In this document: positions 1 through 64,000 of the stretch, one piece after another | How positions within the stretch are numbered: the stretch's first letter is position 1 | Layout of the letters: each line of letters starts with the position of its first letter | NCBI RefSeq assembly: GCF_000499205.1 | Contig: NZ_AWUK01000013.1 | Coordinates: forward strand, 62,001 to 126,000 | Direction of reading: 5' to 3' | Length of the DNA: 64,000 bases | Source: Paenibacillus sp. MAEPY2 | Lineage (GTDB): Bacteria; Bacillota; Bacilli; Paenibacillales; Paenibacillaceae | Position numbers and translations under genes: made by a program | The notes under the pieces: model-generated | Seen by the model: the letters and a program-made list of their open reading frames with translations, nothing else | Database searches by the model: none | Told to the model about the DNA's origin: nothing

Positions 1-88
1 TTCCATTAGGGTAAGCCGCACAGGTCATGTTCTCCCGTTCGTCCCTATTAAAGTGCTTGCAGAATATGCAAGGAATTGTAATATCCAT
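1..88 (-). CDS. Partial Cys-rich small phage protein, cut by window edge
   Basis: An ATG at 86-88 on the minus strand opens a frame that runs off the left edge of the window. The visible protein begins MDITIPCIFCKHFNRDER and continues through a third Cys to a 'YPNG' stretch. The C-x2-C pair, the 'KHFNRDE' stretch and the later Cys with 'AAYPNG' resemble a family of short phage and Firmicute proteins with a probable structural zinc site. A good ribosome binding site, GAGAGGGG, sits about 9 bases upstream. It follows the metalloprotease gene after a 197-base gap. Function is unknown; the zinc role is inferred from cysteine spacing. Confidence 0.7.
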   Translation of the reverse strand, partial: MDITIPCIFCKHFNRDERENMTCAAYPNG

Positions 89-285
89 TATAAAAATCCC
101 CTCTCCATTGCTGCCAATTCCATCTCTTTCGTATACGTGACTGATTGAGTTTCTTCTATATAAAGGAGCTTCACTCAGGACAGGCAAGGCAACGTAAGAC
201 GCTTTTAGGAAGTTTGCTCCCTCTTACAGAGATATAGTGCTCGTTATTAAAGAGATGATTTTATGAAACACATGTTGGCACATTG
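89..285. other. Intergenic gap without a confident gene
   Basis: This 197-base gap separates the metalloprotease gene from the partial Cys-rich gene. A 19-codon minus-strand ORF starts just after the metalloprotease stop, but nothing supports it. The frame of the downstream gene stays open for about 45 codons upstream of its ATG, after a TAA, yet has no start with a binding site. I see no terminator or repeat. Confidence 0.4.
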
Positions 286-1404
286 TTACCACCCCTCACA
301 TTTGAATCCACCGTACTGCTCGTACCACTCCCATATCTTCGCATCAATAGGCACTCCGGTTATCTTGGCGGTGAATGTTTCAGGCATCATTTCAATAGGA
401 AACCACTTGGTCGCATAATTACAAAGGTGGTTCGCAATATACGTCGATTCCGCATTGGTGAGGATTGTCTTCGCTCCGTAGTTGTCAGGGTCAAGGGCAG
501 AGTACGTATAGAACTGTTGTGCTCCAATGTTGTGATAATGAAGCCAGTGCCCAATCTCATGAATGACCGTCCTCAGTTTATTAGGAGAAGACTTCTGTCC
601 AGTATCGTATTCCATCTGAGCGATGACATCCGCGTTGGCGTAGTCATACGTCTTACTTACAACAACCTTTCCAGAGGAAGGGTCAAAGTATCCATTCGCA
701 CCATTACCGTTCTCAATCTTAATTGTTAGCTTATGCTTCTGAATCATATCAGCGAAGCCGCCGCAGGTATTCAGGAGTAACGCCAATGCTTCGGTCACAT
801 AGTTAGCGGCATCAATCTTCTTAGCGAAGTTTACTGACACTCCTAAGTTACTTGCCCACTTCTCAGCTTCAACAACGGAAGTAAACGGTTGCCACGTAAC
901 AGGAAGCTGTATGCCACTTTCCGGTGCGTCCGGTGGTTGTTGGTCTTCGGCTGGCTCTTCGGGCGGGTCAGGGTAGTTACCTAAGTCAGTTGTTCCGGTG
1001 AGTACAAGGTTAACGTCAGGCTCAGTAAGGAAGTGGAACATCAACTCAAGGTTCTTTCCGTCTCCGTGTGGTGTGTGGTACTCGAACAGGAACTCTTTAC
1101 CTGCCACCACTGGATGCGCTACCTGTAAGTACAAGCCTTCCTCGTAGTTCTTGCAATGAATGTTCTTGGCGAGTACCTTTCCGTCCACAGTTAAATTCCA
1201 GTAGTCTTCGACGGTATTCATGTTCGTTCTGATGGATACCGCATAGAACTCAAGGTCATGGGACATTGTAAAGGTATCTTTGATCATCCTATCCCCGTTC
1301 GCCTTAGCAGGAACCGTGATTGCCCTGCCCACAAAATGAGGGTGAGGTTTGGTAGGGTAGTAGGGTGGGTCTAGTCGCCCACCGACAGCATAACGATCGA
1401 ACAC
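286..1404 (-). CDS. Tail-type N-terminal domain fused to an HExxH zinc metalloprotease
   Basis: A 372-residue protein with a GTG start and the strong binding site GAGGAGGG, which lies in the last codons of the preceding gene. Residues 1 to about 125 are clearly paralogous to the small tail protein at 44622-45008: both share 'VGGRLDPP', a following 'PTK', 'DYWNL', 'KNI' and 'EG(L/M)YL'. A Pro/Glu-rich linker follows at roughly 145-165. The C-terminal part carries HEIGH at residues 282-286, the zinc-binding and catalytic motif of metallopeptidases, with a plausible third ligand Glu in 'NAESTY' 33 residues later, as in gluzincins. No signal peptide is seen. The simplest inference is a virion-attached or virion-derived protease anchored through a tail domain. 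It could also be a host-directed effector. The fold and substrate are unknown. Confidence 0.85.
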   Translation of the reverse strand: MFDRYAVGGRLDPPYYPTKPHPHFVGRAITVPAKANGDRMIKDTFTMSHDLEFYAVSIRTNMNTVEDYWNLTVDGKVLAKNIHCKNYEEGLYLQVAHPVVAGKEFLFEYHTPHGDGKNLELMFHFLTEPDVNLVLTGTTDLGNYPDPPEEPAEDQQPPDAPESGIQLPVTWQPFTSVVEAEKWASNLGVSVNFAKKIDAANYVTEALALLLNTCGGFADMIQKHKLTIKIENGNGANGYFDPSSGKVVVSKTYDYANADVIAQMEYDTGQKSSPNKLRTVIHEIGHWLHYHNIGAQQFYTYSALDPDNYGAKTILTNAESTYIANHLCNYATKWFPIEMMPETFTAKITGVPIDAKIWEWYEQYGGFKCEGW

Positions 1405-1823
1405 TACTGACCCTCCTCAGTCTTGGAATCCATTATCTCTGTAATCACCCTAAGACGGAACCCACAGGTTGCTTTGAGGTCCTGGAACTCTTCCATAAAT
1501 TTATCCTTGTGATGTTTTACAAGTGCCAAGCGCGTAAAAGCATCCTTGTTTTCACGGTATCTGGCCTTCTTTCCAGCAAGATGCTTACCCCTGTGTTCGT
1601 GGTATTGCTTAATCCCCCTTATTCTCTGGTCACAACAAGTGAATAGATGATTACTGCTACATATTTTTTGGAAGGTCTTACCGCTTTTCTTGCAAACAAA
1701 ATCCTGTTTTACTCTGGGTTTGTAAGGCGCAACGAAGGTCATACCCCCTATTTTTTTAAAGTCAGTTGTCAAGTTAGACCAATTAATAGTTGAAATTTTG
1801 GGTATCACTTTATCTACTCCCAT
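1404..1823 (-). CDS. Hypothetical basic Cys-containing protein
   Basis: A 139-residue lysine-rich protein whose ATG overlaps the end of the small gene upstream and whose stop codon abuts the GTG of the metalloprotease gene, so the three are probably translated as one operon. The middle has Cys residues in 'DFVCKKSGKTFQKIC' and 'LFTCCDQR', followed by His-rich 'YHEHRGKH', which could bind a metal. The C-terminal half looks helical and charged. I do not recognise the family. A nucleic-acid-binding role is possible from the charge and Cys/His content but is only inference. Confidence 0.65.
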   Translation of the reverse strand: MGVDKVIPKISTINWSNLTTDFKKIGGMTFVAPYKPRVKQDFVCKKSGKTFQKICSSNHLFTCCDQRIRGIKQYHEHRGKHLAGKKARYRENKDAFTRLALVKHHKDKFMEEFQDLKATCGFRLRVITEIMDSKTEEGQ

Positions 1824-1932
1824 CTGTCGGAGAAGTTTGTATAGCCAAGTACGGAGGGTGAAGATACCTTCTCTTTCCTATGGCTGGCTTTGTTCTCATA
1901 TCTTTACGAATTCCTATGTAATCTCTGAGCAT
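1810..1932 (-). CDS. Small 40-residue hypothetical protein
   Basis: A minus-strand ORF encoding 40 residues that begins MLRDYIGIRKDMRTK and is rich in Arg and Lys. AAGG lies seven bases before the ATG. Its stop codon overlaps the ATG of the next gene (1404-1823), a coupling typical of this operon. The frame stays open about a dozen codons upstream without another start, so it could be the end of a longer damaged gene. Function unknown. Confidence 0.45.
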   Translation of the reverse strand: MLRDYIGIRKDMRTKPAIGKRRYLHPPYLAIQTSPTDGSR

Positions 1933-1986
1933 TCTCCAACCTTGACCAAGTTTCCTTAACCATAATACTTACTGAAGATGATGGAA

Positions 1987-2169
1987 CTAATCGTCTTCAC
2001 TGACGCCCTTCTTCAGAAAAACACCGCCAACAGAGACGTATCTTAAACCAGCGTATTTTTCCTCAGCTACATCGTTCGAGTCATCCCAAAGGGCATTCAT
2101 CTTGTTTGCGTCCTTGATGGTGTTACCGCCCATGGTAAGCAGAATCTCTTGCAATGGCTCAGCACTCAT
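1987..2169 (-). CDS. Small acidic hypothetical protein
   Basis: A 60-residue ORF starting MSAEPLQEILLTMGG with the strong binding site AGGAGGAAA seven bases before the ATG. It is acidic, predicted partly helical, and lacks Cys, transmembrane segments or recognisable motifs. It sits in the leftward early or accessory operon directly after the 67-residue gene, with a 10-base gap. Function unknown. Confidence 0.6.
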   Translation of the reverse strand: MSAEPLQEILLTMGGNTIKDANKMNALWDDSNDVAEEKYAGLRYVSVGGVFLKKGVSEDD

Positions 2170-2179
2170 GTGTTTCCTC

Positions 2180-2383
2180 CTAGTGTAAAATAGTTGGTTC
2201 GCCGTTCATCTGCTCAACTTGATTCATGACTTGCATCATCTCTTGAGCGAAGGTGATAATCATTGCTGCGGCTATATCAGAATCGACTTCCTCTTGCCGA
2301 CCGCCATTCTTAGCGATGTTCTTTGCCGTGTGAGCAACCTTACCTGCGATGATTTCTGCGTATTGTTCTGTTGTCATCTTCAA
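2180..2383 (-). CDS. Small helical hypothetical protein
   Basis: A 67-residue ORF; a start two codons later at the second Met (2377) is equally possible because the binding site is weak. The product is Met-rich and helical ('AAAMIITFAQEMMQVMNQVEQM'-type heptads near the C terminus), suggesting a short coiled coil. It lies upstream of the 60-residue acidic gene in the same operon. No family recognised. Confidence 0.5.
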   Translation of the reverse strand: MKMTTEQYAEIIAGKVAHTAKNIAKNGGRQEEVDSDIAAAMIITFAQEMMQVMNQVEQMNGEPTILH

Positions 2384-2517
2384 AGCTTGTCGCCCCTTTC
2401 TCTATAGTGGTCGCTACATAGTCTCGGATAGTTGCAAAATCAAATTTTCAAGGAAAGGAGTGCGAAAGCAGAAACGCCCATCTTCTTGCTCAGACCTAAC
2501 TGCCCTTCATAATCAAC

Positions 2518-2607
2518 TCAAGAGTGGATGGAAAATCCAAAGGACGAATACTCGACCGCTCCGTAGTGACGGTCTTCCTTGTTCCGTTCAATGTCTCCGG
2601 TTCTCAT
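2518..2607 (-). CDS. Possible 29-residue ORF overlapping the wHTH gene
   Basis: The ATG overlaps the TGA of the wHTH gene (ATGA arrangement), a common coupling signal, and the frame encodes 29 residues starting MRTGDIERNKEDRHYG. No other support exists. The remaining stretch 2384-2517 holds no convincing ORF; around 2425-2475 there is a weak resemblance to the repeated promoter element described elsewhere, with different internal spacing. Confidence 0.3.
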   Translation of the reverse strand: MRTGDIERNKEDRHYGAVEYSSFGFSIHS

Positions 2608-2987
2608 ACGCTGAATGTCCCCGCTTTACGTCCAACCTGAAGCTTGTTAGATTGCAGGATGTAAAGGAGTTGAGCAGTTGTCACAGAACCACCGAACTTA
2701 CTTTCAATCTCACGAGTCAGAACATCTTGAGCACGTTCAGGTCTCGGCAGGATTGCGGCAGGTTCTTCGACCAAAGTGTAGCTGTGAATACCGTCACCCA
2801 AGTTGTCAACACGAATCTTGTAGCCTTGCTTGTACAGTTCTTGGAGACGTGCCGCCCAACGCTGGCTGATTTCGTACATTTCGTAGTTAGCCAATCCTTT
2901 AGAACCTGCGTTACGCAGTGCGTTCAGCACCATCGCTCGTTGAGAAGTACGCTTCTGCGTATTAGGGTTGAATTTTATTGTTGTCAT
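2604..2987 (-). CDS. Winged-helix-like DNA-binding phage protein
   Basis: I chose the ATG at 2987, preceded by AGGGA in GCCAGGGACAC, giving 127 residues. The longer open frame to 3041 starts inside the promoter element and is unlikely. The protein begins MTTIKFNPNTQKRTSQ; residues ~15-75 ('AMVLNALRNAGSKGLANYEM', then 'WAARLQELYKQGY' and 'NLGDGIHSYTL') have the length and pattern of a winged helix-turn-helix found in many phage early proteins. It is the first gene behind promoter element A. A role in DNA binding or early regulation is inferred. Confidence 0.65.
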   Translation of the reverse strand: MTTIKFNPNTQKRTSQRAMVLNALRNAGSKGLANYEMYEISQRWAARLQELYKQGYKIRVDNLGDGIHSYTLVEEPAAILPRPERAQDVLTREIESKFGGSVTTAQLLYILQSNKLQVGRKAGTFSV

Positions 2988-3022
2988 GTGTCCCTGGCTC
3001 CGTTTCGATTGTTTGTTTTGCC

Positions 3023-3063
3023 TTACACTCACAGTAGTCAAGCCATCGACGTAAAAAGGTGCG
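3023..3063 (-). promoter_or_regulatory. Repeated phage promoter-like element, copy A
   Basis: Reading on the minus strand the element runs CGCACCTTTTT, then CGTCGATGGCTTGACTACT, then GAGTGTAA. It matches copy B at 10677-10717 at 35 of 41 positions without gaps. It ends about 35 bases before the ATG of the wHTH gene. Its orientation relative to the downstream gene is the same as in the other copies, which favours a promoter over a symmetric operator. Confidence 0.7.
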
Positions 3064-3069
3064 ATAAAA

Positions 3070-3094
3070 TAAAAAGACCCCCGAAAGGATCTTT
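3070..3094 (-). terminator. Intrinsic terminator after the 145-residue gene
   Basis: On the minus strand AAAAGATCC pairs with GGGTCTTTT around a short TTTCG loop, and the transcript continues into TTTTTATTTTAT. It overlaps the stop codon region of the gene at 3094-3531 and insulates it from promoter A, which follows at once. Confidence 0.75.
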
Positions 3095-3531
3095 TAGGTC
3101 TTCTTGGCTTGGACTCTTGAGGTTAAGTTAACCATCGCCAGAGTAGGTACAGAAGCCGAAACGGGCGGCTGGACTTGGTATGGCTTGTCTCCTATAAAGG
3201 CAGTAGCGCCATTACCGGACACCGCTATTGTTACGTTTGCCTCCTTATCTACTGCCTCAATGACAAGCACCGTTCTTGGGTTATCGTCGTGGATACCGCC
3301 CACCTTGGCGTAAACAGGGCATCCTGCCGCTGTTAATCTACTTGCGATATGCTGAACCAGTTCGGAGGTTACATGCGTATGGCTGGTCTTATACTCCCCT
3401 GCGTTTAATGTGATGGGGTAATCCGTTCCGTTGACAGTAACGACGATGTTGTCATTAGCTCCAGTTTTAATCTCTGTTTCTTGGGCAAGAGAAACGTTTC
3501 CCCACACCCTAATCCCTGAAGCTGTTGCCAT
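3094..3531 (-). CDS. Structural-like hypothetical protein in its own transcription unit
   Basis: A 145-residue Thr/Val/Ala-rich protein starting MATASGIRVWGNVSLAQETE. The sequence alternates short beta-type stretches ('IVVTVNGTDYPITL', 'RTVLVIEAVDKEANVTIAV') and resembles beta-rich domains of phage decoration or fibre proteins. There is no signal peptide. Unlike its neighbours it has a possible host-type promoter (3563-3592) and its own terminator, so it may be a moron-like cassette inserted between the polymerase gene and the early operon. Function unknown. Confidence 0.6.
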   Translation of the reverse strand: MATASGIRVWGNVSLAQETEIKTGANDNIVVTVNGTDYPITLNAGEYKTSHTHVTSELVQHIASRLTAAGCPVYAKVGGIHDDNPRTVLVIEAVDKEANVTIAVSGNGATAFIGDKPYQVQPPVSASVPTLAMVNLTSRVQAKKT

Positions 3532-3562
3532 GTTATCACTCCTTTCAGACTAGTTATCTTCA

Positions 3563-3592
3563 ATATAAGGTACTTACTTTAGTTAGTAACAA
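3563..3592 (-). promoter_or_regulatory. Possible host sigma-A promoter for the 145-residue gene
   Basis: On the minus strand TTGTTA and TTATAT are separated by 18 bases, ending 32 bases before the ATG of the 145-residue gene. The -35 matches consensus at four of six positions and the -10 is imperfect, so this is only a moderate match. No copy of the phage promoter element is present here. Confidence 0.4.
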
Positions 3593-3610
3593 ATAACAAA
3601 GAAGCCGTTA

Positions 3611-6196
3611 TTATGCGGCCTCCTCTTCTTCCTCTTCGTCAGCCTTCTCAGCAAACATACCGACTTCATACTCGATACCGAACTTGGAAAGCTTCTTCTT
3701 AACCTCTTCCTCGAAGATATCTCTCCAATCCAAAGCACCTTCGTTCATAAGACGGATTTGCTCTTGCGAGAAGTTGCCGCCCCAATAAGGAGATACCTCA
3801 ATATCCGATTTGAATTGGACTCCTGCATCGTTAGGGATAACATTAGCCATCGTATCTGTAATCGCCTTTAGTACGGCTAGATCAACGGTCTCAGGGGCGT
3901 CGAAAATCAACTCGTCGTGTACCTGAAGGACAAGGTGGATATCATCCTTCTCAAGTTGAGAAACATAGCCGTTAATTACCCACTCACGACGGTTTAAGCA
4001 CGTAGTTCCGTCTGGTCGTTTAGGGTAGAACAGTTCCACCATCGCCTTCTTGGATTGGTCAGCGCTTGAGCCCTGGATTTTGGCATTACAACTCTGCCGC
4101 TTGCACTTTTCAATTTTCCAGTGCCAACCAGAACGCTTCCACAGATCCTCCTGTTTAGCTTCAGCAATGGTCTCACCGAATCTGCGTTTGCGTCCAAGAA
4201 CAGTCTCAATGTAGCCCTTCTCCATAACCTCTTTGTGGGTTGTTCCTTCCCACCTAAGGTAGTTAGGCATGGAGGACTTAAAGCCGTCAATCAGTTCCTT
4301 TGCTTCCTCTTTACTGGATTCAATTTGGTCACTTAAGCCCAAGTCCGTAATACCGTAAATTACACCGAATACTACGGACTTGGTTTTCTTACGAAGTAAC
4401 TCAAAAAATGTGGAAAGGCGTTCAATGGTCGGACGGACAATCTCCGTAGTAGAAGAGTTAGTGCCCTGTTCTTTACTGTTCATATAAGTTATTGCATAGA
4501 TAAGTTCATGAGAACCTGCATATTTCGTAATCGCTTCATCTACGTTAATGCTGGTCTCTTCTTCTGAATCCCCCTTGTAACCCCGAATCGTCTCGAACAT
4601 ATCATAGTCGAAGCTGTGAATCTGGCATGTTACCCGACTGTGCATATCAAGCCCTAGCTTGAAGATATCAATGAGGGTTTGTTCCTGAGTAAAGATAGCC
4701 AACCAGCGCAATTCCTGTTGCGAGAAGTCTCCGCTGACCAGTAGTCTCCCACTAGGGGCACGGAAGGCATAGCGAATCAGGTCAAATTTAGATGGAATTT
4801 GCTGAAGGTTTGGTGCTGAACAGGAAACACGTCCAGTCCTTACCAGTTGGTTGTAGGAACAGTGGATGATTCCTTCTACCGTATCGTCAGGAAGCTTATT
4901 ACAGAAGGCATCAATTAGCTTCGACAGCCCACGGTATTCTAGAATATAGTCGATAATTTTGTGAGTCTTATCACCAAGGGTCACGGTTACCTTCTTATTC
5001 CTTGTAAGTACCTTCTTACTTGTAGACAGCTTAGGTACTTTACGCTTTAGGTCTTTGTCGTAAACCATTTCAGTCTCAAGAATCTTATGCTCTACATATA
5101 GTTTGCTGGCTAGTTGTGCGGGAGAGCCTAGGTTAAACTCTTCCACTACTTCGTACTCTTCCTTAAACTTAATCCCTTGTCGCTGTCGGGTTCGTGACTT
5201 AATAAGAGTAATCGTTCCGCCTAAGACGGCGAAAATATCAGCCTTAAGTTCGTCCAATTTCTCTTGTAGAACTTTACCAATAATATCTTTCAGAAACTTG
5301 GAGTCTAGCTCTACTCCCCGTCGTTCTGCTGTAGCAAAAACAGCCAGCAATGGCATCTCAACTTCTCGGAAAAGACGGTAAACTCCGTCAAGTCCAAAAG
5401 ATGGATTTTCCACAATGCTTTTTTGATATCTGAACACCCAATGAGTCATGAATACGTCATGGCAAGCATAGTAGTTAGCAAGCCTGTGAGGTATACTATC
5501 AAATGGAATCTTGTCGAACATGTTACCGAACTTAAAAGTTGGGCGGCTAAGTTCATCATGGCTCAATTTACCTTGCTCGATTAGCCAAGGAAGAGCGTAA
5601 GAGTTGTACCATTCCTTCAGACCTTTTGGTTTATTTTCGTTTAATAAACCGCCCATAATCATCGTGTCCCAATAGATATTAAACGTAATGTCAATATCTG
5701 CCCAATTCTTGAGTGCGTGAATGTCAAACTTTGCGTTTGCCATGACAATCATTTCCTCTTCTTCTAACAACGGTTTAAGAGCGGTTGATACCGTATCAAA
5801 AGACAAACATTCAACATTTATCGACATTTCATGTAAAAAAGGGCGCATGGGTATATTAAAATACTCTTCTGATTCAAAACCTATGGAAATTGAGATTAAA
5901 GTGTCCCGCCAGTTGTTTAGTCCATAAGTCTCAGTGTCGAGATAGACATAGGCATCGCCTTGATACATCGTTTTATATGCTTTGTAGTAGTTGACTAATC
6001 GCTGAAGTAACTCAGGAGTATTGATGAGCGTGTAATTGTCAGGCATGACGATCGATGCTTCTACGTCTAAGATTTTCTGTTCTTTCTTAGTGAGTTTCTT
6101 CGCCTTTTTAACTATTTCTGTATTCCTAGTGCGTGTGGTTCGGGCAGACTTCTTTTCGCCCTTAGTTAAAATGTTGATGACTTCGTTATCTGACAT
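3611..6196 (-). CDS. Family A DNA polymerase with 3'-5' exonuclease domain
   Basis: An 861-residue replicative DNA polymerase of the PolI family. Residues 1-45 are a basic leader. The exonuclease domain starts near 80 with the DxE metal motif at D87/E89 ('VYLDTETYG'). The polymerase domain has motif A 'LLVSGDFSQQELR', the O-helix motif B 'KSVVFGVIYG' and motif C 'LQVHDELIFD', so all catalytic carboxylates are present. There is no PolI-type 5' nuclease domain. An acidic C-terminal tail (EEEEEEAA) could contact the SSB or another replisome part. It lies downstream of SSB, sigma factor, primase and helicase genes in a replication module. Probably extends the phage DNA chain after DnaB-type unwinding. 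Confidence 0.95.
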   Translation of the reverse strand: MSDNEVINILTKGEKKSARTTRTRNTEIVKKAKKLTKKEQKILDVEASIVMPDNYTLINTPELLQRLVNYYKAYKTMYQGDAYVYLDTETYGLNNWRDTLISISIGFESEEYFNIPMRPFLHEMSINVECLSFDTVSTALKPLLEEEEMIVMANAKFDIHALKNWADIDITFNIYWDTMIMGGLLNENKPKGLKEWYNSYALPWLIEQGKLSHDELSRPTFKFGNMFDKIPFDSIPHRLANYYACHDVFMTHWVFRYQKSIVENPSFGLDGVYRLFREVEMPLLAVFATAERRGVELDSKFLKDIIGKVLQEKLDELKADIFAVLGGTITLIKSRTRQRQGIKFKEEYEVVEEFNLGSPAQLASKLYVEHKILETEMVYDKDLKRKVPKLSTSKKVLTRNKKVTVTLGDKTHKIIDYILEYRGLSKLIDAFCNKLPDDTVEGIIHCSYNQLVRTGRVSCSAPNLQQIPSKFDLIRYAFRAPSGRLLVSGDFSQQELRWLAIFTQEQTLIDIFKLGLDMHSRVTCQIHSFDYDMFETIRGYKGDSEEETSINVDEAITKYAGSHELIYAITYMNSKEQGTNSSTTEIVRPTIERLSTFFELLRKKTKSVVFGVIYGITDLGLSDQIESSKEEAKELIDGFKSSMPNYLRWEGTTHKEVMEKGYIETVLGRKRRFGETIAEAKQEDLWKRSGWHWKIEKCKRQSCNAKIQGSSADQSKKAMVELFYPKRPDGTTCLNRREWVINGYVSQLEKDDIHLVLQVHDELIFDAPETVDLAVLKAITDTMANVIPNDAGVQFKSDIEVSPYWGGNFSQEQIRLMNEGALDWRDIFEEEVKKKLSKFGIEYEVGMFAEKADEEEEEEAA

Positions 6197-6308
6197 ACTG
6201 GCCCTCCCTATCGATATGAAAATAACGTTGTAATGAATATTATTGACTGTCGTGTTTAAATAGGGTATTTAATAACGAGGGCCATCTCAGCCCCTCACTC
6301 ATTACAGA

Positions 6309-6965
6309 TTAGAATGGAAGTTTGCGTTGTGTTGCAGGTACTCCTTGTTGCTCATAGGCTGGCTGAACACCTTGTGGTGCATGATTATAAACGTTAGATT
6401 GAGTCTGGGCACCTGCTACTAACGCTTGCATGAAATCTGCAATATCGTCTGGGCTATGTGGTGTAACTTGCGGTGTAATATCAGGCATCTGGTCGATTAA
6501 TTCTTGCGTCGGGAAGTCCAGAACAGGTTTTCCAGCTTCAGGGTTTGTCACATAGCGGCGGGCACTATAGGCAGTGTCGGAAGCACCTCTACCAGTGCGG
6601 TAAAGGGTTACGAAGTTCTTAGTAGGGTCGCACTCGTCAAGATTGAATTCTTGGTTCAACTTTTGAACATGAGACTTAGCCAAAGAGACGAATTTGACTC
6701 TCTTCTCTATAGGGTCATACACACGGAACTTAATCCGCAATGCAGGATATTTAAAAGGGTTTGCTTTGCAAAGTGGGCAAATGTCTTTGCCGGGGCAACG
6801 AATGTATTTAGGTGTCAGACCGGATTCATAGTGCTCACGGATACCGAACAGGTCTTCAAACCAGTCAATGAAGAGCATAGTCATTGGCTTTCCTTCTTCA
6901 AAAGTAATGAATTCTGCACCGCCAGAGAGAATTGCTCCAAGACCACGAACGACTGTGTTAGACAT
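6309..6965 (-). CDS. gp32-like single-stranded DNA-binding protein
   Basis: A 218-residue protein with a likely zinc site H45, C57, C63, C66 ('RCPGKDICPLCK'), close in pattern to the zinc subdomain of T4 gp32. Basic and aromatic residues follow, then a low-complexity Gln/Pro-rich tail ending in 'KLPF', reminiscent of the hydrophobic tips that SSBs use to bind partners. It lies between the sigma-factor and polymerase genes and has the promoter-like element D upstream. Single-strand DNA coating during replication is the best inference; the call rests on the zinc motif, tail and location. Confidence 0.7.
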   Translation of the reverse strand: MSNTVVRGLGAILSGGAEFITFEEGKPMTMLFIDWFEDLFGIREHYESGLTPKYIRCPGKDICPLCKANPFKYPALRIKFRVYDPIEKRVKFVSLAKSHVQKLNQEFNLDECDPTKNFVTLYRTGRGASDTAYSARRYVTNPEAGKPVLDFPTQELIDQMPDITPQVTPHSPDDIADFMQALVAGAQTQSNVYNHAPQGVQPAYEQQGVPATQRKLPF

Positions 6966-7010
6966 AATGTGTTTCCTCCAATGTATTTTGTATTTGAGGT
7001 TCGCTGACCT

Positions 7011-7050
7011 CTTACTATTAGTCGTCGTTCCATCTTTTCAAAAAGGAGCG
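7011..7050 (-). promoter_or_regulatory. Repeated phage promoter-like element, copy D (divergent)
   Basis: On the minus strand it reads CGCTCCTTTTT, then AAAAGATGGAACGACGACT, then AATAGTAAG. It conserves the CTCCTTTTT block, the GATGG core and a CGAC-ACT stretch, but needs a one-base gap to align with copies A and B. It sits about 50 bases before the start of the SSB gene. Confidence 0.55.
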
Positions 7051-7063
7051 AATGACTTTTCAA

Positions 7064-7455
7064 GAAATTGGATAGGATATATTAAAAAGCGATTTAATCT
7101 TCTTTTAATATTTCTTCCTTAATATCAGTAGTAGATGTATCTCTTTGGAAATCTGTGTCATTTGCTTCAACTACTAAAGGATTGGGTAATTAATATGATC
7201 TGTAAAATTATAGATTTGTTACAAAACCTATTTTAATTGCACTGTTTTACAACATAGTGTATTGACACTACTCTAAGTGCAGTTGTAGAATGTTTCTATG
7301 AGATATTTGAAACATATATAGGAACAGTTAAAGGTTTTTTAGGCAAAGTATGTTATACTTTAAAAGAGAGAAATACTGAAGCTAAAAACTCCCAAGACAC
7401 TCTTACTAATATCTATCTATGTATGTATATCTTCTAAGGTAGGTAAATTAGGGTG
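7064..7455. other. Non-coding region between the sigma-factor and SSB genes
   Basis: This ~390-base AT-rich region has no convincing gene. It contains a plus-strand promoter (7262-7291), a perfect 7-bp palindrome AAAGTAT-GTT-ATACTTT at 7345-7361, and a minus-strand frame of ~31 codons at about 7105-7198 with coding-like acidic sequence but no start codon, possibly a gene remnant. Confidence 0.5.
7262..7291 (+). promoter_or_regulatory. Sigma-A-type promoter directed toward the sigma-factor gene's 3' end
   Basis: TTGACA at 7262-7267 and TAGAAT at 7286-7291 are separated by 18 bases on the plus strand. No plus-strand gene follows; the transcript would pass the AAAGTAT palindrome and run antisense into the sigma-factor gene that ends at 7456. 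Confidence 0.5.
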
Positions 7456-7986
7456 TTACCCCTGACATAATTTTTTTAACGTTTTCATCGCACGGGAAGC
7501 ATGGGACTTGTTCAAGCCAAGTAAGTTAGAAATCTCTGTTGGCTTCATATCTATCCCTTCCTCTGTGAAGAGCATGAAATCAATGATTCGACGTTGTTGC
7601 GGTGTAAACATACAGAGGTTGTTCAAGTAATCAGTTTTTACGTCAGACAGTCCATAGCCTATCTCTTCAGTTGCGTACGAGAAGTAATCGATAGTTGAAC
7701 CATATTCTTCATCTGCCCCATCGCAAAAATTAACAGAGGTGCTGTTTTTGCTAATCATACGGTTGTTTTTGCGGTAGTAGTCAAATACTGCACGTTGAAC
7801 GACAGTATGAGAGAATGTGAAGATATCTTTCTTAACTTGTCCTTTGTCGATGGCTGTAAGAATACGAAGCACAGCTTCTGATTGAACTTCTTCACGGTCT
7901 TCACTTCTCACGCCTTTCAGTATAAATTTGAAGATAGGTGTTAAGGACTCGATATCGAAGTTCGATATCGTTGTTTGAGTTGTCAT
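7456..7986 (-). CDS. Phage RNA polymerase sigma factor (sigma-70 family)
   Basis: A 176-residue protein with sigma region 2-like sequence at residues ~25-80 ('DREEVQSEAVLRILTAIDKG', then 'VVQRAVFDYYRKNNR', which resembles the -10 recognition helix) and a region 4 helix-turn-helix at ~130-172 ('FTPQQRRIIDFMLF', 'MKPTEISNLLGLNKSHASRA'). The length suits an ECF-like or phage sigma. It is a good candidate to recognise the repeated promoter element found upstream of early operons and the tRNA array; that link is inference. No copy of the element is found directly upstream of this gene. Confidence 0.75.
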   Translation of the reverse strand: MTTQTTISNFDIESLTPIFKFILKGVRSEDREEVQSEAVLRILTAIDKGQVKKDIFTFSHTVVQRAVFDYYRKNNRMISKNSTSVNFCDGADEEYGSTIDYFSYATEEIGYGLSDVKTDYLNNLCMFTPQQRRIIDFMLFTEEGIDMKPTEISNLLGLNKSHASRAMKTLKKLCQG

Positions 7987-8090
7987 AGTTAATATTCCTC
8001 CAATGGTTTCATGTGTAATGTGTTGCCAGTAATATCAGAGGTCGTTGCTTCGTTTGAGTAAGATGCGACTAAATTTGAATAGAATTTTGC

Positions 8091-9179
8091 TTACTGGAAC
8101 ATTGACCCGATTAGGTTCACGTTGTAGGTGTCGAGACGGTCTAGTAAACAAGCATTAAGCAGTTCATTGCTGTCTTTGAGCGCAGGAAAGCTAGGGTAGC
8201 GTACACGGTTCACAACGAACCCTGCCCTATCCAGTAAGATTGCGGCGTCTTGCATTCCCTTCTCGCCCGCTTTATCGTTGTCTAGCATCAAATCAATTTC
8301 CTCGATGCCAGCCAACTGCAACTCCCGAATTTGATTCCTGAAAAGAATACGTCCGTTAATCGAGATTGCGGGGATATCCACCTGATAGTTGGACATACAG
8401 TCAATAGGTGATTCGACCATCCTGACTCGCCTAATTCGGTGTTTCGTGGTTCTAAGTGTGTTAATGAAATGGAGACCAAAAATAATATCTTTCTTTATCG
8501 CGCTGCCTTCATTAATGAACTTAGTACCGTGATAGCTGTTGCCTATCTTTCTCTTCTGCACAAAACGGAGTTCTCCGGATCTCGTCCTCTGAGGGAATAC
8601 AATTGTCGCAGTTGCAGTGTCAACACAGATTTCGTAGGTTTCGAGGGTTCTGTCGTTAAATCCCCTAGAACGCATGTAATTTATGCCAGTCTGATAGAGT
8701 AGTTCATTACTAGCCCTCGAATCTTTCATGCTAGTAAGAACGCTCTCTTCAAGATGGGGAATAACGTACTTGTTCCTGCGATTATCTATGAAGTCAACCA
8801 TATCGAACGTTCTTCGTTTTTCTTCCTCGATGATATAGGTAGAAAGCAAAACTTTAATGCCCTCTCCTTCATTCAGGTCAAGAGCGTTCTCTATTAAAGT
8901 GTCTATTGTTCCTAAGTAGCCACAAAAAAAGCAGTTACAGTGATAGGGCGGTTCTTTAGAGATGCCAAAAGATGCCCTTGTTTCGGAATGTAATGGACAG
9001 CAACTCATGACCCATCCCCCCGTATCATTCAGTCCTGTGAATGCTTTAGGGTTACTTAGAACCTTCGAGAGATGCTGATACGAGAACCTGAGTTCATCTG
9101 TCAACTCTTCAGGATCAATGTACAAGGATTCAAGAATCTCAATATTGGGATCCTCTTGTTTGAGAGAGAGATTAATCAC
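8091..9179 (-). CDS. DNA primase (CHC2 zinc finger plus TOPRIM)
   Basis: A 362-residue DnaG-type primase with a GTG start that overlaps the stop of the preceding 59-residue gene, implying coupled translation. The N-terminal zinc site is C61-x2-H64 ... C83-x2-C86 ('CPLH', 'CFFC'). The TOPRIM fold has the acidic residue E256 in 'VESPID' and the D300-x-D302 pair in 'LMLDNDKAGEKG'. It lacks the long C-terminal helicase-binding domain of cellular DnaG. It probably lays RNA primers for the family A polymerase at forks opened by the helicase encoded just upstream. Confidence 0.9.
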   Translation of the reverse strand: MINLSLKQEDPNIEILESLYIDPEELTDELRFSYQHLSKVLSNPKAFTGLNDTGGWVMSCCPLHSETRASFGISKEPPYHCNCFFCGYLGTIDTLIENALDLNEGEGIKVLLSTYIIEEEKRRTFDMVDFIDNRRNKYVIPHLEESVLTSMKDSRASNELLYQTGINYMRSRGFNDRTLETYEICVDTATATIVFPQRTRSGELRFVQKRKIGNSYHGTKFINEGSAIKKDIIFGLHFINTLRTTKHRIRRVRMVESPIDCMSNYQVDIPAISINGRILFRNQIRELQLAGIEEIDLMLDNDKAGEKGMQDAAILLDRAGFVVNRVRYPSFPALKDSNELLNACLLDRLDTYNVNLIGSMFQ

Positions 9180-9351
9180 TTCCCTTTCCCCCTATCTGGG
9201 CGAAACCGGGAGAGTGGATTTCTATCTCGTCCTCATGAACATCGACGTGAACGTTGAAAAAGTTAGGGAAGTATTGGCAGTGAGCCGTTAACTCCTTACT
9301 CTCCTTATACGCTTCTAAGCTGATAGAGTTAAGGTACAGTTGTACCCACAT
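9172..9351 (-). CDS. Small 59-residue hypothetical protein in the replication operon
   Basis: An ATG at 9351 opens a 59-residue frame starting MWVQLYLNSISLEAYKES with aromatic and His-rich sequence ('CQYFPNFFNVHVDVHEDE'). Its stop overlaps the GTG of the primase gene by eight bases, and it begins 20 bases after the helicase stop, so both neighbours support it. A ribosome binding site, GGGAGGGAC, lies upstream. Function unknown; a primase- or helicase-associated role is only inferred from position. Confidence 0.65.
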   Translation of the reverse strand: MWVQLYLNSISLEAYKESKELTAHCQYFPNFFNVHVDVHEDEIEIHSPGFAQIGGKGSD

Positions 9352-9370
9352 GGGCTAGTCCCTCCCTCTC

Positions 9371-10654
9371 TTAGAAGTATTGTTCGTTAATGGAATCATC
9401 CAGGAGAGAGACGATACCAGAGTCGAAGTCGTAGCGCACAAGGAACGATTGTCCGCTTGCATTTTCACGATTTTTTATGACCAAGATTCTAAAGGTGTTG
9501 TCACTCACTTTTACGATAGAGATGCCCTTTGAAGCATCCTGTACGATGGCGAAGGTTTCCCCAATATCTCCAGCATCAACGTTCTCCGTAATGTCCTTCT
9601 TTACTTTCTTAAGGGCATCGCGGTTCGCTTGAGCGACAACTATTGCGGGCTTACCAGTATCGAGAATTAAGTCTCGAACTCCTGCCGAAACATCATACAG
9701 GCGCTGTCTAAGGTCGCCGCTCCCCCGTGAGGGAAGTCGTAACTTTGATAATTGGTCGAGTGTCCAACGATTGTGTCCTTCTCGTTCGAGTATCCGGTGG
9801 ATTTCGTCGAGCGTGTAAGGTTTGCCTCCATTACTCTTAAGGTCGTAAATTACCATGTCTTTCTTCTTCTGCTTAAGGCGGTCAATAAACTCCGCATAAG
9901 CATCTCTCTTTTCGTTAGAGAGCGTACCGCGTGTTAGAGCAAGCCGTGACACTTTGGCAAGTGTATTGTCCCAGTTATGGGCAATTTCTGACGCTCTTTG
10001 CTCCAAGGCGAAGTAGGCTGGATAGTCATCATCTAATGTACTGTTCCATGCCGCTGACATCATAAAGGATGATATGAGGGTCTTCCCCATGTTTGTTGGC
10101 GCAAACACGAGAAAGTAATCGACCGCCCCATCTGTGTATTCAAGTCCGTTGGTCGCTAAATCTAGCGGCTTGAATCCAGTAGTCATTCCTATGATTTCAT
10201 CTTTTGCCCTACCGTGGATTTTGTCATAAGCATCGAGACGTTGTTGAGCATTTTCGATGTAGGAGTAGCCCTGACCCCTTAAGCCGATAGACTTCAGAAA
10301 TCTTCCTGCTTCCATCTGAAGTTGCTGAATAGCCGCTGTCGTTTCCTTTTTGGCGAAAGTCTCCGAAGCAGATACCAGTATCGGTTTGAACTCCCTATAA
10401 AGAAAGTCCTCCCTCACCGCTCGCACAACGTGGTCGATGTTCTCCAATTCCACCAACTCAAACGTATCAAACTTGTTCATTACCGTTTCTATTGTTGGCA
10501 AGTATCCGTTTTTCTTTTTGAAGCCTTTGACGTACTCGAAGGTTTCTTTGTGTACCTGAAAGTAGTCCTCAGTAATACCTGCATCCTCGACAACGCCCCA
10601 CTCTTTAACGTTTAGGATGTGGTTGAGTAGCTGAAGTTCTTCGATTGCCGCCAT
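9371..10654 (-). CDS. DnaB-type replicative DNA helicase
   Basis: The ATG at 10654 has GGGAGGG in the right place, so I prefer it to the upstream TTG; this gives 427 residues. The N-terminal ~100 residues resemble the helical DnaB N domain. The RecA-like motor has Walker A 'APTNMGKT' at residues ~185-192 and 'MTTGFKPLDLATNGL' just before it, as in DnaB. The Walker B region is atypical ('WTLDQLSKL' in place of a DYLQL-type motif), and 'VVAQANRDA' is the H3-like segment. It should unwind the phage fork, loaded by the DnaC-like ATPase encoded upstream. It is transcribed from promoter element B. Confidence 0.9.
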   Translation of the reverse strand: MAAIEELQLLNHILNVKEWGVVEDAGITEDYFQVHKETFEYVKGFKKKNGYLPTIETVMNKFDTFELVELENIDHVVRAVREDFLYREFKPILVSASETFAKKETTAAIQQLQMEAGRFLKSIGLRGQGYSYIENAQQRLDAYDKIHGRAKDEIIGMTTGFKPLDLATNGLEYTDGAVDYFLVFAPTNMGKTLISSFMMSAAWNSTLDDDYPAYFALEQRASEIAHNWDNTLAKVSRLALTRGTLSNEKRDAYAEFIDRLKQKKKDMVIYDLKSNGGKPYTLDEIHRILEREGHNRWTLDQLSKLRLPSRGSGDLRQRLYDVSAGVRDLILDTGKPAIVVAQANRDALKKVKKDITENVDAGDIGETFAIVQDASKGISIVKVSDNTFRILVIKNRENASGQSFLVRYDFDSGIVSLLDDSINEQYF

Positions 10655-10676
10655 TGTGTTCCCTCCCAATTTCCGA

Positions 10677-10717
10677 TTACACTCTTAGTAGTCGAGTCAT
10701 CTACGGAAAAAGGTGCG
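10677..10717 (-). promoter_or_regulatory. Repeated phage promoter-like element, copy B
   Basis: On the minus strand CGCACCTTTTT, then CGTAGATGACTCGACTACT, then AAGAGTGTAA, ending about 22 bases before the helicase ATG. It matches copy A at 35 of 41 positions and the plus-strand copy at 61385-61425 at a similar level, both without gaps. Confidence 0.75.
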
Positions 10718-10737
10718 GCGTGATTCCAGCTAAGGCT

Positions 10738-10856
10738 CTATGTGACTTCATTTCCCTCATCGATTATGTACAAGTCAGACTTGTCCTCCTGACCAATTTT
10801 CAATAACAACACCCTTTATGGGGATTTTTACCCCCCCTAATTTCAGGATAAAACAT
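10738..10856 (-). pseudogene. Short gene interrupted by a one-base frameshift
   Basis: An ATG at 10856 with GGCGGAAGAA upstream starts MFYPEIRGGKNPHKG, then the frame closes after a few more codons. Adding one G to the GGG at 10812-10814 rejoins the frame to 'VLLLKIGQEDKSDLYIID' and a TAG at 10738, giving about 39 residues. Both halves look coding. The other explanations are a sequencing error, a true mutation or slippage. Function unknown. Confidence 0.4.
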
Positions 10857-10905
10857 AATATTTCTTCCGCCGGAAAATTTAATCCTATATTATGGAAATA
10901 GAAAA

Positions 10906-10951
10906 GGACTCACCGAATACAATTAGAAAAGTAATTGTATTCGGTGAATCC
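10906..10951 (-). terminator. Strong hairpin after the 56-residue gene
   Basis: Two 20-base arms (10906-10925 and 10932-10951) pair with one mismatch around the loop GAAAAG. On the minus strand the stem is followed by TTTTCTATTT. It separates the initiator/loader operon from the helicase operon. The long stem also permits a role as a binding site. Confidence 0.75.
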
Positions 10952-10988
10952 TTACGGGTTTTCATGTAGCGACAGTGCTTGAGGTAGG

Positions 10989-11159
10989 TCATGCGATCAG
11001 CGCAACTAAGTTGTCTGATAAATGCTCCTTTGGGCTGTTTTCGCTTGCCTCTCTAAGTTCGTATCGAGCTGTTATGAGCTGTATCACAACATATATAGAG
11101 TCTCTTTCAACTATGTTGTTCACAAATAGCTCGACAATAGGTAAATCTTCACTAAACAC
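10989..11159 (-). CDS. Small 56-residue acidic hypothetical protein
   Basis: A GTG start with AAGTGGAG about ten bases upstream opens a 56-residue frame starting MFSEDLPIVELFVNNIVERD and ending 'DNLVALIA'. The frame is acidic and helical, and lies 23 bases after the loader gene and before the strong terminator, so it should be the last gene of that operon. I do not recognise the family. Confidence 0.55.
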   Translation of the reverse strand: MFSEDLPIVELFVNNIVERDSIYVVIQLITARYELREASENSPKEHLSDNLVALIA

Positions 11160-11182
11160 GTCAACAAACGCTCCACTTAAAT

Positions 11183-11959
11183 TTAGTATTTGTAGGTATT
11201 ATCTTCTCTTCTGTCTCTGCCGCCCAATGGAATGACCATCGTATTGTAAAGCATTCGAGATACAACCATGTCTCCAAGCATGTCATCTTGACGTAATATT
11301 GAATCAGGGAAATTGCTTGTAAAGATTGTACTTTTCTGTGCTTCTTTACGGAAGTCAATAACATCATAGATAAGGTCTCGAATGATTGGGGTGATTCGAC
11401 CGCTCCCGATATCATCTAGTATTAGTAGCGGAACGTCATTCATGTGGTTGAGTTCTCGGTGGGCTTCGTAGGTAAACTTCTCGTCACTACGAGTGTAAAT
11501 ATCCCGCTGACGGTTAGCCCAAGCTCCAAATTTTACATACATTCCCACAGGGGTTTCATAATCAAACCATTGTGGGTCACGACAAACTTTGTAAATAAAT
11601 TCATTAAGAACGGCATTGGCTGTCCATGATTTACCTGTACCTTTGCCCCTGTTAATCAAGGCAAGGTTCGTACCTGAAGTGACAAAGCCTACTGAATTAG
11701 ATAGCAAGTCCTTCAGGATGGTTGCAAAGTCAGCGTTGTCCGCATCCTCAACGTAGTTGTGCAGGTTGGCAGTACGGTACTCCTTGGGGATTTTAGCCAA
11801 GCCGATAGCCTTTTCCAGTTTATCGTAGCCCACACAATAGGTGAGCGTATGCTCGGGCGGCAACTTCACTTCACCGCTACGAAGTTTGCACCAGTCCTTT
11901 ACCACACAGGTTTCACATGTGCTAAACAGTTCTGTCTTTGTTTCAGTCAATATACTCAT
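11183..11959 (-). CDS. DnaC/DnaI-like helicase-loading ATPase
   Basis: A 258-residue AAA+ protein. The N terminus holds Cys residues C15, C18, C24 and C42 ('CETCVVKDWC'), suggesting the zinc-binding region that DnaI-type loaders use to grip the helicase. Walker A is G105-S111 ('RGKGTGKSW'), Walker B 'LLILDDIGSG' near 178-186, with 'TIFTSNF' as sensor 1. Its ATG overlaps the stop of the initiator gene by one base. It should load the DnaB-type helicase on phage DNA. Confidence 0.9.
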   Translation of the reverse strand: MSILTETKTELFSTCETCVVKDWCKLRSGEVKLPPEHTLTYCVGYDKLEKAIGLAKIPKEYRTANLHNYVEDADNADFATILKDLLSNSVGFVTSGTNLALINRGKGTGKSWTANAVLNEFIYKVCRDPQWFDYETPVGMYVKFGAWANRQRDIYTRSDEKFTYEAHRELNHMNDVPLLILDDIGSGRITPIIRDLIYDVIDFRKEAQKSTIFTSNFPDSILRQDDMLGDMVVSRMLYNTMVIPLGGRDRREDNTYKY

Positions 11960-13041
11960 TAGTTACCTCCTTTAATCCTCTTCAGGAAGTCTTCAGCAGA
12001 CATGCCGCTCTTTGTCTGTACGGTAGTCTCAACCATTTCCTTCTTCTCTTGCGCCGCGATATAGAACGGTTTCTTGCCTTTCTCGACGAACAAATCAATC
12101 TCTGCCGCCCGTCCTGAGGTACAGAACCACTCAAGGGATTGATTGTCGTATCCAATTTGGAAAAAGGCATTAATTCTTAGCTTAATTAGCGCCTTGTTGC
12201 CGTCAACATTCTTGAGCAAGCGCCCAATCATTCCACGGTGTTTACTTCGGGCGGTTTCGTGTGTTCTGCCTGTAGCGTCAATAAACTTCTCGTAGAAGTA
12301 TTGAACGAAGTTGTCGTTCTTCCATCGATCAATGTCATCAGGCAGGGAGAACCTGCTTTTCCCTTCCCCAAAGTTGCCCGCTTTTTCAACATTGCCACCT
12401 AGAACGTTTCTCATTACTTCCTTTGTCGCAGGTTGGTCGGAGATATCAGGCTTCGCCTTTCCAGCGTACGGTGGGTTGAACATATCGTCACCTTCCTTCT
12501 TCACCCTGCTTAAAAGGGTCTCACGTATATGTGATTCAGTCTCAGCATCGACAGGAATCTCCCGAAAGATGATTCCCTCTTTGTCAAGCTTCTCAAGCAT
12601 CTTAATGAAGCATTCGTATACATCTTCGTATAGGCATACCTCAACTTCTTTGTACACGGAATTTACAGTCCGCCAGAACATTTCGGATACATGTAGATGG
12701 TCAATCTTGTCTATGTCCATCAGATAGTAGGAGTTCGTCTTCCGATTACCGTTACGTTCCTTCAGGATGAACCCCTTCTCGCAGAGTTCGTCAATGTACT
12801 TGATTGCCGTTTTCTTGGTGCAGTTGCAAGCCATAGCAATTCGTGATACGGCAGGAAATGCTTCTCTTCCGTTCTCAAAAACGTACTTGGATATCACGCC
12901 GTAGGCTATCTTAGACGTGTCCGATAATTCCAAACAAGAAACCACCATGTTCGGCAGTTGCACATGCCCTCTGTTTTCAGAGTCACGGTAAACGAATTGC
13001 TTTTCGCTAGATACTATCACTTGTCCTTTGTATTGCCCCAT
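11959..13041 (-). CDS. Replication initiator with N-terminal winged helix
   Basis: I place the start at the ATG at 13041, preceded by GGGAG, giving 360 residues starting MGQYKGQVIVSSEK. The open frame extends to 13287, but the extension has no usable start signal. Residues ~30-110 form a winged helix ('LSDTSKIAYGVISKYVF', 'AVSRIAMACNCTKKTAIKYI', 'LCEKGFILKERNG'). The C-terminal third ('ARSKHRGMIGRLLKNVDGNK') resembles the DnaD/O-type region that recruits helicase and loader. It heads the replication genes behind element C. The untranslated leader is unusually long and may hide a frameshifted N terminus (see findings). Confidence 0.8.
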   Translation of the reverse strand: MGQYKGQVIVSSEKQFVYRDSENRGHVQLPNMVVSCLELSDTSKIAYGVISKYVFENGREAFPAVSRIAMACNCTKKTAIKYIDELCEKGFILKERNGNRKTNSYYLMDIDKIDHLHVSEMFWRTVNSVYKEVEVCLYEDVYECFIKMLEKLDKEGIIFREIPVDAETESHIRETLLSRVKKEGDDMFNPPYAGKAKPDISDQPATKEVMRNVLGGNVEKAGNFGEGKSRFSLPDDIDRWKNDNFVQYFYEKFIDATGRTHETARSKHRGMIGRLLKNVDGNKALIKLRINAFFQIGYDNQSLEWFCTSGRAAEIDLFVEKGKKPFYIAAQEKKEMVETTVQTKSGMSAEDFLKRIKGGN

Positions 13042-13317
13042 TGTTAAATCATCTCCCTGCTCTAAGTGGTCGGCGCAAGTATTAACAAAGTTGCGGGAGA
13101 TGTTACGTCCAGCCCCTTCCCTGAAGGACTTCGGCGGGCGACCCTTAGGCGTAAACTTGCTGATAATACTTGTGGTATTCAGTAATAAGATTGGACATAT
13201 TGACCGTCTCACCTGGCTTCCTTTAGAGCAGGGGATGTCACGTTGTTCACGTGTATGACTCCGTTGATAGCACAGTGGATTAGGCATATAGCTGTATGTC
13301 GCATATGTCTCAACCCC

Positions 13318-13359
13318 TCTGTTATCAATAGTCGATCTATCTATGGAAAAAGATGTTCG
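13318..13359 (-). promoter_or_regulatory. Repeated phage promoter-like element, copy C
   Basis: On the minus strand CATCTTTTTCCATAGATAG, then ATCGACTATTGATAACAGA. The TTTTTCC, TAGAT and CGACTA blocks match copies A and B; about 23 of 29 core bases are shared with B. It lies 277 bases upstream of the chosen initiator start. Confidence 0.6.
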
Positions 13360-13377
13360 CTCGAAGGCGGGACTTTA

Positions 13378-13769
13378 TTAACCGATTACGTGTACTCCTA
13401 TTGCTCGAAGTTCTTTAATGAATTTGGAGTACGTTGTGTTAGTGAAGGTAAAGAGTTCGGTCGCCTTCTTGATTTCCTCGTTGGTCAGGTCTCGAAGGTT
13501 GCCTTCGCTGTCGCCCATGCTTACAAAGATCTGTCCAGCCAGGACTTCGACCTTTTGCCGTCTTCGTCGTACAGTGGGCGGTTGAGCATTAGCCCGTCCA
13601 GCTTTCCATTTTCATTGCAGAAGATATCGAAGTCGTGATAACGAACCAACTCGATGTACCCGCCGGGAATCGCTTGCAGTTCACTTAGTTCGTTCTTGAT
13701 CGTCTTCACGTATGAGTGAACCTTATCCGGTGCGACCACCACCATCCTGATTAAATGTTGCTTTGCCAT
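13378..13769 (-). pseudogene. DUF3846-family gene split by a one-base frameshift
   Basis: The ATG at 13769 opens MAKQHLIRMVVVAPDKVHSY followed by 'ELQAIPGGYIELVRYHDFDI' and 'CNENGKLDGLMLNRPLYDEDG', the signature region of DUF3846 proteins found in phages and plasmids. The frame then ends early at 13521. Adding one A at the run 13553-13556 restores a frame reading 'KVEVLAGQIFVSMGDSEG' and ending at 13378, giving about 130 residues, which fits the family. Neither a programmed -1 shift nor a mutation can be excluded. Function of DUF3846 is not established. Confidence 0.7.
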
Positions 13770-13831
13770 GTACCCATTTCTTTCGCAAGCTCTTTAACAC
13801 TGGGTATACCGTTCTCCTCCAGACGATACAA
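13751..13831 (-). CDS. Possible short ORF after the holin-like gene
   Basis: A TTG start at 13831 gives 26 residues ('YRLEENGIPSVKELAKEMGT') ending inside the start of the DUF3846 gene. The frame is the same as that of the preceding membrane protein and resumes immediately after its TAG. The sequence looks coding but there is no clear binding site. It could be a small protein or a readthrough extension. Confidence 0.3.
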   Translation of the reverse strand: MYRLEENGIPSVKELAKEMGTWQSNI

Positions 13832-13846
13832 AGAGATCTGCCAATC

Positions 13847-14149
13847 CTATTCCCTTTTAATTCCTAGTTTCTTCAGCCAATCACTCAGATAGTTAGCCCC
13901 ACGGGACGCTAGTAAGCCAGCGGCTACTGTAGATGAGTATGCGGCAATTCCGGTAAGTCCGAATGGATTAAGTCCGAATGCAAATGCCAGTCCTACGCCT
14001 ACTATAATAGAAACTGCATACGTGCCTGTATCCTTAATAGGCATTACTTTCTTGATGACTTCCGTGATTGCTTCTGTTAAGCCCGCCACAAGCATCCACA
14101 GACCGATTGCACCTACTGCTGTAGCCAATACTTCAGTTAAAGTTACCAT
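13847..14149 (-). CDS. Holin-like small membrane protein
   Basis: A 100-residue hydrophobic protein with three probable transmembrane stretches: residues ~5-25 ('VLATAVGAIGLWMLVAGLTE'), ~43-60 ('TYAVSIIVGVGLAFAFGL') and ~65-82 ('LTGIAAYSSTVAAGLLA'), and a basic C terminus. Its ATG overlaps the stop of the amidase gene (TAATG). Size, topology and position next to the endolysin suit a phage holin that permeabilises the membrane, but two other membrane proteins in the cassette compete for that role. Confidence 0.65.
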   Translation of the reverse strand: MVTLTEVLATAVGAIGLWMLVAGLTEAITEVIKKVMPIKDTGTYAVSIIVGVGLAFAFGLNPFGLTGIAAYSSTVAAGLLASRGANYLSDWLKKLGIKRE

Positions 14150-14928
14150 TATTTCTTCACCGCCCTAGCAATTAGGATTGTGTTCAGGAACGCCAGTTCA
14201 GAAGCAGTCAGCGTACCATTCTTGGCTTTGGTAATCCAAGCTTCGTCCGTAAAGAACCCTTTATCCTTAAAGTCTGTCAGGTTCTTTACAAGCATGTCTA
14301 ATGCCCACTTATCAAGCTTCATAGGTTCATCGTCCTCCGATACTTCAGTTTTAGTTGGTGATTCAGGCGTACTGCAATTCTTCAGTTCAGCCGCCACATC
14401 GTTTAGGAATTGAGCCTTACTGATTCCCATAATTTTCAAAGCGTTCTTGTACGGGTCGGACTTGCGGTTCGGATCAAGCTCATTGTGGCCTGAAATCCGC
14501 TTCAAGGGATTCAATCCGTACTTGTTACATAGATACGCCATATACCACACGTACCGTTTGTAAGCTTCTTGATTATTAATGCTCCCCTTCTTATTGGAGT
14601 AACACAGTTCTGCGCCGATTGCGTGGTCATTGGAGTCAAAGCCGTAAAGGTCATTGTCTGTAGTGACGTTATACAACACGTGCCAAGCCTTCTCAGTGAG
14701 TGGCACACACTCAATGATGACCTCATCATCAATAAAGGTATGCGCAGAAGCACTCTCGACGTTGGCAGAGTTCGTATAGTAGTTCACGTTACCCACCGCT
14801 GTACTGCCGTCATTGCCCGTGTCATGAGCCACGATAAATACAATTCCTCGGTTCTTTAGGCCGGAACGTCTCTTCGTATTGACTGGTATGTATTTCTGTA
14901 CAATGGAATACTTCATCTTGAAAGCCAT
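14149..14928 (-). CDS. N-acetylmuramoyl-L-alanine amidase endolysin
   Basis: A 259-residue Amidase_2-type endolysin similar in layout to BlyA/CwlA enzymes. The catalytic domain spans ~10-170, with the zinc ligand H35 in 'IVAHDTGN', the 'SASAHTFIDD' and 'AWHVL' segments, and the third-ligand region 'SGHNELDPNRKSDP'. A Ser/Thr/Glu linker follows at ~185-200, then a ~55-residue C-terminal module beginning 'MKLDKWALDMLVKNLTDF' that is probably for wall binding. No signal peptide, so it should need a holin. It would cut the amide bond between MurNAc and the stem peptide. Confidence 0.9.
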   Translation of the reverse strand: MAFKMKYSIVQKYIPVNTKRRSGLKNRGIVFIVAHDTGNDGSTAVGNVNYYTNSANVESASAHTFIDDEVIIECVPLTEKAWHVLYNVTTDNDLYGFDSNDHAIGAELCYSNKKGSINNQEAYKRYVWYMAYLCNKYGLNPLKRISGHNELDPNRKSDPYKNALKIMGISKAQFLNDVAAELKNCSTPESPTKTEVSEDDEPMKLDKWALDMLVKNLTDFKDKGFFTDEAWITKAKNGTLTASELAFLNTILIARAVKK

Positions 14929-14945
14929 CTAGTTCACCCTTTCTA

Positions 14946-15287
14946 TTAAATCTTTGGGGTGCTATCCCCTACCTTTTCCTCCGCGATACTATAGACACTT
15001 TCTACTTGAGAATTACCAGGAACGGTCATGGTAGTTTCTGTATTGGTAGTTTTGAACTCCCTCACTGTCTGTACTGCGAATACCCCGCCCACGATGGTCA
15101 TAACGACAGGGCTAAGGCTTCCTATCATCTCAATCGAGACGGAGCTGACCGCTACCCCGAAGAAAGGTGCAAAGAATATAATCAGCAGGAACAGTGCAAA
15201 CAGACCGCCAAACAGTACCATTAGAAAATCCTTAGCGGAGAAGCCGTCATTGTCGTTCCAGAATGCGTTCTTCACAAACTTCACCAT
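14946..15287 (-). CDS. Membrane protein of the lysis cassette
   Basis: A 113-residue protein with two probable transmembrane segments in residues ~18-75 ('DFLMVLFGGLFALFLLIIFF' and 'LSPVVMTIVGGVFAVQTV') and a hydrophilic C-terminal tail. It lies between the coiled-coil membrane protein and the amidase with gaps of only 1-17 bases. It could be a second holin or an antiholin. No specific family is recognised. Confidence 0.6.
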   Translation of the reverse strand: MVKFVKNAFWNDNDGFSAKDFLMVLFGGLFALFLLIIFFAPFFGVAVSSVSIEMIGSLSPVVMTIVGGVFAVQTVREFKTTNTETTMTVPGNSQVESVYSIAEEKVGDSTPKI

Positions 15288-15288
15288 C

Positions 15289-15609
15289 TTAGCGCACGTC
15301 TCCCCTCCGTCTTGAGAGTTGAGCCACTAATTGCTCTACCTTGATATTCAGCAGCCTGTTCTCACTAATCAGTTCCATGTTTTCCTGACGAAGCGTGATG
15401 ACTTCGTTGCTTAGTCTCTCAATCTTTTCTTCCGAAGCTGTGAGACGTTCAATCAACCTTTCACGGAAGGCCTGCTCGTCCTTGGAGAGCAATTCTCTAT
15501 CCGTTACCTTGTTATTGTTTTTGCCGCTGGCGTAGCCGATTACACCGGATACAGCAGTACCAACGAGGCCAACGATTGCTGTAATTACACCTACGTCCAT
15601 ATCTATCAC
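15289..15609 (-). CDS. Coiled-coil membrane protein of the lysis cassette (XhlA/BhlA-like)
   Basis: A 106-residue protein with one N-terminal transmembrane segment (~7-27, 'VITAIVGLVGTAVSGVIGYA') and a long coiled coil (~45-100, 'ERLTASEEKIERLSNEVITL'). This architecture occurs in haemolysin XhlA/BhlA-type phage proteins that accompany holins. It is the first gene of the cassette, with binding site GGTCAGGTGA before the ATG and a 12-bp dyad just upstream. A holin-associated role is inferred. Confidence 0.6.
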   Translation of the reverse strand: MIDMDVGVITAIVGLVGTAVSGVIGYASGKNNNKVTDRELLSKDEQAFRERLIERLTASEEKIERLSNEVITLRQENMELISENRLLNIKVEQLVAQLSRRRGDVR

Positions 15610-15645
15610 CTGACCTTTTCATTCTGTTTGTGGCACGTTAATAAG

Positions 15646-15679
15646 TCACATAATAATCCGGTGTATATTGTGTGACTAT
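15646..15679. promoter_or_regulatory. Inverted repeat upstream of the lysis cassette
   Basis: AGTCACATAATA and TATTGTGTGACT form 12-base arms with one mismatch around a 10-base spacer, centred about 53 bases upstream of the first lysis gene. No T-run follows on either side, so an operator is more likely than a terminator. Confidence 0.5.
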
Positions 15680-15971
15680 AGACAACGGGATGTGATGGAA
15701 TAATGAATGATGTTGGGACGTTCCTACTCTACCTCCAAACAGATAAGAACTCGTCCGAATTGACCCTAGAAACCTCTGTTCCCACATCTTCCTTCACAAA
15801 TTTCGCCACCCACATGCATAACACTAGTTGTGACATGGCTCTTGTTCCGAATTATCTCGTTCACACAGAAATAGCCGCAACCAAGATTTATGCCAAAGTA
15901 TCTCAGAAAAATGAGTAGGAAAAATAAGAAAGTTTCATCCTCTTGCAACTACAATATAGGTAATTTCGGGC
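15680..15971. other. Gap between lysis and adhesin genes
   Basis: No confident gene. A 71-residue plus-strand frame (15703-15918) and a 60-residue minus-strand frame (15766-15948) overlap each other; neither has a good binding site or a recognisable product. Confidence 0.4.
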
Positions 15972-16004
15972 AAAAAATAACCCCTACCAAGTAAGGTAGG
16001 GGCT
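15972..16004 (-). terminator. Intrinsic terminator after the giant adhesin gene
   Basis: On the minus strand CCCCTACC pairs with GGTAGGGG around TTACTT, followed by TTATTTTTT. It ends transcription seven bases past the 16011 stop. Confidence 0.85.
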
Positions 16005-16010
16005 TCATAA

Positions 16011-19000
16011 TTACATAATGAAGCAATATCCGTAGTCAGCAACTACATCAATTGTGGATACAAGGTCGTTACGGTACAGTACATAAAGTTTCGATGGGAC
16101 TGTACGGAATTGCCATGTCTCAATGAAGGAAGGGAGGTCTGATTTATCGCTCCGTCTTGCTACGATTCTACCGTTGAGGTCTTTGTCAGCACTTCTTCTG
16201 ATAGTAATTGTAGCCTTCAGGTCAGCCTTTTCAGTTCTCCTTACGGTGATTGTACAATCTAGCAAGTCACTCTTTTCCAAGACTTCAAGACGCATAGGGG
16301 TTTCAGAGAAAGCACTTCTGCGTACAGTGATTTTGGAATTAAGGACTTTCCACTGGATGGTGTTGATCCTACCTCCAATGTCGCTGTTGTCTCTTCTCCG
16401 TACCGTAATCTTGCAGGTCTTTTCGGACATGCTCGAACGCCTTACGGCTAGTTGCGAGTTCAGGTCAGAACTGAAGAGAACGTAAATGCTGGAATCAAGG
16501 TCAGCATCAGCAACAGGAATAATGAATACCTTGCCTGTCATTTTATTTAATGCAGGTACACCTAACGTATTCGGCAGGTCTTCGTTCTTTCTGTAGACGA
16601 TGCTTGCGTTCGCAGGAAGGTCGCTCTTCCCTTTAGCCCGCACTTTCAGGCTAGAAGGAATGTTGTACTCAGCGTTCAGTACAACTTGGATGCTTCCCAC
16701 GATATCAGATGCAGGTGAGATTTCAATACTTCCGTCAAGGTCGGTCTGTCCAACAGGGATGAAGTCAACGTGACCTGTCATCGTGTTGTCGAATCGTACA
16801 CCGATTGTCGAAGGGATAGTATATCTCATTACAGGGACAATGACGGACACTAGGTCACTAACTCCGTGTCTAACGACCGTCAGGCTACCGCCCACATCGT
16901 GGTCTGCCCAATTCCTTACTCCGATAGTCCCGACGAACTGTGACCATTCTTGTACTTGCAGTGTAGTTGGAATCTCAGAGATGAAACGATTCTTTACTCC
17001 GATTGTACCTTTCAGGTCTTTGTTTCCGTAAGCAGGTACGGCGATTACCGAAGCCAAGTTACCCGATATTACTTGAATGCTCGAAGGAATCATGCTTGCC
17101 CCTACTACATCTAAGGTCGAAACGATTTCATTCATGTACTTAACGAATACCTTAGAACCTAAGTCTTTGCTATCCTTGAACATTACGTTAATGGTTGACC
17201 GCAGGTCTTTGTTAAGCACTACGTTAACTACGCCCGCAAGTTCAGGTCTGCTTACAATCAAGCCGCCGCCAAGGGATTGCTCTGCATCGACTTTGACCTT
17301 AACAATAGAAGTAACGTCTGAGCGGTCAGTGACTTTAATGCTTGACTGAAGTATGTCCCTACTTACCGTAATACCCGCCGCTAGTTCACCTTGACCGAAT
17401 GCGTTGACCGTAATAGAAGCGTCAATGTCGGCAGGGAGAGTAACTTCAAGGCTAGAAGGTAAATTAGGTCTGCTTACTTCGAGAGTCACAGGCAGGAACT
17501 CGAACCAAGTCGGATTGACCGTTAGTTTCGATGGCAGTACTTCCGCATTGGATACGTAAAGCGTACTGCCCAAGCTGTAACCTACTACGACGAGCGCAGA
17601 AGGGATTTCAGCTTGCCCTATACCCATTACCATTACTTCAGAGTAAAGGTCTCTGTTGACCCCTACGTTGACCGTAACGCTTCCGTCTATGCCCTCTTCC
17701 ACGTTGTGACGAACTGTGATGCTGGAAGGCAGGTCACCATTCTCAGAAGGTTTGGCTGTTATCGAGCCGCCCAAGTTCGGTCTGGAAACCGTTACCTGAG
17801 TGGTTAAGTCTTCAGCATTCTCCCCACGAACCGTAAAGCGCAATTCGATATCGTTGTGCGGGAGAACAGTCAGGGATGCAGGTCTCTCTTTTACATTGAC
17901 TACCAGCCAAGAGAAGAAGTCTTGCTCCGTCCAAACTCTTACGCCGACCGTCGAAGGAAGGTCTACTCTGTTTTTAACGTAAAAGCTGATTGGGAGGTCA
18001 GGCTTGCTTACTGACATTCTGCCGTCAACCTTACTAAGAGACTTGTTAGATACTCCCAAGCTAGACGGGATATCAAGTTGGTCACGGTACATGGCAGTGA
18101 TACTCGAAAGCATATCAGGTCTGCTCACGTTAGCTACGCCTGTGAACTCATTGTTACGAGTTACCTCAAGGGATGCAGGAATGCCTAATTCCAACCAAGC
18201 TGGTTTTCTAACTCTAATCCTAGACGACAAGTTCTTACGGGAAGGTACTCGAACGCTAGAGTCGATATTAGAACGTCCAAAACTCCATACAGCAGGGTCA
18301 AAGTATGTGACCACTAACTGAGGGGCTAGGCTTGCTTCTTTGGAGAAGAAGTACTCGTAGTTAGGTTCGGATTCGTCAGCCGCCATCAAGTAGAAGTCAA
18401 CTAAGTTGTTTCCTACTGTGTACTGCTGTTCGATGAAGTCTGTCACATCGAATGTTACGTGTCCGTCTACAGTGTTTACCGTGTAGGAGTTGGAGATTTC
18501 AGTCCCAATGTTCGGACGGTTGTCCCATGTCACTCCTGTTTCCGACCAGCTTCCGTCTACTGCGAACAGCTTCAGATTCTTAGTCGGTACTTGACCGTAA
18601 ACCATACGGAGTTCAACCTTGTCGATATCATAGCTTGATTTCAGGCTAGAGATATCAAATCCTAACAGGGAGCGAAGCACCTTGTCCTTGTAACTACCTA
18701 CTGCGAAAGTTGTCTCTTCACCGTAGTTGAGAGTCGGAACGTCTTCCCTTACATAAGCGTCTTTGACAGTATCCAGAACAACCTCTTCACGGATTGGTAA
18801 AGTGATATCCACAATACCTGTCATTTTGTTCGTAGGCGTGACTCCCATGATACTAAGGAGGTCTCTAGCCCCGCCCTTCACTACGTCGATTTCGGATTCG
18901 AGGTCGCTGTGAACACGAATCTTAGCAAGGATTTTAGAAGGGATTTCGCTTTGTGCAGGGTACATGACTTTGATTTTACTGTTCAGGTCTGTGCGACTTG

Positions 19001-22000
19001 GGACAATAACGCTACCCGCTAGGTCATCGTGCCACAAAATGAACATACTAGAATCAATATCGGACTGTGCTTCTCTACGGACGGAGATTCTACCGTTCAG
19101 GTTTCTTACAATCCAAACATTGACTTTACCTGTCAGGTCTTCGTTTTCGGTTCTCATTACCGTAATCTTAGATTCTATGGACTTTTCAAAGAACTGACGT
19201 ACTGTAATACTTCCGTCAATCGTGTCGTATTGAACAACTTCGATGGCAGAGTCAAGGTCACTTGCCATACGCACCCTAACGGTAAACTCACCGTCAATAT
19301 CGACGTTCCCGTAGGCAGGGACTTCAATCCTACTAAACAGGTATCCAGAGTTTACTTGGATGCTGGACGGCAACATGCTTGCCCCTACAATGTCCATCTC
19401 AGCCAAAATGTCTTTTCTGAACGGTACGATGATTTTGGATTTAAGGTCTTTATCAACGGTACGTCTGACTGTGATACTTCCTGTGATCTCACTGTGGATA
19501 ATCGGGAAGATTAACCCTTTCAAGTCAGGTCTGGATACTGCCGCCTGTCCTGTTAGTTCACTTCTGTCAGCCCGTCTTGCTGTAACCATGCCATCCAAAT
19601 CACTGCGGAATCTGACGTAAACTGAAGAGTTAAGGTCAGGTCTGGATACCGTCAGGCTAGAATCCTTTGTGCTGTCGTTCGTGTGCCTTACAGAGATGCT
19701 ACCCTTGTAGTCGATGTAAGGGTTGACCTCAATCGTGCCGAGTAACTGGTACTGGTTGGCAACGATGCTTGAAACAATGTCAGTGTCTTCGCCGCCCCTT
19801 GCAATCATCACAGAGTCTAGGTCACTACGATTCAGGACTTCAATCGTACCAAGTTTATTACGCTCACTTACAATGAACTGCGCTGTCAGGTCTTCGTCCA
19901 CTGTACGCATTACCTTGATTGTACCAACTTTGTCGATGTACGGTCTTACGTAGACGGTGGCAGGACGCTCTTTAACGGTTACAATTGCCCACCCGTAAAG
20001 GTTGTCGTCACCCCATACTCGAACACCTAGCTTCGACGGAGTGTCTTTTCTGTTGGCTACGTAAAGAGTCTGTTTCAGGTTTGGTCTGGATACCGTAATG
20101 CTACAGTTCTCAAGGTCGTTCAGGTCTGCTTCCCGTACCGCCACTTTGGAAGTCAGGTCGCTCCAAGTCCCTACTCTTACGATACCTTTACCTTGCAGGT
20201 TTGGTCTGGAAAGCATCAAACGGGAAGGAAGGTTCTCGAACCGATTACCTGAAGGTGTGACCGTTATTTTCGAGGACATGTCGTTCTTATCGGATTTCTT
20301 GAATACATTAATCTTGGACGACCAATCTTTTGTACGTGGATACATTACCAAGATGCTAGTATCAATTCCAGAACGTCCGGTGCTTCGGATTACTTCATCA
20401 AAGTACGTGTATTCGATGGATGGTGCTAAAGATACCCCTGCATCCATTGAGAAGAACTGAGACGATTCGTCAGCTTCGTTTACCGCCCGAACGTAGAAGT
20501 CTACGATGTTCTTACCTTCAGCCTTAGCTTTCAGGATGTATTCGGTGATATCAAAGGTGATGAAGCCTTTCTCTACGTCTGCTGTAAAGTCTCCTTGGCT
20601 TACTACATCGCCAGCATTGGGTTGGTTGTTCCAAGTTACTCCGAACTCTGACCAATCGCCTGTTATGGCTCTTAGTTCGAGTGGGTATGTTGGGGTACGA
20701 CCGATGGAATGCTTAAGCTTCATTGAGACTTTTTCAATCTTGTAATCGTCGGACATGCCCAAGATATTCGTGATATCGAAACCTACAAGGCTTCGGAATA
20801 TCTCTGTACGAGTGGCACTGTACCCTGCGACCAACGTCTGTTCCCCGCCATAGTTCAGCTTAGGGTACGCTTCACGAATGAAAGCGTCACGTTTCGCAGT
20901 TAGTGTGTCTGTTACTCTCGTAGGCTGTTGAATGTCTACGATTGCGGTCATCCTATTGGAAGGAGTTACACCCAAGGTCATCGGCAGGTCAGAGACTTGC
21001 TTTACGTTCACCTCAGAGGTTACGTCACTATCCCCCGTGCCCCAAATGTCAGTTCTACCTGTCATCGAGTTCCGTAAGCGGACACCAATTCTACCACCAA
21101 TAGCGGACTCACTAACACCCATTGTGAAGATACTGCCGCCTATTTCCTCTGTTCCCTGACCGAAGATATCGACCGTGCCTTCCATTGTGTTCAACTCTCG
21201 AACGGCAATCTGAGATTTAAGGTAGCTGTCGCCCTTCCTCTTGACGCTCACTTTCGAGCCGAGGTCAGCTTCCCTCACGCCCCATATAAACGATGTACCG
21301 TCCATTGTGTTCGTCTCAGTTACGGAAATCTTAGAGGGTAGATAGGAATGACTAGGTACTGCTAATGTACTCTCCAGGCTAGAGCTTACGACAGGCTGTA
21401 TAACCCCTGCCATGTCACTGCTACCACTTTCACTGACTGTAAAGAAGGCACTAAATTCATTCCGGTAAGGCACATTAAGCGAAGAAGTAACGTCAGATAC
21501 CTGCTTGACATTTATAGAACTTGCTAAATTACTTACGGGAATTATGCCTTCCCATGTGTAGCCACTTAAACCACTACTATCCATTACATCAATAGTGATG
21601 GAATTGATAAGGGAAGTGTAATTACTCTCAGGCACAGTGTATGAAAAGTTGTAAGGCGTTGCTTGCAGTTTGCTCCAATCCATTACTACCACGCCGTTGA
21701 CAGAAATCCTGTATTTGGAGTTGCCGTTAGCGGGGTCTGTTACTGAGCCGCTTACGTTGCCTTCGTTGTCCACTGTTGATGACACAACAGGCGGGAGTTT
21801 CAGGAATGTAAGGACTGCCTTACCACCACCTAAGTTACTACCTGTTGTTGATGTACTGCCAAAAAGCGTAAGGTCAATGTAGTTGTGACCACCTGCACCG
21901 CCACCACCTCCACCGCCCGATGCGGCGTACCAGTCTCCGGGAGTAGCAGAAGCACCGCCACCGCCACCTGCACCGCCACCGCCATCATAATCAGTCGCAC

Positions 22001-22577
22001 CGCTGTTTCCAACCGAACCTGTACTGCCCTTGCCGTTGTAGTAGGATTCAGAACCACCTACACCGCCAGAACCGCCACCATGTGGAAATACGCCACTTGC
22101 TCCACCTGCACCTGCTGAACCTCTATATGATATGCTACCGCCGACTCCGTTTGTCCCACCAGAGCCAGCGTTACCTCCCGTGCCGCCAGTACCACCTGCG
22201 GCAGTTCCTCCACTGTGCCCTGCCGCCCCTCCGTTACCTCCACGTCCACCGCCACCACCTGCGGCAATTATGACGGAACTACCTCTCTTGACATAAGTCC
22301 CACCTGCGCCGTTTGTGCCGCTACTACCGGGACTAGCAGTACCGCCACTAGCTTTACCTGAGCCGCCACTACCGCCGCTACCACCATTAGATTGACTGCC
22401 TACTGTAATAGCTAAGACTTCACCTTTGGTGAGGTTTATTTCCCCTTTTACGCAGCCGCCACTACCGCCGTTCGTACTACCTGCTCCGCTTAACTCTATT
22501 AAATAACGTCCGCTATTGGGTACTGTCCAAGATGACGTAGTGGACGTAAAATTAAACTTATCACCGACGACTGCCAA
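16011..22577 (-). CDS. Giant adhesin: Gly-rich domain, two DNRLRE domains, beta-repeats
   Basis: A 2188-residue protein with a TTG start behind GGATGTGAT. Residues 1-30 are followed by a Gly-rich region to ~250 (runs such as 'GGSGGSGGSGKASGG'), then a beta-sandwich-like segment ('VSSTVDNEGNVSGSVTDP'). About 1,600 residues consist of degenerate ~16-20-residue units built on 'DL.S.I.V..R', suggesting stacked beta strands. Two DNRLRE-type domains interrupt them near residues ~560-705 and ~1190-1330 ('FIREAYPKLNYGG', 'YVREDVPTLNYGE'; 'WSEFGVTWNNQPN', 'WSETGVTWDNRPN'). DNRLRE and Gly-rich domains are typical of surface and fibre proteins; the Gly-rich part recalls the polyglycine core of the S16 gp38 adhesin. 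Receptor binding is inferred. Last gene of the fibre block. Confidence 0.8.
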   Translation of the reverse strand: MAVVGDKFNFTSTTSSWTVPNSGRYLIELSGAGSTNGGSGGCVKGEINLTKGEVLAITVGSQSNGGSGGSGGSGKASGGTASPGSSGTNGAGGTYVKRGSSVIIAAGGGGGRGGNGGAAGHSGGTAAGGTGGTGGNAGSGGTNGVGGSISYRGSAGAGGASGVFPHGGGSGGVGGSESYYNGKGSTGSVGNSGATDYDGGGGAGGGGGASATPGDWYAASGGGGGGGAGGHNYIDLTLFGSTSTTGSNLGGGKAVLTFLKLPPVVSSTVDNEGNVSGSVTDPANGNSKYRISVNGVVVMDWSKLQATPYNFSYTVPESNYTSLINSITIDVMDSSGLSGYTWEGIIPVSNLASSINVKQVSDVTSSLNVPYRNEFSAFFTVSESGSSDMAGVIQPVVSSSLESTLAVPSHSYLPSKISVTETNTMDGTSFIWGVREADLGSKVSVKRKGDSYLKSQIAVRELNTMEGTVDIFGQGTEEIGGSIFTMGVSESAIGGRIGVRLRNSMTGRTDIWGTGDSDVTSEVNVKQVSDLPMTLGVTPSNRMTAIVDIQQPTRVTDTLTAKRDAFIREAYPKLNYGGEQTLVAGYSATRTEIFRSLVGFDITNILGMSDDYKIEKVSMKLKHSIGRTPTYPLELRAITGDWSEFGVTWNNQPNAGDVVSQGDFTADVEKGFITFDITEYILKAKAEGKNIVDFYVRAVNEADESSQFFSMDAGVSLAPSIEYTYFDEVIRSTGRSGIDTSILVMYPRTKDWSSKINVFKKSDKNDMSSKITVTPSGNRFENLPSRLMLSRPNLQGKGIVRVGTWSDLTSKVAVREADLNDLENCSITVSRPNLKQTLYVANRKDTPSKLGVRVWGDDNLYGWAIVTVKERPATVYVRPYIDKVGTIKVMRTVDEDLTAQFIVSERNKLGTIEVLNRSDLDSVMIARGGEDTDIVSSIVANQYQLLGTIEVNPYIDYKGSISVRHTNDSTKDSSLTVSRPDLNSSVYVRFRSDLDGMVTARRADRSELTGQAAVSRPDLKGLIFPIIHSEITGSITVRRTVDKDLKSKIIVPFRKDILAEMDIVGASMLPSSIQVNSGYLFSRIEVPAYGNVDIDGEFTVRVRMASDLDSAIEVVQYDTIDGSITVRQFFEKSIESKITVMRTENEDLTGKVNVWIVRNLNGRISVRREAQSDIDSSMFILWHDDLAGSVIVPSRTDLNSKIKVMYPAQSEIPSKILAKIRVHSDLESEIDVVKGGARDLLSIMGVTPTNKMTGIVDITLPIREEVVLDTVKDAYVREDVPTLNYGEETTFAVGSYKDKVLRSLLGFDISSLKSSYDIDKVELRMVYGQVPTKNLKLFAVDGSWSETGVTWDNRPNIGTEISNSYTVNTVDGHVTFDVTDFIEQQYTVGNNLVDFYLMAADESEPNYEYFFSKEASLAPQLVVTYFDPAVWSFGRSNIDSSVRVPSRKNLSSRIRVRKPAWLELGIPASLEVTRNNEFTGVANVSRPDMLSSITAMYRDQLDIPSSLGVSNKSLSKVDGRMSVSKPDLPISFYVKNRVDLPSTVGVRVWTEQDFFSWLVVNVKERPASLTVLPHNDIELRFTVRGENAEDLTTQVTVSRPNLGGSITAKPSENGDLPSSITVRHNVEEGIDGSVTVNVGVNRDLYSEVMVMGIGQAEIPSALVVVGYSLGSTLYVSNAEVLPSKLTVNPTWFEFLPVTLEVSRPNLPSSLEVTLPADIDASITVNAFGQGELAAGITVSRDILQSSIKVTDRSDVTSIVKVKVDAEQSLGGGLIVSRPELAGVVNVVLNKDLRSTINVMFKDSKDLGSKVFVKYMNEIVSTLDVVGASMIPSSIQVISGNLASVIAVPAYGNKDLKGTIGVKNRFISEIPTTLQVQEWSQFVGTIGVRNWADHDVGGSLTVVRHGVSDLVSVIVPVMRYTIPSTIGVRFDNTMTGHVDFIPVGQTDLDGSIEISPASDIVGSIQVVLNAEYNIPSSLKVRAKGKSDLPANASIVYRKNEDLPNTLGVPALNKMTGKVFIIPVADADLDSSIYVLFSSDLNSQLAVRRSSMSEKTCKITVRRRDNSDIGGRINTIQWKVLNSKITVRRSAFSETPMRLEVLEKSDLLDCTITVRRTEKADLKATITIRRSADKDLNGRIVARRSDKSDLPSFIETWQFRTVPSKLYVLYRNDLVSTIDVVADYGYCFIM

Positions 22578-22594
22578 TTTTTATCACATCCGTT

Positions 22595-22633
22595 CCCATT
22601 GTATTGAGAAGTTACCTGCCCATTGTATTGAGA
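22595..22633 (-). repeat. Tandem 15-bp repeat upstream of the giant adhesin
   Basis: CCCATTGTATTGAGA occurs at 22595-22609 and again at 22619-22633, nine bases apart. The core CATTGTATTGA appears a third time at 30664-30674, just upstream of the 204-residue gene. Read on the minus strand it contains TACAAT, so a promoter -10 or a regulatory site is possible. Confidence 0.55.
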
Positions 22634-22637
22634 CATA

Positions 22638-22674
22638 GAAAAGCCCTTACCACCATTATAAGATAGTAAGGGCT
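22638..22674 (-). terminator. Intrinsic terminator after the RCC1-type fibre gene
   Basis: On the minus strand AGCCCTTAC and GTAAGGGCT pair around a 15-base loop, followed by TTTTCT. It lies between the 22679 stop and the tandem repeat. Confidence 0.75.
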
Positions 22675-22678
22675 ATTC

Positions 22679-24997
22679 CTAGCTTTTTCTTGGGTCAGCT
22701 TTGACTAGTATATCGAACATCCCGCCCCACATTGCTTGACGATTAGTAGCTATACGAACATAGAAGCTAATCTTTGCATTGTGGTCTAACTGCTCTACAT
22801 AGACAAGCTGAGGACGTGGCTCAAAGGGAGCGTCCAGCTTACTTACTTCAGCCTTGGCGTTGACCCCATCAAGTTCTCTTTGGTCAACCCAAAGCCTGAC
22901 GTTCTCTACGGGGTATCCAAGGGTGTTCTTGACGTACACCCTCTCTGCCGCTGTCGTCTGCCCCGCCACCATTGTACCGAAGTCAAGGTACTTTAGCACA
23001 TCTCCGAAGTCGTCTGAATAGAACGACTCTGCCGCATCACAGAACAACAACCCTGAGTACACGCCCATGAAGGTAATGTCCAGCGACTTCGAGCCGCCCA
23101 ATTCATCCAACGTTTCAATACGGACAGTGTTGCTCTTGCCCTTATTTACTTTCGTTTTCGGAATGACATACTGGATTGTCAATGGTACTGGATTGTAGCC
23201 CGTGTACCCATTCTCAGGGTAAAGCTGTGTCCCGTTCAGGAGGATTCTGTATTGCACCTTATCTGTGTCGGGGTCTGTGACCTGAGCGTTGATAAAGTTA
23301 CCAAGAACTGTGCCTGTGATTGTAGGTGCGGTGTTTGTCTTGATGATTACCTGCGTCCACGTGGTTAGTGTGCCCAAGTCATCCTGCACTTCAATCTTGA
23401 GAGTGTTCGCCCCCACGTTGAAGTCTGCGTTGTTGATTACTAGCCCAATGTCAACAGGTGGAGGGGTTAGTTCTGTGAATCCTGTAATCGGATACTTCTG
23501 TATGTTATTCAGTAGCACACGGTACTGTACTCTATCCCCTTCAGGGTCGGATACTGTACCGCCAATCATGACGTTATCTTTGTGAATCTGAGCCGCAGAT
23601 AATTCAGGAGAAGCTACAGGGGCAACATTAGTCTTCGTTGTAGTCCAAGCAATGGAGTCTGTAAGCCCTTGTGAGTCCTGCACCTCTAACATTACCATGT
23701 TACTTCCGAGATTAAAGTACGTATGCGATAAATCCTTAGTAAGAATGAAGTCCGTCAACTGCGAAGAAGTCCATCCAGATGAAGGGAATCTCTGTGTACC
23801 GTTAACCAAAACCCGATACGACACCAGGTCATTGGCTATATGTCCGATGGTAGTGACAAGCTGACAGTCTTCCTTATGAAATGACGGTGTGATACTTGAG
23901 TCTGAGAAAGTGAATGAAACCTCACCGCCGCCCATAAGCCTACGAACGTCACTAGCCACATTCTGCCAAGCAACTACACCTGTGCTACTGTTGTTGTTCG
24001 TAGCAGTTCCCAACATACCGTAATAGTTGTACCCTACGCCCCTTACTTTACCATCGTTGTCCAGTACAAGAGTATAGTAGTAACCCATAGCTACTTGCCT
24101 AACGTTGGTTGTGGCAAGCCTTGGAGTGTAGTTTATACTTCCAGATACATACCCCATCCCTAACTGCGCATAGTCATCGTTTCCGAATGTGTACAGCTTT
24201 GAATCGTTTGTTATCACGCCTGAGAAGTAGCCGCCGCAGACGACAGAGCGGCAGTTATCCATAATCTTGTGCGGTACTCCATAGAAGTTGTTTGTACCAT
24301 TTCCTAGACTTCTACCCGTCTGCCCGTGGTAGTTATACCCCGTACCCCACACAGAACCGTCAGTTTTCAGGAATAGCGAGTGGTATATGCCGCCATCTAC
24401 CTGTCGAACGTCATCCATTACAAATGTGAACGAAAGCTTATTGCTTGCGTTATTAATCCCTAAACCACCGTACCCATTGTACCCTGTTGCGTATAGCTTA
24501 TTTTGTTGGTCTATGATAAACGAGTGAGTGTATCCTGCCCCTACCCTCCGAATACCCGTTGCGACCTTCTGAGGGGTGTATGTGTCTGAAGTCCCACCAT
24601 TGCCTAACTCCCCGTGAGCGTTGTACCCGAACGTGTATACATCACCATTGTTCTTTAAGGCAACGGTTTGCAGGTAGCCGCAAGCTACTTCTTTAACATC
24701 TGACATGACCTTTACAGGCGAATAGTTAGAGTTACCGTTCCTCCAACCTCTAGCATCCCCTAACTGCCCATAGTACCCGTATCCGAACGTGTACAAGTCG
24801 CCGTTCATTAGAAGTACTGCTGTATGGTAGTACCCTTCAGCGACCATCTTCACGTTGGACAGTGAAGTTAATCTTGTCTGTATAGGGTAGACGGAAGCAC
24901 TACTAAATCCTAACTGACCGTGGCTGTTATATCCGAAGGTATAAGCATCACCGTTGTTCTTGATATATGATGAATGGAAAGCCGACTGTGTACTCAT
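22679..24997 (-). CDS. RCC1-repeat phage fibre/adhesin protein
   Basis: A 772-residue protein. Residues 1 to ~375 form about seven RCC1-type propeller repeats, each with a variant of 'YTFGYNSHGQLG' (TFGYGYYGQLG, TFGYNAHGELG, ATGYNGYGGLG, GTGYNYHGQTG, TFGNDDYAQLG, GVGYNYYGMLG), implying a seven-bladed beta-propeller. Three Ig-like modules follow (~375-645; each with a 'YR(V/I)L(V/L)NGTQ(R/L)(F/Y)P'-type line). Residues ~650-772 are a C-terminal domain shared with the two adjacent fibres ('YSDDFGDVLKYLDFGTMVAG', 'VYVKNTLGYPVENV', 'SFYVRIATNRQA'). The shared part probably attaches to the virion while the propeller meets the host; this division is inferred. Confidence 0.85.
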   Translation of the reverse strand: MSTQSAFHSSYIKNNGDAYTFGYNSHGQLGFSSASVYPIQTRLTSLSNVKMVAEGYYHTAVLLMNGDLYTFGYGYYGQLGDARGWRNGNSNYSPVKVMSDVKEVACGYLQTVALKNNGDVYTFGYNAHGELGNGGTSDTYTPQKVATGIRRVGAGYTHSFIIDQQNKLYATGYNGYGGLGINNASNKLSFTFVMDDVRQVDGGIYHSLFLKTDGSVWGTGYNYHGQTGRSLGNGTNNFYGVPHKIMDNCRSVVCGGYFSGVITNDSKLYTFGNDDYAQLGMGYVSGSINYTPRLATTNVRQVAMGYYYTLVLDNDGKVRGVGYNYYGMLGTATNNNSSTGVVAWQNVASDVRRLMGGGEVSFTFSDSSITPSFHKEDCQLVTTIGHIANDLVSYRVLVNGTQRFPSSGWTSSQLTDFILTKDLSHTYFNLGSNMVMLEVQDSQGLTDSIAWTTTKTNVAPVASPELSAAQIHKDNVMIGGTVSDPEGDRVQYRVLLNNIQKYPITGFTELTPPPVDIGLVINNADFNVGANTLKIEVQDDLGTLTTWTQVIIKTNTAPTITGTVLGNFINAQVTDPDTDKVQYRILLNGTQLYPENGYTGYNPVPLTIQYVIPKTKVNKGKSNTVRIETLDELGGSKSLDITFMGVYSGLLFCDAAESFYSDDFGDVLKYLDFGTMVAGQTTAAERVYVKNTLGYPVENVRLWVDQRELDGVNAKAEVSKLDAPFEPRPQLVYVEQLDHNAKISFYVRIATNRQAMWGGMFDILVKADPRKS

Positions 24998-25022
24998 TAT
25001 TTAACCTCCCAATGACCGCCTA

Positions 25023-27941
25023 TTAAGCGGGGTCTCCTACGACTCTGACATCGAAGAAGCCGCCGCCAATGGCTTTTCTTGAAGTGCTTATTCTTACGTA
25101 AAACGTAGCTTGTTCACCGTGCTCAAGAGAACTTAATTCCAGCATGTGCGTTGGTGTGAACGGTTTGTCTGTCAGGCTCAACTGCACTTCTTCGTCTACG
25201 GGGTCTAAGTCCTTCTGTGCCGTGGTTAGTATAATATTCTTGACCTTGTACCCTACCGTATTCTTTAGGAATACCTTGAAAGTACCTGAGGTGTTACCCG
25301 CCACGACAGTACCGACTTCAAGATAACGAAGAACCTCTCCGATATCGGTAGAGTAGAATTGGTTACTTTCAGAGACGAACATCAGCCCTGCGTATTCAAT
25401 CAGAGGATTAGTCACCCAACTAGATGTGACTCCCATGTCGTCTTCCATGACAATCTTTACCTCATGCACGTTACCCAAAATAATTGATTCTTTTGGCAGT
25501 CTATACTGGACATTAATTGGTGTTGGGAGGTATTGAGTCATTGTCCCAAGTGTAGGAGGGTATACTTGATTCCCGTTCACTAGAATCTTGTACCTTACAG
25601 CGTCTCCGTCACCGTCAGTAATATTGGCATATAACATCTGCCCCCTGACCGATGCTTCTTCAGCTTTGGCTTCTGCATTGAACTTCTTGATCGTAAAGGA
25701 TTTTGTCACAGTAGAGCCGAACTCGTCCACAACATTGACCGTTACTAAGTTGTCACCAATGGAGAGTCTGCTGTTCCTAATGGTGTGAACGTATGTGTAA
25801 GGAGTCTTGAGGTTTTCCGTGAAACCTGACTCTGGATATTCCGCCTCCCCGTTTATCAAAATCCGGAACTTTGTCATATCCCTCTCAGCGTCAAACACAG
25901 CAACCTCCAGGGTCACATTTTCCTTGTGGCAAGTCAGAGTCGAAGCCGTCAGGTTAAGGTTAGTATCTGTGTTTATCTTGGCGATGTTTAATACAAAAAC
26001 AGAAATGCTCCCGCTAGAATCAAGTGCTTCCACGGTCACGGTGTTGATTCCGATTTCTAAATCTTTGTTCATTAGTAGATGATTTACTGCGATTGGAGAA
26101 GGCAGTGTAGTTACCGATACCTTCTCCACACCATTCACGAAGACTTTATAAGACATTGGCTTATTGTCGATATGGGATATACTACCTGTAAGAGTATAGT
26201 CTTGCCTAGCCACAGTAGCAGGAGTTACCTTCATGTCGTTGAAATATGGCTTCCTGTTTCCAATTTTCAGTTGGGTCAGAGCGTACTGGTAGCCGTTAGC
26301 CGTTACAAACGTTTCCCCGTCATAGTTATAACTTGAAGCGTTGAAGTAGCTGTTAACGTTATTTGCAATCGGGTAGGCATTAGCTAAATGCCCATCTCTA
26401 ACACCAAACGCTCCTACGTGCGTCCCTGTTGAAGTAGGAAGAAACACATAGTCATCAGTCACCGCGAAGCTACAAAGGTTGTTTGGGAAATACCAAGGAA
26501 TATCTGTAACGAACTCAGGTACAACGTTGTCCGTATCAAGCTTAATCCTGTAAAGCTTGGCGATACTTCCGGCCGATTGGTGGTTAGCTAATACGTAGGC
26601 GTACCCGTCATTTGTCTGCTTGTTGATTGCAAACTTTACGCCCGCCCAACTATTTAGCGTGTCTCCACTAGCCACGCTATTCACGATACTGTAAGCCTTA
26701 ACAAGAGAGACACTCCACGACATACCATTCTTAGTGATTAGGTATTTATGCATCGTAAACGGGTCTTCATTATGGACGGTGTAAAGGTGTCCGTTGAAGG
26801 GGTTGTAATCGTAGCAGTCAGGGTATGATGTGGTTTGTCGCCACCCTGTTATTTGGTAAGATCTTACGCCCTGAACAGCGCCACGGATGTTGGTGGCCCT
26901 AGTCATGTGCCAGATATCATTACCGCCGTGACCCGTATCCCCGATAACGTCCAGCGTATTGTCAATCTGAACCAATTGCATATTGTACGTATACCAAGCA
27001 GGGATACTCCCCATATTTTTAATAGAGCTGTCAAACCCCTTGCTTAGAACGTCTCCGTAGAACTCCACTTGCTGAATCGTTTGGTCTTTACTTGCCCCCT
27101 TCCTGACAAGGGTTACACTCTTTCCGTACCAATTACCATTTAACGTAGTGTAGGTCCCTGTAATAGTTATGTTGTCCGCTACCTTGAGGTTATCTATATA
27201 TATGGAAGTATTATACATAGGGAAGCTTACGTGAGACCTGAACTTCAGTTGAGTAAACCTAATTGGCGTGTCCCACTGGAACATGAACCCTGCGTACAGG
27301 TCTCCGTTGTCGTCAAACGGGTAAGAAGTACTTCCGGTCATTAAGGCGGTAGGATTCCACCCACTGTACCCACTGGCAAATGCGTAGTCGTACTGAGGGG
27401 CAACATTCTCAATAGAATCTGTGTACCATTGCCCGATAAGTCCATTACCTGCGGGCAGCCCTTCTGGCGTGGTCATTGCTAACGAGACTTCTGCTGCAGA
27501 TAACTTTCTGTTCCAAATACGAAAATTGCGTATATAGCCATTAAACAAGTAACTACCACTAGCCCCAAAGCCACCAATCCAAGCAACATTAGTGACTGAA
27601 CGGTTAGCGTTGGATGCGTTTCGGTTGGATATGACTTGCTTCACTCCGTCGACGTATAGTTCCACGTTCGTTGCGTTGGGTATTCCATTGTAGAATACTC
27701 CCGCTACATGTACCCATCTGTTGGCCAGGGAAGCGCTAGGGATTCCTAATACATCGCTGTTGTTTGTGTTAAATCCAAAACCGCCACCAGAAAAATAGAG
27801 GTCATAGTTACTCCAACCAAACGGCATAACGCCTTCTACTCCACGCCAGTACATCCAAAATTCAACAGTGTTTTGCGCCCCCGACGCAAGGTTAACCCCT
27901 GTCGCATCAATCTGAACACGTTGACCTTTTAGATTAGCCAT
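25023..27941 (-). CDS. LamG-containing modular fibre protein
   Basis: A 972-residue protein. Residues ~1-165 form a concanavalin-like LamG domain ('VEFWMYWRGVEGVMPF', 'WVHVAGVFYNG', 'VELYVDGVKQVI', 'YIRNFRIWNRKLSAAEV'), usually a carbohydrate binder. A second large region (~330-560) has propeller-like repeats ('YNPFNGHLYTVHNEDPF'). Three Ig-like modules follow, then the same C-terminal domain as in neighbouring fibres (~848-972, 'FYSTDIGEVLRYLEVGTVVA'). The modular layout suggests interchangeable receptor-binding heads on one attachment domain. Confidence 0.8.
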   Translation of the reverse strand: MANLKGQRVQIDATGVNLASGAQNTVEFWMYWRGVEGVMPFGWSNYDLYFSGGGFGFNTNNSDVLGIPSASLANRWVHVAGVFYNGIPNATNVELYVDGVKQVISNRNASNANRSVTNVAWIGGFGASGSYLFNGYIRNFRIWNRKLSAAEVSLAMTTPEGLPAGNGLIGQWYTDSIENVAPQYDYAFASGYSGWNPTALMTGSTSYPFDDNGDLYAGFMFQWDTPIRFTQLKFRSHVSFPMYNTSIYIDNLKVADNITITGTYTTLNGNWYGKSVTLVRKGASKDQTIQQVEFYGDVLSKGFDSSIKNMGSIPAWYTYNMQLVQIDNTLDVIGDTGHGGNDIWHMTRATNIRGAVQGVRSYQITGWRQTTSYPDCYDYNPFNGHLYTVHNEDPFTMHKYLITKNGMSWSVSLVKAYSIVNSVASGDTLNSWAGVKFAINKQTNDGYAYVLANHQSAGSIAKLYRIKLDTDNVVPEFVTDIPWYFPNNLCSFAVTDDYVFLPTSTGTHVGAFGVRDGHLANAYPIANNVNSYFNASSYNYDGETFVTANGYQYALTQLKIGNRKPYFNDMKVTPATVARQDYTLTGSISHIDNKPMSYKVFVNGVEKVSVTTLPSPIAVNHLLMNKDLEIGINTVTVEALDSSGSISVFVLNIAKINTDTNLNLTASTLTCHKENVTLEVAVFDAERDMTKFRILINGEAEYPESGFTENLKTPYTYVHTIRNSRLSIGDNLVTVNVVDEFGSTVTKSFTIKKFNAEAKAEEASVRGQMLYANITDGDGDAVRYKILVNGNQVYPPTLGTMTQYLPTPINVQYRLPKESIILGNVHEVKIVMEDDMGVTSSWVTNPLIEYAGLMFVSESNQFYSTDIGEVLRYLEVGTVVAGNTSGTFKVFLKNTVGYKVKNIILTTAQKDLDPVDEEVQLSLTDKPFTPTHMLELSSLEHGEQATFYVRISTSRKAIGGGFFDVRVVGDPA

Positions 27942-27958
27942 TATATTGACCTCTCTTC

Positions 27959-29998
27959 CTACAGGGCATTGCCTGTTACTTTAATCTTGAAGTTTCCGCC
28001 GCCAACCGCATCATCGTTCATAGTCAATCGAACGTAAAACTTCAGTGTGTCTCCTGTGTCGTATAAGTCAGGGTAAAGAAGCTCACTCTCAGGAGAAAAC
28101 GGTGCATTACTTTGGCTTATTTCAACCTTCTCTGATACAGGATCAAGTTCTCCTTGAATGGGTGTCAGCTTAATGTTCTTCACCGGATACCCTAGGGTGT
28201 TCTCTACAGTAATTTCATAGATGCCTGACTGCTCTCTTGCGTAAAGGACTCCAACGTTTAGGTATTTAAGAAGAGTACCGAAGTCAGTCGTGTAAAAGTT
28301 ACTTTCCGTATCTTTAAACATCAATCCGCTGTACCCTAGTGCTCCTGTACTTGTCCACATATCTGTATCGCCCGCCGAATCAACCACCTCCACAACAACC
28401 GTGTTTGATTGGTTAGTGATTACTTCTTTCTTGGGTAACGTGTACATGATTGACGTTGGAGAAGGGAAGGGAATGGAGTAGCCTGATTCTGGAATAACCT
28501 GCTTCCCATTCAGTAACACTCTGAACCTTACTTGGTCTCCGTCAGGGTCATTAAAGTCCATGTAAAGCGTGTTACCTTTCATGACTACACTGACCACTGG
28601 CTTCTTGTTAAGTTTTGTGATTGTGCTTTGACCGGACACTACGGTAGTGTTGGTCTTAAAGTTATCTTTCACTTCAATCTTAACTTCGTTAGCACCCATA
28701 TTTAATTGGTCAGACCTGAACGAACGTCTAACAATAAGCGGGGAGTTGTACCCCGATACTGTCCAATCGTCCAAAGGAACGTCGTTCAAGAGAATCCTGT
28801 AAGTCATTAAGTCTGTTGGTTCGTCCGTCACTATTGCTTCAAAAACAACGTTCTCTTTGTGGGTAGTGGCACTTGATACGGAAGTCACTATACTAGGTTG
28901 GTCATTGGTTACGGTGATAGTAAATACCTTTGTGCTTATGCCGCCATAGTTATCCTTTAACTCTAAGGTGAATGTGTTCGCCCCAATGTTCATAAGAGAG
29001 ATAGGAACTATCACACTATTATTAGTCACTGGAAGTGGCAGTAAAGGTGCAAAGTTATTTAACTCAGTCCCGTTTATTAAGGCACGGAACGTTGCAGAAA
29101 CGGTGCTTCCCCTTGAGTCACCAGTAATATCGAACTTTATTGCAAGGTCGTTCGCGTGAGTCGTAGTAGGGATGGTTGTGTTAGCTACATCAAGAGTGGT
29201 GAGGAATAGTGTCTTGAGTGTAGGGCCGAAGGTAAAGTAGTAAGCTATGCCGGGTTGTGTAGGGTTAGGCTGAATACATCCAGCCGCCCCGTTGATTGCT
29301 GTTACTCCGAACGAGGGTAGGTTGGAGTTTGTCATCTTGCTTCCTACGAGTGCCCCTGTATTCACATCAAAGCAACCAAGGAGACCATCGGTTTCGTTTG
29401 AGCCTGAACCCCAATAAGCCTTGTCTCCCGCAACGTACAGACCGCTCCCTGTGTAGCTTGAGTCTAACGAGTAACCACCACCTTCGATGGTGCATGTCTT
29501 TACCATAGCCGCTGTCTTATTATTTAAGTCCCACTTATAAAGACCGTTGCCAGATCTGTTCCAGAACCATACGTACTGCCCGCCATCCCATCCACCACGA
29601 CCATAGCTACTCATGGTACTAGGTGCGCTGTACTGGACACGGCTAACAACTGCTTGGTCACTCTGTCTAATAGTCCACATAAACAAAAGGTTGTGGCTAC
29701 TCGACCACCCAACAATGTAGTCCTGACCATTCTCTGTGAACACGGCGTATCCGTAAGGGACAGAACTTCCACTTCTACAGATGTACGAAATATAACTGTC
29801 ATCACTGACCCAATTTCGGCTTCTTACATATGAACCGAGAGTGCCGTCAGAGTTTTTATTGTAAACATATACATTGTTCAAGTTTTGGTATGCAACGTAT
29901 ATGTATTTATCTCCAACCATAACGTCAGCAATGTTCCCCGTAAGTGTTTGGGAAGTCGCCTGACCTGTAAAAACTAAGTCACCAATTTGATATGGCAT
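27959..29998 (-). CDS. Propeller-type modular fibre protein
   Basis: A 679-residue protein with ATG behind GGAGGAAAC. Residues ~1-280 look like a beta-propeller ('KYIYVAYQNLNNVYVYNKNS', 'DYIVGWSSSHNLLFMWTI', 'QYVWFWNRSGNGLYKWDL'). Three Ig-like modules follow (~285-550), and residues ~555-679 are the shared C-terminal domain ('FYTTDFGTLLKYLNVGVLYA', 'ITVENTLGYPVKNIKL'). First of three fibre genes of the same design; host binding is inferred. Confidence 0.8.
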   Translation of the reverse strand: MPYQIGDLVFTGQATSQTLTGNIADVMVGDKYIYVAYQNLNNVYVYNKNSDGTLGSYVRSRNWVSDDSYISYICRSGSSVPYGYAVFTENGQDYIVGWSSSHNLLFMWTIRQSDQAVVSRVQYSAPSTMSSYGRGGWDGGQYVWFWNRSGNGLYKWDLNNKTAAMVKTCTIEGGGYSLDSSYTGSGLYVAGDKAYWGSGSNETDGLLGCFDVNTGALVGSKMTNSNLPSFGVTAINGAAGCIQPNPTQPGIAYYFTFGPTLKTLFLTTLDVANTTIPTTTHANDLAIKFDITGDSRGSTVSATFRALINGTELNNFAPLLPLPVTNNSVIVPISLMNIGANTFTLELKDNYGGISTKVFTITVTNDQPSIVTSVSSATTHKENVVFEAIVTDEPTDLMTYRILLNDVPLDDWTVSGYNSPLIVRRSFRSDQLNMGANEVKIEVKDNFKTNTTVVSGQSTITKLNKKPVVSVVMKGNTLYMDFNDPDGDQVRFRVLLNGKQVIPESGYSIPFPSPTSIMYTLPKKEVITNQSNTVVVEVVDSAGDTDMWTSTGALGYSGLMFKDTESNFYTTDFGTLLKYLNVGVLYAREQSGIYEITVENTLGYPVKNIKLTPIQGELDPVSEKVEISQSNAPFSPESELLYPDLYDTGDTLKFYVRLTMNDDAVGGGNFKIKVTGNAL

Positions 29999-30019
29999 GA
30001 ACGTTTCCTCCTTATATAG

Positions 30020-30045
30020 AAAAAGACTGTCTTAGGAAGACAGTC
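30020..30045 (-). terminator. Intrinsic terminator overlapping the end of the 204-residue gene
   Basis: On the minus strand GACTGTC pairs with GACAGTC around TTCCTAA, followed by TTTTTCTATAT. The stem includes the stop codon. Confidence 0.75.
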
Positions 30046-30646
30046 CGAAATTGACTTCGCCGCCCACGCCTTTTCTGAGTGGTGCTTTGAGTTCTGTAGC
30101 AATGCGATTATTCTTCTTAATCAGGAGCACACCGTCCATCTTTTGGTCTGCGACTAGCCAGAAGTTAATGTGTATCGGCTGACCGAATGGGATTTTACAA
30201 GTAGCCTTGAACTGGAATGTTATTCCGTCAATTTCAATAACGGACTTATACCCGAAGTTATATTGAGTTATAGTAGTGTCAGTGATTGTGCCGCCCCGAC
30301 CACTTGCAAAGTTTACAGTTGATTCAGCATCTTTGTAGGTGATGATATCATTAAACTTTCCGGAGTGACCCGTAAGGTTATACTCCTTGTCTCCGTCCTT
30401 GTAAATAACTTCTATGCCGATGCCGTCAAGGTTGAATACCCCGTCACTCTCGAAGAAAAACTTGCTACCGTGACCCATGACACCAAATCGAACCAGCCTG
30501 TCCCGTTGAATATCGTAGAAGCTGTTCTCTTTTAGTGTGTCAAAGTTAAATTCGGATAGGTAAGTACCGTCATCGTACTCACCCACCCATATAAAGTCTT
30601 GTCCTACAGGAGAGACCCCGTTGTGCTCATTGAAAATCGAAAGCAT
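30032..30646 (-). CDS. Hypothetical tail/fibre-associated protein
   Basis: A 204-residue beta-rich protein starting MLSIFNEHNGVSPVGQDFIW, with the strong site GGAGGAAA before the ATG. It contains no recognised motif; 'GIEVIYKDGDKEYNLTGHSG' and 'KATCKIPFGQPIHINFWL' suggest a beta-sandwich. The end ('LKAPLRKGVGGEVNFGL') resembles the end of the shared fibre C-terminal domain ('AVGGGNFKIKV'). It has its own terminator. A decoration or fibre-accessory role is inferred from context. Confidence 0.55.
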   Translation of the reverse strand: MLSIFNEHNGVSPVGQDFIWVGEYDDGTYLSEFNFDTLKENSFYDIQRDRLVRFGVMGHGSKFFFESDGVFNLDGIGIEVIYKDGDKEYNLTGHSGKFNDIITYKDAESTVNFASGRGGTITDTTITQYNFGYKSVIEIDGITFQFKATCKIPFGQPIHINFWLVADQKMDGVLLIKKNNRIATELKAPLRKGVGGEVNFGLSS

Positions 30647-30684
30647 GATACAATTTCCTCCTTCATTGTATTGAAGTCAATTTC

Positions 30685-31158
30685 TTACACGTACTGGTAG
30701 GACACACGTGTCAAGAATGTTACCAAACCTGCTGTAGCCGTTGGTGGTACGTTTGCACGAAGAGTAACCTTCGAGAAGTTTGCGGTTGTGTTAGCTGTAT
30801 TAACGTTACCGTCATTAGCTGGCCCTTTGATTGTTTTCGCAGGAGTGTCGGACTTCGTAGCACGGATATCTTTCGTAACCGTCCCACCTACAGCCGTAAA
30901 CGAGGATTCGGATAGCGAGTCAACTTTAACCTCAATCCAAGTATTTGTTACAAGTTCGCCTGTGTTACCGCCCGAACTATCCTTAGTTGTAAGTGTGCAG
31001 TTCTGCATGTCGGAGACTGCTGTCGAACCGCCACGGTTATTCCAAATCAGTACCGTAAAGGTAGTGGACAACGAACCTGCGTCAACTGTACCGATATCCC
31101 ATTGCGTTACTTGCGAAGAGTTATCGGATGTATACCAAGAAACTATTGGTGCTGGCAT
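30685..31158 (-). CDS. Small beta-rich structural protein related to the fibre C-terminal domain
   Basis: A 157-residue protein starting MPAPIVSWYTSDNSSQVTQW. Its first half ('WDIGTVDAGSLSTTFTVLIW', then 'NNRGGSTAVSDM') follows the same pattern as the C-terminal domain shared by the three large fibres ('LEVGTVVAGNTSGTFKVFL'). It may be a free-standing version of that domain, for example a connector or decoration protein. ATG with a GGAGGAAA site. Function inferred only. Confidence 0.6.
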   Translation of the reverse strand: MPAPIVSWYTSDNSSQVTQWDIGTVDAGSLSTTFTVLIWNNRGGSTAVSDMQNCTLTTKDSSGGNTGELVTNTWIEVKVDSLSESSFTAVGGTVTKDIRATKSDTPAKTIKGPANDGNVNTANTTANFSKVTLRANVPPTATAGLVTFLTRVSYQYV

Positions 31159-31302
31159 TGTATTTCCTCCCTTAATTGCTTAGTTCTAGAATTGTTCTTA
31201 TCAAGCTATAAACAATATAAGTTGGGCAGGTGAAACCTTAACAATTGCCGTGTAAAGAATCTAGTAGAGTAGTTGCTATGTTATCTAGCAGCGTTGCAAA
31301 AT

Positions 31303-31328
31303 AAAAAGACCCTTAACGGGGTCTTTTT
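31303..31328 (-). terminator. Intrinsic terminator at the end of the 410-residue fibre gene
   Basis: AAAAAGACCC and GGGTCTTTTT form a 10-bp stem around a six-base loop. The A/T-rich arms allow function on either strand; the minus-strand gene ends at 31330. Confidence 0.85.
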
Positions 31329-31329
31329 A

Positions 31330-32562
31330 TTACAGAATCTTCTTGTACTTGACGTACAGAACATCAGGGATTCCGTCAGTAACCTTGAGAGTTTCAGGTG
31401 CGAAGTTCACACCACGGATTCCTCCGTTTCCGTCCACAAGGTACTCGAAGTTAATAGCAGGTGTCTGTACTTGACCGTTGATGGACAGAAGGACAGTCTT
31501 AGGTTTAGCCAAGCCGTTAAGGAACACGTACTCAGTTTCGCCGCCAGCCGCTTCAAACACTTCTTCTTCATCTTCAGTTTCAAGATTCACTAAGCGGTCG
31601 TTCTGAGCCTTAAACTCAGCATCAGCGACAGTCTCAAGGTTAACAATACGCCCCTCAGCAGTGCCGAAGTCTCCTGCTTTAAAGTAACCATTAGCCGAGT
31701 CAGCGTCACGGTCAGCAATACCAGCAGTCAGTGATTCAACGTCAATCACACGCTGTGCAAGGTCAGCTAGGACAGCCTGTACATTAGCACCATCGTAGTT
31801 AGGATCAACGACTACACCGACAAGGCTTGCTCCTTTAGTCGCCGCTGTGGATGCCAAGTCGTTACGGATAGCTGTATCAGCATCAGTACGTGCTTGAATC
31901 TCGTTGGCAATTTGTTGTACAATGTTAGTCGCAAGATTAGCATTACCATCATTGTCCAGTGTTCCAGAGCCGCCGTAAATATCCTTCATCAACTGGTTAA
32001 GGTTCATGTAGGCTTTAGCGTCAACAGCATCGGCTACAAGACCTGCCCCACCGCTAACAATAGCGTCAACAGGGATTACAGACAAGTTAGTACGAGTGAT
32101 GTACTTGTAGTCGATTGTTACAGCGTCAACGAATGTGTAAGGAACTTCTGCTCCTGCAACCTCACTGAAGAAGTCGAGGTAGAACTCTCCTGCATCCTCA
32201 CGAACTTTAGCGTAAACTCGATCGCCGTCATCATCAATGAACGGGAAGTCTTGCGTCCCATTCTTACGTATTTCGAGTTCCTTACCGATCACAGTTCCTT
32301 CGGTGTTGGAATCTACCGCTACGACAGTGTTCAGAATGTCAGACGTGATTGTGATGGTGTTGAGACCCTCACCTACTGCAACTGCATTCTTTTGAACGAA
32401 CACGTCGATTTTGGTATCTTCAAGGGATTCACGATGAGCGTGGAAATCAATATCCAAGTACTTCTCATTGATTTTGTTAGCAACGTCGAAGTGGTTGTTA
32501 CGCATCAACTTGTTGTTCAACTGCTCACCACGGAATCTAGCAATACCTCTAGTTCCTGCCAT
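31330..32562 (-). CDS. Tail fibre-like structural protein
   Basis: I prefer the ATG at 32562 (MAGTRGIARFRGEQLNNKLM), which has AGAGAGGTG upstream, over the longer frame to 32586; this gives 410 residues. The middle contains helical, heptad-type stretches ('IVQQIANEIQARTDADTAI', 'GRIVNLETVADAEFKAQNDR') as in trimeric phage fibres. The C terminus ('YVFLNGLAKPKTVLLSINGQ') is beta-rich and resembles fibre ends. Fibre role inferred from composition and position. Confidence 0.65.
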   Translation of the reverse strand: MAGTRGIARFRGEQLNNKLMRNNHFDVANKINEKYLDIDFHAHRESLEDTKIDVFVQKNAVAVGEGLNTITITSDILNTVVAVDSNTEGTVIGKELEIRKNGTQDFPFIDDDGDRVYAKVREDAGEFYLDFFSEVAGAEVPYTFVDAVTIDYKYITRTNLSVIPVDAIVSGGAGLVADAVDAKAYMNLNQLMKDIYGGSGTLDNDGNANLATNIVQQIANEIQARTDADTAIRNDLASTAATKGASLVGVVVDPNYDGANVQAVLADLAQRVIDVESLTAGIADRDADSANGYFKAGDFGTAEGRIVNLETVADAEFKAQNDRLVNLETEDEEEVFEAAGGETEYVFLNGLAKPKTVLLSINGQVQTPAINFEYLVDGNGGIRGVNFAPETLKVTDGIPDVLYVKYKKIL

Positions 32563-32666
32563 ATTTTTCACCTCTCTTATTATCATTTTGCGGTGTCTTC
32601 CTTTACCGCAGATACATTATAAGCAAGAAATCAAATATTTTACCTGATAGGTGGTAGACTGAGGTA

Positions 32667-33506
32667 CTACCTCAGCCGAATCACTAGTTCTATAGTGACA
32701 CCTTCAATGCCTTCGCCCCGTTCGACCACGTTAACGCGGAAGTGGTCATCCTTGTTGATTCGAGGAACGGATACAGCGTAAGGTCTACTTGACGTTCTAC
32801 TAGAACGCTCATCCCCATCCACGACAAGGTTGGTATGGAAGATTGTCTCCCACACAGGGGTTGCGCTGTCGTAGCTTTCCTGAGAACACTTTTCAATCTG
32901 GAATGCGGTGTCTGCTATCCCTTCACGGGAAGTGGAAGCATAAACCTCAGTGATATCTCCCTCATACGGGAATCTCATGACTAGCTTGGCTATACCATCA
33001 AATACCCGACTCAGGACGAACACTATTGTCTTTGATTCAGCCCGCCGCTCAATAGAATCGAGACGGTCGTCAAGGCTATTGAAGGGAGCATGTCCGTCCT
33101 TGTATTGCCTAGCCTTATGTACCTCTTCTTCCAGAGCCAAGAACCTGAGCCCATCAATGTTGTCATTTCCTTGGCGGTATTCCGGTTTCCAAGTCCTGAT
33201 AAGGATTTCATCGCCAACCTGTAGCTGTACAGTCTGTCCAGCATACGGCGTGTCTCCTTGATACTTGCCCAGGTCCAGACGGATAGTTGTAGGGTCAATC
33301 TCTTCGTAGCCACCGCCTTCCAGCAAGTGTGCTCCGTTAAAGTACACATCTAATTGCTTAGTGCCCTCCCGGTATTCATGGTCAAGGTGAAGAAACAGCC
33401 CACGCTCTAACGCAAGGTACTGCTCGTCTACAATGATTTCCTGCTCGTCCCAATATTGAAACACCCCTCCACCGTAGCGCCGAAGGGTCATCTTAGTTCC
33501 TGCCAT
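32667..33506 (-). CDS. Hypothetical baseplate/fibre protein
   Basis: A 279-residue protein starting MAGTKMTLRRYGGGVFQYWD. Residues ~35-110 resemble the beta domain in many phage baseplate or tail-collar proteins ('QLDVYFNGAHLLEGGGYEE', 'VGDEILIRTWKPEY'). A short coiled coil follows ('LALEEEVHKARQYKD', 'NSLDDRLDSIERRAESK'), then a beta-rich C-terminal domain. Position suggests a tail-tip part. No catalytic motif is visible. Confidence 0.6.
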   Translation of the reverse strand: MAGTKMTLRRYGGGVFQYWDEQEIIVDEQYLALERGLFLHLDHEYREGTKQLDVYFNGAHLLEGGGYEEIDPTTIRLDLGKYQGDTPYAGQTVQLQVGDEILIRTWKPEYRQGNDNIDGLRFLALEEEVHKARQYKDGHAPFNSLDDRLDSIERRAESKTIVFVLSRVFDGIAKLVMRFPYEGDITEVYASTSREGIADTAFQIEKCSQESYDSATPVWETIFHTNLVVDGDERSSRTSSRPYAVSVPRINKDDHFRVNVVERGEGIEGVTIELVIRLR

Positions 33507-33520
33507 TCACTCTCACCTCC

Positions 33521-34603
33521 TTACGTGTGGTTAATATCCAGAATAAAGTGCAGAGGTTTAATCTGGAAACGGTCTTCCATCTTCTCGACTTTCATCCAGA
33601 ACTTTCGTTCCCCAAGAGGTGGCAAACTGTCCATGTCCAGAAGCTTTGAGAAATCCCCAGTCGGCATATCTGCTCCATCATCATGGCAAATATCTGCCCA
33701 CTCGTACCCAAACGTCTCCATATACTTTAGGATACCAAGGGATATAGTATTTGCAGGCTTCTCCTTGGAAGGGTTCTGTAGTACCATCTGAACAAGAATC
33801 TGATTGTCGTACATAGTTCCAAGATACGTGTCGGTCTCCTTGTTAAGTTCTTTACCATTCCAGACGACCTTCAGTTCTGTACCGAACAGGTAAATGTCGC
33901 CACCATAGATATCGAAAGCACCAAGGCTGGACAGGAGCGTCCCTTGCGTATCATAGACTCTAATAATGCCGTTGTACGGGACAGCGGGTAGTTCAATCTC
34001 GCACCCCGTCCAGTTTGGTTCGACTACAGCCGAAGCCACCGAATTACCATCAGGGTCACAAAGGTAAACTGAGTACCCCATTGGTAGATTACCTACTGTA
34101 ATCTTGTCACTCTTGCAGACTACGACTCTATCAAGATTGATCGTATCGAAGTTATCCTGCTCACGGTTCTTCAGGATGACTCCCATCTTCTCAGCTACCA
34201 TAGGAGCGGTGTCGAATATCTCCCATCCACTTCCGCGGTCTGCATAGAACGTCCACTTATTCCCTTTCTTCAAAGCCCGCCATTTGCTGTATTCTCTTGT
34301 GGTGGTGTCCTTACTCTCAAGAAACTCCAAGCGGTGGTATCCATCTTGCCAGATGATAATACCGCCTTCATCGAGAAGTTCCGTGGGCACATAGTCTGCT
34401 GTCACTTCCATTAAAACGGTCTGCTCTTCAGGAACGTCAAACATAATAGAAGTATCGTTGTCTGTGTGCGGCATAATGACCTGACCCAAAGGATTGTCGA
34501 TTGAAATAGCATCACTAGGTGAAAGGGCATAGCGGGAATGGATGCTCCCGCTATCGAACCTATCATCGAAGATTAAGCCACTCGACTTTTTATAGACTCC
34601 CAA
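33521..34603 (-). CDS. Concanavalin-like (DUF1349-type) structural protein
   Basis: A 360-residue protein. Residues ~10-180 have the pattern of the DUF1349/lectin-like jelly roll ('FDDRFDSGSIHSRYALSP', 'GGIIIWQDGYHRLEFLESK', 'WTFYADRGSGWEIFD'), a fold often binding carbohydrate. The C-terminal half is beta-rich and includes an Ig-like segment ('YSVYLCDPDGNSVASAVV'). It may be a tail-tip glycan-binding protein. Call is by pattern only. Confidence 0.6.
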   Translation of the reverse strand: MGVYKKSSGLIFDDRFDSGSIHSRYALSPSDAISIDNPLGQVIMPHTDNDTSIMFDVPEEQTVLMEVTADYVPTELLDEGGIIIWQDGYHRLEFLESKDTTTREYSKWRALKKGNKWTFYADRGSGWEIFDTAPMVAEKMGVILKNREQDNFDTINLDRVVVCKSDKITVGNLPMGYSVYLCDPDGNSVASAVVEPNWTGCEIELPAVPYNGIIRVYDTQGTLLSSLGAFDIYGGDIYLFGTELKVVWNGKELNKETDTYLGTMYDNQILVQMVLQNPSKEKPANTISLGILKYMETFGYEWADICHDDGADMPTGDFSKLLDMDSLPPLGERKFWMKVEKMEDRFQIKPLHFILDINHT

Positions 34604-34613
34604 TTATTATCAC

Positions 34614-37600
34614 CTACCTTGTTTTCTTCCAGTTCCAGATACTCCAAGAAGCTATCTTACCAAGAATGAGCCAGATGCGAGGTTTCTTTGGTTCTTCAGG
34701 AGTCTTCAGGATGCCGCCCTCCGGTCTCTCAATCGTCGTCTCAATTTCACGTTTAGGTCGTGTTGCGCCTTCCGCTTTCTCAATATCGACTTCAAAGACA
34801 CGCTTAGGTCTGTCGGCTTCTTCTGACTTCTCAATACCGACCTCTACTGCCCTGGCTGGTCTAGCGGCCTCTTCCGGTTCAGCGATGTGCGTCTCGATAG
34901 GTTCACGGTTATTCACAGATTCAGTGTCATCATGGATATCGGTCACAAGCTGTTTTCTCTTCCGTGTGGCAGAATCCAGTTCCTCAATGACCGATTCGTT
35001 TTGATACGAACTGTAGTCAGCGAGTTCTTCTTCCTGAATAACTGCGTTCATCTCCTTGCCGCTCGTAGCTTGCTCAGATTTATGGACGATGGCTTCAGCA
35101 TTGGTTGTCGATGTTGCTGTCTCCATTTCCGAGATAGTTCCGACTTTCCTGCTATCATCAAGATAAGCTGACTCAACCTCATGAATAACGCCCTCTGTAG
35201 AACCGTCAGGGTAATCTGCGGATTCTAACCCGAGAACGCCAGCTTCCTCTGAAGTAAAGGATGTTGCCCCTTCAATCTCAGACAGCACTGCATCTGCAGA
35301 CTTGTTCTGCGTTGCCCCTTCCAGTTTGGTCTCTTCCATCTCGTACTCTCTGTCACCGTAGGTTACTGATTCCAGTTCGTGTAAAACGGACTCTCTTGCC
35401 ACATCGCTCTGCCAAGCACCTTCAATTTTATGGAGGATAGATGGAGAGTTTCCGTCACTAATTCGAGCGCCTTCGATTTCATGGGTCACGCCTTCTTTGT
35501 CCGCCCGCTGTTCAGCTAACTCAATGCCGAACCATACTCCGTCTCTGCCTGTTTCATTGACTGCGGTCTCCGGTTTGTGCTCATAGCCGACCTGCTTGGC
35601 ATCTGACTGCTCTGCTGTCACCGTCTCCTGCATGACACCTTCAGCACTGGTCATATGGTCAGCCGTTTCTGGTCTTTCCATCACCCCGTCATACTCCATG
35701 CCCGCCGAACCTGTCTCAATCCCTGCGACCACGCCTTCAGCGGTTGGGTCGGATACTGCTGTCTCAGGGAAATGTACTACGCCGTCCTTGGTAATGTCGG
35801 ACTCTGCGGCAGTCAACGTGTTCGGTCTCAGCCCTTCTCCGAATGTGGTCTGCTCTGCCGATTCAATCGTCTGCATAATGCCGATGTGCTTGTTCGCTTC
35901 AGAGATAGCCCGACCAATCTCAGACACGTCTGCTGTCCGGTGGAAGTCGAATAAAGATGCTCCTGACATTTCCTGCGGCATCGTTCCTTCCGGTTCGTTG
36001 ATGTACCGTCCAGTAGAAGGATTTTCTACAGCAAGTTCTGCCCCTTTGTTATGCTCTGCCTGTACTTCATCCTGATTGGTGGCGACGACTGTCACACCTG
36101 CGCCCGCCTGTTTCATTCTTTCAATCACAGCTTGTGTGATGGCAGGGAAGTCGGCTTGAGTAAAGCCTTGAGTGATGCTGTCTTGGATGATGTGCTCCAT
36201 GCCAGCTTCGATTAAATCGACAGCTTTCGAGCCATACATAATCTCCATGAGCCGCACAGCCTTAAGGATTTCAGGAGACTCCGCAATCACGCCTTGTATC
36301 TGCTCGAACGTAACCAAGGATTGGACTTCAGCTTGCATACGCTCCGTGACTTCTGCATCCGTCATCTCTTCTACCTCTGCGTCCGTCCGGTCGCTGACAT
36401 TATCTGCGCTCATGAATCTATCTACCAGTGGGTCACCGCCCACATAAATCTCAGCGTTGGTCACAAGTTGGATATCACTACTACTGCTTATGAGGTGTCC
36501 GGCATCTGTCGCCGTCTCCACGTCAGCGGCGTACGCCTGATTGACCACTGCCTGTGAAGAGAACTCTAGTCTACCTTCGGCTTCAGAGTCGCTAGAAGCT
36601 TTTGTAATGCTCTCATTTCCCCATGCGTCCGAAGTGTACTCTGCCGACTCAAGACGATTCTCAGCACCGTTTGCAATGCTCGATGCGCCTGTAAAGAAGG
36701 AGATTTCACCGCCCTTATCGAAGTAGAACGATTGCTCTAATACATCTGTTCTTGCATCGTAGTCCATCTCTACCTTGCCACTCTCCAATGCAGGGATGAC
36801 CCCGCCCTCCTGCAGAGTGTCAGCAGTGCTTATCCGGTCAATTTCCAGAAACGAACCCGACTGGCTGTCAGTTACTTCAATGGTCTCAAACTGCCCGTCC
36901 CGCCTTGTCTCATACGTAAAGAACTCCTGAAGTTCTGCTGTTGCCCTTTTGTCCACGGTCTGCGTGGTTTCGATTCTAGCATCCTTGACATGTTTGGTAG
37001 CTTGACTGGACGACTCAATGATGTAAACGTCCTCACGGGTTGTCGATTCGGTATACAAGTCAAGGTGTGCAGGCTCATGAACCAACGTTTCGTAGGCAAT
37101 GCTCTCATGTAAATTAGAATCGTGTACGGTCTCGCCTTGAGTGAGCACCCCATCAATACCCCCTTCATAGACGGGTTGAATGAGGTCACCTGTCATCGTA
37201 TCCTGCTGGCTGGCTTGCATGACCGTATCTGTCTGCCCAAACTCCTGCACGTCAACATTCTGATAGGTGTACACTTGGGTAAAAGTCTCAAGGTGAGTAT
37301 CCTTGTGCGTGTCTACCATGATAAATTCACTCAGCATCGTCGGGTCATGGTAAAGCGTCTCTGTTACAGTGCGCTCGTTTACCTCTGCATCCCCGCCGCC
37401 GTAAGTATCTGTCAGCGTAGTTAGCGTCAGGTCTGCTTCATTCTGCTTCTCTGCATGAATATACGCTACGTCTTGTGCATCAAAAGCCATGTCGGATACT
37501 GCGTTCTCTGTCTGTGACAGAAATGCGTCCTCCGTGACTTCCAGCCGCCGTGCTTCTTCGATATTTTCAAGAGGTCCCTCTTGCCTTGTATCAGCCAATT

Positions 37601-38483
37601 CGTACGCTTTAAGGGAAGAATCCTTGGTACTAATCTCAGCAAGTTCGTAACCGAACTCCTTACTTTCACTCACAATGATTGCATACTCAACCGGATAGGA
37701 TTCTCTGTCTGCCCTGTACATACCAACCTCTGCTGACTTGAAACGGGCAGTTTCTCCTTGCATCGTGATGTTAGGGTCATGGGTAGCAGTGCTCAGTAAA
37801 GCAATCTCCCCGTCCAAGATGTTTCTTACAATGTTCGACAAAACCGCCCGACCTTTTTCCGCATTAAGGCGAACCCCATTCTCAGCCGTGTCGAAGCCTG
37901 ACATTTGAGCGTCCGCTGATATTCCTGAGGTATTGGACTCCAAGGCATGAATAACACTCTGCTTGTTAGATAGTGAAATGGATACTCTGTTCCCTTCCTC
38001 AATGGAGACCTTCACGTCATAAAGATCACCGGAGGATAATTCGTCAAGAAGTGCCAGATGGTCTGTTCGACTGCCTTCTCTCACCGCCGCACCTTCAGCA
38101 TCAAGTACCTGCTCTAGCCTGCGTACGCTCTGTTGCTCTCCAGTTGTTACGTCCGTGACTGTTTCGCCGTTAAAATACTTATGTATGCCCGACAAATACG
38201 ATACGATAGATGCGACTACAGTCTCCACCTCAAAACCGTCATACTGAGTGACGTACTCAGCACTCCCTAGCCGCCCGAATAATCCAGTAGCCGAGTGAGG
38301 CACTTTATTTGCGCCCTTCATGGTATCTTCAATCAGTGTTCGATAGGTACTGTTAACGGGAGCGGTCAGGTGATATTGATTGTTTGCATTGATAATCTGC
38401 TCAAACCCAATTGTCAGTTCATAGCCCTTTTTAGAAAAAAGGGCGGTGAAGCTGATCAGGTAAGATTTCTTACCGTTCATCAT
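34614..38483 (-). CDS. 1289-residue acidic short-repeat protein
   Basis: A long acidic protein beginning MMNGKKSYLISFTALFSKKG. Residues ~1-220 are non-repetitive, then more than 900 residues are degenerate units of about 15-20 residues with a recurring 'E.A....(a)EGV.HE(I/V)E.A' theme (for example 'LHELESVTYGDREYEMEET', 'SEGVMQETVTAEQSDAKQVG'). Charge-rich ends and Lys/Arg-Pro units ('ARPARAVEVGIEKSEEADRP') close the protein, which ends in a short hydrophobic/aromatic tail ('WLILGKIASWSIWNWKK'). Could be an extended tail fibre or tether; I do not recognise the family. Confidence 0.65.
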   Translation of the reverse strand: MMNGKKSYLISFTALFSKKGYELTIGFEQIINANNQYHLTAPVNSTYRTLIEDTMKGANKVPHSATGLFGRLGSAEYVTQYDGFEVETVVASIVSYLSGIHKYFNGETVTDVTTGEQQSVRRLEQVLDAEGAAVREGSRTDHLALLDELSSGDLYDVKVSIEEGNRVSISLSNKQSVIHALESNTSGISADAQMSGFDTAENGVRLNAEKGRAVLSNIVRNILDGEIALLSTATHDPNITMQGETARFKSAEVGMYRADRESYPVEYAIIVSESKEFGYELAEISTKDSSLKAYELADTRQEGPLENIEEARRLEVTEDAFLSQTENAVSDMAFDAQDVAYIHAEKQNEADLTLTTLTDTYGGGDAEVNERTVTETLYHDPTMLSEFIMVDTHKDTHLETFTQVYTYQNVDVQEFGQTDTVMQASQQDTMTGDLIQPVYEGGIDGVLTQGETVHDSNLHESIAYETLVHEPAHLDLYTESTTREDVYIIESSSQATKHVKDARIETTQTVDKRATAELQEFFTYETRRDGQFETIEVTDSQSGSFLEIDRISTADTLQEGGVIPALESGKVEMDYDARTDVLEQSFYFDKGGEISFFTGASSIANGAENRLESAEYTSDAWGNESITKASSDSEAEGRLEFSSQAVVNQAYAADVETATDAGHLISSSSDIQLVTNAEIYVGGDPLVDRFMSADNVSDRTDAEVEEMTDAEVTERMQAEVQSLVTFEQIQGVIAESPEILKAVRLMEIMYGSKAVDLIEAGMEHIIQDSITQGFTQADFPAITQAVIERMKQAGAGVTVVATNQDEVQAEHNKGAELAVENPSTGRYINEPEGTMPQEMSGASLFDFHRTADVSEIGRAISEANKHIGIMQTIESAEQTTFGEGLRPNTLTAAESDITKDGVVHFPETAVSDPTAEGVVAGIETGSAGMEYDGVMERPETADHMTSAEGVMQETVTAEQSDAKQVGYEHKPETAVNETGRDGVWFGIELAEQRADKEGVTHEIEGARISDGNSPSILHKIEGAWQSDVARESVLHELESVTYGDREYEMEETKLEGATQNKSADAVLSEIEGATSFTSEEAGVLGLESADYPDGSTEGVIHEVESAYLDDSRKVGTISEMETATSTTNAEAIVHKSEQATSGKEMNAVIQEEELADYSSYQNESVIEELDSATRKRKQLVTDIHDDTESVNNREPIETHIAEPEEAARPARAVEVGIEKSEEADRPKRVFEVDIEKAEGATRPKREIETTIERPEGGILKTPEEPKKPRIWLILGKIASWSIWNWKKTR

Positions 38484-38509
38484 TCACCGCCAACCTCCCT
38501 TGCTATTTA

Positions 38510-40330
38510 TTACGAGTTCTTCTTCAACGTTTCTTTCAGGATGCCGAGACCAATTGGGGCAAACGGCGACATGTTAGCCAATGTGAACGGACTGACAGGT
38601 GTGTCTGCCAACGTGTAGCGGTAAAGTTGCTTGTACTCGTAAGTAGCAAGGACTTCCGATTCAGCCACAGGTGCTTTTCCGTCAAGGAAGTTGATTGTCT
38701 TCGTCTCGATATCAACTGTGTAGTCTGTGCCGAGCACTTGGTCTACGCAATCCACCTGAACTTCCAACTTAAACGGAGTTCCGTCATCCTTCAGAGAAGG
38801 CGAGTGCGCCATATGGAAGACTTTGTTTACGCCTGTGCCCTTGCCCACTTCTTCATGGTCGGATGTCTCCACTACTTCAAGTTCATCGAGTTGGGAAATG
38901 TTCTTAGGGTGTACGGCGTAACATTCATCCAGCTTACCTACAAAACCATCATTCGGGTGAACAATGTACATCGGGGAGATGTGATACTTACCACTATAAA
39001 CCGATGGATTAAATCGGGACTCACCCGCATCAACGTTCTTATCGTGCGTTATGAACGCGAGGTAATGCTGTTGGTAGTATGTACCACCGATGGACTGTTG
39101 AAGCTGTACCCCGCGGTTTCCGTTGGATGTGTTGTTACCGTAGTCGACGTAAATCGCACCCAACTTCATGTCTTTCTTCCATACAACTTCGTCTGCTTCC
39201 CGACAACCAGAGATAATGACATTGTTTTTGCGAGGGGACTTACCAAGAGTCGTTAGCCGCCCGATGTACAATGGAGCGAAGTAAGTATTCTCAGCGCCCG
39301 GAGTAGGATCTGGACGGAAAAACATTACGATTCGGTCTTTGGTCACATTCCCCCAATAGTACATCGTACTATCACGTTGCCATCCTCTATCAAAGTTCTG
39401 CAACGGAGTGAAGGACAGAGCCGTTGGCAGGGATGGATAGATGTAATAAATGGATGAGTAAACAGCATTCATTAGATCATTCGGTTTATCGGGGTCAAAG
39501 TTCTTGACTGTGATGTCACCGTAATTCAGCGTTTGGTTTCCAGTGGCATTCAGAATTCTGATGTAGGATGCGTGTAATTCTGCGCCTGCGTCTGGTGCTT
39601 TGCCAACGAACGTTACACTATTTTTAGTGTAGTCAACTGTGTATAACGTTGAATCCTGTTCAACCTGATTCACATAAACCCTTACAGTGTCCGCTTTAAT
39701 CGTCGCCACCGTTGGGATTTGGAACAACTTACGAGTTCCATCACCATCCGGTAAAATGGATTCAGGGTCACCAACGACTACAGAACCGCTAACACCTTGT
39801 ACGATTCGTTCGCCCCGCACATCATCGAATGTGAAGAAGTACATGCGCTTCACTGGCTGAGGTGCAATTGGAGATGGGGAGTAGTTTGCTGTAATTGCGT
39901 CAGTCGGCAATGGTGCAGACGTGAATGTGATGATACCGTTCGTTTCATCAAGAACGTAGTCTGTAGAAGCAACAGCGTTACCGTTCTTATAGACGATGAC
40001 AGAATCTCTGAGTACAGGGAACACTTGGAAGTGGAACTTCGTGTTTAATGTCTCGTTTTCAATCAACGCACCAAGTACGGAGTTCTGAGAAATAAACTCT
40101 TGCTCGCCCAAGGTTGGATTGCTTTTCTTGCCGTATCCGTAAACCATGCCGAAGTTCCGCATTTGGTTGTCCGAGCCGAGAGACCGGAACAAGCGGACAT
40201 CTGCGAACTTCTGACCGTCTTGAGATACGGAGCGGTACTTTATGAATGTATCCCATCCCTTGGAGTTAAACAGTGCTTCAAGGTCTTTAGGGAATAGCTG
40301 AATCGTGGAATCTCCATCAAACCAACTCAC
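38510..40330 (-). CDS. Tail-tip/fibre protein, paralogue 1 of 3
   Basis: A 606-residue protein related to the next two genes upstream: an N-terminal segment ending '..GWDTFIKYRSVSQDGQKFA', a core with 'NPSVYSGKYHISPMYIVHPN' followed by 'DGFVGKLDECYAV', and a C-terminal 'FAPIGLGILKE'. Inserted are two beta-rich modules with 'VIVYKNGNAVASTDYVLDE' and 'VRVYVNQVEQDSTLYTVDY', typical of virion proteins. It lacks the PKD-like domain of paralogue 3. Probably part of the tail tip. Confidence 0.65.
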   Translation of the reverse strand: MSWFDGDSTIQLFPKDLEALFNSKGWDTFIKYRSVSQDGQKFADVRLFRSLGSDNQMRNFGMVYGYGKKSNPTLGEQEFISQNSVLGALIENETLNTKFHFQVFPVLRDSVIVYKNGNAVASTDYVLDETNGIITFTSAPLPTDAITANYSPSPIAPQPVKRMYFFTFDDVRGERIVQGVSGSVVVGDPESILPDGDGTRKLFQIPTVATIKADTVRVYVNQVEQDSTLYTVDYTKNSVTFVGKAPDAGAELHASYIRILNATGNQTLNYGDITVKNFDPDKPNDLMNAVYSSIYYIYPSLPTALSFTPLQNFDRGWQRDSTMYYWGNVTKDRIVMFFRPDPTPGAENTYFAPLYIGRLTTLGKSPRKNNVIISGCREADEVVWKKDMKLGAIYVDYGNNTSNGNRGVQLQQSIGGTYYQQHYLAFITHDKNVDAGESRFNPSVYSGKYHISPMYIVHPNDGFVGKLDECYAVHPKNISQLDELEVVETSDHEEVGKGTGVNKVFHMAHSPSLKDDGTPFKLEVQVDCVDQVLGTDYTVDIETKTINFLDGKAPVAESEVLATYEYKQLYRYTLADTPVSPFTLANMSPFAPIGLGILKETLKKNS

Positions 40331-40418
40331 GATAAATCACCTCTCGTTTGGAATTACCCTGCCGGTTATCCTGACTAAATATACTTATTTAATAGGAATT
40401 TATGCCAGGGCTATATTG

Positions 40419-41897
40419 TTATGGGGTTGTAGGCTGTGTCGGTGTAGGTGTCGGAGTGACCTCCACGCCTTCATCATCTACAGTATTTAAGTACAATCCA
40501 ATACCCGCTGGACGGTACTGAGTTCCCGGCTTACTTGTCAGTGGGGATACACCCTCAACCAAGAAGTAACGGAATACATCGAATTCATCTGGGCAGTGAT
40601 CCTTCTTCACACGCAGTTTGTTTGCGTTAAAGGACAGCGCCGATAATGCGATGGTGTCTTTCAGTGCTCCCCGCACCCCTTCTTCTGGATGAACCACGTA
40701 CAGCTTGGAAGTGTGAACCTTACCGCTGTATCGGGAAGGGTTAAAGGAATACTTGTAAAGAGGATTCTCAGCGTTGTTCCAAGCCCGCGGATAGTCTCGC
40801 TTGCCATCCTGCGAAGTACGCATTGGAGGGATGGCATTGGCTGGTGCGTTCCAAGACAGGTAGTACGCCTGATATCGAGCACCGAGTTTACCACGGCTGA
40901 CCATAACGTTGTCCAATCCGTTCGCAGGATTCTTAGGGTAGGTTTTCATCAGCGGCATGATGTTCGGTTGTCTCTTCGTCGTATCATCGAAGTCGTACTC
41001 AGCGATAGCAGTCAACCCCGCTGAACCTGTCTGTGTCACGATAGGTACACTACCTGCGAACATTGCGTAGGCATCATCACCTTCTTCAATGGCATCCAGC
41101 TTACCGAAGTAGAGAGGAATGATTGGAACAAGGTTTCCTTCCGGTGCAGGTACGTTGTCACATTGGATGATGAAAAACAGGCTATCTCCGTTCAAGTGAC
41201 CTTTAATAGAGATTTCTGAGTCAGCCCACCAGTTCGTATTTTGAATCGCATAGTTGATATCGTCGTCGTGGTATTTTTCCAAAAGGTTGGTGCGAAGACC
41301 AGCTTGCATGATTGGAGACTGCATCCGATTCCCTTCAGCTTTAGATACAGTGAAGGTAGCCGTCGAGCCTGTGCCTACCCAACCTGCCGCTTCTACTTCG
41401 ATATCCAGAGCCGCCCGTTTAAGGTCGCCCGAGTTAATCCAAGGCAGTGTTACGTCAGAGTAGTTAGGCATAAGTCCCGCCAAATTCTCGACCATATAGA
41501 AGTACAGAGTCTGAGGGGAACGATACTTACGGAACTCGTTTGTAGCCCATTCTGAGAACACCGCAAGTGTTGCAGGAGCCGGAGCTTTAGAATCAGGTGA
41601 CTTGTTTAGCTTCCGAAGTTGACCAAGGTTCTGATTCCATGTACCAAGAACAGCAACGCCAAACATCTTGCCCGCAGTGTTCTTGTAAATGAAGTGCTCC
41701 GCCACGTAGATTGGAATGTCGGCCGAATCAAGACCGGTGTACGTGCTTCGCATAATACCTGCATCAAAAACCACTTTCTTAAAATTAGCGACCGTATCCC
41801 ATCCTTGAGTAGCAAGTAGGTCTCCTAACCGAGGTTGAATATCCTGTTCCGTTACTTTCGGGGTAAACGATGCAGGAGTTGTGTCGATAAATGGCAT
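40419..41897 (-). CDS. Tail-tip/fibre protein, paralogue 2 of 3
   Basis: A 492-residue protein with the family layout: N-terminal 'LGDLLATQGWDTVANFKKVV', central 'AEHFIYKNTAGKMFGVAVLG' and 'LYFYMVENLAGLMPNYSDV', 'RYQAYYLSWNAPANAIPPMR', then 'NPSRYSGKVHTSKLYVVHPE' and 'FRYFLVEGVSPLTSKPGTQY'. The C terminus is a Pro/Thr-rich tail ('TPTPTPTQPTTP'). It shares its core with paralogues 1 and 3, so the three arose by duplication. Confidence 0.7.
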   Translation of the reverse strand: MPFIDTTPASFTPKVTEQDIQPRLGDLLATQGWDTVANFKKVVFDAGIMRSTYTGLDSADIPIYVAEHFIYKNTAGKMFGVAVLGTWNQNLGQLRKLNKSPDSKAPAPATLAVFSEWATNEFRKYRSPQTLYFYMVENLAGLMPNYSDVTLPWINSGDLKRAALDIEVEAAGWVGTGSTATFTVSKAEGNRMQSPIMQAGLRTNLLEKYHDDDINYAIQNTNWWADSEISIKGHLNGDSLFFIIQCDNVPAPEGNLVPIIPLYFGKLDAIEEGDDAYAMFAGSVPIVTQTGSAGLTAIAEYDFDDTTKRQPNIMPLMKTYPKNPANGLDNVMVSRGKLGARYQAYYLSWNAPANAIPPMRTSQDGKRDYPRAWNNAENPLYKYSFNPSRYSGKVHTSKLYVVHPEEGVRGALKDTIALSALSFNANKLRVKKDHCPDEFDVFRYFLVEGVSPLTSKPGTQYRPAGIGLYLNTVDDEGVEVTPTPTPTQPTTP

Positions 41898-41945
41898 TTA
41901 AATAGCACCCCTTTACTTATTAGCTTTATATAGCAAGTCCTGCTG

Positions 41946-44606
41946 TTACACAGGACAGTTTACCAGGTATTCCCACGACGAACTTGACCCCGAACTGGAG
42001 GACATGACCACCTTTATTTGTGTTACGCCGCCAACAGGACTGTATTGAAATTGGAGTGAACCTCCGTTAGATACTTCCATGTTGGTGCTGGCAAGCAACT
42101 GGTTCTGATAGTAAACATCCATACGGTCAGCTACCCCATACATGTTGTAGGTGATAACGACTCGTCCAGATGAATTGCCCATCTCATGCAGTTTCTCCGT
42201 ATAAGCACCGCCGCCAGAATCGTTCAGCTTACCGCACTGCAATGTATTAGCCGGTGGGGGTGGTGGAGGTGGTGGGGGCACGTACTTGGCAGTTACCGTT
42301 ATGGTTGCCGTAGCCGTTGCCTGCTGACCTATTTCATTCCACACCGTAAGCTTGACCGAATACGTGCCGACATTGCTGAACGTAAACGTTGCATTATCGA
42401 CTGTATACAAGCCCTTTTTCACGTCACTCGTCACTTCCCACCTGTAATTCGTAATAGGGGAGTGCTTACTGTACAGCGATGTGAACTTGATTGACGTGTC
42501 CTCTTCTATGCTTGAATAACCAGGGTCGATTGACAGAATCAGAGCTGGAGATTCAGGCGGTGCAGGAGGAATCTCAGGAAGAGTGTACCCCGCCTTTAGA
42601 ATGCCGAGAGCGGCAGGTCTGTATGGCGTTGCAGGCCTCTTTGTCAGTGGCGAAATTCCTTCGACCAAGTAGTAAGAGTAAACCTCATACCTATTCTCGT
42701 CGTCACAGTAATCTCTCACAGCCTTTAACTCGTCACCATTCATTATAGTTAAGGGAGAGGTTAAAATAACGTTTCGCAGTGTTCCGAACGTACCATCTTC
42801 AGGATGAACCAGAAGTGCACGGGATGAATGGGCTTTCCCGCTGTACCTTGACGGACTGAACTGGTACTTGTATTGCTCGTTCATGTAATCTTTCCAAGCC
42901 CTTGGGTGCTTACGGTTGTCAGCATTTTCCCTTAGCGGTGGCATAGAATTAGAAGGAACATTCCAAGACAGGTAATGCGCCTGATACCTTGCACCGAACT
43001 TATTTCGCTTGACCATAATGGAGTCAATACCGTTACTTGGGAAGTGCGGATACTCCTTCATAACAGGAAGCAAAACCTCTTGCTTGATGCTTGCATCGTC
43101 ATAATTAAATTTACCAGACTGCTTGAGAGCGTCTTCTACAGTAGCCCCGTCCTTGTTGTATGCCGTCCCTGAGAATAAGGCAGAAGGTGTGCCTTCAGCG
43201 TTTCGATTGGTCTCGATATGAATCTCAAGAAACATCCGACCGGATACCGGAGTGTAGCCACTCACTCCATCTCCACTCACTGCTTCAATGGTCACAGAGG
43301 ACATGCCCTCGATTCCCGTGATATCGAATTGCCCCATCAACTGAGCATCGTTCCTGTTACTTGTCGGCTCTACCGCCCCGATGGTATTGAACTTCCCTAT
43401 CTCCTGTCCTGCGATGGTCAGCGTGACAGCTTCGTCAGGCATGTCGCCGTCCGTGTCACCCATTAGCCATACTTTTACATATGACCCCGCATTAACCATT
43501 GGCTTGCCTGAGATAATTGTGGAAGTCTTCGTCTGCTTCCGGTAGAAGTCGAACGTGATATCCCGATTAATAACCTCTTCTGTCAAGCCGTTAACATCGA
43601 AGTCTCCCATGTAGAGAGGAATCGCAGGTACGGCGTTGTCATCCCAAACGGGAGCAGTGTCCGCAACTATAATCAGCATGAGCGACTTACCGTCCACGAA
43701 CCCTTTGACGAACACCTTACTGTCGTCCCACCAGTTCGTAAATTTTACGTCAACGAAGGCAATCTTCTCTGTGTGCTCAAGCTGAGGGATTCTTGTATGG
43801 GACGTGACTATTGGCGACTGGTACATCTGAGGGAAGGAATCAGTAATTCGTGACTGAAGAGCGTTTGTATTATCGTCCAGCCCCCACATGCTTGTCTGCA
43901 CTTCAACATCCAAAGCCACCCGTTTCAATTCATTGACGTTCTCCCACCCAACCAACATCTTCCCGTTTCCAATCCACTTCTCAAGCTGGTAGAAGTAAAG
44001 CGTATGCCGCTCAAAGAGGGCATCTTCGTTAGCCTTCTGAATCGCCCAAGAGAATACGCCGCTGTCCTGCGGTGTTAACTGAGTACCGTAATCGGCATTT
44101 TTGTCATAGATTGCGAATGGTACTTTACAGTCCGTCCGTCCAATCTGCTCATTAATGTGAGCCAGCATTGCCATGCCAAACAGGTTTCCCGATATATTTT
44201 TGACGACGATGTGCTTGGTCACATAGAAGTCGAAGGTGTCTGCTGACCCGACCGTGCTGTAGTAAATTGCTACCTGACCGGATACCCCTGCTTCAAAGGT
44301 AATCGTGATGGTTTCGTCAGTGTTCTTGACCGCTATGTAATAGGATGTTGGAGCAATCTCTCCATCAAGGAAGATGTAGTAATCATCGTTCAGTACCTTA
44401 GGCAAGTCTATTTCAGGGTTAGCCATCGGAAGGTAGAAACGCTTGATTGTTGGCTTGGTCAGCTTGTTGGAGTAGGTTACCTTAGTAAACTCAGCTACCT
44501 TTGACCAGCCGTTGGTTGTCATGATACCAGCAAGCCCTTCTAGCAAAAACTCTTCATTTATGGTCGTGTCGAGCCAAGGCGTTGGCTGGTATGACGTATC
44601 TGCCAT
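41946..44606 (-). CDS. Tail-tip/fibre protein, paralogue 3 of 3, with PKD-like domain
   Basis: An 886-residue protein with the family core ('LEGLAGIMTTNGWSKVAEFT', 'KHIVVKNISGNLFGMAMLAH', 'RYQAHYLSWNVPSNSMPPLR', 'SPSRYSGKAHSSRALLVHPE', 'YSYYLVEGISPLTKRPATPY'). After ~690 it adds a PKD-like Ig domain ('ALILSIDPGYSSIEEDTSIK', 'NVGTYSVKLTVWNEIGQQA'), a nine-proline stretch, and a ~80-residue beta-rich end. A perfect AGAAAGGAGGTG site precedes the ATG. The added domain suggests an extended surface-binding variant. Confidence 0.75.
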   Translation of the reverse strand: MADTSYQPTPWLDTTINEEFLLEGLAGIMTTNGWSKVAEFTKVTYSNKLTKPTIKRFYLPMANPEIDLPKVLNDDYYIFLDGEIAPTSYYIAVKNTDETITITFEAGVSGQVAIYYSTVGSADTFDFYVTKHIVVKNISGNLFGMAMLAHINEQIGRTDCKVPFAIYDKNADYGTQLTPQDSGVFSWAIQKANEDALFERHTLYFYQLEKWIGNGKMLVGWENVNELKRVALDVEVQTSMWGLDDNTNALQSRITDSFPQMYQSPIVTSHTRIPQLEHTEKIAFVDVKFTNWWDDSKVFVKGFVDGKSLMLIIVADTAPVWDDNAVPAIPLYMGDFDVNGLTEEVINRDITFDFYRKQTKTSTIISGKPMVNAGSYVKVWLMGDTDGDMPDEAVTLTIAGQEIGKFNTIGAVEPTSNRNDAQLMGQFDITGIEGMSSVTIEAVSGDGVSGYTPVSGRMFLEIHIETNRNAEGTPSALFSGTAYNKDGATVEDALKQSGKFNYDDASIKQEVLLPVMKEYPHFPSNGIDSIMVKRNKFGARYQAHYLSWNVPSNSMPPLRENADNRKHPRAWKDYMNEQYKYQFSPSRYSGKAHSSRALLVHPEDGTFGTLRNVILTSPLTIMNGDELKAVRDYCDDENRYEVYSYYLVEGISPLTKRPATPYRPAALGILKAGYTLPEIPPAPPESPALILSIDPGYSSIEEDTSIKFTSLYSKHSPITNYRWEVTSDVKKGLYTVDNATFTFSNVGTYSVKLTVWNEIGQQATATATITVTAKYVPPPPPPPPPANTLQCGKLNDSGGGAYTEKLHEMGNSSGRVVITYNMYGVADRMDVYYQNQLLASTNMEVSNGGSLQFQYSPVGGVTQIKVVMSSSSGSSSSWEYLVNCPV

Positions 44607-44621
44607 TTAATCACCTCCTTT

Positions 44622-45008
44622 CTATTTGAGCGTTTGGTAGTTTGCCCATACTACCTTAGGCTTGCCGCCCTCATTAAAGAACTCAAAGTGAAGTTGTGTT
44701 CCCTGCTTACATGGGATAATCGCCGTCAGGTACATCCCCTCCGGTAAATCCTTCGTGTAAATGTTCTTACATACCAGCCGTTCCCCTACGTACAAGTTCC
44801 AATAGTCTCTTGCTTCATAGTTGGATACGCCGACTGCAACGGAAAGCAACTCACAATCCTCTTGAATGGTCAACTTGTGTTCGACCTTGCCCGCCATTGG
44901 GGACTCTATCATAATCCCTTCAATGTACGGGTTCGTTTTGGTAGGCATAAAAGGAGGGTCGAGTCTACCGCCTACCAGATAACTCGCAAAATTTGCTCCG
45001 CTAGACAT
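44622..45008 (-). CDS. Small tail protein, paralogue of the protease fusion N terminus
   Basis: A 128-residue beta-rich protein starting MSSGANFASYLVGGRLDPPF. It matches the first ~125 residues of the metalloprotease protein at 286-1404, sharing 'VGGRLDPP', 'PTK', 'DYWNL', 'KNI' and 'EG(L/M)YL'. It sits between the tail-lysin gene block and the fibre paralogues, so it is probably a tail-tip or adaptor component. Family function unknown. Confidence 0.7.
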   Translation of the reverse strand: MSSGANFASYLVGGRLDPPFMPTKTNPYIEGIMIESPMAGKVEHKLTIQEDCELLSVAVGVSNYEARDYWNLYVGERLVCKNIYTKDLPEGMYLTAIIPCKQGTQLHFEFFNEGGKPKVVWANYQTLK

Positions 45009-45011
45009 TCA

Positions 45012-45428
45012 CTACACCGCCTTAATATATTCGAGTTCCAGATTCTTAAATAATCCGTTCTCTCTAATAATAGTCCCTCTAACTGTGCTGAAAGATGCGA
45101 TATCTGTTTCCTCTTCTAATTCCTCATTGACCAAGGCAGGATATGTAATCTCTATCAGGAAGCCTTCCACAATTAAATTGGCATCCCTCTCAAGGGTCAG
45201 AATTTCGATTACACCGTTATCGTATGTGTATACCACAGAAGTTACGAGAGCAGAATAACCTGCCAATTCTCTGCGGGCTTCCACGTTAATTACATTCGGT
45301 TCTACAAGTGCATCCATGACAGTTAATTCATCGCCGCCAGTGTAAAGACCGGATTTCTTCATCTCCCTACGAATTAAATCGAGTATGGGATAGATTTCAT
45401 TCGAGTTTACAAAGTTCCTAGTGTCCAA
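45012..45428 (-). CDS. Tail-tip protein of unknown function
   Basis: I favour the TTG start at 45428 (138 residues) because GGTGAGGTG precedes it properly; the open frame runs to 45476 with no binding site. The protein contains 'NEIYPILDLIRREMKKSGLY' and several beta strands ('LVTSVVYTYDNGVIEILTL'). It overlaps no neighbour and lies just after the tail-lysin gene. Probably a baseplate or tail-tip part; no recognised motif. Confidence 0.6.
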   Translation of the reverse strand: MDTRNFVNSNEIYPILDLIRREMKKSGLYTGGDELTVMDALVEPNVINVEARRELAGYSALVTSVVYTYDNGVIEILTLERDANLIVEGFLIEITYPALVNEELEEETDIASFSTVRGTIIRENGLFKNLELEYIKAV

Positions 45429-45513
45429 AGTATACACCTCACCTTCAATAGCATTATAAGAAAAAGCAGGGAACAATTAGCGCCGTAAGCGTAAGTGCTC
45501 CCTGCCTATGTGG

Positions 45514-48500
45514 TTATCCTAATTCTGATAAAGACTGCCACGTCAACTCGAGGTAATTGACGATGCCATCGCTGTTACCGACGATTCTGTTCCCCTTAAC
45601 CAGGAAGTAATTGGCAGTGAACGTATTGGAATCGTATACGTAAACAGAGTCAAGCAGTTCGATTAACGGATTACCTTTGACGACTACGTTCTTCGTCCTT
45701 GCCTGACGTTTGTAATCAAAGAAAATCTTATTGGCTACGTCCTCCTTCAAGTCTCTCAAGGAGTTTCCATCGATCTCTTCAATCCAGTCCAACTGAGCGC
45801 CCGCCGTGCGGATATTACCCTTGGTTGCGATAATCAGAGACTTGTCGAAGAAGTGTTCCACGATACCCGCTGTACCGGAAATCATCAAGTGATTTCTGAC
45901 ACGCGAGTAATCCGTAGAAGAAGTAACTTCCAGTAGATTCTCTCCATCAATGAACTCCCACTTCATGCCCGCTACCATAGCCCAGTCTGGTGAATCGAGG
46001 AAGTCCATCTTCTCCATTCGAAACGTCCCATACCTGTCGCAGTAGGCACGGTAAGGAATATCTTGAATAAGGGACTGTACGGCATCTGAAGCGTTCGTAC
46101 CTATTGGGAAGGATACACTTGCCACGAACGGATTCTGCCAGCCGCCCACTTCCATAATATTCTCCTGAGTCACGGCCTCAAGTTCTCCGCTCTCCTTATT
46201 AAATTTCATGAAGGTGTTCTTCCCTTTGTTCACGTCGATGTAAACTGTGTCCTCAATCACGTAGTCAGGGTTGCTCATATCCTCCGAATGAAACTTCCAA
46301 GCGCTCATTCCTGCATGGACAACAATGTCTTCTACAATGCTTGATTTAATCCAGGAGAATGCCCCGCCATCTCCTGCATAAGCTTCTTCCGGCGGGTAAT
46401 GCATAGGCTTGTAGAAGATAAATTCCTCAAGCATGTCGTACCTGTCCACACAGATAAACGAGACGGTCTTCTCGTCAGAGTTCTCCGTAATTTCGCCTTT
46501 AATCATTCCAGTGAATACACGGACAACTTCTTCCCCGTATCCCGCATAAATCCTGATTGGAGTGTACTCGCTAATAACATGTCGCAGTTCTCCTTCTTCG
46601 TAATAGCTCAACGGAGACTTGTCCGTCTTAAATGAGTCAGGGAACTCTGGTCTACGCTCCCAAGATGGAGAATAAATACCCGAAGAGTTGTCCAGCGTTA
46701 GCCGTGCGGTGCTGATAGTCGTATCAAGGTGGGTGTTGATTTCCCAACTCATTACATCTTTCTCAATGGTGTACATGTCTTCATAAACGAAGTCCCCAAC
46801 TTCATACCACTTCTCGTCATACGTGTCACCGATGGCAGTAGCTAGTTGCTCGATGGCATAGTCGTTGGCAGCGTACTTCACACTGTCGAGATACATCGTT
46901 CCATCCGTCACTGCAAACAGAATTCTGCTTTGGTACGGATAGTCGAATGCCGCCCCACGGATTCCGGTGTTAACCCAGACATCATTTATCTTCACATATA
47001 CATCGATATCCGTTTGGTCATGGCAGACTACAGTGTACTCGATAAAATCAGAAGTCGTGTTTAGCTTATACGTGCCGCCACCAGATGTATAAATTTGGTC
47101 ATCCTTGATGTTCAGAAGAAACCCCTTCGTTCCATTACTAATAACTAACTTGCCGCTGGTACCGGCGGCTGTCTTCAGGCTAAAGTTAATCGTAAACGGA
47201 AACTTCTTGATTTTACCTAACCGCTCGATACCTGCTTCGCCTCCGCTGGTTGAGATTGCTTGATAATCTCCCTTGTCCTTCTGTACAACTGTGCTGTACG
47301 GTGTCCATTTGTTGGCACTGTTCATTTCATCTTCAAAGTCCCACATCGCCTTCGACTCAATGGTCTCTACATCGAACTCTTTCGCTCTGAGCCACAAGAT
47401 ACCGAACTTTCCTCTCGATGCTTTCGAGGAATTGGCGAAAGTGAATTTCACCACGTTATGTCCTTTGGGCATCGGGATGGAAGGTGGGTATGCCACTCCG
47501 TTTTTAGCGCTAACCCCGTTGATACGAACTACTTCGTAATCATTAACTGTGACAATAATTGTGTCATCCAGTTCAAGGTCAGAGAAGTATGCCCAGCCAA
47601 GGTTTCCTGCCTTAAACCAATCGTGCTCGAAAACCAGCGTTTTTGCCTGCCCTGCCCCGCCCGTTCCGTTAAATCCGAGAACGTTCATCGAAGTCTTGTC
47701 ATCAACAACGGTCATTTGCACTGCACCGTTTGTCTCTGTGTACTTCTTGACATCAAGCGTAGTCTTCTTGGTCGTAAAATCCTTAAAGTAGGTTTGTTTA
47801 GTGGTTGTCCTGTTGTATTGGTACGTGACGATTTCCTTATCGATGCTGGCATCTCCAGTCGAGTCTGCCGTTCTTGGTTTACCATCGCCCCAAGACTTGA
47901 CTCTTACAACAACGGGCTGCCTTCCAAACTTGAGGGCATTCGCCTTCGTATCATAAAGAATGTCAATTCGGTTGCCTTTGATATCCCCGCCCGTATCATC
48001 TGCAAGATACTCTCCCCAACTCGTTCCATTGACAATCAGTTCCACTTTGCTCTTCAAAGGGATGACAGAGGGATCTACCGCAATAATCTTCCAGCTCTTC
48101 CATGTACGAACGTCTGTACCGCCCCGTGTGATTCCAATACAGCCGGGGCAGTCTGCTACATATGCCGTTGCTTCCATGTTGTATTCCACGTAGGAGGTCG
48201 AGTCTGCCATTACCCCTGAAGCGTCCATTAGAACAGAAGCATCCTGAATGTTCCTTGGGTCAATTTTCTTGCTTGCTGTCTGAATAGTTTTCTTGCCCCG
48301 AAGGTACGGTTCAGGATTCTGTGCTACGTCGTTAAATCGTACTTCAAAGTGCAAGTGTGTTCCGTCACCGCCACCACTGGAGATGGAGTGTCCGGTATTA
48401 CCTCCAAGACCTACAAGACCACCTGCGTTAACCTTGTCCCCCACACTGACACTGATTTTGTTTAAGTGGGCATACCTTGTCTGCCATCCGTTTCCGTGAT

Positions 48501-49002
48501 TGACGTAGACGACTTTACCGTACCCTCTCAAGGTGCTGGCGATGGCTACTGTACCTGTCCACACAGCGTATACAGGGTCGTTCATCGCAAGGTCAAGGTC
48601 AATCCCTTTATGCTTCTTCCGGGAACAGCGAGGGTCTGTCTCGAACCAGTCGGTGATATACATCCCGTTGATGGTACGCTCCCCATTCTCCTTCCCATGC
48701 ATCGTTGAACTAGCTTTTATTGGCATTGAGAAGTCTGCGTTTCTCAGGTCGGTGCTGGTATCAACCAGCGTACCGTCAACGTAATTCGTAATCTTCTCCG
48801 CTTTGTCGATGGATAGCATATCATTCACTGCACTGTCTACCACGTACTGGACTGCATCGTATTTTCTACGGAAGCCCCGCACGTATGATGTTTTGTCCAA
48901 CTCTACGATTACCTTCGGCTCGTTCCCTAGCGCGTTTACACGCTCCATAATTCCTTGTAGCAATTGCCTTGAAGGGTAATTACCGTTAGATACATAAGCC
49001 AC
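45514..49002 (-). CDS. Tail lysin with M23 peptidase and 3D domains
   Basis: A 1162-residue tail protein with GTG start. Residues ~90-235 are an M23/LytM endopeptidase with zinc ligands H131, D135 ('KHKGIDLD') and H218 ('THLHFEV'), plus 'YAHLNKISVSVGDKVNAG'. Residues ~270-375 are a 3D domain ('MEATAYVADCPGCIGITRGG', 'IIAVDPSVIPLKSKVELIVN', 'LADDTGGDIKGNRIDI') with conserved aspartates, as in MltA/Rpf-like wall enzymes. Residues ~420-700 have beta-sandwich lectin-like segments. The end (~740-1160) resembles tail-hub/endopeptidase-type Gp37-like phage proteins. It likely cuts peptidoglycan at DNA injection. Confidence 0.9.
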   Translation of the reverse strand: MAYVSNGNYPSRQLLQGIMERVNALGNEPKVIVELDKTSYVRGFRRKYDAVQYVVDSAVNDMLSIDKAEKITNYVDGTLVDTSTDLRNADFSMPIKASSTMHGKENGERTINGMYITDWFETDPRCSRKKHKGIDLDLAMNDPVYAVWTGTVAIASTLRGYGKVVYVNHGNGWQTRYAHLNKISVSVGDKVNAGGLVGLGGNTGHSISSGGGDGTHLHFEVRFNDVAQNPEPYLRGKKTIQTASKKIDPRNIQDASVLMDASGVMADSTSYVEYNMEATAYVADCPGCIGITRGGTDVRTWKSWKIIAVDPSVIPLKSKVELIVNGTSWGEYLADDTGGDIKGNRIDILYDTKANALKFGRQPVVVRVKSWGDGKPRTADSTGDASIDKEIVTYQYNRTTTKQTYFKDFTTKKTTLDVKKYTETNGAVQMTVVDDKTSMNVLGFNGTGGAGQAKTLVFEHDWFKAGNLGWAYFSDLELDDTIIVTVNDYEVVRINGVSAKNGVAYPPSIPMPKGHNVVKFTFANSSKASRGKFGILWLRAKEFDVETIESKAMWDFEDEMNSANKWTPYSTVVQKDKGDYQAISTSGGEAGIERLGKIKKFPFTINFSLKTAAGTSGKLVISNGTKGFLLNIKDDQIYTSGGGTYKLNTTSDFIEYTVVCHDQTDIDVYVKINDVWVNTGIRGAAFDYPYQSRILFAVTDGTMYLDSVKYAANDYAIEQLATAIGDTYDEKWYEVGDFVYEDMYTIEKDVMSWEINTHLDTTISTARLTLDNSSGIYSPSWERRPEFPDSFKTDKSPLSYYEEGELRHVISEYTPIRIYAGYGEEVVRVFTGMIKGEITENSDEKTVSFICVDRYDMLEEFIFYKPMHYPPEEAYAGDGGAFSWIKSSIVEDIVVHAGMSAWKFHSEDMSNPDYVIEDTVYIDVNKGKNTFMKFNKESGELEAVTQENIMEVGGWQNPFVASVSFPIGTNASDAVQSLIQDIPYRAYCDRYGTFRMEKMDFLDSPDWAMVAGMKWEFIDGENLLEVTSSTDYSRVRNHLMISGTAGIVEHFFDKSLIIATKGNIRTAGAQLDWIEEIDGNSLRDLKEDVANKIFFDYKRQARTKNVVVKGNPLIELLDSVYVYDSNTFTANYFLVKGNRIVGNSDGIVNYLELTWQSLSELG

Positions 49003-49016
49003 TTAAGCCACCTACC

Positions 49017-50060
49017 TTATCTATATTTCTCCGTAATCCACTCGATAAATCTATTGAGGAAGGTTACCGCTTCCGCTCTTGTAATACATGCTTCCGGTTC
49101 AAACTTGCCATCTTCATAAAGTGGGAACACATAACACCCGTCATGGAATTTTTCATCTAACAGGGTCAGTACATCGTTCGAGTACCATTTGGAAAGGATA
49201 ACATCCTTATCCACAATCGGTCTCAGCGGCGTATCATTGTATGTGAACGCACGGTCGGTGTACCGATTATGCAGGTTCTCGTAAATACGGCTCATTAGTG
49301 CGAAGAAGTCTCCGCGACGAATACGAACGTCTCCGAAAAATCGGTCGTTGTATGTCACCCGCCCTGATTCCACGACGACCGTTTCACTTGTACGTCTATT
49401 CACCCCATTAATTACGGCGTTATACCCTATGACAGCAGGGAAGCCATTGTACATGTATGGTAGGTAAACTTCACCTTTATGAATTACAAACACGTCACGC
49501 TGAAATCCGATAGCGTTCCGGATGACCACGCCTGCATCACTTCCTGCGCCAACAGTAACGAAAAGTCTCTTCAGCTTAACCCCAAGGACTGTACAAGACT
49601 CCGGTTGGTTGCTGTAGCTGAAGTAGTATGTAGAAGCGTACTTCAGGGTTGCGTGTGGCATCCGGTAGTCGCCTACTCCATTGTATGGGGTATTGACACA
49701 CCCGATATCTTTCCGGTCAGGGATGCCATAAGCAATGACCACGACTTCGATACCCGCCGACAGTGGGTTGGTCATTGTGACTTTTCCGTTCTCTACCTTC
49801 TCAGGAAGAACCTCTACCCCGTTCACGATAACGAACACCGGATTACTCATGTGGTATTTGTAATCAGGTACAAGAAACTCTTGCTGTCCGCTTACGGTCA
49901 CGAAGCGCTTAACCATTCTCTCGTACCCTTCTTTGAACACGTTGTACGTCATGCCGCTTAAGACTTCTACGTCACCTGTCAAATCCGTTCTCATACGAGT
50001 AATCTCAAGTGTGTCACGGTAATACCAATCCAGCGGATCTACGTCAATCCATCTTTTCAT
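49017..50060 (-). CDS. Tail protein with SLH-like C-terminal module(s)
   Basis: A 347-residue protein. Residues ~1-240 are a beta-rich tail segment ('KRFVTVSGQQEFLVPDYKYH', 'PVFVIVNGVEVLPEKVENG'). Residues ~285-340 end in 'DGKFEPEACITRAEAVTFLN', which matches the core of the SLH (S-layer homology) domain with its TRAE motif; an earlier 'RIRRGDFFALMSRIYENL' looks like a degenerate second copy. SLH domains bind pyruvylated secondary cell-wall polymer in Paenibacillus and Bacillus. It lies between the lysin and another SLH-bearing tail gene. Confidence 0.75.
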   Translation of the reverse strand: MKRWIDVDPLDWYYRDTLEITRMRTDLTGDVEVLSGMTYNVFKEGYERMVKRFVTVSGQQEFLVPDYKYHMSNPVFVIVNGVEVLPEKVENGKVTMTNPLSAGIEVVVIAYGIPDRKDIGCVNTPYNGVGDYRMPHATLKYASTYYFSYSNQPESCTVLGVKLKRLFVTVGAGSDAGVVIRNAIGFQRDVFVIHKGEVYLPYMYNGFPAVIGYNAVINGVNRRTSETVVVESGRVTYNDRFFGDVRIRRGDFFALMSRIYENLHNRYTDRAFTYNDTPLRPIVDKDVILSKWYSNDVLTLLDEKFHDGCYVFPLYEDGKFEPEACITRAEAVTFLNRFIEWITEKYR

Positions 50061-50063
50061 TTC

Positions 50064-50684
50064 TTAGTACCCCCTCAGCAACTTGTCTACGTGTCGGTAC
50101 GTCCGCATAAGGAACGTAATGGATTCTGCTCTTGTAGCCGCTTCGTCCGGACGGAAGTAAACAACAGACTCCCCGTCTGCTTCCCAGTTCGTTGCGATAA
50201 GTCCAAGCTGTTGCATATTGTCGATATACTTGTTTGCCCAATGATCTTCGATATCAATGAACTCTGTCATGTACTTGTATTCAAAATCTTGCTTGCGGAC
50301 AAGAGACATGCCGATGGTTACGATGTACTTCGTTTCCATCTCAGCGGTCTTAATATCGGGTTCTCCGGTCACGATGCCGATGTAAACTGTACCCTTCTCG
50401 TCGTAATACTTATGTTGAGAGCCGATGAACTGAAGCCAGTCGGCATATTCCTTCTTAGAATAAAACAGCATGGTTAGGGTAGCGTTATAATGAGACGTTC
50501 CGTTCTGCACAAGTCCCGCAGAAGATGCCAAGGTCTGGTTGACATGGGTCTTCAGGTAAGGCGCCGGCGGTTTGTACTCCGTAATCAGCTTTGCTTTGAC
50601 CTGATTAAACTGGACTCCGTTGTCGTAAAACAGTTTCTTCTTATATACCGAATCCTCTGACAAGAGGTTATTTTGTTGTGTCAT
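50064..50684 (-). CDS. Distal-tail-type protein with C-terminal SLH domain
   Basis: A 206-residue protein with the strong site GGAGGTACGACC before the ATG. Residues ~1-140 look like a distal tail or neck-type protein encoded right after the tape measure. Residues ~142-200 form an SLH domain: 'DIEDHWANKYIDNMQQLGLI', then 'YFRPDEAATRAESITFLMR', with the TRAE motif and the W of the SLH start. The fusion suggests a tail-tip contact with the S-layer-anchoring polymer. The tail role is inferred from position. Confidence 0.8.
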   Translation of the reverse strand: MTQQNNLLSEDSVYKKKLFYDNGVQFNQVKAKLITEYKPPAPYLKTHVNQTLASSAGLVQNGTSHYNATLTMLFYSKKEYADWLQFIGSQHKYYDEKGTVYIGIVTGEPDIKTAEMETKYIVTIGMSLVRKQDFEYKYMTEFIDIEDHWANKYIDNMQQLGLIATNWEADGESVVYFRPDEAATRAESITFLMRTYRHVDKLLRGY

Positions 50685-50699
50685 GGTCGTACCTCCTTA

Positions 50700-50735
50700 T
50701 AAAATAACTCCCCATCTCATTATAAGACGGGGAGT
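50700..50735 (-). terminator. Hairpin after the tape measure gene
   Basis: ACTCCCC and GGG-GAGT pair around ~15 bases just after the tape-measure stop at 50743; on the minus strand TTATTTTAT follows. The T-run is interrupted, so efficiency is uncertain and the downstream SLH gene may still be read through. Confidence 0.6.
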
Positions 50736-50742
50736 GGTTTCG

Positions 50743-53700
50743 CTAACTTCTATAGTTGCTAGGATTCATAGCCTGTTGGCTACGAAGGTTTCCTACCCGC
50801 CCTACAGACAAGCCTTGTCCAATGGATTGTCCGACTTGTTGCAACTGGCGGTTTGTCATGCCGTTGGTGATGTTAGGAAGCGTGATGTTGACGGTGACAT
50901 CCCCTGTACCGATGGTTGTCGTGTTGTGAGTGTTGCCACGGGTAAGGTACTCGTAGCGGCTCATAGCATTTACTCCATTAGGCATGTTGAACGTTCCCGC
51001 TGTGGATTTCATTTCATCCAAGATGCCCAACTGAGCCTGTAAAGATTGCTTTTGCAAGTCTCGAATTTCAGCGTTAATCTTAGTTGTTTCGTCCGCTCCA
51101 GCCGAAGGAAGTTTAGCTTTCAGATCGGCAATGACTTGGTTGATTTCAGATACCTCTTCCTTGGCATTGGCAATCCGCTTGTTACGAAGAATAGGCGAGG
51201 AGTCGTCAGGGTTTCCAGTCCGTAACTTGAGTTCCAGCAACTCATTCTCACGTTCAGAACTGTTGTCCTGAATCTTAGCCCTGCCAATTCCGATGGAAGC
51301 AAGATTGTACTCCTTAATAAGGGCTTGCTCATTGGCGATTTCATTCTGAAGCTGTAAAACCTGCGTTGCTTGGTCTTCGGATAGGTCTCCGATGGCTTGG
51401 ATTGCTTGAAGATTCGCCAACTCATTTTTCATCTGAGATAGCTTAGTCAGTGTAATCTTCTTCATGGTGTCCAAGTATTCTTGAGACTGAGTGTCCATGT
51501 TGTACGCCGCCGCCAGTTCCTTTGCTTGAGCAATAAGGTCAATGCGAGACAAACTGTTGTTAACCTTACGAACCTGACTTTGATACGAATCTTGTTTTGT
51601 GTTCCACTCTTCCCGAAGAATGTCAACTTCCCCTTCCGATGCCACTTTATCTCTTGTCGAAGTAAGGTTATCGTAAGCAGTTTTGGCATCTTTGTACTCT
51701 TGCGACTCAGGGTCAGCGCTGTCCATGACCGTCTTGGCGTTGGCGATATACTTGTCAATGATATCCAGTTCTTCATTCAATACCTGACGCATGGATTCAG
51801 TCTGCTTCTTACGCAGTGCAATGTACTCGTCAGAGTCAGTCTTCATTCCACTCATGAGGGCACGAAGCGTGTCAATTTGGCTAGTGTCCTTAATCTCATT
51901 GATACGGTCAGAGACACGGCTTAGAACAGAGTCAGAGTCGATGGAAGGGGAGTTGACCGCACCTTTCTTGTACTTCTCCTCATAATTCTTCTTCGCAATC
52001 TCTTCGAGTCTCTTCTGCTCTGCCTCTTCAAGCTTTGATGCTTCGTACTGCTTGGTAATGGCTTTCTGACGGATCTTTTCTGTTTCCGCAGAACGTCCGG
52101 ATTTGGTGTTAAACTCAGCAACGGCTTCCTCTACTGTCTGTCCGCCGCTGGCTTCCCGTTGTTTGAGCCATTTTGAAAAATCCACCTGACTTCCCGAGAA
52201 TTTGAAAAAATCCATCATCTCGCCCATCATGTCGTCGCCTTCAAAGTAACCGAAGTTGGATGGAGTTCCACCGAATGCGGAAGATATCCCGTTCATTGCG
52301 GAGTAGTAAAGCCCTGTCGCGGTATTCCGAGCCAAAGCCCAAGAGGCTTCGCCTTCAGCCTGCGCATTAATCTTGTTAGACATGCCTTTCAGGTCGTTGT
52401 CACGGTCGTCAGCCTGAGCAAGTAACCTTTCGTCATCTGTTGACAGGTAGGACTCTGTCAATCCTTTAGCCGCTTGAGCGAGACCGATTGCCCCGGCAAT
52501 CTCCATAGCCATCTTAGCGAAACCTCCCGCCAAGTTTTTAACAGAAACCAGAGCCCCCTTGCTTAAGTCTGGAATATCCTTCAAGAACTGTTTGAACCCA
52601 TTCTTGAGGGACGCCGTAGAAGACATTCCAGAGTTCATGCCTCGTACAGCATTGGACAAATCTCCGAAGGCAGGGGAGGCTTGTCGAGCAGAAGCAGCGG
52701 CTTCCCGCTGGGTCTTCTCGTAATCATCCATCGCATTATTCAGCTTTTGGATATCGTCAATCGGAGGTAATCCGTTCCGCTGCCTGTCCACCAAGTGGTT
52801 TTCAAAGCCCTGGAATTCTCCTTGAGACATTTGGGACATCCTATTGGACAGTTCAGAGTAATTGGTATCGCTTGCTCTTTGTGTATCAAACACTCCCCGA
52901 CTGGCGGTGCTGCTGTTCAGGGTGGTCAGGAGGGTAGGGGTAATGACGGAAGCCAATTCAGTTCGGGTACTTAGGCGGCTGTTGTACTGCTTCGTCCGGT
53001 CGAATTTTTCATCATCCGTCAACTCCTTGCCCGGATTCCAATTTTTAGCTTCGTCCATCGTGCTAAATAGAGTCGGCAAGTCTTTAACCTCTACCTTATT
53101 AGAATCCAGGTAGTTCTCATAGTGCTTGCGTTGCTTTTCCGTCAATCCGTTCAAATCACGTAAATAACCACCAAGTAATGGGTCTTTCTGCATCTCCCCG
53201 ACCTCTTTACGCGTCATGTTCTTGATAGAATTATCAACATTCATGCCCGATACGTTCTCCAGAAATGAAGTACGTGCAGACTCCCTCTCGAAGTTTGCAC
53301 CAATCTTCCCAGCGCCCCACTTAACTCCCTTAAGCAGCATCATCCCAATCAATACGTTAGTTAGCACATCTCCTAACTTGACGAACAATTGGGCATTCTT
53401 TGTCACGTTTTCTGCCATATTCATAAGTGCGTAGGACACTTTATTGATGGTAGGGGTCATCTCCTGAACAAGAGCATCAAAGGCAATGGATATGCTTTGC
53501 CCTGCCCGTTTAGTGTTGACGAGTGGGTTGTCTACAGACGACTTAACCATGTTCTCATATTTAGATTTGTCAAATTTTCCGCTAACTTCCATGACTTTAA
53601 CGAACGTGTTCATGATTTTGTGCATCGTAGCCGCACCTTTGGAGGATTGGTACGTACCAAACAAAGCATCGTTGGTATTGCGGACGGTAGGGCTGTCTGC

Positions 53701-55950
53701 ACCGGACAACTTCTGGGCAATGGACTTAAACAGTTCCTCCGCTGGAACAAGAATCTTCGCTCCTGTGTCATCTACTTTCGCTAGACCAAGTTCCTGCAAT
53801 TTCTTCATGGCTTCAGGAGATTGAAGTCTGTTGGCTACTTCTGCACTGTCGTCGCCGTAGTATGGATCAACCTGTGATTTATCCATCTTGTTCAGTGCAC
53901 TAGGAGACTGTAATCTGTTCAGAATGGAGTTGTAGAAGTTACTGACATTCGCCCCTTCAAGTGATTTTGCTTGGAGGGTTGTACCCGCCATAACGATTGA
54001 CGTTTCAGGGTCAACTTTGGAACTTGAACTTTTCAGTGCATCAATAAGTTGCTCAATACTTGCTTTTGTCACGTCGGATACAACCGCCAAAGGTTGTGCG
54101 ATTCTATCCTCCAAGTCAGCCACCTCAAGTCCAAACTGAGCCTTCGTTGACTCAAGACCATTGGCGATATTGACAGGACTACTTCCAGGGGCTAGTGTAT
54201 GCAACTGAGCAGTTACGCGGACAAACTCCTTCATTTCTATAGGATCATCAAGCAAACCAGAAGCGATGCCCCCTACTTGATAAAGCTGTTTGTAATCCGT
54301 ACCGTAAAACATAGACTGCTGTCTTATAAAGTTTTGCAGATCACTAACAGCACTCTCCACGCCAGCCATGTTCGTCGTTCCAAGAGGGTTGCCGTCTTTG
54401 TCTTGGTTGTATTCGTCCTTCAACTTCAAGTTCCGCATCATTTTAATCTGTTCAGGCTGAATATTCTTAAACGCCTCAACCGCTTTAGACATCGCCATCA
54501 TTAGAGCATTATCGAAGGCTCCCGAAATTCTTTGACGTATGATGTTAATGATTGCCCCTTGTACAGCTTCGGCGTTAACCGCTCCCGACCCACTATCCTT
54601 TTCACTGCTACTGCTTCCTTTAGATGCAGTTCCTCCACCGTCGCTGTGACTGTCAGAAGAAGACGAACCAGAACGAGGAGTAGAAAGGCCAAGTTTTCCT
54701 GCATTCCGAATCTGAGTATCACTGTTAAGTCCACCTGGTCCGGATTGAACCTTATTAATCTCTTGGATGATAGACTGCACCTGAACGTTTACCTGCTCAC
54801 GGATTTTGTTAATCAACGCATTGTTGATGCGGTTAATCTGATTCACGAGGTGATGCTTTAGCTTAGGTTCAGGGGTGATTTCCACATCGTGTATTGCCTT
54901 TATTAATTGGTCAATCTCTTCCTGAACATTGTTGCTCATTTTCTTGTCAAGAGCCTTAGCCACTCGTTCAAGTTGAGCCTTCAATCCAGCGCCACGAATA
55001 GAGCCTAAATCGACCGTGCCGAGCGCTTCCAGCTTGTCCACCGTCGTGTCAAGTTCCTGAGCAAGAATTTTCTTGACCTTCTTGCTCAGGTCGCCTAATG
55101 GAATCTGCATCTTGCCCGCCATTGCAGTGTTAATTCCTGCAACGGTTTTGTTGACGTATTCATTCAGGCTTTGTTCAAGTTCGTTAGGGATTCTCTTTAC
55201 CTTGTCCGCAACTTCCATTCCGCTCATGTCAGGAACTTCAACATTTATTGCCTTCAACAATTTTTCCTTAGCTTCCTTGATTACCTTGTTCAAATCTGCC
55301 TTGGAAATTTTCATGTCACTGGCATCAGCTACGTCAGGGTTCTGAAGAATACTCAAAATCTTTTGTTTGATTTTATTGACGAAAGCCATGACCGTTTCCT
55401 TGCCAATCGTAATCTGTAAACTGTCAAGAGTTTCCGATTTCATCAGATTGGATTTTTGCTTTTGGATAGCACTGACAAGGTTGCGAATTTGCAGTTTGAT
55501 GACCTTGGCTACTTCTTTATTAATCTCGTTAAAGTCATCTTTACTGATAGGAAGCTTCTGTCCGCTGGCGTAGTTAGGGTCGATTTCAATGTGCATGTTA
55601 CGAACGTACGTCCGCAAATCCTCGTTGATTTCATTTTCTACTTTGCCCAAGATACCTTGAAGAGTCTCAGGTTTAACCGTGAGCCCAGCCGAACCTAACT
55701 GCTCAAGGACAATCCCATTCCCTGCGATGAGATTGTTGAGTTCATTTGTCAACGACTGACGGAGATTGCTTCCAGCCTCACGTGATACCTGCGATTGCAA
55801 ACCGGACAGGGACGAACGCATTGCGTCAATCCGCTGCTCTAATCTACCAAAACGAGAATCGAGAGTTTCCATCTCCTGCCCATATCGAGCCATATTATCT
55901 ATGGATTTCTGCAACTCTAAAATCACGTCAGTTTGGATTTTGCTGTTCAT
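50743..55950 (-). CDS. Tape measure protein
   Basis: A 1735-residue protein, long and helical. Residues ~1-110 and much of ~300-420 are coiled-coil; a Ser/Gly-rich stretch lies at ~425-475; hydrophobic segments occur near ~870-895 ('LTNVLIGMMLLKGVKWGAG') and ~1130-1160 ('AMEIAGAIGLAQAAKGL'). Length and position (after the tail chaperones, before tail-tip genes) define a siphovirus tape measure that sets tail length, here implying a long tail (~1,735 residues at about 1.5 Å per residue is about 260 nm, a rule-of-thumb estimate). No lysozyme motif seen. Confidence 0.9.
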   Translation of the reverse strand: MNSKIQTDVILELQKSIDNMARYGQEMETLDSRFGRLEQRIDAMRSSLSGLQSQVSREAGSNLRQSLTNELNNLIAGNGIVLEQLGSAGLTVKPETLQGILGKVENEINEDLRTYVRNMHIEIDPNYASGQKLPISKDDFNEINKEVAKVIKLQIRNLVSAIQKQKSNLMKSETLDSLQITIGKETVMAFVNKIKQKILSILQNPDVADASDMKISKADLNKVIKEAKEKLLKAINVEVPDMSGMEVADKVKRIPNELEQSLNEYVNKTVAGINTAMAGKMQIPLGDLSKKVKKILAQELDTTVDKLEALGTVDLGSIRGAGLKAQLERVAKALDKKMSNNVQEEIDQLIKAIHDVEITPEPKLKHHLVNQINRINNALINKIREQVNVQVQSIIQEINKVQSGPGGLNSDTQIRNAGKLGLSTPRSGSSSSDSHSDGGGTASKGSSSSEKDSGSGAVNAEAVQGAIINIIRQRISGAFDNALMMAMSKAVEAFKNIQPEQIKMMRNLKLKDEYNQDKDGNPLGTTNMAGVESAVSDLQNFIRQQSMFYGTDYKQLYQVGGIASGLLDDPIEMKEFVRVTAQLHTLAPGSSPVNIANGLESTKAQFGLEVADLEDRIAQPLAVVSDVTKASIEQLIDALKSSSSKVDPETSIVMAGTTLQAKSLEGANVSNFYNSILNRLQSPSALNKMDKSQVDPYYGDDSAEVANRLQSPEAMKKLQELGLAKVDDTGAKILVPAEELFKSIAQKLSGADSPTVRNTNDALFGTYQSSKGAATMHKIMNTFVKVMEVSGKFDKSKYENMVKSSVDNPLVNTKRAGQSISIAFDALVQEMTPTINKVSYALMNMAENVTKNAQLFVKLGDVLTNVLIGMMLLKGVKWGAGKIGANFERESARTSFLENVSGMNVDNSIKNMTRKEVGEMQKDPLLGGYLRDLNGLTEKQRKHYENYLDSNKVEVKDLPTLFSTMDEAKNWNPGKELTDDEKFDRTKQYNSRLSTRTELASVITPTLLTTLNSSTASRGVFDTQRASDTNYSELSNRMSQMSQGEFQGFENHLVDRQRNGLPPIDDIQKLNNAMDDYEKTQREAAASARQASPAFGDLSNAVRGMNSGMSSTASLKNGFKQFLKDIPDLSKGALVSVKNLAGGFAKMAMEIAGAIGLAQAAKGLTESYLSTDDERLLAQADDRDNDLKGMSNKINAQAEGEASWALARNTATGLYYSAMNGISSAFGGTPSNFGYFEGDDMMGEMMDFFKFSGSQVDFSKWLKQREASGGQTVEEAVAEFNTKSGRSAETEKIRQKAITKQYEASKLEEAEQKRLEEIAKKNYEEKYKKGAVNSPSIDSDSVLSRVSDRINEIKDTSQIDTLRALMSGMKTDSDEYIALRKKQTESMRQVLNEELDIIDKYIANAKTVMDSADPESQEYKDAKTAYDNLTSTRDKVASEGEVDILREEWNTKQDSYQSQVRKVNNSLSRIDLIAQAKELAAAYNMDTQSQEYLDTMKKITLTKLSQMKNELANLQAIQAIGDLSEDQATQVLQLQNEIANEQALIKEYNLASIGIGRAKIQDNSSERENELLELKLRTGNPDDSSPILRNKRIANAKEEVSEINQVIADLKAKLPSAGADETTKINAEIRDLQKQSLQAQLGILDEMKSTAGTFNMPNGVNAMSRYEYLTRGNTHNTTTIGTGDVTVNITLPNITNGMTNRQLQQVGQSIGQGLSVGRVGNLRSQQAMNPSNYRS

Positions 55951-55969
55951 AGTCTCACCACCCTCATAA

Positions 55970-56012
55970 AATAAAACTCCTGCCCCTCCCTAGAAGGAAG
56001 CAGAGCAGGAGG
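55970..56012 (-). terminator. Hairpin between the chaperone and tape measure genes
   Basis: On the minus strand CTCCTGC and GCAGGAG close a stem with further pairing of GCTTCC with GGGAGG inside, followed by TTTTATTTTAT. It lies between the chaperone gene end (56015) and the tape measure start (55950). Confidence 0.7.
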
Positions 56013-56014
56013 AT

Positions 56015-56383
56015 TTATAATAGCTGTGCAAGGAAATTCATGTCTTCCGCATCGGCTACTTTATAACCATTCACGTATTTACCGTCAGTTGTTACTTCCT
56101 CTTCACTGGTTGAATCATCAGCAGGAACGCTTCCGCCGAACAGACCGCCAAGCGACATGGTAGAAACCTTGATAGTAAACTGAATGTGTTCGTTGCATTG
56201 TTCCAAGTAGTAACCTAACTGAGGTAAGGTTAACTGCCACACATCATGCTTTTTCAAGTGGCAATAGTGGGCAAGTTTGAAGAAGATGTTAGCCCAATCG
56301 ACAGGCGGCTGACTGTCATAGTCTTCTTCCTCTTCCTGAGTGGTTACATGGACTTTTTTAGCCCATTGAGACCAATCATGCAA
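56015..56383 (-). CDS. Tail assembly chaperone extension (T part), made by -1 frameshift
   Basis: A 122-codon open frame with no binding site near its first ATG. It overlaps the 3' end of the chaperone G gene by 40 bases in the -1 frame. After the A-AAA-AAG slip at 56353-56359 the ribosome would read 113 codons of this frame ('VHVTTQEEEEDYDSQPPVDW' and onward), yielding a ~262-residue G-T fusion when G starts at 56802. This arrangement matches lambda gpG/gpGT. It is likely expressed only as the fusion. Confidence 0.85.
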   Translation of the reverse strand: MHDWSQWAKKVHVTTQEEEEDYDSQPPVDWANIFFKLAHYCHLKKHDVWQLTLPQLGYYLEQCNEHIQFTIKVSTMSLGGLFGGSVPADDSTSEEEVTTDGKYVNGYKVADAEDMNFLAQLL

Positions 56384-56802
56384 TCGATAATCTGTTTAGC
56401 CGTCTCCAAATCAACGTACTCGCCAAGATGCTCGACCGTCATGTGTTTGTAATATGGCTTAAATGCCATAAGGAGCACTTCAAGCAATTCTTCAAATCTA
56501 TCTTCCCCATCTTCAGGGATAAGGTTAGCGATGATTACACCGGAATCAATCGTATTAAGTCTCTTCATCAATCTTCGAGCATCAAGCAACCCTAGTGGTG
56601 GGATGTAATAAGTCTTACCGTCACGTAAACGAACCTGTTCATCTGTCTCGAAGAATACTTTCTCGCGAATGTCAGCTTCCTCTTGGGTCAGTGGCTTCTT
56701 CTCTTCTTCAGCTGTTACCTGTGGAGTCTGCTCTTCTACTTGACTGGCTACTTCTTCAGCGATGCCGCCAGCTTTTGGGATAACTAAATCTCGTTCACTC
56801 AT
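56344..56802 (-). CDS. Tail assembly chaperone (G part)
   Basis: I choose the ATG at 56802 (MSERDLVIPKAGG) behind AAAGGGGGC; the longer frame to 56856 is unsupported. The 152-residue acidic, helical protein lies between tail tube and tape measure genes, the standard place for the G chaperone that binds the tape measure. Its last codons, before TAA, carry the slippery site. Confidence 0.85.
   Translation of the reverse strand: MSERDLVIPKAGGIAEEVASQVEEQTPQVTAEEEKKPLTQEEADIREKVFFETDEQVRLRDGKTYYIPPLGLLDARRLMKRLNTIDSGVIIANLIPEDGEDRFEELLEVLLMAFKPYYKHMTVEHLGEYVDLETAKQIIDCMIGLNGLKKSM
56353..56359 (-). other. Canonical -1 frameshift heptamer A-AAA-AAG
   Basis: On the minus strand CTA-AAA-AAG, three codons from the G stop, matches X-XXY-YYZ exactly in the zero frame. 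Slippage continues in the frame of 56015-56383. The distance to the zero-frame stop is seven bases. Confidence 0.9.
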
Positions 56803-56931
56803 TTTAATAGCCCCCTTTATATTTCTCCCCCAAGAAAAGTGAATCGAATTGACCACAGAGCGGGGGAAGTCCCTGCAATCAACTCACAGAACATTCTAAG
56901 TAAGTAAACCTAGACTCTAACATTAGGTATG

Positions 56932-56956
56932 TAAAAAGACTCCCCGAAGGGAGTCT
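56932..56956 (-). terminator. Strong terminator after the tail tube gene
   Basis: On the minus strand AGACTCCC, a TTCG tetraloop and GGGAGTCT are followed by TTTTTAC. It ends six bases before the tube stop codon region and before the chaperone leader, so it may attenuate expression of everything downstream relative to the abundant tube protein. Confidence 0.85.
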
Positions 56957-56961
56957 AGTGA

Positions 56962-58020
56962 TTAGCAATCTTCCGCAGATACAGAACCAACTTCGTAACG
57001 CTTGATAGAACCAAGCTTACCGTCCGGACGTTCAGGGTCGATTACAGTCAGCGTTACGCTATGCGTGGACGCTTGTTGACGTTGTGCGTCGAGAGTGAAG
57101 TTGGACTTCACACGGCATTGGAACAACTCAGTTTGATAACCTTGGATTGTACCGTCCTTCTGCTCGAACTGACCATCGTGAACAACGTGTACTGTCAACG
57201 GCATGTCCTTGGTTGTGATATCGAGGATATCAACAACTTCGTTCCGCTTGTAGTTGACATAAATGTTTACATCATTGAGGGCCGAGTTGAACTTCAGAAT
57301 GCCGCCACTTACTAAGTACTGGTCTTCAGTAGGAGTAGAGCTAGTCGTTTTCTTCAGCAATTTGTTACCTTGCAGAGTACGAACAGAAATCTGAGGGTCA
57401 ACGTTCAGGGATGCTCCGTACACAAGATCAACAGTAAAGTCTGAGCCGTTCTGTTTAACCGTGTGCTTTTCTTCCAGCACCCACACGAAGCCGTCAGGGT
57501 CTGGTGTAATCCCAGCCAGTGCCGCAGCGTAAACGATGACAACCGTTTTACCTGCCAGCGCCATATCGAATACGACATCCTGACCCGTTACCGTAACGTC
57601 TGCACTCAGGTCAGCGCCGCCCACAGCACCCTCGAAAGACTTAGGTGTTGGAGAAGCAAGAGCGACTTGAGTAAGTTTCGCTTGATACGGAGAAGCGGAA
57701 GGGACTACAAAGGTCTCAGTGACCATGCTGTACGCCGAACCAGAAATTCCTTCACGGAGTTTCGAGCCAGTAGCCAAACGTACAAGGTTAAGGTCGAACT
57801 TAGCGGATTCCGCTGTGATATCAATTGTCTTCTTACGAAGCAACGTATCCAGTGCTACGCTAGAGTCACCGCCCTCAATGTCCTGCATGTCCAGCTGAAT
57901 ATCCAGACGCATGTTGTTCAGCGTACCGATTGTAACGAGGTCGTCACAGTTCGGGATTTTCGCCATGAACTTACCAGCGCCCTTAATCAACATTTTTTTG
58001 TTCTTAGTAATCTTACTCAT
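56962..58020 (-). CDS. Major tail (tube) protein
   Basis: A 352-residue beta-rich protein starting MSKITKNKKMLIKGAGKFMA. It has the layout of long siphovirus tube proteins: an N-terminal tube-like region ('DDLVTIGTLNNMRLDIQLDM', 'DSSVALDTLLRKKTIDITAE'), a central Ig-like insertion (~130-200), and a C-terminal 'QCRVKSNFTLDAQRQQAS'. Placed between completion proteins and chaperones, and followed by a strong terminator as expected for an abundant protein. No sheath gene follows, so the tail is non-contractile. Confidence 0.85.
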   Translation of the reverse strand: MSKITKNKKMLIKGAGKFMAKIPNCDDLVTIGTLNNMRLDIQLDMQDIEGGDSSVALDTLLRKKTIDITAESAKFDLNLVRLATGSKLREGISGSAYSMVTETFVVPSASPYQAKLTQVALASPTPKSFEGAVGGADLSADVTVTGQDVVFDMALAGKTVVIVYAAALAGITPDPDGFVWVLEEKHTVKQNGSDFTVDLVYGASLNVDPQISVRTLQGNKLLKKTTSSTPTEDQYLVSGGILKFNSALNDVNIYVNYKRNEVVDILDITTKDMPLTVHVVHDGQFEQKDGTIQGYQTELFQCRVKSNFTLDAQRQQASTHSVTLTVIDPERPDGKLGSIKRYEVGSVSAEDC

Positions 58021-58482
58021 TCAGAAAACCTCCTTATATTCATCTATCCCAATGGTGAAGCATATTTGGGTGAAATACTTGTAGGTGTTCTCTAGATCAA
58101 TGTCGTCTTCAGCACTTGTGACATACTCACCCTTGAACACACTTCCTTTTGGCATCCAAAAGTATTGGACGTCGAAAATTTGGCAAATACGGTCAGCGAT
58201 GTTCACTGCCAGTTCCACGTCATCCTGTGTATAGATATCGAAGTCAACGATGAACCTATACTCAAGGTGATTTTCGCCTCTTGCGCCAGGATTTTTGTAG
58301 AACGTAATCAAGGGCAAGTTGTGCTGAACTAAGTCCTTCGGCTTCTTCCTCTTCTGAATCTTCGTTCCCAAATCTTCCAGAGAAGTGTCTGCCGCCAGCC
58401 CTAGCATGGCAAAAATCTCAGGGTCATGACGAAGCGTGGAATGAATATAGGCGTAAACATCAGAGACGCTGATCTTTCCCAT
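58021..58482 (-). CDS. Tail completion/terminator-type protein
   Basis: The ATG at 58482, behind AGAGGATGTGA, gives 153 residues starting MGKISVSDVYAYIHSTL. Sequence such as 'ITFYKNPGARGENHLEYRFI' and 'DFDIYTQDDVELAVNIADRI' resembles tail completion or tail terminator proteins that cap the tube. Position directly before the tube gene agrees. Overlaps the preceding frame's stop region. Confidence 0.65.
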   Translation of the reverse strand: MGKISVSDVYAYIHSTLRHDPEIFAMLGLAADTSLEDLGTKIQKRKKPKDLVQHNLPLITFYKNPGARGENHLEYRFIVDFDIYTQDDVELAVNIADRICQIFDVQYFWMPKGSVFKGEYVTSAEDDIDLENTYKYFTQICFTIGIDEYKEVF

Positions 58483-58486
58483 ATCA

Positions 58487-58758
58487 TCACATCCTCTTAT
58501 GAATGCTTCGTATACCAATATAAGTTGAAATGGGTATATTTCTAACCGCCCTGTGTACTGCGTTGTCCACCATCGAAATGGACTTATTAAGGCTATATTC
58601 GAACAGTGAGACGGTGGAATCTCTACCTAAATGGTTCTTTTTCATTCTATTAGGAGCGCTCCTGACGTTGGATTCATGGATGTTGTCGCCCAAGTCTACC
58701 CACTGCCCATAGGGTCTTTAGAAGCTAAGTAGCTGGTGTGTGTTCTATCGATGACCAT
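58487..58758 (-). pseudogene. Head-tail/tail completion gene split by a one-base frameshift
   Basis: From an ATG at 58758 the frame reads 'MVIDRTHTSYLASKDPMGSG' and stops at once. Adding one G to the GGG at 58699-58701 joins it to 'VDLGDNIHESNVRSAPNRMK' and an unbroken frame to 58487, about 90 residues. Both halves look strongly coding. The gene lies among completion proteins and is probably essential, so either a sequencing error, real inactivation or slippage explains the break. Reading the second half alone needs a TTG at 58693 with no binding site. Confidence 0.65.
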
Positions 58759-58784
58759 CACCTTCCATCCCAACTGCCCTTTCT

Positions 58785-59123
58785 TTACTTGATTTCGATA
58801 ATGGATGCCACAGGCTGGCTACCCGAAGTCATAAATAGCTTCCGAGCCTTGAAAGCCTTTTGCTCCTTGAAAAGCAAACGTTGCTCTTCATTGCCCACTC
58901 GGAGATTCGGCTTGTCACTAACATAGATATCTCCGAAGCCCAAGTTCTCGACAATCAAGGTTGTATCTTCTTCTTGAGCGTTATAAATGAACTGACCGAA
59001 GATAGAAAGTTGTTGGGTGAACTCTGCAACCACATCGCCCTCCAATCCATCCACGCTAACCGTCTCGGTCTCTTTCTCAGGGGCTTTAGGAGTCCTCTTC
59101 CGTTTGTTTGTTGTTCCTGCCAT
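58785..59123 (-). CDS. Small structural/tail completion protein
   Basis: A 112-residue protein starting MAGTTNKRKRTPKAPEKETE, with binding site GAGGGGAGC. After a basic/acidic leader the rest is beta-rich ('TLIVENLGFGDIYVSDKPNL', 'RLLFKEQKAFKARKLFMTSG'). It is first in the confidently read tail operon, upstream of the frameshifted completion gene. A neck or tail completion role is inferred from position. Confidence 0.6.
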   Translation of the reverse strand: MAGTTNKRKRTPKAPEKETETVSVDGLEGDVVAEFTQQLSIFGQFIYNAQEEDTTLIVENLGFGDIYVSDKPNLRVGNEEQRLLFKEQKAFKARKLFMTSGSQPVASIIEIK

Positions 59124-59139
59124 TGTTAAAATGCTCCCC

Positions 59140-59235
59140 TCATTGTGATATGTAATAATTCAAACCAAGTAAAAAGTCGTCCACTAATTTCTGACCAGAC
59201 TTGTGTTCAGACGGGTAAACATGTTCTTTCAGCAT
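59140..59235 (-). CDS. 31-residue ORF or remnant at the start of the tail operon
   Basis: Sequence from ATG at 59235 reads MLKEHVYPSEHKSGQKLVDD and ends 'LLGLNYYISQ', with the stop 17 bases before the next gene's ATG. It looks coding, but the frame is open only a few more codons upstream and lacks a good start. It may be the tail end of a truncated head or neck gene. The promoter lies just upstream. Confidence 0.4.
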   Translation of the reverse strand: MLKEHVYPSEHKSGQKLVDDFLLGLNYYISQ

Positions 59236-59274
59236 CCCAAACTTCTTACCACCTTTCTGTCTTTGTCACAAGTC

Positions 59275-59302
59275 ATTATAGGTAGGTGGAGTCTCGCTTT
59301 AA
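59275..59302 (-). promoter_or_regulatory. Promoter candidate for the tail operon
   Basis: On the minus strand TTAAAG and a perfect TATAAT are separated by 16 bases. The -35 matches only three positions. It points leftwards into the tail gene block. Confidence 0.45.
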
Positions 59303-59315
59303 CCGAAAGCTTTTA

Positions 59316-59352
59316 AAAACAAATAGCGTGACCCGCAGGGTAACGCCACGCT
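59316..59352 (-). terminator. Terminator upstream of the tail operon
   Basis: AGCGTG pairs with CACGCT and, inside, ACCC with GGGT. On the minus strand ATTTGTTTTTAAAAG follows. It would stop leftward transcripts from the accessory region before the tail promoter. Confidence 0.6.
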
Positions 59353-59668
59353 TTGCATAGTTTTACTCAGTGAGTATTTTCACTACCCCTTGCCAATGTT
59401 TTATTATTCTATATATCTTTCTTTTATATATCTTTCTTTTATATCTCTTTATACGGTGTAAACTTTACAATACAGAACTCACAACAAATGCACTTTTTAC
59501 ACTTCATAGGGGTCTGTATGGTAAACCGTACACTTCAGACATAACATGCAGTACGTATCTGGCGGCGGGTGCTAGATATTGTATAAAAAGTGATATATGA
59601 ACACGTATATAATCTACTAATCTTGTGAATAATGTCTCTACCCACAAAATGAGAGGTAGTGAGATTAC
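59353..59668. other. AT-rich intergenic region with short direct repeats
   Basis: No gene is seen. ATATATCTTTCTTTT occurs twice in tandem and a third, partial copy follows (59411-59451). Small dyads occur at 59369-59384 (AGTGA and TCACT) and 59457-59469 (TGTA, TACA). A TATAAT at 59608-59613 may be the -10 of the plus-strand winged-helix gene; no convincing -35 is at the right distance. Confidence 0.45.
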
Positions 59669-59947
59669 ATGAGAGCAAGCACGTACGGCGTGGTAAAGGA
59701 CGTAGAAAACGAGAGGTATTTACTGGCGGCTGACCTATTCGAGAGAGGGTTGAATGCTTCGGCTATTACCACATACCTTGCGGTGACGAAGCTTCTGAGC
59801 GATGGTAGGACGGAGTTCCCGTTGCAAGATGAAATCGTAAAGCTGACTAAACTGAGCAGGAAAACAGTTGTCATATCGTTACAGGCTTTGGAGGATTGCG
59901 GACTACTGGTCTACGTTTATACCAAAAGAAACAGAGCCACGGCGTAA
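59669..59947 (+). CDS. Winged-helix transcriptional regulator
   Basis: A 92-residue protein, the only convincing plus-strand protein gene of the phage part, starting MRASTYGVVKDVENERYLLA with GAGGT upstream. Residues ~25-88 form a winged helix ('NASAITTYLAVTKLLSDGRT', 'LQDEIVKLTKLSRKTVVI', 'LQALEDCGLLVYVYTKRN'), similar in layout to the DNA-binding half of replication initiators and DnaD-type proteins. Divergence from the tail operon suggests a regulator; alternatives include a small replication accessory. Confidence 0.65.
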   Translation: MRASTYGVVKDVENERYLLAADLFERGLNASAITTYLAVTKLLSDGRTEFPLQDEIVKLTKLSRKTVVISLQALEDCGLLVYVYTKRNRATA

Positions 59948-59968
59948 GTTGCCTGTGGCTTTGTCTTT
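59935..59968 (+). terminator. Terminator of the winged-helix gene
   Basis: AGCCAC-GGC pairs with GCC-T-GTGGCT around GTAAGTT, followed by TTGTCTTT on the plus strand. It overlaps the stop codon of the gene. Confidence 0.65.
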
Positions 59969-60173
59969 AGTTTCTGGATGCCCCCATGAGGGAAGGCATT
60001 GGCCAGTGTTCCAGTTCTTCAGGGTCTTTTGCAAAGTCCATGTTCAAGTCTTCCCATTTGATGTTCGGGTTGATTTTCCACGATGCCCGATAGATGACAT
60101 TATCTCTGGAAACTCAGGGTCTTGTCCCTGTTTGTACTTGTACATCTCTTCCGAATCGGCAAATTCAGCTATA
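59967..60173 (-). pseudogene. Frameshifted remnant of an unknown gene
   Basis: Two adjoining minus-strand frames look coding: 'IDIAEFADSEEMYKYKQGQD' followed by 'PEF', and 'SRDNVIYRASWKINPNIKWE' to '..WPMPSLMGASRN' and a stop at 59967. A single added T in the TTT of 'GAG TTT CC' joins them. The first frame has no clear start and may itself have continued from the ribbon-helix-helix ORF just upstream. Function unknown. Confidence 0.5.
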
Positions 60174-60323
60174 TCAATCCATCCCTTCTAAGCGCATATC
60201 AAAACGTTCAATCATAAACTCGAAAACGGCAGACAGGTTTCCCTCAAAATAGTGGTCAGCCACCTCCTGCAAATACTTTTTATTCTCCGGAGTTGTTCTC
60301 AAGTAGATTCTCTCTGTTTTCAT
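60174..60323 (-). CDS. Ribbon-helix-helix-like 49-residue protein
   Basis: The ATG overlaps the stop of the upstream gene (TGATG). The product starts MKTERIYLRTTPENKKYLQE and has a beta strand followed by two helices ('YLQEVADHYF', 'LSAVFEFMIERFD'), the pattern of Arc/MetJ-type DNA-binding proteins. It could be a repressor or an antitoxin-like protein, or the N-terminal part of a longer gene cut by the downstream frameshift. Confidence 0.6.
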   Translation of the reverse strand: MKTERIYLRTTPENKKYLQEVADHYFEGNLSAVFEFMIERFDMRLEGMD

Positions 60324-60583
60324 CACGATAACCCTCTCTTCTTCATACACGGTCTACAGCCAGTGAGTGTTTTTGGCAGAACTTGCATCCGTTGGTTAGA
60401 ATCATCTAACTCTTCAGGCAAGACCAAGTAGCCGTATCGGTTCATGACTTTTCCCGTAATTTTACCGATACAATGGAGACAAAGCAGGGGTTCTCCTTGA
60501 AGCCCTTCGGCAACAAAGTTCTCCCTTGCTTTATCTGTGACGTACCTGAACTCGCACTTAATGCACTTGATTAGCGAATCCAT
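60323..60583 (-). CDS. Cys-rich zinc-ribbon-type protein
   Basis: An 86-residue protein with three CxxC pairs ('CIKCEFRY', 'CLHCIGKI', 'CRPCMKKR'). The same arrangement appears in the protein at 61098-61319, so the two are probably distant paralogues. Starts inside the end of the phosphoesterase gene. Structural zinc is likely; function unknown. Confidence 0.6.
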   Translation of the reverse strand: MDSLIKCIKCEFRYVTDKARENFVAEGLQGEPLLCLHCIGKITGKVMNRYGYLVLPEELDDSNQRMQVLPKTLTGCRPCMKKRGLS

Positions 60584-61095
60584 TTTACGTCAATCCCTTT
60601 GTTCGACTTCTTACCGGAAAGAGTCAAGTGTGATTGAGATGGGAACGATTCTTCAAAGCCGTCACGCACCGCATACTCCGCAGTGTTGACAATCGTATTT
60701 CGGCAAACCAGCCAACGCTTCTCTTCTCGAACCAATCCATTGTACGGGTCAATAGCGAATCTCTTGATTGGCTTACTAAATTCCTTGTGCCAATGCCCAC
60801 AATATGTAACGTTCAAAGGTTTTACAGGCTCAAGCTTGTCCATTACAAAATAAATTGGTTCTCTTGGATACATATATTGTATATATATTCCACCTTTACT
60901 GAGTTTTATGACTCCTTCAATATAGTCACCGTTCAGTAGAATACGAAAGTTATGTTCATTAGTCTTGGCGAAGTCAATCGCTCTATCAAGCAACCTAATA
61001 TCGGCGGCTTCAGACCCGATATGCAAATCATTAAGTAATAGTACATTCAAGTTCTTCACCGATGGGGCGGTAAAACCTGATTTCAGGTATTTCAT
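60571..61095 (-). CDS. Metallophosphoesterase lacking the central GNH(D/E) segment
   Basis: A 174-residue protein with GGGGG before the ATG. It keeps the first calcineurin-type motif D23-x-H25 ('LNDLHIGS'), the second (GD at 56-57, 'LLNGDYIEG') and the last (GHWH, 100-103), but there is no GNH(D/E). In phage homologues 'LEP(V/I)K' is followed by ~70-90 residues with GNHE before the GHxH motif; here 'LEPVK' leads directly to 'PLNVTYCGHWHK'. An in-frame internal deletion is the simplest explanation, so catalysis is probably lost. Confidence 0.75.
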   Translation of the reverse strand: MKYLKSGFTAPSVKNLNVLLLNDLHIGSEAADIRLLDRAIDFAKTNEHNFRILLNGDYIEGVIKLSKGGIYIQYMYPREPIYFVMDKLEPVKPLNVTYCGHWHKEFSKPIKRFAIDPYNGLVREEKRWLVCRNTIVNTAEYAVRDGFEESFPSQSHLTLSGKKSNKGIDVKWIR

Positions 61096-61097
61096 TG

Positions 61098-61319
61098 TTA
61101 TCCCCCTAGTCCAAGTAATTTTCTACGTATCTCCGCTTTCTTCTTATCTTGAGCACAAGGTCGGCACTCGTAAATTCCCATGTACCTATCCACTAACTCT
61201 TGATAAGGAACATTCAAGGTATCCGATAGACAGTGGATACATTTACTGCCTTCCGTCTCATAGATAGTGGCTAGAGCCTTTGCATTCTGCGTAATAAACC
61301 TTCCGCAACCGCATTTCAA
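61098..61319 (-). CDS. Cys-rich zinc-binding-type protein
   Basis: I prefer a TTG at 61319, preceded by GAGGTGG, giving 73 residues starting (M)KCGCGRFITQ. Cysteines occur as CxC, CxxC ('CIHC') and CxxC ('CRPC'), as in the protein at 60323-60583. The end is basic ('KKKAEIRRKLL'). It is first in the leftward accessory operon. Zinc binding is inferred. Confidence 0.55.
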   Translation of the reverse strand: MKCGCGRFITQNAKALATIYETEGSKCIHCLSDTLNVPYQELVDRYMGIYECRPCAQDKKKAEIRRKLLGLGG

Positions 61320-61353
61320 TATGACCACCTCATTTACCAATATAGGTAGGTTT

Positions 61354-61380
61354 GTGCGTACTTAAGCTTTTTGTACGTAC
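61354..61380. promoter_or_regulatory. Inverted repeat between divergent transcription units
   Basis: GTGCGTAC and GTACGTAC, 8-base arms with one mismatch and an 11-base spacer, lie between the leftward accessory operon and the rightward tRNA promoter element. A regulatory site is possible. Confidence 0.4.
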
Positions 61381-61384
61381 TAGA

Positions 61385-61425
61385 CGCAACCTTTCACGTA
61401 GATGGCTCGACTGCTGAAAATGTAA
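61385..61425 (+). promoter_or_regulatory. Repeated phage promoter-like element, copy F (plus strand)
   Basis: On the plus strand CGCAACCTTTC, then CGTAGATGGCTCGACTGCT, then GAAAATGTAA. It aligns without gaps to the minus-strand copies A and B. It is the only copy pointing right, and it precedes the tRNA array, which supports a directional promoter. Confidence 0.7.
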
Positions 61426-61547
61426 GGAGCAACCTAGTGAAATACTTGAAAAAGTTTTTTTAATTAGAAAGCACACTCCTAGACTTACATATCAATCATG
61501 TGCAAGCCAACTGACGATTCTCGAAATTGACTAGTGTGAAAGACTTG

Positions 61548-61626
61548 GTGTTCGTGGCGAAATAGTAAACGTTCAAGGCTGTGAACTTATGTGGGGGTTG
61601 CTAGAGTTAAATGTGCGGTGAGCACA
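61548..61626 (+). tRNA. Degenerate tRNA-His-like sequence
   Basis: GTGTTCG (61548-61554) can pair with TGAGCAC (61619-61625). The D-arm region TGGCGAAATAGTAAACG resembles tRNA-His, and the anticodon loop CTGTGAA gives GTG. However the T-arm cannot be folded and the anticodon stem needs a bulge. It may be a decayed tRNA-His. Confidence 0.3.
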
Positions 61627-61629
61627 GAC

Positions 61630-61715
61630 GGACCCGTGCCAATGCGGGGGCGAGTGTTGATTCTCAGAGCGGTCTCATACGCCGCTTCTCAAGGGTTCGA
61701 TTCCCGTCGGGACCA
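61630..61715 (+). tRNA. Odd tRNA-like gene with CAT anticodon
   Basis: The 3' half folds well: anticodon stem GCGGT/GCCGC with loop CTCATAC (CAT, Met/Ile2 type), a T-arm with loop TTCGATT, and acceptor CGGGACC then A. The only 5' acceptor match is GGACCCG at 61630, leaving ~13 extra bases before a short GAG/CTC D-stem. GCA instead of CCA follows. It may be a variant tRNA or a remnant. Confidence 0.4.
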
Positions 61716-61721
61716 GCATAT

Positions 61722-61799
61722 CGGGTTGTGGAGAAGTTTGGAGTTCTCGCTTGCCTTGGAAGCAAGAGATCGCAGGTTCAAGTCCTGCCATTCCGACCA
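61722..61799 (+). tRNA. tRNA-Pro (TGG anticodon)
   Basis: Clear cloverleaf: acceptor CGGGTTG/CATTCCG with C1-G72 as expected for bacterial tRNA-Pro and one T-T mismatch; D-stem GAGA/TCTC; anticodon stem CTTGC/GCAAG with loop CTTGGAA (TGG); T-stem GCAGG/CCTGC with loop TTCAAGT; A73 and an encoded CCA. It could help read CCA codons during phage growth. Confidence 0.85.
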
Positions 61800-61800
61800 T

Positions 61801-61875
61801 CGGGAAGTAGCTGAAATAGATTAGCGGCGGCGTGAAATACCGTAGATGTTGGTGCGTTACCAACCTTTCCGACCA
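61801..61875 (+). tRNA. Unusual tRNA: GAA anticodon with a Pro-type acceptor stem
   Basis: Starts one base after the tRNA-Pro CCA. Acceptor CGGGAAG/CTTTCCG pairs (one G-T), then A73 and encoded CCA. C1-G72 and A73 are tRNA-Pro traits. D-stem GCT/AGC encloses a loop lacking GG. The anticodon loop GTGAAAT gives GAA (Phe) on a stem with only three good pairs. T-stem GTTGG/CCAAC has loop TGCGTTA in place of TTC. Could be a divergent functional tRNA or a decaying copy. Confidence 0.55.
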
Positions 61876-61917
61876 TATGCTCTCTTAGTTTAATGGAATT
61901 TTATGTTCATTTTTAAG

Positions 61918-61970
61918 TTATGCACTAATCTTAACTTCATTTATTTTGTGAAGTAAAGATTAGTGCATAA
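61918..61970. repeat. 53-bp inverted repeat at the prophage-glnA border
   Basis: Two 22-base arms, from TTATGCACTAATCTT to ATTAGTGCATAA, match at 21 positions around the 9-base spacer TTTATTTTG. It lies between the tRNA array and the glnA terminator. It is a candidate recombination (attachment) site; no tail of T residues suggests a terminator. Confidence 0.55.
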
Positions 61971-62005
61971 AGAAAAATCCCTCAGCGCTAGAGCGCCAAG
62001 GGATT
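61971..62005 (-). terminator. glnA terminator
   Basis: AATCCCT-CA-GCGC pairs with GCGC-CA-AGGGATT around TAGA; on the minus strand TTTTTCTTT follows. It lies just after the glnA stop at 62012. Confidence 0.9.
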
Positions 62006-62011
62006 CAGCTA

Positions 62012-63340
62012 TTAGTACAATGTGATATATTGATCGCGTTCCCATTGGTGGACTTGTGTTCTATACATGTCCCACTCAATTTCTTTCAGCTCATAGAAGT
62101 GAGCCAGGGCGTGGTCGCCGAGAGCATCACAGATAACTTCGCTGCGGATCAATTCGTTCAATGCTTCTTTCAGGTCAGCCGGCAAGCTTGGAATGCCTTC
62201 TTCCACACGCTCTTCTTCTGACATGATGTAGATGTTCCGGTCAATCGGAGCTGGTAAGGAAAGCTCACGTTTGATTCCGTCCAGACCTGCTTTCAATAAA
62301 ACAGCCAAAGCCAAGTAAGGGTTAGCAGCCGGATCCGGATTACGAACCTCAACACGTGTACTCAGACCACGGGAAGCTGGAATACGGATCATTGGGCTAC
62401 GGTTACTGGCGGACCATGCTACATAACAAGGGGCCTCATAACCTGGTACAAGACGTTTGTATGAGTTCACAGTTGGGTTCGTAATTGCTGCAAACGCACG
62501 CGCATGCTTCAAAGTTCCAGCCATGAAGTGACGTGCAGTTTTGCTCAGACCCAGCTCGTCCGACTCGTCTACGAATGCGTTCACTTTGCCTTGGAACAAG
62601 GATTGGTTACAGTGCATACCGGAACCGTTCATACCAAACAGCGGTTTCGGCATAAAGGTAGCATGTAAACCATGCTGACGTGCAATCGTTTTAACAACGA
62701 GTTTGAACGTTTGGATCTGGTCTGCTGCTTTTAGAGCATCAGCATATTTAAAGTCGATCTCATGCTGACCTGGAGCTACCTCATGGTGGGAAGCTTCGAT
62801 CTCAAATCCCATCTCTTCAAGGGTAATTACGATATCACGACGACAGTTCTCGCCAAGATCCGTAGGCGCAAGGTCGAAATATCCACCTTGGTCATTCAGT
62901 TCGTTAGTCGGGTTTCCTTTTTCGTCTGTTTTGAACAAGAAGAACTCTGGTTCAGGACCGACGTTGAAGGAAGTGAATCCCATTTCTTCGGCTTCTTTCA
63001 GGTTTCGTTTCAAGATGCCACGCGGATCTCCTGGAAACGGATTACCATCCGGAAGATATACGTCGCAAATCAGTCGAGCAACACGGTTCTCGGCTACCCA
63101 AGGGAAAATCAGCCAAGAATCGAGATCCGGATAGAGGTACATGTCGGACTCTTCAATACGAACATAACCTTCAATGGAAGAACCATCAAACATCATTTTA
63201 TTGTCCAGAGCCTTGGTAAGTTGGCTCACAGGAATTTCAACGTTTTTGATTGCTCCAAGCAAATCGGTAAATTGCAAACGAACGAATCGTACATTTTCTT
63301 CTTTTGAGATGCGTAGTATGTCTTCTTTAGTAAAACTCAC
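62012..63340 (-). CDS. glnA: Glutamine synthetase (GSI-alpha type)
   Basis: A 442-residue glutamine synthetase, joining ammonia to glutamate with ATP. Diagnostic motifs: '[20 protein letters not shown]', '[18 protein letters not shown]', the metal-binding '[20 protein letters not shown]' and '[20 protein letters not shown]' then '[20 protein letters not shown]'. Length and sequence match the Bacillus-type GSI-alpha, which is not adenylylated and instead is feedback inhibited and controls GlnR/TnrA. Chromosomal, second gene of the glnR-glnA operon, 129 bases after glnR. Confidence 0.98.
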
Positions 63341-63469
63341 GATACCCTCTCCCTTTCTTCTCTGCGTAATTGGCTTGCCTGTTATATTTGTACATTAGAA
63401 TATTGCATGGGTCAAGGAGTCCTCCTACCTAAAAGCAGGATTTCCCCTGACCTACGAGGTTATACGAAC

Positions 63470-63886
63470 TTATTTTTTATTAAAGAAACGGGAAAGCTCT
63501 CCCTGAATGAGAGATACTTGTCCAGGTCTCTTACCTGACACCAGTTGTTGTTTCAACAGACGGTGCAGTTGGGAGTCCGAAAGTTCTCTGCGTTTCACTT
63601 CCGTATCGGGTGTAATAACAGTCGCTTCTTCTGACTCCTTGGATACAGGATTCATCACTTGTTTAATACCCGCGATGTTAACTCCTTTTTCAATCAGAGC
63701 CTTGATTTCCAGCAATCGTTCTACGTCATTGAAAGAGAACAAACGCTGATTACCTGACGTTCTCGCAGGAACAATCAAGCTGTGCTGCTCATAATAACGA
63801 ATCTGACGCGCGGACAGATCCGTAAGTTTCATTACAATACCTATCGGGAATAAGGCCATATTTCTGCGAATTTCGTCACCCATCAT
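63470..63886 (-). CDS. glnR: GlnR, MerR-family regulator of nitrogen genes
   Basis: A 138-residue MerR-type protein. The winged helix covers ~10-80 ('MALFPIGIVMKLTDLSARQI', 'RYYEQHSLIVPARTSGNQRL', 'FNDVERLLEIKALIEKGVNI'). The C-terminal tail ('RRELSDSQLHRLLKQQLVSG', 'PGQVSLIQGELSRFFNKK') resembles the segment by which GlnR senses feedback-inhibited glutamine synthetase. It represses its own operon through the site at 63955-63971. Standard glnR-glnA order of Bacillus and Paenibacillus. Confidence 0.97.
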   Translation of the reverse strand: MMGDEIRRNMALFPIGIVMKLTDLSARQIRYYEQHSLIVPARTSGNQRLFSFNDVERLLEIKALIEKGVNIAGIKQVMNPVSKESEEATVITPDTEVKRRELSDSQLHRLLKQQLVSGKRPGQVSLIQGELSRFFNKK

Positions 63887-63919
63887 TCATCAACCTTCCA
63901 GTCATCTTTTCTTCACTCT

Positions 63920-63949
63920 ATTGTACAGTTAGTTATTACTAAGTGTCAA
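63920..63949 (-). promoter_or_regulatory. Sigma-A promoter of glnR-glnA
   Basis: On the minus strand a perfect TTGACA and TACAAT are separated by 18 bases, ending 33 bases before the glnR ATG. The GlnR box lies five bases upstream of the -35. Confidence 0.85.
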
Positions 63950-63954
63950 TGATG

Positions 63955-63971
63955 TGTTAGATAAACTCACA
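63955..63971. promoter_or_regulatory. GlnR/TnrA box
   Basis: TGTTAGATAAACTCACA matches the TGTNA-N7-TNACA consensus exactly. Its place just upstream of the glnR promoter fits autoregulation. Confidence 0.9.
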
Positions 63972-64000
63972 ATAATTTGCGTTCTTTCATGGTCTGTAAT

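Follow-up and report, generated by a model that had tools for sequence, protein, structure and literature searches.

Two neighbouring phage tail-tip proteins carry divergent SLH modules that may together form one split triad, both clamp and cell-wall dock

We describe two adjacent tail-tip proteins of a Paenibacillus-type prophage, P1 and P2, encoded in a 64,000-nucleotide window of the Paenibacillus sp. MAEPY2 genome (the whole stretch of DNA analysed here), whose C termini are divergent SLH modules. The SLH triad is the three-part module that hangs the bacterial S-layer on the cell wall. We consider it moderately probable that a Dit-like P1 and its partner P2 are clamped together by a split SLH triad, which would also dock on pyruvylated wall polymer. 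The computation backs the assignment of the modules to SLH (least so for the first half of the module that we call b), the adjacency of the two genes, the conservation of groove residues and the compatibility of the joined chain with a triad.

The open reading frames of P1 (50064–50684, 206 aa) and P2 (49017–50060, 347 aa) are both present on the minus strand, and the tail-tip position assigned to them in the preliminary description is correct. They lie between a tape-measure protein upstream of P1 (50743–55950, minus strand; phrog_32382) and, downstream of P2, a tail hub/lysin (45514–49002, minus strand) with an M23 peptidase (PF01551, E 5.5e-27) and a 3D domain (PF06725, E 2.1e-11), giving the gene order tape measure, P1, P2, hub/lysin. 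P1 combines a Dit- or tail-tube-like N-terminal domain with a C-terminal SLH module, a; P2 appears to consist of an SLH module, b, that a tail domain splits in two, followed by a C-terminal module, c. P2 accompanies P1 in 103 of the 104 loci that hold P1, a redundant set fetched mostly by P1, and the single locus without it is a cut contig. Where both genes occur, the gap between them measures −5 to 60 nt in 99 of 103 loci.

Some members of this neighbourhood depart from the common pattern. In Anaerovirgula multivorans (L070/L110), 886 nt with a 110-aa open reading frame separate P1 and P2, unlike in the 99 near-abutting loci. The hub/lysin counterpart of Bacillus phage EZ-2018a (L002, 6510–9977) seems, from its translation judged by eye, to carry a different extra domain before its M23-like part. 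Within the window itself, an 886-aa virion structural protein at 41946–44606 matches phrog_9258 and carries a PKD domain towards its C-terminal end (PF00801, E 9.2e-7); the gene after it, at 40419–41897, also matches phrog_9258 and has no Pfam match.

The TRAE motifs that the preliminary description quoted for P1 and P2 are both there, and the SLH character that it gave to the two C termini is borne out by profile-profile matches and by relatives that exceed the Pfam cut-off. Module a spans P1 residues 141–189 (50118–50264, minus strand) and module c P2 residues 281–335 (49056–49220, minus strand). A Pfam search returned PF00395 for both window proteins, though each falls just below the gathering score of 20.8 bits: P1 reaches 19.6 bits (E 9e-4, residues 144–187) and P2 16.3 bits (E 9.5e-3, residues 312–331). 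All five P1 relatives for which scores are given, picked for high scores, pass the cut-off (24.3, 25.0, 26.6, 28.2 and 49.9 bits), as do three of the five P2 relatives given (21.3, 22.9 and 23.1 bits), the other two having 10.2 bits and no match. At E ≤ 0.01, 21 of 24 members of the P1 family match PF00395, the sole family listed at that threshold. Against a profile built from 24 SLH stretches of the host's own proteins, drawn from eight host loci of which some belong to the same protein, hhalign gave P = 4e-12 for P1 141–189 and P = 2.5e-8 for P2 281–332. The PHROG profile of P1, phrog_32188, matches many SLH-bearing host open reading frames, mostly at model positions near 140–197. When the P1-family profile was compared with the PDB, the SLH chains of Sap, 6bt4 and 3pyw, came first with whole-sequence E values of 1.1e-4 and 1.8e-4; no single stretch passes alone. 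Single-sequence searches of 1566 open reading frames matched P1 and P2 to host SLH proteins (best E 2.8e-8 and 5.9e-5, respectively). Single-sequence PDB searches with P1 and with P2 gave nothing useful, and an NCBIfam search gave nothing meaningful for P1 and nothing for P2.

Trp13 and the Arg43 of TRAE, which are conserved in SLH modules, are largely retained across the family. We compared 65 distinct pairs, drawn from the 100 of 104 P1 loci in which both proteins fall within length limits; the four loci left out (L024, L075, L105 and L112) are cut, broken or short. Position 13 is Trp in all 65 pairs in module a and in 64 in module b, and in module c it is Trp in 52, Phe in 11, Tyr in one and Gly in one, with Trp at the next position in 10 of the 11 Phe rows. 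Position 43 is Arg in all pairs in module a, Arg in 62 and Lys in three in module b, and Arg in 61 and Lys in four in module c. In the window these positions are W149 and R185 of P1 for module a and W292 and R328 of P2, within ITRAE, for module c.

A further SLH module, missed in the preliminary description, seems to be present in P2 at residues 3–46 and about 236–266. The protein seems to start with the first half of an SLH domain (49923–50054, minus strand; Trp13 = W12, Gly29 = G36) and to resume with the TRAE half and its core helix some 190 residues later (49263–49355, minus strand; Arg43 = R249, within IRRGD). Read in this way, P2 would begin with module b, its two helices held apart by an insertion of about 190 residues, and continue with module c. 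The insert, residues 47–235 (49356–49922, minus strand), is predicted to contain strands and to form one or more beta-rich tail domains. The TRAE half gave P 6.5e-4 within P2 (241–252) and, taken alone, a score of 23.9 with P 6.3e-6; for the first half the corresponding hhalign values were P 0.12 (3–47) and a score of 13.5 with P 0.013. Leaving out the insert, so that columns 1–46 join 236–262, raised the score to 27.7 (P 1.2e-5); adding the first half to the TRAE half in this way did not improve the P-value over the 6.3e-6 of the TRAE half alone. In comparison, 200 random control splices, all drawn from the insert region itself (P2 residues 47–235), scored at most 11.2, below the 13.5 of the first half alone. 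Some relatives read ITRAE at this middle stretch, and in the joined model described below the TRAE half forms the helix 457–475. The first half is the piece for which the case is modest: it showed weak matches in single members, among the matches listed, and leans on the joined model and on a pattern kept in most relatives, an N-terminal W-x-D-V followed by D-W, with a Gly in the place of Gly29. Counting one module from P1 and two from P2, the pair would have the three modules that an SLH spindle comprises.

The fold predicted for the two proteins joined into one chain is compatible with such a spindle. P1 and P2 were linked by two residues, a join that itself favours contact between them, and modelled from an alignment of 52 rows checked row by row; the model has a mean pLDDT of 77.8 and a pTM of 0.61, with confidence below 50 pLDDT at 132–143, 165–175 and the junction, 205–219. 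The top five VIA-align rows are all SLH triads (3pyw, Z 15.8; 6bt4, 15.4; 6cwr, 13.7; 7sv6, 13.6; 6cwf, 13.2), and the best unrelated row has Z 9.0. The match to 3pyw, the Sap triad of B. anthracis, covers 170 of 178 residues at an rmsd of 3.8 over model range 140–552, and so extends from the module of P1 to the last helix of P2, as judged by range and length, since VIA-align gives ranges and not residue pairs. Plain Foldseek of the model against the PDB gave no match at E ≤ 0.001 and no SLH chain among the best 50 listed, and against the PDB and a viral library it gave low-coverage, multi-domain matches only. An earlier joined-chain prediction with a faulty alignment, in which P2-only rows were aligned to P1, left P2 unfolded and showed no triad, with no SLH chain among the best 50 VIA-align rows listed. 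In the prediction from the checked alignment, the joined chain adopts the three-module spindle fold of an SLH triad. Spacing gives a mixed picture: if P1 and P2 abut, 25 residues lie between the TRAE Arg of module a and the first position of module b, within the 21–30 of host tandem pairs (n = 16, from eight host loci, some in the same protein), and the 33 residues from b to c in P2 lie outside that range. On the strength of the profile comparisons and the model, P1, with one module, and P2, with two, most likely form a single hetero-triad and not two separate modules or a homotrimer.

If the triad assembles in this manner, a published rule predicts which of its grooves could hold a ligand. 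In SpaA the ligand occupies groove G2, to which SLH1 contributes Arg43, SLH2 Gly29 and SLH3 Trp13, and the authors extend this to grooves made of Gly29 of module n, Trp13 of module n+1 and Arg43 of module n+2 (PMC6081394). The same text reports that replacing the Gly29 of G2 by Ala shifts the KD from 29 to 226 nM, with the ligand then in another groove; that a double Gly mutant shows no binding by ITC; and that TRAE is also required for folding (PMC6081394). We equated a, b and c with SLH1–3 by chain order, which is an assumption. By this rule groove b of the window is complete, with G36 and W292 from P2 and R185 from P1, and the other two grooves are dead, position 29 of module a being T165 and module c also lacking Gly29. 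The surviving groove would correspond to the primary groove G2 of SpaA, with residues contributed by both proteins. Across the 65 pairs, position 29 of module b is Gly in 56, Ser in five and Pro in four, and position 13 of module c is aromatic in 64. The Gly of the GIIxG motif is absent from module a in every pair (0/65) and, called by a simple pattern, occurs in module c in 30 of 65, all in a distant clade, where it predicts a further groove, and none in the clade of the window. In four phage contigs (L022, L023, L071 and L072) Ser takes the place of Gly29 in module b, and no groove is predicted. In P. terrae PIC167 (L042/L084), Trp13 is replaced by Arg in module b and by Gly in module c, close relatives keeping both Trp residues; perhaps this is a decaying prophage, or the ligand has changed.

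The reading that best fits this pattern is docking on pyruvylated secondary cell-wall polymer (SCWP), as one set of groove residues is kept and the host has csaB. The window's own genome (7.47 Mb) has a csaB match of 273 bits against a curated cut-off of 213, and 88 matches to PF00395. csaB exceeds the cut-off in 33 of 37 host genomes of one set and in all 32 of a second, overlapping set; the count of PF00395 matches covered the genome of the window and 10 of those 37. Matching pair rows to tested host genomes by hand, from identical scores and lengths, assigned 39 of the 65 to a csaB-positive host and four to a host without csaB over the cut-off; 22 have no tested host genome. A G2-type groove is kept in 37 of the 39 csaB-positive rows and at least one predicted groove in 38, the two exceptions being the Anaerovirgula row L070, which has groove c only, and the P. 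terrae row L042, which has none, as its Trp is replaced in both b and c. No groove is predicted for the rows from two cultured Bacillus hosts, B. pumilus and B. tequilensis, in which no csaB exceeds the cut-off and whose genomes have one and no SLH matches, respectively; in these phages Gly29 of b is Pro, Arg43 of c is Lys and Glu45 of a is Gln. The B. chungangensis phage sits among these Bacillus phages on a tree built without the site columns (fork support inside the Bacillus clade, 80), yet has the Gly, Arg and Glu, and its host has csaB at 318 bits and 25 SLH matches. On the whole tree Gly29 of b changes four times. Two other rows without full csaB, a 3.1-Mb MAG and a Paenibacillus with csaB only in pieces, keep both predicted grooves, among them groove b.

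The link between groove and csaB is suggestive, a pointer and not a proof of the ligand, because csaB is common in the phylum (283 of 396 sampled genomes) and the csaB-negative Bacillus rows form one small clade; we dropped it as proof for this reason. A search around B. tequilensis found the family in two of 80 genomes, both already in the set, and an even sample of the phylum found it in three of 398 (the genome of the window, a second from its genus and a further, csaB-bearing one); neither added a csaB-negative host. In two hosts no csaB exceeds the cut-off, and their phages retain the triad minus its key Gly, so the triad probably also serves a purpose that does not depend on SCWP. The B. 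tequilensis member, L089, is a separate contig of 123902 b (NZ_AYTO01000029.1), about the size of a phage genome, so that the phage may be free or plasmid-like instead of integrated.

A Dit protein forms a hexameric ring under the tail tube. Residues 4–132 of P1 (50289–50675, minus strand) resemble by VIA-align a tail-tube or distal-tail domain, with the Pa193 baseplate protein 9b45_V at Z 9.0, the Dit of p2 (2wzp_P) at Z 8.2 and that of SPP1 (2x8k) at Z 7.3; residues 48–111 of P2 are similar to a small beta domain found in phage adaptor and tailspike proteins (7rfv, Z 8.0, rmsd 1.6). Z values in this range are only suggestive for either protein. Gene order, with P1 encoded right after the tape measure, also suggests that P1 may be a Dit.

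In the mechanism that we propose, P1 would be the distal-tail protein and P2 the next protein of the tail tip. Modules a, b and c would assemble into one complete three-pronged SLH spindle per P1–P2 pair, which would clamp P2 onto P1 and at the same time form one SCWP-binding groove from R185 of P1 (Arg43), G36 of module b in P2 (Gly29) and W292 of module c in P2 (Trp13). During adsorption this groove would dock the tail tip on the pyruvylated end of the host SCWP, and the neighbouring M23/3D lysin would then open the wall. A clamp role could account for the retention of Trp13 and of the TRAE Arg or Lys wherever Gly29 has disappeared, and a docking role for the conservation of Gly29 of b elsewhere. 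We infer that the two proteins associate in the virion, that a, b and c are the equivalents of SLH1–3, and that the assembly binds ligand and serves adsorption. The preliminary description had envisaged SLH modules on two proteins docking on the S-layer anchor polymer; the SLH identity and the tail-tip place stand, but the profile matches and the joined model point to one hetero-triad as the unit in place of two separate modules. More tentatively, and with rather less confidence than doubt, we suggest that this phage family has split an S-layer anchoring triad so that the pocket exists only once P1 and P2 have assembled, and that in hosts lacking CsaB the pocket decays and the clamp stays.

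The alternative to be taken most seriously, unlikely as we judge it, is that the split triad is a structural clamp only, fastening P2 to P1 without binding wall polymer, with some other protein as the adhesin. Two of the three window grooves lack Gly29, module a lacks it in all 65 pairs, and phages whose hosts have no csaB above the cut-off still carry the triad. Moreover, the available text on SpaA gives TRAE a folding role (PMC6081394), so that conservation of the Arg alone is no proof of binding. Against a mere clamp, Gly29 of b, whose known role is in ligand binding, is kept in 56 of 65 pairs alongside an aromatic residue at position 13 of c (64/65) and R43 of a (65/65), and in the B. pumilus and B. 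tequilensis phages it is lost together with R43 of c and E45 of a. That the ligand of the triad is not pyruvylated SCWP but some other glycan of the wall or surface is, in our view, distinctly improbable. The SLH module of the endolysin LysBT1 bound cells of varied bacteria, for which its authors propose other glycan ligands (PMC12285257); in the module c loop and in the lack of the other grooves the triad departs from Sap and SpaA; and the groove is kept in the MAG row without detected csaB. However, the complete groove consists of the same three residues as the primary site of SpaA, and csaB exceeds the cut-off in 33 of 37 and 32 of 32 genomes of the overlapping host sets, though it is common anyway.

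The remaining explanations concern the assembly and the homology themselves. A homotrimer built through the SLH module of P1, of the kind reported for LysBT1 and SlpA, with the modules of P2 pairing separately, draws on the capacity of single SLH modules to trimerise (PMC12285257). A trimer of P1 would have grooves without any Gly29, as no P1 among the 65 pairs possesses it, and we rejected the homotrimer as the main reading on this ground; it would also leave P2 with two modules of a three-part fold, whereas the joined model of P1 and P2 fits a full triad. We thus regard it as very improbable. Almost negligible is the prospect that the TRAE similarity reflects chance or convergence instead of SLH homology. 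The window Pfam scores below threshold are in its favour, and it is contradicted, already for modules a and c, by the hhalign matches, the PF00395 matches of relatives, the phrog_32188 matches, the ranking of Sap in the PDB and the triad fold match; chance similarity was dropped accordingly.

Should the split, dual-role triad prove correct, receptor docking and tail-tip assembly would be one event, and the case would be a clear one of a cell-wall-binding module serving as both virion glue and adhesin. Under this proposal the receptor of phages in Paenibacillus and Brevibacillus would be the polymer that anchors the S-layer, and csaB dependence in a phage that binds no S-layer protein would have a structural account. 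The proposal also predicts that binding should be abolished by loss of three named residues, distributed over two proteins, and two families of 'unknown function', phrog_32188 and phrog_29574, would gain a concrete mechanism.

Phage records with a match are those of the Brevibacillus phages Jenst (two records) and SecTim467 and of Bacillus phage EZ-2018a. Jenst gp155 and gp154 are direct relatives of P1 and P2 (81% and 58% identity, respectively), gp154 being annotated as 'hypothetical protein'. The available text of the Jenst paper describes a siphovirus, and the word S-layer is absent from that main text (PMC4909266). GenBank labels the P1 relative of Jenst and SecTim467 (KT151955.1, KT151957.1, 28432–29049) 'putative glycoside hydrolase family 18'; our Pfam searches with P1 and with relatives list no glycoside hydrolase family 18. 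The RefSeq name of the Jenst copy is SLH, so naming an SLH domain in P1 is not new; the remaining findings are new as far as our literature search reached. SLH modules in phage tail-tip proteins were not found in the open-access literature, most subscription journals lying outside the search. An SLH-bearing phage endolysin is already known, and the split tail-tip form was not found in the open-access literature searched.

Compared with known systems, the proposed P1–P2 triad resembles those of B. anthracis Sap and P. alvei SpaA (PF00395) in its three modules, its TRAE core helices, its groove of Trp13, Gly29 and Arg43 and its predicted fold. It differs in that two tail proteins share it, that a tail domain interrupts one of its modules and that one groove is complete in the clade of the window. 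LysBT1, from a Brevibacillus context, likewise uses a phage-encoded SLH module for cell-surface binding; unlike P1–P2 it has, in the accessible text, a single module reported to trimerise, and is an endolysin and not a tail-tip pair (PMC12285257). For AP50c, for Thrax1-2 and for the RBP of lambda-Ba03, adsorption, infection or RBP binding depends on csaB according to the portions of the reports available, which mention no SLH module in the phage proteins; the receptor of AP50c, unlike the one proposed for P1–P2, is the SLH-anchored protein Sap (PMC3545897, PMC9703825, PMC10644760). By analogy, P1–P2 may be likened to evolved Dit proteins with carbohydrate-binding modules, as far as the sources available describe them, since Dit-like P1 adjoins the tape measure and carries a module predicted to bind wall sugar. 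Unlike in those proteins, the module of P1 is part of an SLH unit completed by a second protein, P2, and the Dit identity of P1 rests on gene order and fold matches of Z 7–9. By this analogy, the P1–P2 triad would work like an evolved Dit with a sugar-binding module, built from S-layer anchor parts. The best-supported reading is a module of dual use, the modelled triad gluing P2 to Dit-like P1 and the intact groove docking the tail tip on pyruvylated SCWP.
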